From NCBI GenBank assembly GCA_937891825.1, contig CALAHN010000053.1, forward strand, positions 1-35,761: DNA of 35,761 bases. Reading direction: 5' to 3'. Position 1 is the stretch's first letter; every line of letters starts with the position of its first letter. This DNA comes from an uncultured Alphaproteobacteria bacterium. Lineage in GTDB: Bacteria; Pseudomonadota; Alphaproteobacteria; Bin95. This document shows positions 1 through 35,761 of the stretch, piece by piece. The position numbers were made by a program, and so were the translations under genes. The notes beneath the pieces are model-generated. The model was not told where the DNA came from and did no database searches. It saw only the letters and a program-made list of their open reading frames with translations.

Positions 1-2
1 CG

Positions 3-53
3 GCGCTCGCGGCGGCCCCGACTCCGCCGGCGGCCGTCGCACGGTGGGTCTGA
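3..53 (+). CDS. possible C-terminal end of an upstream gene (partial)
   Basis: The first 53 bases can be read in frame 3 as a short alanine/proline-rich tail (ALAAAPTPPAAVARWV) ending in TGA. Nearly every third codon position is G or C, as in the real genes of this window, and a terminator-like hairpin follows about 45 bases downstream. The piece is too short to assign to a family and could be chance. No function is proposed. Confidence 0.25.
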   Translation, partial: ALAAAPTPPAAVARWV

Positions 54-98
54 GGGCGGGCAGTAATCTTCATTCCCGTCGATCTCCAAGACGCTCGC

Positions 99-120
99 GC
101 CGAAAACAATTCGGCTTATT
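99..120 (+). terminator. candidate Rho-independent terminator upstream of purE
   Basis: GCCGAA at 99-104 and TTCGGC at 110-115 form a 6-bp stem around a 5-base loop. They are followed by TTATTTGGGATTT, which is moderately T-rich. It would end transcription of whatever gene lies left of the window. The stem is short and the T-run is broken, so this is only moderately supported. The remaining AT-richer bases up to purE probably hold its promoter, but I could not pick clear -35/-10 boxes. Confidence 0.4.
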
Positions 121-245
121 TGGGATTTATTACAGCCATGATCCTTAAGCCTACGTAAAGATATTCGGCCTACCGACGCTTGCAGGCGCTGTCTGAAGCA
201 ATATACTGCGCCGCTTTCCGCGAGCCCGCCTCCGAGGATGCGCCG

Positions 246-743
246 ATGACCGCCGATGCCCCCCTGGTCGGCTTGATTATGGGAAGCCGCAGCGACTGGC
301 CGACGCTTGGCCGCGCCGCCGACATCCTGACGACCCTGGCCGTGCCCCATGAGGCGAAAGTCGTGTCGGCCCACCGGACGCCGGATCGCCTCTATGCCTA
401 TGCGACGTCGGCGGAAACCCGGGGGCTGAAGGTCTTGATCGCCTGCGCCGGCGGCGCCGCCCACCTGCCGGGCATGGCGGCCGCGATGACGCGCCTGCCG
501 GTTCTGGGCGTGCCAGCCCCCAGCCACATGCTGAACGGCGTCGACAGCTTGCTCTCGATCGTGCAGATGCCGGCGGGCGTGCCGGTCGCCACATTCGCGA
601 TCGGCGAAGCGGGCGCCGCCAACGCCGCCCTGTTCGCCGCCGCCATCCTGGCGCTCTCCGATCCGGACCTCGCCGGCCGCCTGAACGCCTGGCGCGCGCG
701 GCAAACCGATTCTGTGCCCGACCTGCCGGAGGACCAGTCCTGA
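246..743 (+). CDS. purE: N5-carboxyaminoimidazole ribonucleotide mutase (PurE, class I)
   Basis: PurE isomerises N5-CAIR to CAIR in de novo purine synthesis, acting in the cytoplasm right after PurK. The 165-residue product has the class I hallmarks in order: [10 protein letters not shown] near the N-terminus, [13 protein letters not shown], the glycine-rich [13 protein letters not shown] segment, [17 protein letters not shown] and [14 protein letters not shown]. The ATG at 246 is preferred over an in-frame TTG at 180 because PurE proteins begin only a few residues before the [10 protein letters not shown] strand, and GAGG lies 8 bases upstream. The stop overlaps the proposed purK start by three bases, so the two genes are probably translationally coupled. 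Confidence 0.96.
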
Positions 744-1813
744 GCCAAGCATCCGCAATTCCGCCGGGGGGCGTGCTCGGCATTCTGGGCGGCGGCCAGC
801 TGGGCCGCATGACGGCGCTGGCGGCGGCGAAGCTTGGCTATCGCGCCCATGTCTTTGCGCCCGAAAGCCCCTGTCCGGCAGGCGAGGTCGCATGGGCGAC
901 GACCGTCGCGGAATATGACGACGCCGTCGCCCTGCAACGCTTCTCGGACGCTGTCGACGCCGTCACGGTCGAGTTCGAGAACGTGCCCGAGGCCGCGTTA
1001 CGGCAACTGGCGCAGACGCGCCCGACCCGACCGAACGCCGCCGCGCTCGCGGCCGCCCAGGACCGGCTCGTGGAAAAGGCTTTTCTCGCGGACGTCGGCT
1101 TCGAGACCGCGCCGATCCATCAGGTCGACAGCGCTGACGACATCGTTGCGGCGCTGACGACGCTGGGGCGGCCGGTCATCGTGAAAACCCGCCGCTTCGG
1201 CTATGACGGCAAGGGACAGGTCAGGGTCGAAAGCCCGGCCGAAGCCGAAGCCGCCTGGGCCGCGCTCGGCAAGGCGCCGTCCATCGCCGAGGGGCTGATC
1301 GATTTCGCCCGTGAGGTCTCGGTGATCGCGGCCCGGGATGTCGACGGCCGCGTCGCCTGCTATCCGGCGGTCGAGAATATCCACGAGAATCATATCCTGC
1401 GAACGACCCTCGCGCCGGCGCCGGACATGGGCGCGCTCGCCGGCGAGGCCGAACGGCTGACCGCTGCGGCGATCGCCAGGCTCGACCTGACGGGTTTGCT
1501 GGCGATTGAAATGTTCGTCACCAGGGACGGCCGACTGATCGCCAACGAGATGGCGCCGCGGCCTCATAATTCCGGCCACTGGACCATGGATTTCGCCGCG
1601 ACGTCGCAGTTCGAGCAACTGGCGCGCGCCGTCATGGGGCTGCCGCTCGGCGATGTCGCCGTGCTGCGTCCGGCGATGATGCGAAACCTGCTTGGCGACG
1701 AGGCCAATACATGGCCGGCGCTTCTGGCAGACCCGGGCGTCCGGCTGCATCTCTACGGCAAGCGCGAGGCGCGTCCCGGACGCAAGATGGGCCATTGGAA
1801 CAAGGCCCTGTAG
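740..1813 (+). CDS. purK: N5-carboxyaminoimidazole ribonucleotide synthase (PurK, ATP-grasp)
   Basis: PurK makes N5-CAIR from AIR, bicarbonate and ATP and hands it to PurE. The N-terminal fold begins with [11 protein letters not shown]; the ATP-grasp part includes [25 protein letters not shown], and [27 protein letters not shown] with metal-binding Glu and Asn. The C-terminus stops soon after [11 protein letters not shown], which is normal for alphaproteobacterial forms. No ATG lies at the right place. A GTG at 773 would remove the IPPGG lead-in common in the family and has poor spacing. A CTG at 740 sits 6 bases after GGAGGA (728-733) and overlaps the purE TGA as CTGA, giving [11 protein letters not shown] at the N-terminus and 357 residues. 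The function is secure; the CTG start is an inference. Confidence 0.94.
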
Positions 1814-1820
1814 CGCAAGC

Positions 1821-2069
1821 TCAGCCGCCAGCGATTTTCGGGATCAGGCAGACTTCGCTATCCGGCTTGATCGGCTCCAGATAGCTGTCCTGGCAGATCA
1901 CCCCGTCGATGGCGACCGCCATGCTCTCATCGACCTGCTCGCCAAGGCCAGGGTAACGACGCTCCAGTTCCTTGATCAGCGCGCGAATGGTCGATGCGTC
2001 GACCTCAAGCTCGGTGACGTCGCCAAGATAGGGCCGGCACATCTGGCTTGCGACGATGACACGGGCCAT
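1821..2069 (-). CDS. MoaD/ThiS-family sulfur carrier protein
   Basis: This 82-residue beta-grasp protein ends in KIAGG. In the MoaD/ThiS family the terminal Gly-Gly is adenylated and thiocarboxylated to donate sulfur. The conserved late segment (hydrophobic strand, then LEPIKPDSEVCLIPKIAGG) fits a ubiquitin-like fold. The ATG at 2069 has GGAAGGA upstream. The gene lies downstream of a molybdenum hydroxylase operon, which suggests molybdopterin dithiolene synthesis. However, a strong terminator separates them, and no MoaE, ThiG or E1-like partner is in the window. It might instead serve another sulfur-transfer pathway. It is convergent with purK, 7 bases away. Confidence 0.8.
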   Translation of the reverse strand: MARVIVASQMCRPYLGDVTELEVDASTIRALIKELERRYPGLGEQVDESMAVAIDGVICQDSYLEPIKPDSEVCLIPKIAGG

Positions 2070-2093
2070 TGGGGGGATCCTTCCGATTTCATG

Positions 2094-2129
2094 AAAAAGG
2101 GCGGCGCCGCCTTTTCAGCGGAGCCGCCC
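2094..2129 (-). terminator. Rho-independent terminator after the molybdenum hydroxylase operon
   Basis: Two nested stems pair: GGGCGGC (2099-2105) with GCCGCCC (2123-2129), and CCGC (2107-2110) with GCGG (2118-2121), around a 7-base loop. Read on the minus strand the hairpin is followed directly by TTTTT (2098-2094). The plus strand has no T-run after it, so it is directional. It ends the three-gene operon and separates it from the MoaD-like gene. Confidence 0.85.
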
Positions 2130-2206
2130 CCCTCGTTAAGTCCAGTACCGCGGCTAGCGCGTGGCGGGCTCAGGCGAGCGCCCCAAGCTCCAGCCTTGAC
2201 TATAGA

Positions 2207-4498
2207 TCAGCTCTTCGCGCCGTCGAGCGCAGCGCGCACTCTGGGCGGCGACATCGGCAAATTGTGCATCCGAATGCCGATCGCATCCTCGATCGCGTTC
2301 GCGACCGCCGCCATCGGCGGCACGATCGGCGCTTCGCCGACGCCCTTGGCCCCGAAGGGATGGCGCGGGTTCGGCACTTCGACCAGGATCGTTTCGATCA
2401 TCGGCAGGTCGGACGCGACCGGCACGCGATAATCCAGGAAGCCCGGATTATCGAGACGGCCGTCCTTGTTGTAGATGTATTCTTCGTTCAAGGCCCAGCC
2501 GATGCCCTGCACGGCGCCGCCCTGCAACTGGCCTTCGACATAGGCCGGGTGAATGGCCTTGCCGACGTCCTGAATGGCCGTGTAGCGCAGCACCTTCACG
2601 TGGCCGGTTTCCTCGTCGACTTCAACGTCGCAGAGATGGGTCGCGTAACCCGGCCCGGCGCCCTGGGCGTTGATCGAGGCCTTGCCGGTGATCGGACCGC
2701 CGGTCCGGCCGGACTTCGCCGCGATCGCCGCGAGCGACAGCGGGTCGAACTTGCCCGCGTTCTCGCCGGCCGGATGGGCCATGCCATCCCGCCACTCAAC
2801 CGCAGCCGCGTCGATTTCCCACAACAGCGCCGCGCGCCGGCAAAGGTCGTCCCGGGCCTGCTCGGCCGCCTGGGTCACCGCCATGCCGGTCGCGAACGTG
2901 ACGCGGCTGCCGCCGGTCAGGAACGAATAGCCGACCGAGGCCGTGTCGCCGACGATCGGGCGCACGCGCTCGACGCCGATGCCAAGCACTTCCGCCGCCA
3001 TCATCGCCATGGACGCGCGGCTGCCGCCGATGTCCGGATTGCCGGAGACGACCGTCACCGTGCCGTCTTCGTTGATATAGACGGCGCCCGAGGATTCGCC
3101 GCCGATATTGAACCAGAAGCCCGAAGCGATGCCGCGGCCGCGCTTCGTGCCCTTCGGCGCCGCGCCGAGGTCCGAGGTCCAGTGCGGCGAGGTTTTCGCC
3201 GCTTCCAGGGTCTCGATATAGCCGATGTCCTTCAAGGTCGGACCGTAAGCCGCCTTGGTGCCGTTCTTCGCCGCATTGATCAAACGCAGCTCGACCGGAT
3301 CCATCTTGAGCTTGCGGGCCAGTTCGTCGACGGCGCTTTCGACCGCGAAGGTCGAAATCGGCGCGCCCGGCGCGCGGTATGCCGCGACCTTCGGCCGGTT
3401 CGACACGACATCGAAGCCCCAGATCGACACGTCGGAGAGATCGTACATGGCGAACGGCGTCATGCAGGCCGGGCCGATGGGGGAGCCCGGATAGGCGCCG
3501 GCTTGCAAGGCCACTTCGCATTCGGCGGCGACGATCCGGCCGTTCTTGGTCGCGCCGATCTTCACCTTGATGACGCCGCCCGAGGTCGGGCCCGAGCCGC
3601 GGAACACTTCCTCGCGGCTCATCACCATCTTCACGGGGCGGCCGCTCTTGCGGGACAGCGCCAGCGCCAGCGGTTCAAGATAGACCAGGGTCTTGCCGCC
3701 GAAGCCGCCGCCGATTTCCAGCGGCGTGACGCGAATGTTGGCGATATCGATGCCAAGCAGCTTGGCGCAGAACGCGCGCACCATGAACTGGCCCTGGCTG
3801 GAGCACCAGACCTGGGCCTGACCGTCGGTCCCCATGGCGACGACGCAGGCATGGGGCTCGATATAGGCCTGATGCACCGGCGCCGTGCGATAAACGCCTT
3901 CGACGATCACGTCGGCCTTCGCGAACGCGGCCTTGCTGTCGCCGAGCTTGAACTCGACCCGCTTGGCGATGTTCGACGCCTTGGTCGGCTTCGGATCGAC
4001 GCCCTGGGTGATGAGATCGTCATGCAGGATGGGCGCGCCCGCCTGCATGGCTTCTTCGACATCGATCACATGGGGCAGCACTTCATACTCGACCTCGATG
4101 AGGCGCGCGGCCTCTTCGGCGATCGAGACCGAGGTCGCGGCGACGGCGGCGACGGCATGGCCGTCATACAGCACCTTGTCCCGCGCCATGGTGTTGCGCG
4201 ACAGGTCGCGGAAGTTCACCGGGCCTTCGCCGACGAAAGCTTCCTCGCTCGCGATGTCCGGCAGGTCGGCGGCGGTGATCACCGCCTTCACGCCCGGCAT
4301 CGCTTCGGCCTTCTTGGTGTTGATGGAAAGAATTCGGGCATGGGCGTGCGGGCTGCGCACAACCTTGCCGTGGATCATGCCGGCGACGGCGAAATCCGCC
4401 CCGAACGCGGCGCGGCCGACGACCTTGTCGACGCCATCCGGCCGGATCGGCCGGGTGCCGACAACCTTCAGCGTTACGTCCTTGCCCAAATAATTCAT
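2207..4498 (-). CDS. molybdenum hydroxylase, molybdopterin-binding large subunit (xanthine dehydrogenase family)
   Basis: Catalytic large subunit of a heterotrimeric molybdenum hydroxylase, 763 residues. Family motifs visible: VVRSPHAHARI near residue 46, GGGFGGK at 263-269, the active-site loop AYRAPGAP at 373-380, GGSRVTFATG near 529, and GVGEAP at 719-724, whose Glu722 matches the catalytic base of xanthine oxidase-type enzymes. The loop is not AYRCSFR, so this is not a form I CO dehydrogenase despite the CoxM-S-L gene order. The Ala-Pro-Gly loop resembles xanthine dehydrogenase-like and N-heterocycle or aromatic-CoA hydroxylases. The substrate cannot be named. It is the last gene of the operon, 6 bases after the iron-sulfur subunit, and is followed by a clear terminator. 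Confidence 0.93.
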   Translation of the reverse strand: MNYLGKDVTLKVVGTRPIRPDGVDKVVGRAAFGADFAVAGMIHGKVVRSPHAHARILSINTKKAEAMPGVKAVITAADLPDIASEEAFVGEGPVNFRDLSRNTMARDKVLYDGHAVAAVAATSVSIAEEAARLIEVEYEVLPHVIDVEEAMQAGAPILHDDLITQGVDPKPTKASNIAKRVEFKLGDSKAAFAKADVIVEGVYRTAPVHQAYIEPHACVVAMGTDGQAQVWCSSQGQFMVRAFCAKLLGIDIANIRVTPLEIGGGFGGKTLVYLEPLALALSRKSGRPVKMVMSREEVFRGSGPTSGGVIKVKIGATKNGRIVAAECEVALQAGAYPGSPIGPACMTPFAMYDLSDVSIWGFDVVSNRPKVAAYRAPGAPISTFAVESAVDELARKLKMDPVELRLINAAKNGTKAAYGPTLKDIGYIETLEAAKTSPHWTSDLGAAPKGTKRGRGIASGFWFNIGGESSGAVYINEDGTVTVVSGNPDIGGSRASMAMMAAEVLGIGVERVRPIVGDTASVGYSFLTGGSRVTFATGMAVTQAAEQARDDLCRRAALLWEIDAAAVEWRDGMAHPAGENAGKFDPLSLAAIAAKSGRTGGPITGKASINAQGAGPGYATHLCDVEVDEETGHVKVLRYTAIQDVGKAIHPAYVEGQLQGGAVQGIGWALNEEYIYNKDGRLDNPGFLDYRVPVASDLPMIETILVEVPNPRHPFGAKGVGEAPIVPPMAAVANAIEDAIGIRMHNLPMSPPRVRAALDGAKS

Positions 4499-4504
4499 GG
4501 AGCG

Positions 4505-4981
4505 TTACTCCCCACGCATTTCTGCTGCGGCGTCCATCAACGCCTCGATGATCTTGTCGTAACCCGTGCAACGGCAGAGATTGCCAGCGAGCCAGTAGCG
4601 CGCCTGCTCCTCGGTCGGGTTCGGATGGCGGTCCAGAAGGGCCTTCGACGCGACGAGCACGCCGGGGGTGCAGAAGCCGCATTGCAGCGCCGCATGCTCC
4701 AGGAACTTCTGCTGCAGGGGATGCAGCTTCTCGCCCTGGGCCATGCCTTCGATCGTCATGATATCCGTGCCGGCGGCTTCCGCGCCGAACATCAGGCACG
4801 AGCACACGAGGCGGCCGTCGACGATGATCGAGCAGGCCCCGCAGTCGCCGGAGCCGCAGCCTTCCTTGGAGCCGGTCAGGCTGAGCTCGTCCCGGAGGAC
4901 GTCCAGCATGGTCTGCTGCGGCTCGCAGAGGAATTCGGCTTCTTCGCCATTGATTGTGGCGGTGACGTGAATTTTAGCCAT
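4505..4981 (-). CDS. molybdenum hydroxylase, [2Fe-2S] small subunit
   Basis: Electron-transfer subunit of the heterotrimer, 158 residues. The plant-ferredoxin-like N-terminal cluster is held by Cys42, Cys47, Cys50 and Cys60 (GCGSGDCGAC, then LVC). The C-terminal helical-bundle cluster is held by Cys101, Cys104, Cys136 and Cys138 (CGFC and LCRC). These two clusters relay electrons from the molybdenum site to FAD. The gene lies between the FAD and molybdopterin subunits with gaps of 3 and 6 bases, so the three are co-transcribed. All eight expected cysteines are present. Confidence 0.95.
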   Translation of the reverse strand: MAKIHVTATINGEEAEFLCEPQQTMLDVLRDELSLTGSKEGCGSGDCGACSIIVDGRLVCSCLMFGAEAAGTDIMTIEGMAQGEKLHPLQQKFLEHAALQCGFCTPGVLVASKALLDRHPNPTEEQARYWLAGNLCRCTGYDKIIEALMDAAAEMRGE

Positions 4982-4984
4982 GGT

Positions 4985-5842
4985 TTAACGCTCTCCCGCG
5001 CGTTTAAGTGCAATAGCCGCGGCCCGGCGCGCCAGGACGCCTGCGACCTTGGTGCGATATTCGATCGTGCCGCGCTTGTCGTCGATCGGCTTGCAGACGG
5101 CCTGGGCCGCCGCATCCAGTTTCGCGAGCGCCGCATCGTCCAGCTTCGTGCCGACGAGGCAGCTCGCGTCGACCTGGACGATGGTCGGGGCGACCGCGCC
5201 CAGCCAGACCGTCGCGGCCGTGATCGTGCCGGCGCCGTCGGTCACGATGTTCACGCCTGCGCCGACGACCGCGATATCCATTTCGGTGCGCGGAATGAAG
5301 CGCAGGTAAGCGTCGGACGCATGGGCCGGACGTTCCGGCAGGATGAAGGCCTTGATGAACTCGCCGGCCTTCAGCGATGTCTTGCCGGGGCTGACCGGGA
5401 TCTTCTCGACCAGCACTTCCCGCTCGCCGTCCGGACCGACGACGACCGCGATCGCGCCGGCCGCCGCGAGGCAGGGGACGCTGTCCGCCGCTGGCGAGGC
5501 GTTGCAGAGATTGCCGGCCAGGCTGGCCCGGCCTTGCACCTGGGTCGAGCCGATCAACTCCGCCCCTTCGACGACGCCCGGATAGGCTTTGACCAGCGCA
5601 GCGTTCTCGCCAAGTTGTGCGCCCGCCGTGGACGCGCCGATTTTGAAGCCGCCCTTGTAAGCTTCGATCCCGATCATGCCGGGAATCTTCTTCAGATCGA
5701 CGATCGCGTTCGGCCGGTTGCGGCCGGACTTCAACTGAACGATCAGATCGGTGCCGCCGGAAAGCGGCCGTGCGCCCGTGGCGCCGAGCATGCGAACAGC
5801 CTCATCAACCGTATGAGGCGCCGCGAATGTGGGTGCGTACAT
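4985..5842 (-). CDS. molybdenum hydroxylase, FAD-binding medium subunit
   Basis: The FAD subunit passes electrons to the final acceptor (285 residues). The first FAD-binding motif is at about 24-33 (ARPLSGGTDL) and the second at about 105-121 (RASLAGNLCNASPAADS), both typical of CoxM-type flavoproteins. First gene of the operon, with GAGGGA placed just before the ATG. A structured element with a run of seven T on the coding strand lies 26 bases upstream of the ATG (see 5869-5924). The electron acceptor is not evident from sequence. Confidence 0.93.
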   Translation of the reverse strand: MYAPTFAAPHTVDEAVRMLGATGARPLSGGTDLIVQLKSGRNRPNAIVDLKKIPGMIGIEAYKGGFKIGASTAGAQLGENAALVKAYPGVVEGAELIGSTQVQGRASLAGNLCNASPAADSVPCLAAAGAIAVVVGPDGEREVLVEKIPVSPGKTSLKAGEFIKAFILPERPAHASDAYLRFIPRTEMDIAVVGAGVNIVTDGAGTITAATVWLGAVAPTIVQVDASCLVGTKLDDAALAKLDAAAQAVCKPIDDKRGTIEYRTKVAGVLARRAAAIALKRAGER

Positions 5843-5868
5843 AGCTGTCCCTCGAAGTGCGCGTGGTC

Positions 5869-5924
5869 AAAAAAATTGGAAGTCGGGCTTAGGCTAAACC
5901 GGTTCAGCCCTATCTCCAAGCCCG
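5869..5924 (-). terminator. hairpin with T7 run: terminator of the upstream gene or leader attenuator
   Basis: Read on the minus strand, an inner 9-bp stem (5909-5901 with 5900-5892, one G-U pair) can be extended in two exclusive ways. One pairs 5924-5918 with 5890-5884 (CGGGCTT/AAGCCCG). The other pairs TTGGAG (5919-5914) with TTCCAA (5881-5876), directly followed by TTTTTTT (5875-5869). The plus-strand RNA would have an A-C mismatch where the minus-strand RNA has G-U, which supports function on the minus strand. It may simply end the upstream gene. Its position 26 bases before the operon's ATG also allows attenuation. Confidence 0.6.
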
Positions 5925-5938
5925 CTCTCTCTGCAATT

Positions 5939-6481
5939 TCACGGGGCGGCAAGATCGACGATCTGAAACCCATGGCCAAGCGCGCGAACGAAGGCCAGCA
6001 AACCGTCGCGGGGCACTGTCGTCGTCAATGTATTGTCCAGGGGATGGAAATTCAACGGGTCCTGCGCCAGAAGCGCGGCGTCGAAGTAGACCGCGATCGC
6101 GCCCGGCGGCGCATTGATCAGGGCGAACGGGGTCACCGAGCCCGGCGCGACGCCCAAGGTCGCCAGCAGCAGTTCCGGCTTGCCGAACGACAGATTGCCG
6201 GCGCCGACCGCCTTGCCGAAGCGCTTGAGATCGACGCTGGCGGATTCTTCCGCGACCAGCAGAAACAGGCCGCCCTTCTTGTTCTTCAGAAACAGGTTCT
6301 TGGCGTGGCCGCCGGGCAAGGCCCCCCGCAGCGCCCGGGAATCCTCGACCGTCCAGAGCGGCGGATGGGAGACGGTCGTATGGCGGACGCCAAGGGCGTC
6401 AAGCTTGCGGAAAAGGTCGTCAGGCGTCGCCGCCAGGGGGGCGTCGTTCGCCGCCCCGCCGCTCGCCGTCTCAGCGCTCAC
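5939..6481 (-). CDS. proX: prolyl-tRNA editing protein of the ProX/YbaK superfamily (Ala-tRNA-Pro deacylase)
   Basis: Stand-alone trans-editing domain that hydrolyses mischarged tRNA-Pro, usually Ala-tRNA-Pro, in the cytoplasm. The 180-residue product carries the HPPLWTVEDSRALRG segment, GGHAKNLFLKNKKG with the conserved Lys, SVDLKRFGK, SFGKPELL, and the C-terminal FHPLDNTLTT signature of the PrdX/ProXp-ala subgroup. The best start is a GTG at 6481 that overlaps the upstream gene's TGA as GTGA, with GGGGA just before it. The longer frame opens at a TTG (6508) without support. Translational coupling to the DUF882 gene is likely, though the two functions are not obviously related. Confidence 0.88.
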   Translation of the reverse strand: MSAETASGGAANDAPLAATPDDLFRKLDALGVRHTTVSHPPLWTVEDSRALRGALPGGHAKNLFLKNKKGGLFLLVAEESASVDLKRFGKAVGAGNLSFGKPELLLATLGVAPGSVTPFALINAPPGAIAVYFDAALLAQDPLNFHPLDNTLTTTVPRDGLLAFVRALGHGFQIVDLAAP

Positions 6482-7038
6482 CGTCCCCAGGTGCGGACGT
6501 CGGCGCAATCGATGTGGACGAAATTAGACCGGCTGTAACGGCCGACGCCGCCCATTTTCAGGGCCTCCGCGCCGCGGGCGATCGAACTGACCGAATAATT
6601 CGGGATCTTGAGGTCGATCGCCATGCCCTTGCAGTGATAGCTGTTCTTCGCGACGCCGCCCGATTTCCGCGCCAGCATCGCGTTGGTCGATTTCGACCGA
6701 TAGCCGGACACGATGTGAATTGGGTCGGACACGCCAAGCCAGCGTTGCAGCGAGTACAGGTAGTCGATGACCTCGGGGTCCATCCTGGCGGATTCGCCCG
6801 ACCGCCAGTCGCGCATGAACTCGTTCACCTGACGCAGGCTGTTCCGGGAATACTTGTTGCCGACCCGATAGGTCGTTCGCAGCCCTTCCCGCGTGCGGGG
6901 ATTGTAGAGATTGAGCGTGCGGCGGGCGGGGCCCGCTTCGACCGGGCGCGGCTTGAACCCTGCAAGCCCGAGCGCGGCCAGGGCCACGGCGCCGCCGATC
7001 AGGCGACGACGGGACAGAATCGATTCTGGATCGGGCAT
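6478..7038 (-). CDS. Tat-exported DUF882/YcbK-family protein (M15-like peptidoglycan peptidase fold)
   Basis: 186-residue protein that starts MPDPESILSRRRLIGG followed by a hydrophobic stretch and an alanine-rich cleavage zone, i.e. a twin-arginine signal peptide. The mature part has HIVSGYRSKSTNAML, then SYHCKGMAIDL and NFVHIDC, which supply the His, Asp and His zinc ligands of M15-type carboxypeptidases. The DUF882 family is thought to act on peptidoglycan in the periplasm. ATG 7038 is chosen over an upstream in-frame start at 7143 because it places the twin-Arg motif at the N-terminus and has GGAGG upstream. Substrate and physiological role are not shown. Confidence 0.88.
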   Translation of the reverse strand: MPDPESILSRRRLIGGAVALAALGLAGFKPRPVEAGPARRTLNLYNPRTREGLRTTYRVGNKYSRNSLRQVNEFMRDWRSGESARMDPEVIDYLYSLQRWLGVSDPIHIVSGYRSKSTNAMLARKSGGVAKNSYHCKGMAIDLKIPNYSVSSIARGAEALKMGGVGRYSRSNFVHIDCADVRTWGR

Positions 7039-7217
7039 GCTCGCGCAGGCCTCCAGCAATTCAGGTGTGCTCAATAATCCCTCCCAAGGACCGATCAACG
7101 TCGCGGCGCGCCTGCTCCCCAGCAAGGCGCTCCACGGGAACAACGACAGGCCTAACAGACTCGCATGCGCCTTGCCAAGCGTCGATTAACCATCCCAACA
7201 TTAAAAACTGTTAATTC

Positions 7218-8990
7218 TTAGAATATTCTTGCGGTCGCCGCCTTGAGCCAAGACAATGCGGCCCCATCGAGCGCTGGCCTCACATAATCGTGGACCATCG
7301 AGTGATAATCATTGATTAACTGTACTTCGATTTGTGAAAGCAAGTCCAAATTGATCAGCGCCCGATCGTAAGGCGCGAGCGTCAGGGTCTCAAATTCATA
7401 GCTCTCGCGCTCGCCGCCGGGGATTGCCGCCAAGCGCACCAGAACCAGATTTTCGATGCGAATCCCATAGGCGCCTGTTTTGTAATAGCCCGGTTCGTTC
7501 GAAATGATCATGCCCGGCGCCAGCGCTGCCTCGCCGCCGGTCTTAGAAATTCTTTGCGGCCCCTCATGCACCGACAGATAACTGCCGACGCCGTGCCCCG
7601 TGCCGTGGTCGAAATCCAGGCCGGCCGACCAGAGCGGCGCCCGCGCCAGCGCGTCGAGCTGCCCGCCGGAAACGCCTTTCGGGAAGCGCGCGGCCGAAAG
7701 CGCCAGATGGCCCTTCAGCACCAGGGTATACGCCCGCCGCATGTCGGCCGTCGGCGCGCCGATGGCGACGGTGCGGGTGATATCCGTGGTGCCGTCCTGA
7801 AATTGCGCGCCGGAATCGACCAGATAGAGCGAGCCCGGCTGCAAGGCCCGGTTCGTCGCCGGCGTCGCCCGGTAGTGCACGATGGCGCCGTTCGGCCCCG
7901 CCCCTGAAATCGTCGGGAACGAGAGATCGCGGAACAGCGGCAGGTCGCGCCGGAATGCCTCGAGCCGGTCGGCGGCGGCGATTTCCGTGACCTTCCCCGA
8001 CTGGCCCTCGGTCGCCAGCCAATGCAGAAAGCGCGCCATCGCGGCGGCGTCCCGGCGGTGGGCGGCCCGGGCGCCGGCGATTTCCGCCGCGTTCTTGCAG
8101 GCTTTCGGCAAGGCCGTCGGGTCCGGCGCGACGACGACCTCGGCGCCCGCGGCCTCAAGCCGTCGCCGGACGGCGGCAGGCGCGCTTGGCGCGACCGCGA
8201 CGCGCTGGCCGGCATGGCCGTCGAGCGACGGCGCGAATTCCGAGATCGCGCGGAGCCGCACGCCATTGCCGACCCAGGCGCGCGTCGCATCGGTGAGCTT
8301 CGCGGGGTCGACGAACCAGTCGGCGCCGCCGTCGGCGCTGAGCGTCGCGAACGACAGCGGCAAGGGCGTATGCTCGACATCGCCGCCACGGACGTTCAGC
8401 AGCCACGCAATGCCGTCCGGCTGGGTCAGGATCGCGGCCTCGAGTTTGTCCTTTGCAAGTCCCTCGCCGAGCCTTTGGCGCTTCAGCGCCGAGGCTTCGC
8501 CGGCATATTCGAGCGGCTGCGGCGCGATCGGCGCTTGCGGCGGCGCCGGCCGGTCGGTCCATGCCGCGTCCAGGAGATTGCGGTCGGCCGCGACAAGCTC
8601 GCCGCCGGCCGCCGCCGCCGCCTTGGCGAACTTGGCGATGTCCCCATCGGTCAGGAGCCAGGGATCATAGGCCAGCTTGCCGCCGGCCGGCAGGGCAGCG
8701 GCGATCCATTCGGTCGCGGGCGTATCCGTGCTGTGGCGCGGCTCGAAGATCTCCAGATCGATCTGATCGCGCAATTGCAGGGTATAGCGGCCGTCGGAGA
8801 ACACGGCGGCGCGCGCCTGCAGGACGACAGCGAGGCCGGCGGAGCCGGTGAAGCCCGTCAACCAGGCGAGGCGCGCGCCCGACGGCGGCACATATTCGCC
8901 CTGAAACTCATCCGCGCGGGGCTGAATCCAGCCCTCGAAGCCAGCGTCCCGCAACGCCGCGCGCAATGCCGAGACCCGCGCTTTGCTCAT
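7218..8990 (-). CDS. M24B aminopeptidase P family protein (Xaa-Pro aminopeptidase)
   Basis: 590-residue cytosolic metallopeptidase that would remove N-terminal residues preceding proline. It has two creatinase-type N-terminal domains (roughly residues 1-310) and a C-terminal pita-bread domain. The latter shows YLVDSGAQFQDGTTDITRT (first metal Asp pair), DHGTGHGVGSYLSVHEGP (metal His), ISNEPGYY (metal Glu) and GIRIENL (second Glu). The length matches long eukaryote-like aminopeptidase P forms found in proteobacteria. ATG 8990 has AGGAGAG immediately upstream; the longer frame to 9194 has no support. The last 45 or so codons (7218-7360) are clearly AT-richer than the rest. Confidence 0.93.
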   Translation of the reverse strand: MSKARVSALRAALRDAGFEGWIQPRADEFQGEYVPPSGARLAWLTGFTGSAGLAVVLQARAAVFSDGRYTLQLRDQIDLEIFEPRHSTDTPATEWIAAALPAGGKLAYDPWLLTDGDIAKFAKAAAAAGGELVAADRNLLDAAWTDRPAPPQAPIAPQPLEYAGEASALKRQRLGEGLAKDKLEAAILTQPDGIAWLLNVRGGDVEHTPLPLSFATLSADGGADWFVDPAKLTDATRAWVGNGVRLRAISEFAPSLDGHAGQRVAVAPSAPAAVRRRLEAAGAEVVVAPDPTALPKACKNAAEIAGARAAHRRDAAAMARFLHWLATEGQSGKVTEIAAADRLEAFRRDLPLFRDLSFPTISGAGPNGAIVHYRATPATNRALQPGSLYLVDSGAQFQDGTTDITRTVAIGAPTADMRRAYTLVLKGHLALSAARFPKGVSGGQLDALARAPLWSAGLDFDHGTGHGVGSYLSVHEGPQRISKTGGEAALAPGMIISNEPGYYKTGAYGIRIENLVLVRLAAIPGGERESYEFETLTLAPYDRALINLDLLSQIEVQLINDYHSMVHDYVRPALDGAALSWLKAATARIF

Positions 8991-9133
8991 ACCTGCTCTC
9001 CTCGATCTGCAAGACATGCAAAAATAGCATGCTGCGTTGCAATATAAACGCCTCTCAAATCTGCGCAGCGCGTCTATATCACGGTTCAAGACAGCGGGCC
9101 GGATCGCTTGGCCCTGATACTGGAGATGATCCG

Positions 9134-9394
9134 ATGGAACGGATGCAGGACACAATCGCTCAATACAAGCTGGAATGTCAGCGGCAGGACGCAACTCTGC
9201 TGCGCAAGGCCGTGCTGGGCCTCTGGGCCGGTTTCCTGGCCGGACACGACCCGAGCAAGGACTCTTTCGAACTGGCGAAGCTTGCCTGTCAGACCCGCGA
9301 CGCCCGGCTGTTGAAGCAGAGCGCCCACACGCTGGCCGCCGCCGCCCATGCGGCGCCGTCGAAGCGCGGCGTCAACGGCGCGGCGCGCGCCTGA
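9134..9394 (+). CDS. hypothetical protein, 86 residues
   Basis: I do not recognise this protein. It begins MERMQDTIAQYKLECQRQD, is probably all helical, and is basic towards the end. GGAG lies 8 bases before the ATG, and base composition matches its neighbours. It is divergent from the M24 peptidase and convergent with prmA, overlapping prmA's last 23 bases. No signal peptide, membrane segment or metal motif is visible. The good ribosome-binding site and its own intergenic region support a real gene. Confidence 0.6.
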   Translation: MERMQDTIAQYKLECQRQDATLLRKAVLGLWAGFLAGHDPSKDSFELAKLACQTRDARLLKQSAHTLAAAAHAAPSKRGVNGAARA

Positions 9395-10313
9395 TCGTCA
9401 AGGCCAACCAGTCGCCCTGGCGCACGCGGCGTTCCAACTGGAACCCGCGGGCCCGGTGCGGCGCCATGACGAACGGCTCCTGCCAGTAGAGAAATCCTGA
9501 CAGAATGGCGCGTCCTCCCGGCTTCAGGCCGCGATAGAGGTCCCCCGCCATGGCGCGCAACGGCCGCGCCAGAATATTCGCCAGCACCAGGTCATAGGGC
9601 GCCCGCGCTTGAATCGCCGGAGCCTGCCAGCCGTCGGCGACGCGCGCCGGCAGCAGCGCGCCGTTGCGCCGGGCGGCCGCATGGGCGACTTCGACCGCGC
9701 GCGGATCGATATCCGTCAGCAGCACATCCGCTTTCGCCGCTTTCGCCGCCGCCAGGCCCAACACGCCGGTGCCGCAGCCAAGGTCGAGCACCCGGCGGGG
9801 CCGGGACCGCTTCAGGACGTGGCCCAGGGCTTCCAGGCAAGCGCGCGTCGTCTCGTGCTCGCCAGAGCCGAACGCGGCGCCCGCCTCGATCTCCAGGTCG
9901 AACATGCCAGCCCGCGCCGGCTCCGTCACATGGCGGCCGCGCACCCGGAACCGGCCGACTTCGATCGCCGGCAAGCTTTCCAGCACTTTCGCCTGCCAGT
10001 CGATATCCGGAATTTCCCGCACGACGACTTCCGGACGCGCGACGCCCATGGCCGCGGCGGCGATGGCGACCGCCATTTCGATCTGGCCCCGGTTCGGCGG
10101 CGCGTCGGTGACGGCTTCGACGATGCAGGCGTCCGCCAGCCAGAGGTCGCCCGCCCATGTGGCCGGCTCCGGCAGGCCGCGCGGCCGGGCGGCGGCCGGC
10201 GCCGCCTCATAAACGGTCAGCGCGATGGCGAACGGCTCCAGCGCCGCCTCGAACGCCGGCGCCGTCGTCGCTGTCGCCGCGACGGCGACCGCCCAGGTTT
10301 TGCCGCCGGCCAT
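9372..10313 (-). CDS. prmA: ribosomal protein L11 methyltransferase
   Basis: PrmA trimethylates ribosomal protein L11 using S-adenosylmethionine. The 313-residue product has an N-terminal substrate-recognition region, the AFGSGEHETTRACLEAL segment typical of PrmA, SAM motif I VLDLGCGTGVLGLAA, motif II LLTDIDPRAVEVA, and LVLANILARPL as the catalytic NxxA/L-type motif. The start ATG at 10313 overlaps the helicase stop as TGATG, and GGAGAAG in the end of the helicase gene serves as its ribosome-binding site. The two genes form an operon. Confidence 0.95.
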   Translation of the reverse strand: MAGGKTWAVAVAATATTAPAFEAALEPFAIALTVYEAAPAAARPRGLPEPATWAGDLWLADACIVEAVTDAPPNRGQIEMAVAIAAAAMGVARPEVVVREIPDIDWQAKVLESLPAIEVGRFRVRGRHVTEPARAGMFDLEIEAGAAFGSGEHETTRACLEALGHVLKRSRPRRVLDLGCGTGVLGLAAAKAAKADVLLTDIDPRAVEVAHAAARRNGALLPARVADGWQAPAIQARAPYDLVLANILARPLRAMAGDLYRGLKPGGRAILSGFLYWQEPFVMAPHRARGFQLERRVRQGDWLALTIRRAPRR

Positions 10314-12634
10314 CAGGTCTTCTCCACAAAACTGGCGATCACGGTTTTCAGGCCCGCCTGCTCGAATGCGATCTCCAGCCGGTCGGCGTCGATGTCCTCG
10401 ATCTGGCCATAGCCGAATTTCTGGTGGAACACCCGTTCGCCGATCGCGAACTGGCCCGCCTTCGAGGCGCGCGGCTGCACGGCGAAGCTGACGCCCTCGA
10501 TCGTCTGCGCCTTGCGGCCGGCCGCGCGCGCGCCGAGCGCCTTCGACTTGGTCGACTGATAGCCGCCGCTGGCGGCGGCGAAGCCGCCATGAAACTCGGG
10601 CGCCGCGGTTTGGGCGCCGGAGCCGAAATCCAGGCCGGAGGGCGCGTCGCGGCGAATATGCGCCGCCGGCAATTCGTCGATGAAGCGGGACGGCAGGGAC
10701 GAGACCCACTGATTATAGACCCGGCGATTGGCCGCGGCCGAGACGATCGCCCGCTTGCGCGCCCGCGTCAGGCCGACATAGGCCAGCCGCCGCTCTTCCT
10801 CGAGGCCGGCCCGGCCGTTCTCGTCGAGCGCGCGCTGGTTCGGGAACATCCCATCCTCCCAACCGGGGAGAAAGACGATGTCGAACTCCAGTCCCTTGGC
10901 CGCATGCAGGGTCATGATGCTGACGACTTCGTCGCCGGCGGCGGCGCCATTGTCCATGACGAGGCTGACATGTTCCAGGAAGCCCGCCAGATTCTCGAAT
11001 TCCCCAATGGCGCGAACCAGTTCCTTCAAGCTTTCGACCCGTCCCGGCGCTTCCGGCGTCTTGTCGGCGCGCCACATGTCGACATAGCCGGACTCGTCCA
11101 GCACCGTCTCGACCAGCTCCACATGATCGACGCCCTGCTCGAGCGCCCGCCAGCGGTCGAAGTCCTGGACGAGGCCGCCGAGCGTGTTGCGCGCCTTCGG
11201 CCGGAGGTCGTCGCCCGCCGCGAGCTTGCGGCTCGCCTCGAACAGGGACATCTGCCCGGCGCGGGCCAGGCCATGGGCCGCCTGAACCGTCGCGGCGCCC
11301 AGGCCGCGCTTCGGCACATTGACGATCCGCTCGAACGCCAGATCGTCATCGGGCTGCGCCACGACGCGGAGATAGGCCATGGCGTCGCGAATTTCCGCCC
11401 GCTCATAGAAGCGGGGGCCGCCGACGACGCGGTAGGGCAGGCCGAGCGTCACGAACCGCTCCTCGAACGCGCGGGTCTGGAAGCCGGCGCGCACCAGCAC
11501 CGCCATCTCTTCCAACGGGACCTGGTTACGCTGCAGCGCCTCGATCTCGTCGCCGACCATGCGCGCTTCCTCGTCGCCGTCCCAGACGAGCCTGAGATCG
11601 ACCGGTTCGCCCATGTCGGCCTCGGTCCAGAGGGTCTTGCCCAGCCGTTCCTCGTTATTGGCGATCAGGCCCGAGGCCGCGCCCAGGATATGCCCGGTCG
11701 AGCGGTAGTTCCGCTCCAGGCGAATGACGCGGGCGCCGGGGAAGTCCTTCTCGAAGCGCAGGATGTTGCCGACCTCGGCGCCGCGCCAGCCATAGATCGA
11801 CTGGTCGTCGTCGCCGACGCAGCAGATGTTCTTGTGCTCCTGGGCCAGCAGCCGGAGCCAGAGATACTGCGCGACGTTGGTGTCCTGATATTCGTCGACC
11901 AGCACATAGCGGAAGCGCCGGCGCCAGTCGGCCAGGATTTCCGGCTCGGTCTGGAAGATGTGGGTCATGTGCAGGGTCAGATCGCCGAAATCGCAGGCGT
12001 TCAGGGTTCGGAGACGCGCCTGATACTGGCCGTAAAGCTCGACCGAACGGCCGTTCGCGAAATCGCCCGCTTCGCCCTTGCCGACCTTCTCCGGCGGCAG
12101 GGCCTTGTCCTTCCAGCGCTGGATGCGGCCCATCAAGGCCTTGGGCGGCCAGCGGCCCGTATCGAGGTTTTCCGCCTGCATCAACTGCTTCAGGAGACGC
12201 AACTGGTCGTCCGCGTCGAGGATCGTGAAATTCGACTTCAGGCCGACGACTTCGGCATGGCGGCGCAGCATCCGGGCCGCGAGCGCGTGGAACGTGCCGA
12301 GCCACATGCCTTCCGCGACGCCGCCGATCAACGCCGCGACCCGGTCCTTCATCTCCCGCGAGGCCTTGTTGGTGAACGTCACCGCCAGGATCTGCCGGGG
12401 CCAGGCCTTGCCGGCGACGAGCAGATGGGCGATCCGCGTCGTCAACGCCTTGGTCTTGCCGGTGCCGGCGCCCGCGAGCATCAGCACCGGCCCGTCCAGG
12501 GTTTCGACCGCGCGGCGCTGTTCGGCGTTCAGGGCGTCCAGATAGGCCGGGCGGCCGCCGGCCCCCTGCGCCTGCGGCGGCATGGGCGGCGGCGGCGCGG
12601 CGCCATCGTCGAAGGGGTTGAAGCTGTCTGACAT
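10313..12634 (-). CDS. ATP-dependent DNA helicase, PcrA/UvrD family
   Basis: Superfamily 1A 3'-5' helicase for nucleotide excision and mismatch repair and for clearing proteins from DNA, 773 residues. Visible motifs: Q-motif LNAEQRRAVE, Walker A GAGTGKT at 55-61, FTNKASREMKDR (motif Ia), LVDEYQDTN (motif II), GDDDQSIYGWRGA (motif III), LERNYRS (motif IV), TLHAAKGLEFDIVFLPG (motif V) and LAYVGLTRARKRA (motif VI). The C-terminal GERVFHQKFGYGQIEDI domain is the PcrA-type tail that contacts RNA polymerase. The proline-rich N-terminal 25 residues look disordered. ATG 12634 gives the normal length. Confidence 0.96.
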   Translation of the reverse strand: MSDSFNPFDDGAAPPPPMPPQAQGAGGRPAYLDALNAEQRRAVETLDGPVLMLAGAGTGKTKALTTRIAHLLVAGKAWPRQILAVTFTNKASREMKDRVAALIGGVAEGMWLGTFHALAARMLRRHAEVVGLKSNFTILDADDQLRLLKQLMQAENLDTGRWPPKALMGRIQRWKDKALPPEKVGKGEAGDFANGRSVELYGQYQARLRTLNACDFGDLTLHMTHIFQTEPEILADWRRRFRYVLVDEYQDTNVAQYLWLRLLAQEHKNICCVGDDDQSIYGWRGAEVGNILRFEKDFPGARVIRLERNYRSTGHILGAASGLIANNEERLGKTLWTEADMGEPVDLRLVWDGDEEARMVGDEIEALQRNQVPLEEMAVLVRAGFQTRAFEERFVTLGLPYRVVGGPRFYERAEIRDAMAYLRVVAQPDDDLAFERIVNVPKRGLGAATVQAAHGLARAGQMSLFEASRKLAAGDDLRPKARNTLGGLVQDFDRWRALEQGVDHVELVETVLDESGYVDMWRADKTPEAPGRVESLKELVRAIGEFENLAGFLEHVSLVMDNGAAAGDEVVSIMTLHAAKGLEFDIVFLPGWEDGMFPNQRALDENGRAGLEEERRLAYVGLTRARKRAIVSAAANRRVYNQWVSSLPSRFIDELPAAHIRRDAPSGLDFGSGAQTAAPEFHGGFAAASGGYQSTKSKALGARAAGRKAQTIEGVSFAVQPRASKAGQFAIGERVFHQKFGYGQIEDIDADRLEIAFEQAGLKTVIASFVEKT

Positions 12635-12651
12635 GGGGCGAGTTATAGCGC

Positions 12652-13563
12652 CTATTGCGGCGGAGCGGCGCCCTTGTCTGTGGATGGCGCGGCCGACGTC
12701 GTACCGGCGCTCGACCGGCGGATGACGGCGGCGACGCCGCCCGCCGCCGCGTCGGCGGCTTCCGCGGCGATCGCGGTCAGGCCGTCGGCCGTCGCCGTTT
12801 TCGGCAGCACGTTCGCCTGGTCCGCCGCGCCCAGCTCGACGCCCTCTGGCGAGAGCACCGCCCACCGGATTCGGACGAAGACGGCGTCCGGCTGCCCTGG
12901 CGCCGGCTCAATGCTCGCTGTCGCCTGAACGATCGCCTCGGCGCCGGCGAGGTCGCCCGGCTGGAAGCCGCGCCGGCCTAGGGCGACGGTCATGGCGCGC
13001 GCCAGCGGGCGGCCGTCCTCGAAGCCCGTCGTCACGGCCGGCCGCACATGGATCGGGATGCGGGCGACCGTCGCGGCCCGAACCGGCGCCGGCCCCAGCA
13101 TATCGGCCAGCCGGTCGACGACCTCGGCGACGGCGGCTTGGGTTTCGGGCCGCTCCGTCCGGAAATCCAGGGGCGTCGGCACGGCGAAAGCATCCCAGAG
13201 GGCGCCGTCCGGCCCCTCCAGGCGCCACCAGACGTCGACATAGCCGCGCCCGGCGGGCGTCGCCTCGCCGACCGAACCGTAGAGCCGGGCGGCGCGGGAG
13301 CCGGCGGCGTCGAGCCCGGCCGGGACCTCGCGCCGGACCAGGCCCTGCACGATCAGTTGGCGCACAAGCTCCGCGTCGGGCGCCGTTTCGGCCGGGGCGC
13401 CGAACATCGGCGCGACCCAGAGGCCGCCGCCCGCCGCCTGGGCGAGCGGCGGCGCGGTCAGGAGCGCGTCCGAATGATCGCCGCGGAAAACGCTGGGCGG
13501 CAGCCCGCAGGCCGCCAGCAGCAGCAGCAGCAGCCCGAGGCAGGCGGTTACGCCAATGCGCAC
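12652..13563 (-). CDS. hypothetical lipoprotein
   Basis: The protein opens with a short basic start, a run of leucines and the lipobox LLAAC, so it is an outer- or inner-membrane lipoprotein. The 303-residue product has no family I can name. It contains two alpha/beta repeats, an internal WWRLEGPDGALWDAF stretch and an alanine-rich C-terminus. The GTG at 13563 is preferred to one at 13587 because it places the signal peptide at the very N-terminus and has GGGCGGGG upstream. It overlaps the 3' end of a possible small gene and lies 17 bases before the helicase, with which it may be co-transcribed. Confidence 0.75.
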   Translation of the reverse strand: MRIGVTACLGLLLLLLAACGLPPSVFRGDHSDALLTAPPLAQAAGGGLWVAPMFGAPAETAPDAELVRQLIVQGLVRREVPAGLDAAGSRAARLYGSVGEATPAGRGYVDVWWRLEGPDGALWDAFAVPTPLDFRTERPETQAAVAEVVDRLADMLGPAPVRAATVARIPIHVRPAVTTGFEDGRPLARAMTVALGRRGFQPGDLAGAEAIVQATASIEPAPGQPDAVFVRIRWAVLSPEGVELGAADQANVLPKTATADGLTAIAAEAADAAAGGVAAVIRRSSAGTTSAAPSTDKGAAPPQ

Positions 13564-13652
13564 GCAGCGACCCCGCCCAGAATGCACAGGAACAAAAAGA
13601 CGATCAGATGCGGCACGGCGGCAAGGGCCTTTTCATCGGGGCGGAAGGCCAT
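13548..13652 (-). CDS. possible 34-residue single-span membrane peptide
   Basis: ATG at 13652 to TAA at 13548 encodes a charged start (MAFRPDEKAL) followed by one hydrophobic helix and ACALA at the end. It lies immediately before the lipoprotein gene and overlaps its start by 16 bases, an arrangement seen for coupled genes. The ribosome-binding site is weak, and the frame could be a non-coding leader. I assign no function. Confidence 0.35.
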   Translation of the reverse strand: MAFRPDEKALAAVPHLIVFLFLCILGGVAACALA

Positions 13653-13722
13653 GCTAGCATCACGGCGAAACGCAGGCGACGGCCTGACGCCCCGCCGGAC
13701 AAGACAAGCGAGAGAAACCCCC

Positions 13723-15378
13723 ATGACCACCTATACCGTCGGCGACCTGGTCGCCGAATTCCTGCAGCAGGCCGGCGTCGAAACCGTGTTCGGCGTCGTC
13801 TCCGTCCACAATATCCCGATGCTGGACGCGATCGGCCGGCGGAACGCCATCCGCTTCATCGGCGCGCGCGGCGAGATGGGCGCGGGCCACATGGCCGACG
13901 CCTATGCCCGCGCCCGCAAGGGGCTCGGCTGCTTCTTCACCTCGACCGGCCCCGGCGCCGCCAATGCCCCCGGCGCGCTGGTCGAAGCCCGGTTCGCGGC
14001 GTCGCCCGTGCTGCACATCACCGGGCAGACCGCCACCGCGAACATCGACAAGGAACAGGGCGCCGTGCATGACGTCATGGACCAGCTCGGCATGCTCAAG
14101 GCGACCTGCAAGGCCGCCTATCGCATCCGCGCGCCGGAAATGGCGCTCGGCGTCCTGATCAAGGCCGCGACCGAAGCCCTGACGCCGCCCATGGGGCCGG
14201 TCTCCATCGAAATCCCGATCGACGTCCAGCGCGCGACGATCGCCCGCCCGGCGATGCTCGACAGCCTGACGATCCGGCCGCCGCAGCCCGACGCCGGCGA
14301 CGCCGCCAGCCTCGACGCGCTCGCGGCCATGGCGGCGCAGGCGAAGCGGCCGATGCTCTGGTGCGGCGCCGGCGCGCGCTATGCGGGCAAGGCCGTCCAG
14401 CGGCTGGTCGACATGGGCTTCGGCGTCGTGACCTCGGTCAACGGCCGCGCCGTCATCCCCGAGACGCACCCCATGACCCTCGGCGCGTTCCAGGCGACGC
14501 CGGAGGTCGAAAAATTCTACGAGACCGTCGACTTCATGCTGATCGCGGGTGGCCGCGTCCGCGCCCACGAAACCCGCGATCTCGCCCTGAAGCTGCCGGC
14601 GAACCGCGCCCAGATCGACGTCGACCCGACGGCGCTGGGCCGGACCTACGGCGTCGCGCATTTCCATATCGGCGATGCGGAAGCCGCGCTCGACGCGCTG
14701 GCGGACAGGCTGCAAGGCAAGATGAAAGTCGCGGCCGACTGGGCGGGCGATCTCGCCGCCGTCCGCACGGCGACCCATCTCGCCTACCGCAAGCAGATCG
14801 GCCCTTACGCCAACTTCCCGGAAATCTTCCGCGCCGCCATGCCCGAGGATACGTTCTGGGTGCGCGACGTCACCATGAGCAACACGACCTGGGGCAACCG
14901 CCTGCTGCCGCTTTCGAAGCCGGAGCAGAACATCTACCCGGTCGGCGCGGCCATCGGTCCGGGCTTCCAGTTCGGCATCGGCGCGGCCTTCGGGGCGGGC
15001 GGCGCCAAGACCGTCGCGATCACCGGCGACGGCGGCTTCTATCTGAACATGACCGAGCTCTGGACCGCGACCCAGGAGCAGCCCGATGTCGCCATCGTCG
15101 TCTTCAACGACGCGGGCTACGGCGTCATCAAGGACATCCAGGACACCCTCTACGGCGAGCGGCACTATTTCGCCGACCCCATCGGCCCGAACCTGGAGGG
15201 CTTGGCGAAGCTGGCGAACCTGCCCTATTTCCGCGTCGAGTCGGAAGCCGAGATGGGCCCCAAGCTGAAAGCCGCTATCGACCATGACGGCCCGACGCTC
15301 CTGGAAGTCGACATGACCAAGATCGGCAAGATCCCGCGCTACTACACGGCGCCGGCCTACGCCACGAAGTCAGCGTAA
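13723..15378 (+). CDS. thiamine diphosphate-dependent enzyme (acetolactate synthase/benzoylformate decarboxylase superfamily)
   Basis: 551 residues with the three-domain architecture of the pyruvate oxidase/acetolactate synthase group. The catalytic Glu is Glu51 in GARGEMGAGHMADAYARA. The Pyr domain continues with FTSTGPGAANAPGAL. The ThDP-binding motif begins GDGGFYLNMTELWTA near residue 435 and ends VVFNDAGYGVIKD. The substrate cannot be deduced. It need not be acetolactate synthase: no regulatory subunit is adjacent, and the HNIPMLDAI N-terminus is shared by many uncharacterised decarboxylases and lyases. GAGAG lies about 9 bases before the ATG. It stands alone on the plus strand, convergent with the zinc cassette. 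Confidence 0.88.
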   Translation: MTTYTVGDLVAEFLQQAGVETVFGVVSVHNIPMLDAIGRRNAIRFIGARGEMGAGHMADAYARARKGLGCFFTSTGPGAANAPGALVEARFAASPVLHITGQTATANIDKEQGAVHDVMDQLGMLKATCKAAYRIRAPEMALGVLIKAATEALTPPMGPVSIEIPIDVQRATIARPAMLDSLTIRPPQPDAGDAASLDALAAMAAQAKRPMLWCGAGARYAGKAVQRLVDMGFGVVTSVNGRAVIPETHPMTLGAFQATPEVEKFYETVDFMLIAGGRVRAHETRDLALKLPANRAQIDVDPTALGRTYGVAHFHIGDAEAALDALADRLQGKMKVAADWAGDLAAVRTATHLAYRKQIGPYANFPEIFRAAMPEDTFWVRDVTMSNTTWGNRLLPLSKPEQNIYPVGAAIGPGFQFGIGAAFGAGGAKTVAITGDGGFYLNMTELWTATQEQPDVAIVVFNDAGYGVIKDIQDTLYGERHYFADPIGPNLEGLAKLANLPYFRVESEAEMGPKLKAAIDHDGPTLLEVDMTKIGKIPRYYTAPAYATKSA

Positions 15379-15412
15379 CGTCGGCCGCCGACGGGACGGC
15401 GGCGGCGCGCGC

Positions 15413-16681
15413 TCAGCGCCGCACCGCCATCCCGTCGGCGAGCGAGCGGCGGTAGGCGAGATACGCGGGCAGCGCGCCCGATGCGCATCCGGCCAGAACC
15501 ACCAGTCCAAGCAAGGCGAGCTCATAGGCGGAAAGCCCGCCGGCGGGCAGATGGAAGCCGAACTGGCTCTGCACGAAGGGCCGGGCAAGCCAGATGCCGC
15601 CATAGAGCATCGCCGCGCCCACAGCGGCCGCCACAGCGGCGAGTCCGCCGGACTCGACCACCAGCAGCAGAAAGATTTCCCGGGGCCGCGCGCCGACGGA
15701 GCGCAGGATCGCCATTTCCCGCCGCCGCTCGTTCAAGGCGCCGAGGCTGACGGCGGTCATGCCCATGAAACCCGTGACCACGACCATGACCGAGATGGCG
15801 AACAGCGCTTTCTCCAACCCGCCGATCGCGTCCCACAATTGCTGCAGGGTCACGCCGGGCAGGATCGCGAGCAGCGCCTCATCGGCATAGGTATTGACGC
15901 GGCGCTGGACGGCGAAGGCCGCCATGCGGGATTTGAGGCCGACCAGCACCGCCGTGACCGCCTTGGGCTGCAGCGCCATCGCGCGCGCCGCTTCGGCCGA
16001 GACCGCTTGACCGGGCCGCGGCGGGCGGCCGGACTGCCAGTCGACATGGATGGCTTCGATCGCCGCCAGGCTGACATGCACCGACCGGTCGACGGGCGTG
16101 CCGGTGCGGGCGAGGACGCCGAAAACCGTGAACGGCTTGTCGTCATGGGACTGGACCGCGAATGCGCCGGCGCCGTGGGCCAGCACGATGCGGTCGCCGA
16201 CGACATAGCCCAGTTCGCGCGCGACATCGGCGCCGATGACCGCGTCGAAAAGATCCGCGAACGGCTGGCCGGCATCGAACGACAAGGCCTGCCGGCGTCC
16301 GTAGCGAAGATGCTCGAAATAGCCCGCGGTCGTGCCGACGACCCGGAAGCCGCGATGGGCGTCGCCAAGCGATATCGGCACGCTCCAGGCGACTTCCGGC
16401 CAGGCGCGAAGCTCTTCGTAGCTCTGCCAGGAGATGTTGTTGCTGGCGTCCCCGATGCGGAAGACCGAATACAGCAGAAGCTGGATCGCGCCGCCGCGAG
16501 CGCCGACGATCAAATCCGTGCCGGAGACCGTGTTCGCGAAGCTGTCCCGGGCGCCGGAGCGGACTTTCTCGACGCCCAGCAACAACGTGACGCTAAGCGC
16601 GATGGCGGCGATGGTCAGGATCGCGGTCGCCTTGCGATTGATCAGGCTCTTGAGCGCCAGGCTGAGCAATGGGGCGTTCAT
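15413..16681 (-). CDS. ABC transporter permease, MacB/FtsX (mechanotransmission) type
   Basis: 422 residues with the four-helix topology of MacB/FtsX/LolCE proteins: one N-terminal membrane segment (about 18-38), a large periplasmic domain (about 40-285), then three membrane segments around 290-312, 338-365 and 383-407. The ALNERRREMAILRSVGARPREIF coupling-helix region is the FtsX-family signature. It overlaps the ATPase gene by four bases (ATGA) and is last in the DUF3299/DUF2796 cassette. Proteins of this type use ATP hydrolysis to move periplasmic parts or extrude lipoproteins and peptides rather than to carry ions through a channel. This matters for interpreting the cassette's role. Confidence 0.9.
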   Translation of the reverse strand: MNAPLLSLALKSLINRKATAILTIAAIALSVTLLLGVEKVRSGARDSFANTVSGTDLIVGARGGAIQLLLYSVFRIGDASNNISWQSYEELRAWPEVAWSVPISLGDAHRGFRVVGTTAGYFEHLRYGRRQALSFDAGQPFADLFDAVIGADVARELGYVVGDRIVLAHGAGAFAVQSHDDKPFTVFGVLARTGTPVDRSVHVSLAAIEAIHVDWQSGRPPRPGQAVSAEAARAMALQPKAVTAVLVGLKSRMAAFAVQRRVNTYADEALLAILPGVTLQQLWDAIGGLEKALFAISVMVVVTGFMGMTAVSLGALNERRREMAILRSVGARPREIFLLLVVESGGLAAVAAAVGAAMLYGGIWLARPFVQSQFGFHLPAGGLSAYELALLGLVVLAGCASGALPAYLAYRRSLADGMAVRR

Positions 16682-17400
16682 CGCTTGGCCTCGCCGGGCC
16701 GATTGATGTCCGACAGGACGATCGTGCGGTCGAAGGCGGGCGCCAGGGAGCGATCGTGCGACACGAAAAGCAGCGTGGCGCCGGCCGCCGCCGTTTCCGC
16801 ATTCAGAAGGGCCAGGAAGGCGTCGCGGGCGTCCGCATCGAGCGCGGAAGTCGGCTCGTCGCAGATCACCAGGTCCGGCCGGCCGATCAAGGCGCGGGCG
16901 ACGGCGACGCGCTGTTGCTGGCCGGTGCTGAGGCGAGCGACGTCGCGGCCGGCCAGCGCCTTGACGTCGAGGCCCAGCCGCGCCAGGAGACGCGCCGCCT
17001 CGGTCGCGGGATCGCTCCCGGCGGCCGCGATCCGCTCCCGGCGGCGCGGCGAGAACCGGCAGGCCAGCAACACATTGTCGAGCAGCGAGAGATAGGGCAC
17101 GAGGTTGAAGGACTGGAACACGAAGCCGATGCGATCGCTGCGGAACCGGTCGCGCCGCGCATTCGGCATGGCAGCGAGATCGGCCCCCAGAACGCAGAGC
17201 CGTCCGGCCGTGGGCTTCAGGACCCCGGCGAGCAGGTTCAGCAAGGTCGTCTTGCCGCCGCCGCTCTGCCCCGCGATGAAGACGGCCTCGCCGCGCCTGA
17301 TCTCAAGGCTATCGATGGCGATGACGTCGGGCTCGCCCTCGCGCCATCGGAACCTCAAACCTTCGGCCTGGATGACCGCCGACTGGCATTCAGGCTCCAT
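16678..17400 (-). CDS. ABC transporter ATP-binding protein (LolD/MacB-like)
   Basis: 240-residue cytoplasmic ATPase pairing with the adjacent permease. Walker A GQSGGGKT at 44-51, Q-loop FVFQSFNLVPYLSLLDNV, signature LSTGQQQRVAVARAL, Walker B LVICDEPTSALD and the switch His in FVSHD are all present. The signature reads LSTGQ instead of the usual LSGGQ, a mild variation. The sequence places it in the LolD/MacB ATPase group, consistent with the MacB-type partner. It lies 48 bases after the DUF2796 gene and overlaps the permease start. Confidence 0.93.
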   Translation of the reverse strand: MEPECQSAVIQAEGLRFRWREGEPDVIAIDSLEIRRGEAVFIAGQSGGGKTTLLNLLAGVLKPTAGRLCVLGADLAAMPNARRDRFRSDRIGFVFQSFNLVPYLSLLDNVLLACRFSPRRRERIAAAGSDPATEAARLLARLGLDVKALAGRDVARLSTGQQQRVAVARALIGRPDLVICDEPTSALDADARDAFLALLNAETAAAGATLLFVSHDRSLAPAFDRTIVLSDINRPGEAKR

Positions 17401-17448
17401 TCGGATGCTCGTCCCGCGCCATGCTCGATCCTACTTCGGCGGGTCGAT

Positions 17449-17994
17449 CTAGAATTGGAGCTGCGGCGACTGCGGCGTCAGTTCCTGCGCCGTCTGGCCG
17501 GACGGGCCGATGACGGCTGCGTCGATCTCCGCAATTCCGGGGAAATGCTCGAAATAGCGCACGCGGATCGTCTGCAAAGCTTCGGGCTTGGCGCAGGTCC
17601 AGCCATAATGCGCGTGGAAAGCGGTATGGTCGGCGGCGTCAGCCTTCTGCCCATGGGCGTCGGCGAGCGCTTCCTGCTCGGCTTCGGCTTCGGTCAGGGC
17701 GCAGCCGGCGGCTTCCGGCAGGTCGAACATCGCGCCGGCATCGCCCAGGCGGCGAAGGGCGGCGGCGATCTTCGCCTTCTGCGCATCGTCCCCTGGCGCA
17801 TGCTCGAAGCCGACGATGTCCATGCCCGGCGCTTCGACAGCGATCTCCAGTTGGCCGCCATCCAGGGCCGCCTGCAAGGTCGCATGGCCGTGCCGATGCG
17901 CCCCGTGCTCCCGCCGTTCCGTCGCGGCTGCCGGTCCCGACGCAGCGGCCGCCGTCGTCATCGCTATCAGCGTCATGCCAACCAGAATCCGCAT
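17449..17994 (-). CDS. DUF2796/ZrgA-like histidine-rich periplasmic zinc-binding protein
   Basis: 181 residues with an N-terminal signal peptide. The mature protein has an early His cluster (EHGAHRHGHA) and a second one in the middle (ADAHGQKADAADHTAFHAHYGW). The core ATLQAALDGGQLEIAVEAPGMDIVGFEHAP segment and the late IRVRYFEHFPGIAEIDA stretch match DUF2796. Members of this family (ZrgA of Vibrio cholerae, and a Pseudomonas homologue) are reported as zinc-repressed, zinc-binding proteins. The start at 17994 lies 4 bases after the DUF3299 stop, so they are co-transcribed. The exact role, chaperone or capture protein for the ABC system, is not established here. Confidence 0.87.
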   Translation of the reverse strand: MRILVGMTLIAMTTAAAASGPAAATERREHGAHRHGHATLQAALDGGQLEIAVEAPGMDIVGFEHAPGDDAQKAKIAAALRRLGDAGAMFDLPEAAGCALTEAEAEQEALADAHGQKADAADHTAFHAHYGWTCAKPEALQTIRVRYFEHFPGIAEIDAAVIGPSGQTAQELTPQSPQLQF

Positions 17995-17998
17995 GCCG

Positions 17999-18697
17999 TC
18001 ACTCCTTGTAGGGTTCGGTAACTGTGACATCGAGCCGGTAGCCGGTCGCAACCGGCGACTGGCCGTCGACGAGGGAAAGATTGACCGTCGCATCCACGGC
18101 CGAAAGCCGGCCCGTGATATAGACCGGCGTGAACACCCCCTGGCTTTCGAAGCCGGGCGCATAATGGGCGTGCGCCATCTGGTTCGGCGGCGGCGGCGGC
18201 GTATGGATGCAGGCGCCGACGAACGGCACCAGCAGAAACTCGGTCACCTTGGCGCCGTCGAATTCCAGCGGCAGCACATAGCCCGGCATGCGGATCATCT
18301 TGCCGTCAAGCTCGGGATTGGTCTGCTTGTCGAGGATCGCGACTTCGCCCGCCATGCGGTCGACCCGGTCGGCGATCGCCGCGGCCTCGGGGAACGTCGT
18401 CCGATAGTCGGTCTCCAGGAGCGCCAGATCGTCCGCCGACAGGAATTCGCGGCGGAGCTCGCCGGACGCGAGCTGCCGCTTCAGCGCATTCTGATCGCTG
18501 AGCATCCGAAAGGCGTCCTGGGAGCCTTCCGGCAATGCATCCAGGCGCGCCTGCAGGCCTTCAGCTTCGGTTTCGAGGAGGCCATAGGCGGCGGGCAGCA
18601 GATCGTCCCAGCCGATCGACGCAACCTTCGCCGCCGCTGAATGCGGCGCGAAGCTCAGCGCCGCGAGCAGAACCAAAGCGAACCGGCCGAGGCGCAT
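17999..18697 (-). CDS. DUF3299 secreted protein, first gene of a zinc-responsive cassette
   Basis: 232 residues with a Sec signal peptide (basic start, hydrophobic core, SAAA cleavage zone). The DUF3299 signature is LVPFVGACIHTPPPPPNQ, preceded by IRMPGYVLPLEFDG and followed by GVFTPVYITGRL. An alpha-helical N-terminal region (about residues 40-130) lacks a name. It is first in the operon behind a Zur-like operator 39 bases upstream, with GGGAG before the ATG. DUF3299 genes are commonly neighbours of zinc-regulated ABC genes. Biochemical function is unknown; the conserved Cys-Ile-His suggests metal binding, but this is inference. Confidence 0.85.
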   Translation of the reverse strand: MRLGRFALVLLAALSFAPHSAAAKVASIGWDDLLPAAYGLLETEAEGLQARLDALPEGSQDAFRMLSDQNALKRQLASGELRREFLSADDLALLETDYRTTFPEAAAIADRVDRMAGEVAILDKQTNPELDGKMIRMPGYVLPLEFDGAKVTEFLLVPFVGACIHTPPPPPNQMAHAHYAPGFESQGVFTPVYITGRLSAVDATVNLSLVDGQSPVATGYRLDVTVTEPYKE

Positions 18698-18735
18698 CCT
18701 CGATCTCCCGTGAGCATTCAGAGGACAGCTTTATA

Positions 18736-18750
18736 TGTTATAGAGTAACA
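18736..18750 (-). promoter_or_regulatory. Zur-like operator overlapping the promoter of the DUF3299 operon
   Basis: TGTTA (18736-18740) and TAACA (18746-18750) form a perfect inverted repeat with a 5-base spacer. The wider sequence, ATATGTTATAGAGTAACACTT, closely resembles proteobacterial Zur boxes built on TGTTATAnnATAACA. On the minus strand it sits 39-53 bases before the ATG and overlaps the likely -10 region (TATAAC or ATATAA). Bound Zur-zinc would block transcription. The match plus the zinc-linked gene content make it credible, but the zur gene itself is not in the window. Confidence 0.7.
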
Positions 18751-18801
18751 CTTAGTCCAGTCCGAAAAATCGCTGACCTCTGGGTCGGAGGCGACAGGGG
18801 C

Positions 18802-19038
18802 TCAGGCAAGCGGCTTCAGCACGCGATCCTTGGATGCCGGGAACTTCGCCAGCTTGGCCGCCGGCCGGATCGGCCGCGCGACCAGGTTGCCGCCGCAATT
18901 CGGGCAGAGGCCGCCCGGCAAACGGCTGCCGGCGCAGTCCCGGCAAAACGTGCATTCGAAACTGCAGATCACGGCGTCCGCGGCGTCGGGCGGCAGGTCC
19001 TTGTCGCAGCATTCGCAGTTCGGCTTGAGAATCAGCAT
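18802..19038 (-). CDS. DUF1272 cysteine-rich zinc-ribbon-like protein
   Basis: 78-residue cytoplasmic protein with many cysteines: CECCDKDLPPDAADAVICSFECTFCRDC and then GLCPNCGGNLV. This is the DUF1272 pattern, probably binding two zinc ions. It begins at 19038 (LILKPNCECC) and ends in a basic, proline-containing tail. It lies upstream of the zinc cassette on the same strand, 104 bases away. The Zur-like operator lies between them, so it is a separate unit. Biological role unknown. Confidence 0.85.
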   Translation of the reverse strand: MLILKPNCECCDKDLPPDAADAVICSFECTFCRDCAGSRLPGGLCPNCGGNLVARPIRPAAKLAKFPASKDRVLKPLA

Positions 19039-19115
19039 GTGTGTCGCTCCTATCCTGGCTTGATCGATCGGGCGGGCGCAGTCAGGATGCGGCCCCGCAT
19101 ACTGGGGAGCATCCT

Positions 19116-20033
19116 ATGGCAGACGCCATTCCGTTCAATCGCCAATTCGACGCCGCGCCGGGCGAGGTCGTGACGCTGACGCCGCATTTGCGCCGCATCA
19201 CCTCGCCGAACCCGTCGATGTTCACGTTCAAGGGCACCAACACCTATATCGTCGGCCATGGCAAGGTCGGCGTCGTCGATCCAGGCCCTGTCTCGCCGGA
19301 GCATGCCGCGGCGATCCTGGGCGCGCTCAAGGCGTCGGGCGAGACGGTGACCCATATCATCGCGACCCACACCCACAACGACCATTCCCCCGGCATCGCC
19401 GCGATCCAGGCCGCGACCGGGGCGCCCACCTACGGCTTCGGCCCCCATGGCGTCGGCGCCCGCCGCGACTGGCCGTTCGATTCGCCGGAGGGCGGCGACA
19501 AGACCTTCAACCCCGACCACACGGTCCCCGACGGCGGCCTGATCGAGGGCGACGGCTGGACGCTTGAGGCGATCCACACGCCCGGCCACATCTCCAACCA
19601 TCTCTGTCTGGCGCTCCGGGAAGACAACGTGATGCTGTCGGGCGACCATGTCATGGGCTGGTCGACCTCCATCGTCTCGCCGCCCGACGGCGACATGACC
19701 CAATATATGGCGAGCTTGCGCAAGATGCTCGGCCGGAACGAGACGGTCTATTACCCCGGCCATGGCGGCCCGATCGAAAACCCGAAGCCCTTCGTCCAGG
19801 CCTTCATCGACCACCGCCTCGCCCGCGAGGACCAGATCCGCGCTTGCCTGAAAGCCGGGCCGCTGACGATTCCGGCGATGGTCGCGACGATGTATGCCGA
19901 CGTCGATCCCAACCTGCATCGCGCGGCCGGGCGATCCGTCCTCTCCCATCTGCTCGGCATGTGGGAGCAAGGCGAAATCGCCTGCCCCGACACGCCGCCC
20001 GGCCCCAATTCCACCTATAGCTTGAGCCAATAA
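19116..20033 (+). CDS. MBL-fold metallo-hydrolase (LACTB2-like)
   Basis: 305 residues. The metallo-beta-lactamase motif is THTHNDHSPG (His85, His87, Asp89, His90), with further metal ligands in TPGHISNH, SGDHVMGW and YPGHGGP. The long C-terminal part (IENPKPFVQAFIDHRLAREDQI, then IPAMVATMYADV) is the helical extension of the LACTB2/glyoxalase II-like group. The substrate is unknown; thioesters or nucleic acids are possible for relatives. GGGGAG precedes ATG 19116. It is followed 12 bases later by a crotonase, suggesting CoA-thioester metabolism. Confidence 0.9.
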   Translation: MADAIPFNRQFDAAPGEVVTLTPHLRRITSPNPSMFTFKGTNTYIVGHGKVGVVDPGPVSPEHAAAILGALKASGETVTHIIATHTHNDHSPGIAAIQAATGAPTYGFGPHGVGARRDWPFDSPEGGDKTFNPDHTVPDGGLIEGDGWTLEAIHTPGHISNHLCLALREDNVMLSGDHVMGWSTSIVSPPDGDMTQYMASLRKMLGRNETVYYPGHGGPIENPKPFVQAFIDHRLAREDQIRACLKAGPLTIPAMVATMYADVDPNLHRAAGRSVLSHLLGMWEQGEIACPDTPPGPNSTYSLSQ

Positions 20034-20045
20034 GGAACCGCGCCC

Positions 20046-20849
20046 ATGAGCGAAGACAGCGTCATCTACGAAAAGACCGGCCGCATCGTCACCTGGACGA
20101 TCAACAAGCCGGAAATCCGCAATTCCGTCTCCGCGCCTGACGTCGTCGCGCGGTTCGAGGAAATCTGCGAGATGGTCGCGAAGGACCATGAGGTTTCCTG
20201 CGTGATCCTGACCGGCGCCGGCACGGCGTTCTCCTCCGGCGGCGACGTCAAGGACATGGCGAAACGCGCGCCCACGATGCAAGGCTTCCCGGCCGGCACC
20301 CGCCACTGGTACCGCGAGGGCATTCAGCGCATTCCCCTGGCGCTCGACAAGCTGGAAGTGCCGCTGATCGCGGCGGTCAACGGCCACGCCATCGGCGCCG
20401 GCTGCGACCTCGCCATGATGTGCGACATCCGCGTCGCGGCCGACACGGCCCAGTTCGGCGAAGTCTTCGTCAATCTCGGGATCATTCCGGGCGACGGCGG
20501 CTCGTGGTATCTGCCGCGTCTGGTCGGCCGGTCCCGCGCTTTCGAGATGACGTTCACCGGCGACGTGATCGACGCCGCCGAAGCCAAGGCCATCGGCCTC
20601 GTCAGCCATGTCGTGCCGATGGCGGAACTGATGCCGACCGCCATGAAGATCGCGACCAAGATCGCCCGCAAGCCGCCGGAAGCGCTGCGCATGACCAAGC
20701 GCCTGCTGAAGGAAAGCGAGTTCCAGCGGCTCGACACCGCCCTGGAAATGGCGGCGGGCTTCCAGGCCCTCGCCCAGGCGACCAAGGACCATCAGGAAGC
20801 CGCGACGGCCTTCGCCGAAAAGCGCAAGCCGAACTTCACCGGCGAATAG
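20046..20849 (+). CDS. crotonase-fold enoyl-CoA hydratase/isomerase family protein (atypical active site)
   Basis: 267-residue crotonase fold. The CoA oxyanion-hole motifs are present: AGTAFSSGGDVKDM and NGHAIGAGCDLAMMCDIRVAAD. The classical hydratase carboxylates do not align: the first Glu (in GGGCELAMMCD of rat enoyl-CoA hydratase) is Asp in GAGCDLAMMCD, and the second (GQPEILLG) falls on Phe in FGEVFVNLGIIPGDGG, although a Glu lies two residues earlier. It may be an isomerase or another crotonase rather than a hydratase. It is co-directional with the MBL hydrolase and with pgk, which starts 3 bases after its stop. Confidence 0.88.
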   Translation: MSEDSVIYEKTGRIVTWTINKPEIRNSVSAPDVVARFEEICEMVAKDHEVSCVILTGAGTAFSSGGDVKDMAKRAPTMQGFPAGTRHWYREGIQRIPLALDKLEVPLIAAVNGHAIGAGCDLAMMCDIRVAADTAQFGEVFVNLGIIPGDGGSWYLPRLVGRSRAFEMTFTGDVIDAAEAKAIGLVSHVVPMAELMPTAMKIATKIARKPPEALRMTKRLLKESEFQRLDTALEMAAGFQALAQATKDHQEAATAFAEKRKPNFTGE

Positions 20850-20852
20850 GCG

Positions 20853-22058
20853 ATGGCCAAATTCAACGGGATCGACGACCTGGACGTCGCCGGCAAGACG
20901 GCGCTCGTCCGGGTCGATTACAACGTGCCGGTGCAGGACGGCAAGGTGAGCGACGCCACCCGGATCGAGCGGTCGCTCGCGACGATCCGCGACCTGACGG
21001 CCAAGGGCGCCCGCGTCGCCTGCCTGTCGCATTTCGGGCGGCCGAAGGGCAAGCCGGTCGCCGACATGTCGCTTCGCCCGATCGCGCACGCCATGCAGGA
21101 AGCGCTTGGGGCGCCGGTCGCCTTTGGCGCGGATTGCATCGGCGCGCCGGCGGAAAGCGCCATTCGGGGCCTCGCGCCCGGCGGCGTAGCCTTGCTGGAG
21201 AACGTCCGTTTCCATCCGGGCGAGGAAGCGAACGATCCCGCCTTCGCGGCGGCGCTCGCCAGGCTTGGCGACGTCTATGTGAACGACGCCTTCTCCGCCG
21301 CCCACCGCGCCCATGCCTCGACGGAAGGCCTCGCCCGGTTGTTGCCGGCGGCGGCGGGCCGCTTGATGGAGGCGGAGCTGAAAGCGCTCGCCGCCGCGCT
21401 CGACAATCCGGCGCGTCCGGCGGCGGCGCTCGTCGGCGGGGCGAAGGTCTCCAGCAAGATCACGATCCTGGAAGCCCTGCTCGGCAAGGTCGATGCGCTG
21501 ATCGTCGGCGGCGGCATGGCCAACACGTTCCTGCTGGCGCTTGGCCATGACATGGGCAAGAGCCTGGTCGAAGCCGACATGGTTCAGACCGCCCGGGCGA
21601 TCATCGCCCGCGCCGACGAGATCGGCTGCGCGCTCATCCTGCCGACCGACGCCGTGTGCGCCGCCGAGTTCAAGGCCAATCCGCCGACCGCGATCGTGCC
21701 GGTGACGGCGGTGCCGACCGCCCAGATGATGCTGGATGTCGGGCCGGACAGCGCGCGCGCGCTCGAACGCTTGCTGGAGGATTACAAGACCCTGGTCTGG
21801 AACGGCCCGCTCGGCGCCTTCGAGACGCCGCCCTTCGACGCCGCGACCAACAGGGTCGCCCAGAAGGCGGCGGCGCTGGTCAAGGCGGGGCGGCTGCTGG
21901 CGGTCGCCGGCGGCGGCGATACCGTGGCGGCGCTGGCGCATGCCGGCGTCGTCGACGATTTCACCTATGTCTCGACCGCCGGCGGCGCCTTCCTGGAATG
22001 GCTGGAAGGCAAGACCCTGCCGGGCGTCGCGGCCCTGGAAGCAGCGGCGGCGCGGTAG
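20853..22058 (+). CDS. pgk: phosphoglycerate kinase
   Basis: Cytosolic glycolytic/gluconeogenic enzyme that transfers phosphate between 1,3-bisphosphoglycerate and ADP; 401 residues, the normal length. Motifs: VRVDYNVP (the usual Phe is Tyr), [66 protein letters not shown] and GGGDTVAAL for the nucleotide. All substrate-binding segments are intact, so it should be active. It follows a crotonase instead of the more usual gap or fba neighbours. It is convergent with the orphan molybdopterin subunit, only 6 bases away. Confidence 0.97.
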
Positions 22059-22064
22059 GGCTGT

Positions 22065-24365
22065 TTACGCTTTGGCGGCCTGGATCGCGCGCCAGATGGT
22101 TTCCGGCGTCGCGGCCCCGCGCCAATCCGTAACGCCGAGTTCGGCGAGCGCATCGAGGATCGCGAGGTTGATCGCGGGGTAGCCGGCGATCGCGCCGGCC
22201 TCGCCGCAACCTTTCACGCCGAACGGGTTGGTCGTGCAGCGCGTCGGGCTGTAGGCCAGATCGAAGCTTGGCAGGTCGTCGGCGCGCGGCAGGGCGTAGT
22301 CCATGAACGAGCCGGTCAGCGGCTGCCCGGTTGCGGGATCGTGGACCGTCTGCTCCAGCAACGCCTGGCCGACGCCCTGGGCGATGCCGCCGTGCACCTG
22401 GCCCGCCGCCACCATGGGATTGACCAGCACGCCGTAATCGTCGACCGCCGTATAGCGCAGCAGCCGCACGACGCCGGTCTCCGGATCGACCTCGACTTCC
22501 GCGACATGGGTTCCGTTCGGGTAGGTCATCGCGTCCCGGGTGAAGCCGTAGAACGTGTCGAGCGGCTCGCCGTCGTCGCGCGCCCTGGCCGCCACGGCCA
22601 GGATATCGACCGCGCGGTTCGAGGCCGTGACGCGGAAGACGCCAGCGTCGAAGGTTATATCCCGCGGCTCCGCTTCGAGCATGCGGGCCGCGACCGGCCT
22701 GGCCTTCTCGACGATGGCCTCGGACGCCCGCCAGATCGCCGTGCCGGCCATGTATGTCGCCCGCGAACTGCCGTGGCCGCCGCCATTGGCGATGGCGTCC
22801 GTATCGCCGTGGATCAACCGTACCCGCTGGTTCGGCACGCCGAGCCGGTCGGTCACGAGCTGGGCGAAGGTCGTCTCGTGGCCCTGGCCGATGGTCTGGG
22901 TGCCGGTGATGAGATCGACGCCGCCACCGGCGCGGAAGCGGATCTCGACATTCTCGTCGGGCGACCCGCCCGTCGCCTTGATATGGCAGGCGAAGCCGAG
23001 GCCGAGGCGCTTTGGCGAGCCTCTGCGGCGTTCGGGAAAGCCCGCCACATCGGCAAGCGCCAGCGCCGCCTCGAACGCTTTGGGAAAATCGCCGCTGTCG
23101 ACGGTGTAGCCGAACCCGTTGGTACGGGGCATGGCGCTCGCCGGCACGAAATTCCGCCGGCGAAGATCGGCCCGGTCGATCCCGGAGACGGCGGCGGCGC
23201 GGTCGACCAGGCGTTCCAGGATATTCACCATTTCCGCGAAGCCGGGGCCGCGCGTCACGCCGATCGGCGTCGTGTTGCTGAGCACGGTCCGCACCCGCAT
23301 GGCGACATCGGGGATGCCGTAGACCGTCCCCGGCAGATGCGCATACTGGTTGGTGTGCACGCCGCCGGTATTGCCGATCATGTAAGCGCCGAGATTGGCG
23401 ACGCTGTCGATCTCCAGCGCGAGGAACCGGCCGTCCGCATCGAGCGCCAGCCTGGCTGCAGCGTCGTGGTCCCGGGCTTGATGGTCGGTCAGGAAGACCT
23501 CGCTCCGGCTGGCGATCCACTTGACCGGGCGGGCCGTCCGGCGCGCCGCCCAGAGCAGCAGCGCCTGTTCGACATAGCCGAAGTTCTTGGCGCCGAAACC
23601 GCCGCCGACATCCGGCGCGACCCAGCGCACATCGGCAGGCTTCGCCCCCAATGCGGCCGCGATGAAATTGCGGTTGCCGTGCACGTTCTGGCTGGAGACA
23701 TGCAAGGTGTAGCGGCCGGTCGCGGGATCGTAGAGGCCGACGCCGCCGCGCGGCTCCATCGGATTAGTGACGACCCGGTGATTGAAGAGCCGCGCTTCGA
23801 CCGTGTGGGCGGCGGCGGCGAAGGCGGCCGCCACGGCGGCGGCGTCGCCGACGCGCCAGTCCATGCAGACATTGCCCGGAACGGCGGGCGACAGTCGCGG
23901 CGCCCCAGGTTCAAGCGCGCCCAGGCCGGTCACGACCGCGGGCAACGGATCGTAGTCGACAGCGACAGCCTCGGCGCCGTCGAGCGCCGCTGCCTTCGTC
24001 CGGGCGATCACGACCGCGACGATTTCCCCGACGAACCGCACGGTCCGATCCGCGATCAGGGGCTGGGCGTCGGCGGCGAAGGGCTCGCCGGTCACCGTGT
24101 TCGCCGCCGCATAGGGCTGGAGCGCCTTCAGGCCGTCCGCCAGCGCGTCCGCCGCCGTCAACACGGCGAGGACGCCGGGCAGCGCCGCCGCCGCCCCGCG
24201 CTCGACGCCGCCCACGCGCGCATGGGCATGGGGGCTTCGCACGAAGGCGGCATGGGCGAGCCCATCGAACGCCATGTCGTCCAGATAGCAGCCGCCGCCC
24301 GTGGCGAAGCGCACGTCTTCGCGGCGTTTGGGGGCGTCGCCGACCCGATCGAATGCGCCGTCCAT
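22065..24365 (-). CDS. orphan molybdopterin-binding subunit, xanthine dehydrogenase/CoxL superfamily
   Basis: 766-residue large subunit without adjacent iron-sulfur or FAD genes. It starts with the substrate-domain motif VRSPHAHARVGGVE, has GGGFGAK at 254-260, QTIGQGHETTFAQL, HGDTDAIANGGGHGSSRA, and KGCGEAGAIAGYPAINLAI with Glu722 as the expected base. The active-site loop reads GVTRGPGFAE (about 369-378) rather than AYRGAGRPE or AYRCSFR. ATG 24365 has GGAGG 5 bases upstream and is preferred to 24377 and 24449. It is divergent from a thiolase-like gene. The substrate is unknown; aldehyde or N-heterocycle oxidation is a family-level guess. Its electron-transfer partners must come from elsewhere. 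Confidence 0.9.
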   Translation of the reverse strand: MDGAFDRVGDAPKRREDVRFATGGGCYLDDMAFDGLAHAAFVRSPHAHARVGGVERGAAAALPGVLAVLTAADALADGLKALQPYAAANTVTGEPFAADAQPLIADRTVRFVGEIVAVVIARTKAAALDGAEAVAVDYDPLPAVVTGLGALEPGAPRLSPAVPGNVCMDWRVGDAAAVAAAFAAAAHTVEARLFNHRVVTNPMEPRGGVGLYDPATGRYTLHVSSQNVHGNRNFIAAALGAKPADVRWVAPDVGGGFGAKNFGYVEQALLLWAARRTARPVKWIASRSEVFLTDHQARDHDAAARLALDADGRFLALEIDSVANLGAYMIGNTGGVHTNQYAHLPGTVYGIPDVAMRVRTVLSNTTPIGVTRGPGFAEMVNILERLVDRAAAVSGIDRADLRRRNFVPASAMPRTNGFGYTVDSGDFPKAFEAALALADVAGFPERRRGSPKRLGLGFACHIKATGGSPDENVEIRFRAGGGVDLITGTQTIGQGHETTFAQLVTDRLGVPNQRVRLIHGDTDAIANGGGHGSSRATYMAGTAIWRASEAIVEKARPVAARMLEAEPRDITFDAGVFRVTASNRAVDILAVAARARDDGEPLDTFYGFTRDAMTYPNGTHVAEVEVDPETGVVRLLRYTAVDDYGVLVNPMVAAGQVHGGIAQGVGQALLEQTVHDPATGQPLTGSFMDYALPRADDLPSFDLAYSPTRCTTNPFGVKGCGEAGAIAGYPAINLAILDALAELGVTDWRGAATPETIWRAIQAAKA

Positions 24366-24489
24366 CCCTGCCTCCATCCTGAAGCCGCCATCCGCCCTGG
24401 CCGCGACTGTAGCGCGGAACGGCTGGCCTTCAAACGGCGCGGCTGCCATGGCACGATCCCCGGACCAACGTCAGGAAAGCGAGCGCATC

Positions 24490-26028
24490 ATGGACGAAAG
24501 CCGTATCCCCATTCTGGTCGGCGCCGGACAGATCACCGGCCGGGAGAGCGATCCCGCCAAGGCCCTCTCGCCGATGGACCTGACCGCAGCCGCCGGACGC
24601 GCCGCCGCCCAGGACGCAGGCGCGGGCCAGGCGCTGCTCGAAGCCCTGGACACGATCGTCCTGCTGCGGTCGTTCTCCGACACCAGTTGGCGCTTCAAGT
24701 CGCCGTTCGGCGGGCCGAGCAATCCGCCGAAGTCGCTGGCGGCCCGCCTGGGCGCGACGAACGCCTCGCGCCTGATCTACACCCATGCTGGCGGGAACAT
24801 GCCGCAATGGTCGATCAACCGCCTGTCGGAAATGGCGACGCGGGGCGAGGTCGAAGCCGCATTGGTTATCGGCGGAGAGGCGCTGGGGACGCAGAAAGCC
24901 GCCGAACGCGGCGGATTGACGCTCGATTGGAACGAGGACGCCGGCGGAGCGCCCGAGGCATGGGGCGTCGGCGCGCGGGGGTGGAGCGACGTGGAGGACC
25001 GGCACCGCATGGCGGGCGCGATCTTCGCCTATCCGCTGTTCGAAACCGCCATTCGCGGCGCGCGCGGCCGCACGATCCAGGAGCACGCGATCCATATGGG
25101 CCGGATGTTCGAGAAGTTCGCCGCCGTCGCGGCCGCCAATCCGCTCGCCGACCGGCGCGACGGCTTCAAGGCGGCCGACATCGCCGCCGTTTCGGCGAAG
25201 AACCCCTATATCGGCTTTCCTTATACCAAGCTGATGAACGCCAACGCTTTTATCGACCAGTCCGCCGCCGTCATCCTGACGACGGTCGCCAAGGCGAAGG
25301 CGCTGGGGATACCGGAAGCGAAATGGGTCTATCTGCACGGCACGGCCGACGCCTATGACCACTGGCACATCAGCGACCGCAGGAATTTCCATTCCTCCCC
25401 CGCCATGCGCATCGTGGCGGAAGAGACGTTCGAAATGGCGGGCTTGGGCCTGGACGACATGACGTTCCTCGACCTCTACAGCTGCTTCCCCTCGGCGGTG
25501 CAGATCGCCTGCGCCGAGATGGGAATCGACGAGGACGACCCGCGCGGCCTGACGATCACCGGCGGCCTTCCCTATTTCGGCGGCCCCGGCAACAACTATG
25601 TCACCCACTCCATCGCCGAGATGATCCAGAAAGTCCGGAGCCAGCCCGGATCGAGGGGCATGATCACCGCGAACGGCAATTACGTGACCAAGCAGTCGGC
25701 CGGCATCTACTCGACCGAACCGACGGCCCGCCCGTTCGCCCCGAAAGACCCGAAAATCTATCAGGCGAAAATCGACGCCGACAAAGGCCCGGTCGTTACG
25801 GACACGCCGTCGGGCAAGGCGACCGTCGAAACCTACTGCGTCATGCACGACCGGAAGGGGCCGAGCTTCGCAATCCTGTTCGGCCGCCTGTCCGAAGGCC
25901 GCCGCTTCATCGCGAACACGCCCGACGATCCGGCCTTGCTGCGGGACATGACCGAGCGGGATTACCTGAACGCATCCGGTCAGGTCGCCGTGGGCGACGA
26001 TGGCCGCGCGATCTTCCGGCCGGAATAG
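24490..26028 (+). CDS. type-1 thiolase-like protein (TLP1 group) with extra C-terminal domain
   Basis: 512-residue thiolase-fold protein. The segment where thiolases carry the nucleophilic Cys reads YTHAGGNMPQ (97-106), and the C-terminal Cys loop is replaced by ITANGNYVTKQSAG. DLYSCFPSAVQIACAEMGI and GGLPYFGGPGNNYVTHSIAEM occupy the usual substrate/CoA region. From about residue 405 there is an additional domain (KATVETYCVMHDRKGPSFAILFGRLSEGRRFIANTP) typical of mycobacterial-type TLP1. Such proteins bind CoA but are reported to lack ordinary thiolase activity. It is followed by an acyl-CoA dehydrogenase 12 bases later. Confidence 0.87.
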   Translation: MDESRIPILVGAGQITGRESDPAKALSPMDLTAAAGRAAAQDAGAGQALLEALDTIVLLRSFSDTSWRFKSPFGGPSNPPKSLAARLGATNASRLIYTHAGGNMPQWSINRLSEMATRGEVEAALVIGGEALGTQKAAERGGLTLDWNEDAGGAPEAWGVGARGWSDVEDRHRMAGAIFAYPLFETAIRGARGRTIQEHAIHMGRMFEKFAAVAAANPLADRRDGFKAADIAAVSAKNPYIGFPYTKLMNANAFIDQSAAVILTTVAKAKALGIPEAKWVYLHGTADAYDHWHISDRRNFHSSPAMRIVAEETFEMAGLGLDDMTFLDLYSCFPSAVQIACAEMGIDEDDPRGLTITGGLPYFGGPGNNYVTHSIAEMIQKVRSQPGSRGMITANGNYVTKQSAGIYSTEPTARPFAPKDPKIYQAKIDADKGPVVTDTPSGKATVETYCVMHDRKGPSFAILFGRLSEGRRFIANTPDDPALLRDMTERDYLNASGQVAVGDDGRAIFRPE

Positions 26029-26040
26029 GCGAAGCGGCCG

Positions 26041-27276
26041 ATGGATTTCAGCCTGCCCCCCGCCACCCAGGCCAGGGTCGACCTGTTGGAAGCTTTCATG
26101 GCGGCGGAAATCCTGCCGCGCGCCCGGCCCTGGCGGGAGGCGGGCCTTAAGGGCGAGTACCCGCCCTTCCTCCAGGACGTGCAGGCCAAGGCCAGGGCGG
26201 CGGGCCTCTGGAACCTCGCTGTCCCGAACCTGCCTGACGGCGCCCCTGGCGAGCGGCTGACCAATATGGAGTTCGCGCCGCTCGCGGAAATCATGGGCCG
26301 CTTCATGGGCGCCCCCAAGGCCTTCAACTGCCACGCGCCCGATGTGCCCAACATGATCATGCTGGCGGACGCCGTGACGCCGGATCAGCGCCGCCAATGG
26401 CTCGATCCCCTGTTGGAGGGCGAGATGCAATCCGCCTTCGCCATGACCGAGCCTGCCCTCGCCTCTTCCGACGCGGCCAATATCGCGACGCGCATCCGCC
26501 CCGACGGGGGCGACTACATCGTCTCCGGCCGGAAATGGTTCATCTCCGGCGGCGGCGCGGCTGACGTGCATCTGGTCATGGGCGTGACCGACCCGGACGC
26601 CCATCCGGCCCGGCGGCAAAGCGTCGTCATCGTGCCGGCCGACGCGCCGGGCGTCCGCAAGATCCGCCCGCTCAGCTTCATCGGCTTCATGGAGCCAGGC
26701 GCGGCCGCCTGGGAGCTTGCCTATGAGGACGTGCGCGTGCCGGCCGAAAACCTGCTCGGCGCGCCGGGCGACGGGTTTCGCCTGGGGCAGGTCCGCCTGG
26801 GGCCAGCCCGCGTGCAACATTGCATGCGCGCCATCGGCCATTCGGAAACATTGATCGCGTTGATGCAGCAACGGGCGCAGGAACGCCGCGCGTTCGGCCA
26901 GCCGATCGGCGATTTCGACAGCGTCCAGCACATGATCGCGCGCAGCCGGATCGACGTGGACCAGGCCCGGCTGCTGACCTGGAAATGCGCGTGGTCGCTC
27001 GACCAGGCGGGCCACCGGGCGGCGCGTCAGGAGGTGTCGATGATCAAGGTCGCGGTCGCCGAAGCCTACCAGCGCATCGCCGACCGGGCGCTCCAGGTCT
27101 TCGGCGCCATGGTCGTATCGACGGACACGCCGATCGCCGACGCCTTCGCCTGGGCCAGGGGCCTCCGCATCTTCGACGGGCCGGATGAAGTGCACCTTCG
27201 CCAGATCTACCGGTTCGAGCCGAAGCCCGACCAGCCGCTCGCCCTTTCGCCGCACATTCTGGAAGCGCCGGTCTGA
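26041..27276 (+). CDS. acyl-CoA dehydrogenase, ACAD10/11 type
   Basis: 411-residue flavoenzyme introducing a trans-2 double bond into an acyl-CoA. The middle strand domain has FAMTEPALASSDAANIAT and YIVSGRKWFISGGG. The C-terminal helical domain has RVQHCMRAIGHSE and QERRAFGQPI. The catalytic region reads FDGPDEVH, where Asp replaces the usual Glu of MCAD-like enzymes, as is typical of ACAD10/11. No phosphotransferase domain is fused. It is in an operon with the TLP1 protein, pointing to degradation of an unusual acyl-CoA, but the substrate cannot be read from sequence. Confidence 0.92.
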   Translation: MDFSLPPATQARVDLLEAFMAAEILPRARPWREAGLKGEYPPFLQDVQAKARAAGLWNLAVPNLPDGAPGERLTNMEFAPLAEIMGRFMGAPKAFNCHAPDVPNMIMLADAVTPDQRRQWLDPLLEGEMQSAFAMTEPALASSDAANIATRIRPDGGDYIVSGRKWFISGGGAADVHLVMGVTDPDAHPARRQSVVIVPADAPGVRKIRPLSFIGFMEPGAAAWELAYEDVRVPAENLLGAPGDGFRLGQVRLGPARVQHCMRAIGHSETLIALMQQRAQERRAFGQPIGDFDSVQHMIARSRIDVDQARLLTWKCAWSLDQAGHRAARQEVSMIKVAVAEAYQRIADRALQVFGAMVVSTDTPIADAFAWARGLRIFDGPDEVHLRQIYRFEPKPDQPLALSPHILEAPV

Positions 27277-27302
27277 GCGAACAGGACGCTGGATCTTCCG
27301 AT

Positions 27303-28088
27303 CTAATCCAGGAAGTCGGCCATGACGGGCGCGTGGTCGGAAGGCTTTTCCCAGCCGCGAACTTCTTTCAGGACGGTCGCGGCCGTCAAGCGTTCGACGG
27401 CGGCCCCGGCGCCCCAGATATGGTCCAGACGGCGGCCCTTGTCGGCGGCGGCCCAGTCGCGGGACCGGTAGCTCCACCAGGAGAAGAGCGGCGTGTCTTC
27501 GGGCACGATCTTGCGCACCAGATCCGTCCACCCGCCGGCCGCCTGCATCGCGCCGAGCGCGTCGGTCTCGACCGGCGTATGGCTCACGACCTTGAGCAAT
27601 TGCTTGTGGGACCAGACGTCCGTCGCCAATGGCGCGACGTTCAGATCGCCGACGAGAATGGCGTTGCGGCCGGCCTGCGCCGCGCCCCATTCCGTCATTT
27701 CCGCAAGAAAATCGAGCTTGTGCCGGAACTTGTCATTGATCTCCGGGTCGGGCTCGTCACCGCCGGCGGGCACATAGAAATTGTGGACTTCGGTGCCGTC
27801 GGGCAAGGCCGCGCCCAGATAGCGGCCATCCTGCTTGCCGCACCAGTCGCGGCCTTCCAGACGGACGAGGGGCAGGCGGGACAGGGTCGCGACGCCGTGA
27901 TATCCCGGAATGCCGTCCATCTCGATATGGGGGAAACCGATCTCGCCGATCGCCTCGAACGGGAATTTGGCGCGGTCAGCCTTGATTTCCTGCAGGCATA
28001 CGACATCGGGCCGACACTCGGCCATCAGCCGGGCTAGGCCCTCAAGCCGCAGACGGACGGAATTGACGTTCCACGTGACCAGCCGCAT
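27303..28088 (-). CDS. xthA: exodeoxyribonuclease III (AP endonuclease)
   Basis: 261-residue Mg-dependent AP endonuclease/3'-exonuclease of base-excision repair. It starts with MRLVTWNVNSVRLRLEGL; Glu in CLQEIKAD binds the metal. HNFYVPAGGDEPD, LVGDLNVAP (catalytic Asp/Asn), RLDHIWG and the terminal SDHAPVMADF (catalytic His) complete the active site. In many alphaproteobacteria xthA lies beside lolA and ftsK; here four genes separate them. A 194-base spacer with hairpins lies upstream. Convergent with the acyl-CoA dehydrogenase, 26 bases away. Confidence 0.96.
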   Translation of the reverse strand: MRLVTWNVNSVRLRLEGLARLMAECRPDVVCLQEIKADRAKFPFEAIGEIGFPHIEMDGIPGYHGVATLSRLPLVRLEGRDWCGKQDGRYLGAALPDGTEVHNFYVPAGGDEPDPEINDKFRHKLDFLAEMTEWGAAQAGRNAILVGDLNVAPLATDVWSHKQLLKVVSHTPVETDALGAMQAAGGWTDLVRKIVPEDTPLFSWWSYRSRDWAAADKGRRLDHIWGAGAAVERLTAATVLKEVRGWEKPSDHAPVMADFLD

Positions 28089-28137
28089 CGCTCAAGCCGC
28101 CCTGGGGCGAGCGACGCCGGTTTGCCGGGAATGGGGG

Positions 28138-28169
28138 AACGCCCGGCCTGGGGGGGCAAGCCGGGCGTT
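28138..28169. repeat. perfect 10-bp inverted repeat in the xthA leader
   Basis: AACGCCCGGC (28138-28147) and GCCGGGCGTT (28160-28169) are perfect reverse complements around a 12-base loop. No T-run follows on either strand, so a simple Rho-independent terminator is unlikely. It lies 50 bases upstream of the xthA ATG, in its probable 5' leader. Function unknown. Confidence 0.7.
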
Positions 28170-28211
28170 CGGGGTGCGGTCATTCGGCTGGCAAGGGGGG
28201 ACTCCGCCGAT

Positions 28212-28229
28212 GCGGCCGCTCCGGGCCGC
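28212..28229. repeat. 6-bp inverted repeat in the spacer upstream of xthA
   Basis: GCGGCC (28212-28217) and GGCCGC (28224-28229) pair around a 6-base loop, 42 bases from the larger hairpin at 28138. Adjacent bases 28231-28282 are markedly AT-richer than the surroundings and could hold the xthA promoter, though no convincing -35/-10 pair is seen. Confidence 0.4.
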
Positions 28230-28282
28230 TGACCTTACAAAACAAATGGGTTGGGCTTTTCTAATTTTCAACCGACGCATCC

Positions 28283-28296
28283 TTACAAATTTGTAA
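28283..28296. promoter_or_regulatory. perfect 14-bp palindrome TTACAAATTTGTAA at the hydrolase stop
   Basis: The palindrome spans the last four codons and stop of the alpha/beta hydrolase gene, at the edge of an AT-rich patch in front of xthA. It has the size and symmetry of a repressor operator, but no regulator can be tied to it, and chance is possible in AT-rich sequence. Confidence 0.3.
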
Positions 28297-29230
28297 CCTG
28301 TCGCTTGACGATCCGGGCGACCGCATCGGGCCGCTCGAACGGCATCATATGGCTGGTTTCGGGGATTCGCTCCAACCGGCCCCGGGGCGCCTGGCGGGCG
28401 GCGACGCCTTGCGCCATGGTCGCCCAACTGGGCGCGACCCCATCGATCGCGGGGTCGCTTTCGACGAACAGGATCGGCCGGTCGAAATGGGCGAGCGCCG
28501 CAAACGTGCTGGTGTCCAGGGTCATGCGGTAAACCGCGGCCTCGGCTTCCGGCGGGCAACGAAGGCGCCATCCGGCCCCATCCGAGGCAGGGACCAGGGT
28601 CGCCTCGGCGAAGGCCTGAAGCATGTCCGGGCGCCAGCGGGCAAAAGCCGGCCGGTCCGCCAGGGACGCGGCGAAGCTTGCCGGATCGGGGAGCTCGCGG
28701 CGGCGCTTCATGGCCCGGGCGGAAAGCTCCGCCCCCACTTCCGCCGCCGGCCCATGCAGCGGCTTGTCCGGCGTCGGCGCGATCGGCGGCTCGAACAGGG
28801 TCATCGAAACAAAGGGCGCAAGGCCGAACACCGCGCCGAGCCGGAGCGCGCCGATCCCGGAGACCGAATGGCCGGCGAAATGCAATGGCTGCGCCGGCGC
28901 CCGGCGGCGCACCGCCTTCACGACCGCGCCAAGATCGAGGCCGAGCCGGTCCGCCGTCATCGCCCGGTCGTAGTCGCCGCCCGGGTCGGCCGAGCCGCCA
29001 TGGGCGCGAAGGTCGGCGGCGAAGATATCGAAATCGAGCGCCAGGTCATCCAGCAAGGGCGCATAGGCGCCGGCGGCGAAGCCATTGGCGTGGCCCCAGA
29101 GCAAAACCGGCCGGCCGCCGCGATTGCCGCGCCATGCATAGGCCGCCAGCGGCAGCCCATCGGCGCCCGAGACCGCGAAGACTTCAGCCGTTGCGGGCGC
29201 AACCGACGGCGCCCTGAGCGCGAGCGCCAC
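28283..29230 (-). CDS. alpha/beta hydrolase
   Basis: 315-residue alpha/beta-hydrolase fold protein. Oxyanion-strand segment LLWGHANGFAAG follows the N-terminal sheet; the nucleophile elbow is FAGHSVSGIGALR (Gly-His-Ser-Val-Ser-Gly). The acid is probably in ILFVESDPAIDG and the catalytic His in PETSHMMPFERPD. No signal peptide is evident, so it is probably cytosolic. The start is inferred to be the GTG at 29230, which overlaps the upstream gene's TAG by one base (TAGTG); longer upstream reading frames run through that gene and lack support. Substrate unknown. Confidence 0.87.
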   Translation of the reverse strand: MALALRAPSVAPATAEVFAVSGADGLPLAAYAWRGNRGGRPVLLWGHANGFAAGAYAPLLDDLALDFDIFAADLRAHGGSADPGGDYDRAMTADRLGLDLGAVVKAVRRRAPAQPLHFAGHSVSGIGALRLGAVFGLAPFVSMTLFEPPIAPTPDKPLHGPAAEVGAELSARAMKRRRELPDPASFAASLADRPAFARWRPDMLQAFAEATLVPASDGAGWRLRCPPEAEAAVYRMTLDTSTFAALAHFDRPILFVESDPAIDGVAPSWATMAQGVAARQAPRGRLERIPETSHMMPFERPDAVARIVKRQVTNL

Positions 29231-30024
29231 TATTCGGCCGCCGCGAGCGCCGGACGCCGCCGCCCGGCGGCATAGTCCCGGACCGCATGGCCAAAGGCCT
29301 CGAACAGTTTCCGGGAGGGCGCATCTTCGCGAAACAGGGCTTCCGGATGCCATTGCACGCCCAGGACCCACCCCGGCGCATCGGGCGCGGAGAGGCCTTC
29401 GATGACGCCGTCGTCGGAGACAGCCTCGATCATCATGCCGGGCGCCGGCCGGTTGACCGCCTGCCCATGCAGCGAGTTCACCATGACCCTGTCCGCGCCG
29501 AACAAGCCGCACAGCACCCCATTGCCCGCGAGCGTGACCGAATGGGCGAGCGCGCCGCGCTCCGCCGGCGGGCGCGACCTGTCCGACCGGTGATCGCGCT
29601 TGCCAGGCAGCAGATGCACGAACTGATGCAAGCTGCCGCCCAGCGCCACGTTCAGCTCCTGAATGCCGCGGCAGACCGCGAAGACCGGAATGCCGCGTTC
29701 GACGGCGGCGCGGATCGTCGGCAGGGTCGTCGCGTCGCGCGCCGGATCGATCGCGACATCCGGGGCCGAAAGCTCATCCGCATAGGTCTCGGGATGCACA
29801 TTAGAGGGGCTGCCGGTCAGCAACAGACCCGCCACATGATCGAGCACGACGGCAGCGTCGAACGCGCCGCCGACGGCCGGCAGGATCACCGGCATGCAGC
29901 CCGAAACCTCCGTCAAGGCTTCCATGTAGCGTTGATTGGCGGCGTGAAACCGGTGGGCGTTGATCTGCTTCACACAGGCCGACACCGCGACAAGCGGCGT
30001 GGCGGACGGACCGGCGGAGGGCAT
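29230..30024 (-). CDS. class-I glutamine amidotransferase-like hydrolase (peptidase C26, PuuD-like)
   Basis: 264-residue protein of the gamma-glutamyl-gamma-aminobutyrate hydrolase family. The nucleophile Cys118 sits in FAVCRGIQELNVALGG; LLLTGSPSNVHP and VNSLHGQAVNRPAPG match the family, and the His/Glu of the triad are in GVQWHPEAL. PuuD removes glutamate from gamma-glutamyl-GABA in putrescine breakdown, but no other put/puu genes are present, so another gamma-glutamyl substrate is possible. It ends in the TAGTG overlap with the hydrolase gene, so the pair is translationally coupled. Confidence 0.92.
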   Translation of the reverse strand: MPSAGPSATPLVAVSACVKQINAHRFHAANQRYMEALTEVSGCMPVILPAVGGAFDAAVVLDHVAGLLLTGSPSNVHPETYADELSAPDVAIDPARDATTLPTIRAAVERGIPVFAVCRGIQELNVALGGSLHQFVHLLPGKRDHRSDRSRPPAERGALAHSVTLAGNGVLCGLFGADRVMVNSLHGQAVNRPAPGMMIEAVSDDGVIEGLSAPDAPGWVLGVQWHPEALFREDAPSRKLFEAFGHAVRDYAAGRRRPALAAAE

Positions 30025-30082
30025 GCGCGTCTTATCCCATCAGAAACATAAGCCCGTCGCGACGGACCCCGCGCCCCGCAGA

Positions 30083-30098
30083 GGCGCGCTAACGCGCC
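30083..30098 (+). terminator. weak hairpin between the SDR and C26 genes
   Basis: GGCGCG (30083-30088) and CGCGCC (30093-30098) pair around CTAA and are followed on the plus strand by CTTTAT. The flanking genes are on the minus strand, where no T-run follows. It may reduce read-through by antisense transcription, or be incidental. The surrounding 132-base spacer may contain a promoter for the C26 gene. Confidence 0.3.
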
Positions 30099-30156
30099 CT
30101 TTATACGACGTTTTCCTGAAGCAGGGGACAAGAGCCGCGGGATTTCCCGGAAAAAA

Positions 30157-30888
30157 TCACGGCCGCCCGCCTGAAATGCGCAGGTTCGCCCCGGCCGTAT
30201 ACGAAGCCTTGTCCGACAAGAGCCACACGATGCCTTCCGCGACTTCTTCCGCCTCGCCGACGCGGCCGAGGGGAATGCCGGGCCCTTGCGTCTTGAGCTT
30301 CGCTTCCGGCGGCATGTCCGTCCGGGTCAGGCCGGGCGAGACCGTGTTCACCCGGATGCCTTTCGGCGCGAGTTCCTGCGCCAGGCCGATCCCGAGGGAG
30401 TTCACCCCGCCCTTCGAGACCGCATAGAGAATGCTCTCATTGGCGCCGCCCTGAGTCGCGCTGCCCGAGGACACATTGACGATGGCCCCGCCGCCCGCTT
30501 GCAGCAAGCGTGGCACGGCCGCCTGAACACAGAGCATGTATCCGGTCACATTGATCGCCAGCACGCGCTCGATATCGGCCTGGGTCAGCTTCTCGAAAGG
30601 GCCGCGCGGGCCGACGACGCCGGCATTGTTCACCAGGGCGTCGAGCCGGCCCCACTTCGCGTCGACGGCCCGAAACATCGCTTCGATGTCGCTGGCGACG
30701 CCCGTATCGCCTTGAACCGTCATGGCCTCGCCGCCGGCGGCTTCGACCGCCGCCGCGGTCTTTGCGGCCGCATCGGCGTCGGCGCGGTAATTGATCGCGA
30801 CCGCCCAGCCCTCGCGGCCGAGCAGCCGGGCCGCCGCCGCCCCGATGCCCCGCCCGCCGCCAGTGATAAGAACGACTTTTTGCGCCAT
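30157..30888 (-). CDS. short-chain dehydrogenase/reductase (FabG-like)
   Basis: 243-residue classical SDR. Cofactor motif TGGGRGIG near residue 9, NNAGVVGPRG, catalytic Ser in NVSSGSATQGG, and catalytic YAVSK (Tyr and Lys). INYRADADA after strand 2 lacks an acidic residue at the end of strand beta-2, which favours NADP(H). The C-terminal ANLRISGGRP closes the fold. The gene may be FabG-like 3-oxoacyl reductase or a dehydrogenase of an unknown alcohol. Strong GGAGGAG precedes the ATG. It is divergent from the ScsC-like gene, with a nested inverted repeat between them. Confidence 0.93.
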   Translation of the reverse strand: MAQKVVLITGGGRGIGAAAARLLGREGWAVAINYRADADAAAKTAAAVEAAGGEAMTVQGDTGVASDIEAMFRAVDAKWGRLDALVNNAGVVGPRGPFEKLTQADIERVLAINVTGYMLCVQAAVPRLLQAGGGAIVNVSSGSATQGGANESILYAVSKGGVNSLGIGLAQELAPKGIRVNTVSPGLTRTDMPPEAKLKTQGPGIPLGRVGEAEEVAEGIVWLLSDKASYTAGANLRISGGRP

Positions 30889-30922
30889 GGCTTGAAGCTC
30901 CTCCGTTCGTGGGCTGCCTGAT

Positions 30923-30960
30923 CGACCATAGCCGGGACGGCCCTGGCCGTCACATGGTCG
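30923..30960. promoter_or_regulatory. nested perfect inverted repeats in a divergent intergenic region
   Basis: Outer arms CGACCAT (30923-30929) and ATGGTCG (30954-30960) enclose inner arms GACGGCC (30936-30942) and GGCCGTC (30945-30951). Both pairs are perfect. It lies 34 bases upstream of the SDR start and 78 bases before the ScsC-like start. It could be an operator for divergent promoters or form an RNA/DNA hairpin. No known operator is recognised. Confidence 0.5.
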
Positions 30961-31038
30961 TTATTTGCCGGGCCAGCGCTTGTTTCCGCACGCGAGCGCA
31001 GGCAAGAGTATGCCTTGAACGCAAGAAGGAGCGCAGCC

Positions 31039-31890
31039 ATGCGCATCACGGATATCGCCATCGCGGCCATTATCGGCGCGGGCGTCGGTTTCGCCGCCAG
31101 CCACCTCGTCGCGAACCGGGACGGCGCCCCTGCCATCACGGAAGCCGCGGTCGACGCCCGTGTGGACGCGCGGATCGATGCGCGCCTGGCCGAACTCGGT
31201 CTGGAGCAGAAATCCGATCTGGACGGCCGGATTTCCGGCGGCGTCGCGCAGTTCCTTACCGACCAGCCGGAAGCCGTCGTCAAGGCGCTCGATCAATACC
31301 AGGAACAGAAGGCCGCGCAGGAAGAAGCCGAACGCCGCCAGACCGTGGACGCCATGGCCGACGCGCTGAAGCGCCAGGCGGGCGACCCGGCGATCGGCGC
31401 CGACGCGGCGACGGCGGACGTCACCCTGGTCGAGTTCTTCGATTATCGCTGCGGCTATTGCAAGCGCTCGCTCGAAACCGTCATGGCGCTGGCGGAGGAC
31501 GATCCGAAATTGCGGGTGGTCTTCAAGGAATTCCCGATTCTGGGGCCGGAATCGGTGCTGGCGACGCGGGTTTCGCTCGCGGCCAACAAGATCGATCCAA
31601 GCCGCTATCTCGAGCTGCATGCGGCGCTGATGCGCCATCGTGGCGCCTATGACGTCGCCAGCTTGCTCGCCGTCACGGCCGACGTCGGCTTCGACCCAGC
31701 CGCCGTCGAGGCGATGATGAACAACGTCGCCGTCGCCGGCCAGATCAAGAATGCCTATGAGGTCGCGGAGGCTCTGGGCATCCGCGGCACGCCGGCTTTC
31801 ATCGTCGGCGACCGGGTGATCCCTGGCGCCGTCAGCGGCGGCACTCTCAAGGACGCCATCGAAGCGGCGCGGGCCGCCGACAAGGGATAG
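31039..31890 (+). CDS. DsbA-family thiol-disulfide protein, ScsC/Com1-like
   Basis: 283-residue periplasmic protein. An uncleaved or cleaved N-terminal hydrophobic segment (about 6-20) is followed by a charged helical stalk (about 35-115: FLTDQPEAVVKALDQYQEQKAAQEEAERRQ). This resembles the trimerisation stalk of ScsC/Com1 isomerases. The thioredoxin fold has the active site DYRCGYCKRS (Cys138, Cys141), FKEFPILGPES, and the cis-Pro loop IRGTPAFIVGDRVIPGA. AAGGAG precedes ATG 31039, and the reading frame starting at 31015 is therefore not used. No scsB or dsbD partner is in the window. It is convergent with lolA. Confidence 0.92.
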   Translation: MRITDIAIAAIIGAGVGFAASHLVANRDGAPAITEAAVDARVDARIDARLAELGLEQKSDLDGRISGGVAQFLTDQPEAVVKALDQYQEQKAAQEEAERRQTVDAMADALKRQAGDPAIGADAATADVTLVEFFDYRCGYCKRSLETVMALAEDDPKLRVVFKEFPILGPESVLATRVSLAANKIDPSRYLELHAALMRHRGAYDVASLLAVTADVGFDPAAVEAMMNNVAVAGQIKNAYEVAEALGIRGTPAFIVGDRVIPGAVSGGTLKDAIEAARAADKG

Positions 31891-31903
31891 GTAGTCTACA
31901 GCG

Positions 31904-32509
31904 TCACTGCTGCGGGATCGGCGGGTTGAACTGGAACAGTTTCCGATCGATCGGGCCGCCGACCTTGAGATCGTAAAGGTCGAGATGGGTGACGGCGCCC
32001 GAGCCGTCGGTGACGGTCCAGCCGATCAGGGTTTCCGGCGCCTTGCTGAACGCAAGCGTGACGCGGCCCTCGGCCAGGACGCCATTTTGCGCGGCGGTGA
32101 TGAAATAGCGATCCGGGGTTTCAGCCGTCGCCAGCACCTGCACGTCCTGGGTGATGCGGACCGGATCGTCCAGGAGAAACCAGGCCGGCGTCAGATTGCG
32201 GGGGACATGGGTCAGCGTCTCGAGCTCGGCGTCGAAATGCTTGACCAGGTTCTGGTCCGACCAGATCACATCGCTTTCCGGCGGGTCATACTGGAACCGC
32301 AGACGGCCGGGGCGATCGACCCAAAGCCGTCCGGCCCACTGGTTGCCGCGCATGTCGCGCTGAATGAACTTGGCCGTGATCGTCCGGGCGCCGTTCAGAT
32401 AGGCCAGGGCGCGCGAGACGATGGCCGTATCGACCTTGACCGCGGTCGTCTGTGCGCCGGCGAGCGCCGGCAGCGCGATCATCGCCGCAAACAGGATTGC
32501 ACGAAGCAC
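31904..32509 (-). CDS. lolA: LolA-like outer-membrane lipoprotein carrier
   Basis: 201-residue periplasmic protein carrying lipoproteins from LolCDE to the outer membrane. It has a signal peptide (LRAILFAAMIALPALAGAQ) and the LolA features: AKFIQRDMRGNQWAGRLWVDRPGRLRFQYDPP, VIWSDQNLVKHFD and a late hydrophobic beta sheet (LIGWTVTDGSG..THLDLYDLKVG). The start is a GTG at 32509 with GGAG 9 bases upstream; another GTG at 32515 is too close to that site. The ftsK-lolA order is conserved in alphaproteobacteria. A 151-base spacer separates it from ftsK. Confidence 0.88.
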   Translation of the reverse strand: MLRAILFAAMIALPALAGAQTTAVKVDTAIVSRALAYLNGARTITAKFIQRDMRGNQWAGRLWVDRPGRLRFQYDPPESDVIWSDQNLVKHFDAELETLTHVPRNLTPAWFLLDDPVRITQDVQVLATAETPDRYFITAAQNGVLAEGRVTLAFSKAPETLIGWTVTDGSGAVTHLDLYDLKVGGPIDRKLFQFNPPIPQQ

Positions 32510-32660
32510 AGGCACGATCTCCACCTTCGGTTCAGCGCCAGACACTTCGACGCGCCTGTCATATGGACCGATCCGGCGCCAAGGCCAAGGCGGGATTGCG
32601 GCGGGAATGCGGCCTGGATCGCATTGCGCCCAGACATTTCCGCCAATCAGTCGTCTTCGA

Positions 32661-35132
32661 TCAGAGATCGTCGTCCTGATGACTGCCGACCAGAATCTCC
32701 CGTTTGCCGACATGGTTCGCCGGGCTGACCACGCCTTCCTGCTCCATGCGCTCGATCAGGGACGCCGCGCGGTTGTAGCCGATTTTGAGGCGCCGCTGCA
32801 GGTATGAGGTCGATGCTTTCTTGTCCTTGGCGACGATCGCGACGGCTTGATCGTAAAGGCCGGCCTCATCGTCACCGCCGCCCCCGTCCATCGGCTCGAA
32901 GCCGGGGATGCCGTCGGCCGCCGTTTCGTCCGCGGTGACGCTGTCGACGTAATCCGGCGGCGCCTGGCCCTTCAGGAACGCCACGATGTCCGCGACTTCA
33001 TGATCGTCGACAAACGGCCCATGGACACGCTTGATCCGACCGCCGCCAGCCATGTAGAGGCCATCGCCCTGGCCCAGCAACTGCTCCGCCCCGCCCTCGC
33101 CGAGGATGGTGCGGCTGTCGATCTTCGAGGTCACCTGGAAGCTCATCCGGGTCGGGAAATTCGCTTTGATCGTGCCGGTGATCACGTCGACCGACGGGCG
33201 CTGGGTCGCCATGATGATATGAATGCCGGCCGCGCGCGCCATTTGCGCCAGGCGCTGGATCGCGGCTTCGATATCCTTGCCGGCGACCAGCATCAGGTCC
33301 GCCATTTCGTCGACGACGACGACGATGAACGGCAGGGGCCGCATGTCGAGCGGCTGCTCCTCGTAGATCGGCCGGCCGGTGTCAGGGTCGAACCCGGTCT
33401 GCACGCGCCGCATCAGCGCCTCGCCCTTCTTGCGGGCTTCCTCGATCTTGACGTTGTATCCGGCGATATTGCGCACGCCCAAGGTCGACATCGAGCGATA
33501 GCGGTTTTCCATCTCCCGGACGACCCACTTCAGGGCGACGATCGCCTTCTTCGGCTCCGTCACCACGGGCGCCAGAAGGTGCGGCACGCCGTCGTAGACC
33601 GACAGCTCCAGCATTTTCGGGTCGATCATGATGAACCGGCACTGCTCCGGCGTCATGGCATAGAGCAACGAGAGGATCATGGCGTTGATCGCGACCGATT
33701 TGCCCGAACCCGTCGTGCCAGCGATCAGGAGATGCGGCATCCGCGCCAGGTCGACGATCTGCGGCGCGCCGGAAATATCCTTGCCGAGCACGATCGGCAG
33801 CGCCCCGGCCGACTTGTATTCCCGGCTGTCGAGCAATTCGCGGAGATAGACGGTCTCCCGGATCTGGTTCGGCAGTTCGACGCCGATCACGTTCTTGCCG
33901 GGCACGGTCGCGACGCGCACCGAAACCGCGCTCATGTTGCGGGCAAGGTCATCGGCAAGGCCGATCACCCTCGAGGCCTTCACGCCCGGCGCCGGCTCCA
34001 GTTCATAGAGCGTGACGACCGGACCCTGGCGGAAAAGCTTGATCTCGCCCTTGACGCCGAAATCGTCGAGCACGCCTTCGAGCTGGCGCGCTTTCTCGTC
34101 CAGCACGGCGTCGCTTTCCCGCTCCGCCTGGCCATCGGTGTCCTGCAAGAGGTCGAGCGGCGGCAACTGGAAGCCGTCTTCAAGCGGCAGGTCGGGCTGC
34201 ATGCCGGACTTGGCGCGGCGGGCTTTCTGGCGATCCGGCGGGCTGGGTGGTTTCGGCGTCTTGCGGGCCTTTGCGGCGGGCGCTTTCGGCGGCACGGGAT
34301 CGAGTTTCTTCGAGCGGATGCCGGTCAAGGCGCCGAGCCGGCCCGCAAGCGGCGTTTTCGGCTTGGTCTCCGGCAGGGCGACGCGCGGTTGCGGCCGGGC
34401 TTCCGGCGCCGGGGCGTCGTCCAGGTCGTCGACCGCCTCGACATCGATGACCTCACGGGCGGCGAGCGCCCGACCGCGCGCGGCGCCGCTGCGGGCCGCC
34501 GACGTTCCGATATCGAGCAGCCAGCGCAAGGCGCGCCACGTCCAGCGCACGCTCGTCCAGAGCGGCCCCAGGGGCGGGGCCGCACACCAGAAGATCAGGC
34601 AAAGCGCCGCAGCGCCCGCGATCAGGGCGGCAGCCCCGCCGCCGATCTCCGGCTCGGCCAAAATCAGCAATTGCCAGACATTGTTCTGCGCGCTGGCGCC
34701 CAATGCGCCGCCAAGGCCTTCGACCAGCGGCCAGCCCTGGAACGGCGGCAGCGCCGAAAGCCCCGCGGCCGCCAGCATCGCCGCCAGAGGCGAGAGCGCG
34801 ATCCTGAGCCACAACAGCGACGGCGCCTGATGCAGACAGAAGCGCAAGCCCCAGAACGCGGCCATGAAGGCAGGAACGATCGCGGCGAGCCCGATCAGGC
34901 GGAGCCCGCCATCGGCGGCGAACGCGCCCGGCGCGCCGAGCCAGTTCGACGGCGCCTTGCCGCTGGCCATGCTGGCGGAGGGATCGAGCCGGTCATAACT
35001 CAAGAGCGCAGCCGCCATGACGACCGCCGCTGCAAGCAGGGCAAGGCCCAGCGCTTCAAGCGCGCGCAACCTGATGAACCGCTGCAATTGCGGCGGCAGA
35101 AAGCGCGGATGCTCCCGTACCTCGATCGCCAT
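32661..35132 (-). CDS. ftsK: DNA translocase FtsK
   Basis: 823-residue septal DNA translocase for chromosome segregation and dimer resolution. N-terminal membrane segments lie at about 27-45, 75-97, 108-128 and 165-184. A basic, proline-rich linker runs from about 235 to 340 and is short compared with E. coli FtsK. The motor includes Walker A GTTGSGKS (472-479) and Walker [13 protein letters not shown] (602-613). The gamma winged-helix domain that reads KOPS sites is at about 760-823 ([28 protein letters not shown]). ATG 35132 is annotated; a TTG two codons upstream (35138) is better spaced from GGAGGG and may be the true start. Confidence 0.95.
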
Positions 35133-35260
35133 CGCCAAGACGCTGGCCCTCCACCTCACATGAACAGAACAGAAACTACGGGATCGGCGCATGACAAGGC
35201 AAGCAGAAACTGAACGATCCGCCATAGCTCCCTGATTCACTGCGGGATTCGCGCTTGGCC

Positions 35261-35302
35261 CAGAAAGAAATATGGCCCGGGTCGCTTGCGCGTCCCGGGC
35301 CA
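35261..35302 (-). terminator. Rho-independent terminator after amtB
   Basis: TGGCCCGGG (35273-35281) and CCCGGGCCA (35294-35302) form a perfect 9-bp stem around a 12-base loop. On the minus strand it is followed by TATTTCTTTC, a T-rich tract. It lies 28 bases downstream of the AmtB stop and separates it from ftsK. Confidence 0.8.
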
Positions 35303-35330
35303 GTCGAGGGAGAGAGAAGGGAAGGACGGG

Positions 35331-35761
35331 TTACATGGTCTGCGACCCGCGGCCGAACTCGGGATAGGCTTCCATGCCGAGCTCCGCCCGATCGAGGCCC
35401 ATCGTTTCGTCTTCTTCCGTGGCGCGAATGCCGACGGTGGACTTCAGGATCGTCCAGAGAATAAAGCTGACCCCGAAGACAAACACGCCGACCACAAGGA
35501 CGCCGACCAGCTGGGCGAGGAATGCGCCCGAGCCGAAGATGCCGACCGCAAGGGTGCCCCAGATGCCCACCGCCAGATGCGCGGAGACCGCGCCGACGAC
35601 ATCGTCGATCTTCAGCTTGTCGAGCAACGGCACCGTGAAGACCACGATCACGCCGCCGATGCCGCCGATGATGATCGACATCAGGTGGTTCTGCAGGTCA
35701 GGACCGGCCGTAATCGAAACCAGGCCGGCGATCGCGCCGTTCAACGCCATGGTCAGATCGA
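35331..35761 (-). CDS. amtB: AmtB-type ammonium transporter, C-terminal part (runs off the window)
   Basis: The visible 142 residues cover the last membrane helices and the cytoplasmic tail of an ammonium channel. IIIGGIGGVIVVFTVPLLDKLKIDDVVGAVSAHLAVGIWGTLAVGIF contains the conserved DDxxGA and pore histidine (SAHLAVGIWGTL) region. The tail RATEEDETMGLDRAELGMEAYPEF is the conserved segment that contacts the PII protein GlnK. The N-terminal two-thirds lies beyond the right edge, probably with glnK further upstream, as in other alphaproteobacteria. Confidence 0.95.
   Translation of the reverse strand, partial: DLTMALNGAIAGLVSITAGPDLQNHLMSIIIGGIGGVIVVFTVPLLDKLKIDDVVGAVSAHLAVGIWGTLAVGIFGSGAFLAQLVGVLVVGVFVFGVSFILWTILKSTVGIRATEEDETMGLDRAELGMEAYPEFGRGSQTM

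Follow-up and report, generated by a model that had tools for sequence, protein, structure and literature searches.

A Zrg-type ABC cassette with a Zur-type box in an uncultured alphaproteobacterium may serve zinc transfer in the periplasm

The window analysed here (35,761 nucleotides, positions 1 to 35,761 of contig CALAHN010000053.1) carries, inside 15413-18697, four co-directional genes on the minus strand, coding for a DUF3299 protein, a ZrgA (DUF2796) protein, an ABC ATPase and a MacB/FtsX-type permease. Judged by its content, the cassette is a Zrg system, since these four families and a Zur-type box are all present. Our best explanation, which we hold with a little less than even confidence, is that the Zur-repressed Zrg system may be a Type VII, mechanotransmission-type ABC complex, which would use ATP to transfer zinc between periplasmic proteins and not through the membrane. 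Transfer of this sort, and not import, is suggested by the invariant periplasmic histidines of the permease and by sister operons that always carry a zinc-dependent phosphatase. The features of the cassette are as follows (coordinates of the window).

15413..16681, minus strand: Type VII (MacB/LolE-like) ABC permease (ZrgB/PA4065); Pfam MacB_PCD and FtsX
16046..16363, minus strand: putative metal site of the permease (D107, H109, H169, H179, D198, H212; conserved periplasmic residues)
16678..17400, minus strand: ABC ATPase, LolD/MacB-NBD-like (ZrgC/PA4064); PF00005
17449..17994, minus strand: ZrgA (DUF2796), exported, His-rich; PF10986, E 4e-51
17999..18697, minus strand: DUF3299 protein (ZrgE/PA4066 family), first gene; PF11736, E 4e-32
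18203..18211, minus strand: codons of the invariant C163-x-H165 of the DUF3299 protein (motif conservation)
18736..18750, no strand assigned: Zur-type box, a palindrome reading TGTTATAGAGTAACA (TGTTACTCTATAACA on the minus strand); lies 38 nt 5' of the DUF3299 ATG

In gene order, the genes are separated by 4 nt and 48 nt, and the ATPase and permease genes share a 4-nt ATGA overlap. Besides generic ATPase models, Pfam recognised only ZrgA, FtsX/MacB_PCD, ABC_tran and DUF3299 in the cassette proteins. In a sample of Alphaproteobacteria, the ATPase, permease and DUF3299 protein were all found at 22 of the 25 ZrgA loci, and two of the remaining three were truncated contigs; the combination of the four families is far beyond chance.

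The Zur-type box was examined in the whole 4.3 Mb genome. Exact matches to GTTATANNRTAAC occur only twice, in the cassette box and in a site 36 nt upstream of znuA, and a copy with one mismatch immediately precedes zur-znuC-znuB, so that the best Zur-type boxes of the genome lie ahead of znuA, zur-znuC-znuB and the cassette. A whole-genome search with TGTTATNNNNNTAACA, a pattern with a different (wrong) spacing, returned background matches only. Upstream of ZrgA operons, a Zur-like palindrome (at least 12/15 positions) was likewise present in 31 of 61 cases, against 2.5% among control windows. The neighbours recurring across 55 loci were a Fur-family regulator (12), a COG0523 GTPase (9), MerC (7), ZIP (4), DUF1826 (4) and ZnuB (3). 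The cassette appears to be Zur-repressed and switched on under zinc scarcity. The earlier note on this DNA had proposed a zinc-responsive four-gene cassette behind a Zur-like box; gene calls, Pfam matches and the genome-wide box searches confirmed the arrangement, and the box searches together with the zinc-related neighbours are in favour of the predicted Zur link. Lack of co-occurrence of the families, or of Zur sites near them, which the note had named as speaking against its proposal, was not what the surveys gave.

Systems of this kind are already known as zrgABCDE of Vibrio and PA4063-PA4066 of Pseudomonas aeruginosa, and their function is disputed between a zinc importer and a pyochelin-cobalt exporter; the published claims conflict, in line with the earlier note, which regarded the substrate as unsettled. 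The kinship with the Vibrio and Pseudomonas zrg genes that it had suggested is borne out by the four matching families; its description of the system as distinct was too strong, as ZrgABCDE and PA4063-4066 are of the same kind. The cassette shares with ZrgABCDE of V. cholerae and V. parahaemolyticus the ZrgA, ATPase, permease and DUF3299 proteins, Zur control (here judged from the sequence of the box) and the zinc-site-1 residues of ZrgA. It differs in its alphaproteobacterial host, in having the DUF3299 gene first and not last, with an extra helical N-terminal region in the protein, and in the absence of ZrgD (DUF2607), for which neither gene calls nor Pfam indicated a gene in the cassette. 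ZrgD is also missing from V. fischeri and from the four-gene PA4063-4066 operon, and therefore does not define Zrg systems. PA4063-PA4066 comprises the same four families as the cassette in a different gene order, and its proposed substrate, pyochelin, could not be made by the host of our cassette. With ZnuABC, encoded elsewhere in the host genome (znuA and zur-znuCB), the cassette has a common Zur-type box, whereas the permease and the binding protein of the two systems are unrelated; no cluster A-I binding protein (PF01297) or ABC-3 permease, the marks of a ZnuABC-type importer, was found by Pfam among the cassette proteins.

The ZrgA protein scored 173.6 bits against the Pfam model (cut-off 27.4) and 149.6 bits against the NCBIfam ZrgA equivalog, below the cut-off of 185 for that model. 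The nearest solved structure is PA4063 (7ahw, E 1e-25). H33, H35 and E64 of the cassette's ZrgA are conserved and have the spacing of zinc site 1 of V. cholerae ZrgA (H35/H37/E66), and C98 and C134 correspond to the disulphide cysteines of PA4063 (PMC9820375, PMC8561739). The authors of the Vibrio studies regard the system as a zinc importer, in which zinc would be bound by ZrgA, acting as a substrate-binding protein of non-canonical type, and moved to the cytoplasm by the ABC pair. The conserved site 1 residues fit this view, and in V. cholerae the zinc-binding ZrgA is required for growth when znuA is missing, with zrg under Zur control (PMC9820375, PMC9817125); the growth defects of Vibrio zrg mutants under zinc starvation are also expected from an importer.

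The structure of the permease, however, argues against import. It is a four-helix protein whose periplasmic domain is of the MacB type and whose C-terminal helices are of the FtsX type, the Type VII arrangement, and its fold matched 5xu1 (Z 24.9), LolE (about 22), MacB (19.6) and HrtB (19.3) over 324-375 residues, i.e. nearly full length; members of the LolE/MacB/FtsX group act on the periplasmic side. Conserved His, Cys and Asp residues were looked for in the alignment of transmembrane helices 2-4 and none was found. In contrast, D107, H169, H179, D198 and H212, all in the periplasmic domain, are invariant in 142 of 142 relatives and may form a zinc site, as we infer from their conservation. 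The three histidines are absent from the outgroup used, composed of E. coli LolC, LolE and MacB and the host's own LolC/E (E. coli FtsX and YbbP were left out). D198 has an aligned Asp in the host's LolC/E and may be structural. The permease falls in one clade with the permeases of other ZrgA operons, including those of Pseudomonas. Deletion of PA4065 raised the zinc demand of P. aeruginosa with no relevant change in cell zinc (PMC11481552), which also speaks against import, as does the replacement of ZrgA by a phosphatase in the sister operons described below. We consider an importer unlikely.

In the sister operons the order is PhoA-family phosphatase, CPFC protein, ATPase and permease, as seen in all of the 10 strong genomic loci and all of the 8 plasmid loci (18/18). 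These operons occur in Deinococcota, Alphaproteobacteria and other Pseudomonadota, are unnamed and have no ZrgA. The zinc ligands of the phosphatase (D51, D327, H331, D369, H370 and H412) are kept in all 18. The permeases are monophyletic (0.989) and retain the five residues D107, H169, H179, D198 and H212. The CPFC protein is small, exported and distantly related to DUF3299 (hhalign E 3e-6), and proteins of G700 match the models of both families. The sister operons thus resemble the cassette in the permease with the five shared residues, the small exported DUF3299-like protein and the ABC ATPase, and differ in that a PhoA-family zinc phosphatase replaces ZrgA, that CPFC replaces the C-x-H motif and that some have Pho-box-like sites. 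In one of them (L315), an exact match to the Zur-type box, GTTATACCATAAC, lies some 80 nt ahead of the operon. Pho-box-like sites (at least 11/14) preceded 5 of the 18 versus 1% of controls, some of the sites being located downstream of the assumed start, so a Pho-box link of these operons is suggestive only. Neither the permease metal site nor the phosphatase-linked operons were mentioned in the literature searched.

The presence of PhoA could mean presentation of a substrate and not metal loading. The complex would then be a mechanical regulator or extractor resembling FtsEX-EnvC or YbbAP-TesA: without transferring metal, it would activate or remodel an enzyme of the envelope or present a substrate from the membrane to it, and the Asp/His set would be a structural or regulatory zinc site. 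The Type VII fold, the precedents with hydrolase partners such as YbbAP-TesA (PMC12646458), the PhoA-family hydrolase of the sister operons and the upstream Pho-box-like sites in some of them are in agreement with this possibility. However, Zrg operons have no hydrolase partner, their conserved partner, ZrgA, binds zinc and they are under Zur control, and we find a purely mechanical role quite unlikely. The cassette does share with LolCDE, MacAB-TolC, FtsEX and YbbAP-TesA the permease fold, the ATPase family and, by analogy, the expected mechanotransmission, and differs from these Type VII systems in the periplasmic Asp/His set and in the exported zinc-binding and DUF3299 partners.

MacB-type export of a metallophore, free or in complex with a metal, as in the pyochelin-cobalt model of P. 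aeruginosa, is improbable: PA4065 mutants of a zinc-uptake-deficient strain accumulate pyochelin and cobalt (PMC11481552) and the permease is similar in fold to MacB and to HrtB, a heme exporter, but its conserved periplasmic Asp/His set sets it apart from MacB, the cassette has no MacA-type adaptor (adaptor-family proteins are present elsewhere in the genome), and its ATPase and permease, in contrast to MacB, are separate chains. Pyochelin cannot be the general substrate and its export as a general function is ruled out, because the host and 29 others of the 42 zrg-bearing genomes tested have no NRPS condensation domain, a check that covers NRPS-made metallophores and not, for example, those of the opine type.

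Under the preferred reading, zinc transfer between periplasmic proteins, the exported carrier ZrgA would deliver zinc, and the Asp/His site that the permease carries in its periplasmic domain would take up the ion or give it off. The DUF3299 protein, with its OB fold and C-x-H motif, could be a docking or ligand-exchange partner. Binding and hydrolysis of ATP would close and open the periplasmic domains and thereby force the release or hand-over of zinc, whose client might be an apo-enzyme or ZnuA. Binding of zinc by the residues, the direction of transfer and the roles of DUF3299 and ATP are all what we infer. The DUF3299 protein is exported, contains an additional N-terminal region of helices (about residues 30-125) and carries, besides C163-x-H165, the invariant motif PPPP-x-NQ. 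The nearest solved structure is PA4066 (4hsp, E 3e-18; fold match Z 14.9); we rejected a functional assignment from other fold relatives, which are generic OB folds at Z 9-10, as diverse as MCM helicases and RPA. A zinc-binding ability of PA4066 was not evident (PMC11481552), and deletion of zrgE alone had no effect in V. cholerae (PMC9820375), which weakens the case for an essential role of DUF3299. The earlier note had suggested periplasmic zinc handling, or mechanical remodelling of zinc-dependent envelope proteins, in place of a classical importer, and the predicted Type VII fold, the conserved putative periplasmic metal site and the PhoA-family sister operons lend support to its non-importer view.

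On a broader scale, it is possible, albeit doubtful, that a so far unrecognised branch of Type VII systems transfers metal, in place of lipids, peptides or mere force, by means of the Asp/His site and a DUF3299-type partner, with a Zrg clade working with ZrgA in the response to low zinc and another clade loading or salvaging the zinc of a dedicated PhoA-family alkaline phosphatase. The periplasm contains no free ATP, and metallation there is usually ascribed to passive binding and chaperones. Operons of the Zrg type are found widely among Proteobacteria, pathogens included. The invariant permease residues, together with a sister operon encoding a measurable zinc enzyme, alkaline phosphatase, make both the dispute over function and the mechanism testable. 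If the preferred reading is true, bacteria would possess ATP-powered machines that transfer zinc in the periplasm, and the members of a metal-transferring Type VII branch would be the first ATP-driven machines of periplasmic metallation.

The four genes at 15413-18697, which the earlier note had described as co-directional, were indeed all found on the minus strand, with gaps of 4 nt between DUF3299 and ZrgA and 48 nt between ZrgA and the ATPase, and a 4-nt overlap between ATPase and permease:

18736-18750, Zur-type box TGTTATAGAGTAACA, 38 nt ahead of the first cassette ATG
18697-17999, minus strand, DUF3299 gene (PF11736)
17994-17449, minus strand, ZrgA/DUF2796 gene (PF10986, whose current Pfam name is 'ZrgA family zinc uptake protein')
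17400-16678, minus strand, ABC ATPase gene (PF00005)
16681-15413, minus strand, permease gene (Pfam MacB_PCD and FtsX)

This cassette is the Zrg system. In Vibrio, zrgABCDE is repressed by Zur and strongly induced under zinc limitation, and ZrgA is required for growth without znuA (PMC9817125, PMC9820375). In the structures of P. aeruginosa PA4063 and V. cholerae ZrgA, the fold is ferredoxin-like and the zinc sites are exposed (PMC8561739, PMC9820375). In the cassette protein, H33, H35 and E64 (conserved at 100%, 100% and 98%) are spaced as in zinc site 1 of V. cholerae. The score against the NCBIfam ZrgA equivalog model was 149.6, under the model's cut-off of 185, and the cassette protein is therefore a divergent ZrgA. 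We also noticed a small Cys-rich zinc-ribbon-like frame (18804-19040, minus strand; DUF1272-like by eye) immediately upstream of the Zur box, on the cassette strand, with no evidence of membership in the cassette.

The co-occurrence of these families, which the earlier note had proposed to map, was examined in 385 alphaproteobacterial genomes, where 25 ZrgA loci scored above the cut-off; ATPase, permease and DUF3299 were nearby in 22 of them, the exceptions being two contig ends and one ZrgA-DUF3299 pair. The order ZrgA-ATPase-permease-DUF3299 was found in 71 of 80 further loci retrieved via the permease. The DUF3299-first order of the window is a minority form (also in loci L089, L091, L096, L213 and L225). 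Compared with the common form, the DUF3299 of the window carries an additional N-terminal helical region, about 95 residues long. About 15 of the 54 loci sampled had DUF3299 alone, so the family is not exclusive to the Zrg system. These stand-alone genes, with no ABC pair nearby, occur in L115, L133, L149, L150 and about 11 other loci; that of L149 adjoins purE/purK-like genes. ZrgA was absent from a same-genus genome and from three same-family genomes, which indicates a patchy distribution. These counts come from partial genome sampling, in which sequences of one genus are not independent and some phylum-level loci are Pseudomonas-rich.

As a separate observation, the repeated element CGGTGAATCACAACCTGCTGATATCGCTCAAACACTTTTCGGTCAGGCTCT lies roughly 18 bases in from the ends of many contigs of genome G000 (e.g. 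C12:20, C17:18, C43:21; loci L067-L087) and is probably an insertion sequence terminus that interrupts assembly. In locus L187, a transposase-like frame adjoins the CGGTGAATCACAACCTGCTGATATCGCTCAAACACTTTTCGGTCAGGCTCT element.

The Zur-like box that had been claimed ahead of the cassette held up at the level of sequence pattern. Across the entire 4.3-Mb genome, only two sites matched GTTATANNRTAAC exactly, the cassette box and a site 36 nt before znuA, and a copy with one mismatch lies immediately ahead of the zur-znuC-znuB operon. A palindrome of at least 12/15 was found upstream of 31 of 61 ZrgA operons, versus 2.5% of random windows of the same DNA. Recurrent neighbours within 5 kb, in 55 loci of many lineages, were a Fur-family regulator (12; Pfam match slightly under its cut-off), COG0523/CobW GTPase (9), MerC (7) and DUF1826 (4), all checked with Pfam, and ZIP-type transporter (4), ZnuB (3) and HisI (3), identified by eye. 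A Pseudooceanicola plasmid has an annotated set of znuA, two GTPases, DUF1826, DUF2796, ATPase, permease and two DUF3299 genes.

The AlphaFold2 model of the permease (mean pLDDT 83) aligned with Type VII permeases over almost all of its length, with Z scores of 24.9 for 5xu1, about 22 for LolE, 19.6 for MacB and 19.3 for HrtB. In an alignment of 142 permease relatives, D107, H169, H179, D198 and H212 were invariant and H109 was present in 137, all six within the periplasmic domain, and no conserved His, Cys or Asp was found in helices 2-4. In contrast, E. coli LolC, LolE and MacB, as well as LolC/E of the cassette's own genome, lack all three histidines. We found no description of this Asp/His set in the literature searched, and the word 'histidine' is absent from the mBio paper; an earlier description may nevertheless exist.

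A protein search of plasmids returned distant homologues (26-32% identity) from Deinococcus, Thermus, Paracoccus, Ensifer and Roseomonas; Shinella came from a second search. In 8 of 8 plasmid loci examined, the order was alkaline phosphatase, small exported protein, ATPase, permease. An independent test, in which only the profile of the small CPFC protein served as bait in 398 Pseudomonadota genomes, gave ten strong matches, all in such an operon. The literature searched contained no description of this operon, and the CPFC protein has no Pfam family. The sister operons are:

L282-L285, L287-L289, L291 and L306-L315, in Deinococcota and Pseudomonadota

The scanned phosphatases belong to PF00245, and the zinc ligands of E. 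coli PhoA (D51, D327, H331, D369, H370, H412) were kept in 18 of 18. The 18 sister permeases form a single clade (support 0.989), group with the Zrg permeases apart from Lol and MacB (support 0.98), and retain the five invariant residues. Where DUF3299 has C-x-H, the small protein has CPFC; profile comparison related the two (E 3e-6, probability 88), and two proteins of genome G700 fit both PF11736 (E 3e-9, 2e-6) and the CPFC model (E about 1e-6). Pho-box-like sites were seen at 5 of 18 sister operons versus 1% in controls, and L315 has an exact Zur-type palindrome (reverse complement 3970-3986) about 80 nt ahead of the likely phosphatase start. Intermediate DUF3299-like proteins (L128, 7295-8238; L126, 7642-8154; CPFC/CFFC-PPGxPNE and CPFH-MPGG) are encoded next to an ATPase and permease, with neither ZrgA nor phosphatase nearby. 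Next to the divergent phosphatase operons is a gene for a PCu(A)C-type copper chaperone-like protein, downstream in L315 (by eye) and upstream in L285 (annotated).

How the ABC pair acts can be read in several ways. Zinc import into the cytoplasm seems unlikely to us; the growth phenotypes are compatible both with it and with periplasmic transfer, and the literature searched held no transport assay for or against it. Loss of PA4065 raised zinc demand, while the zinc content of the cells did not change to any relevant extent (PMC11481552). A purely mechanical role, as a regulator or as a presenter of substrate without metal transfer, has a precedent in YbbAP-TesA (PMC12646458), and we consider it quite improbable here. 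Metallophore export, argued in 2024 for PA4064-PA4065 as a MacB-type pyochelin-cobalt exporter (PMC11481552), is very doubtful for the cassette, and its pyochelin form cannot be general, because condensation domains, which bear on NRPS metallophores such as pyochelin and not on non-NRPS ones, are absent in 30 of 42 zrg genomes, including that of the cassette.

Both ABC systems have the Asp/His set in the periplasmic domain and a small exported partner that bears cysteine. What most simply unites them is zinc on the periplasmic side: Zrg is tied to zinc starvation via Zur and a zinc-binding protein, the sister system to a dedicated two-zinc enzyme. Characterised members of the Type VII fold work by mechanotransmission, and their substrate is not passed through the bilayer. 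This shared zinc theme, together with the fold, makes ATP-driven zinc transfer among periplasmic proteins, by insertion or extraction, the likeliest function on what is entirely comparative evidence. In its Zrg form, the system would mobilise or deliver zinc under zinc starvation.
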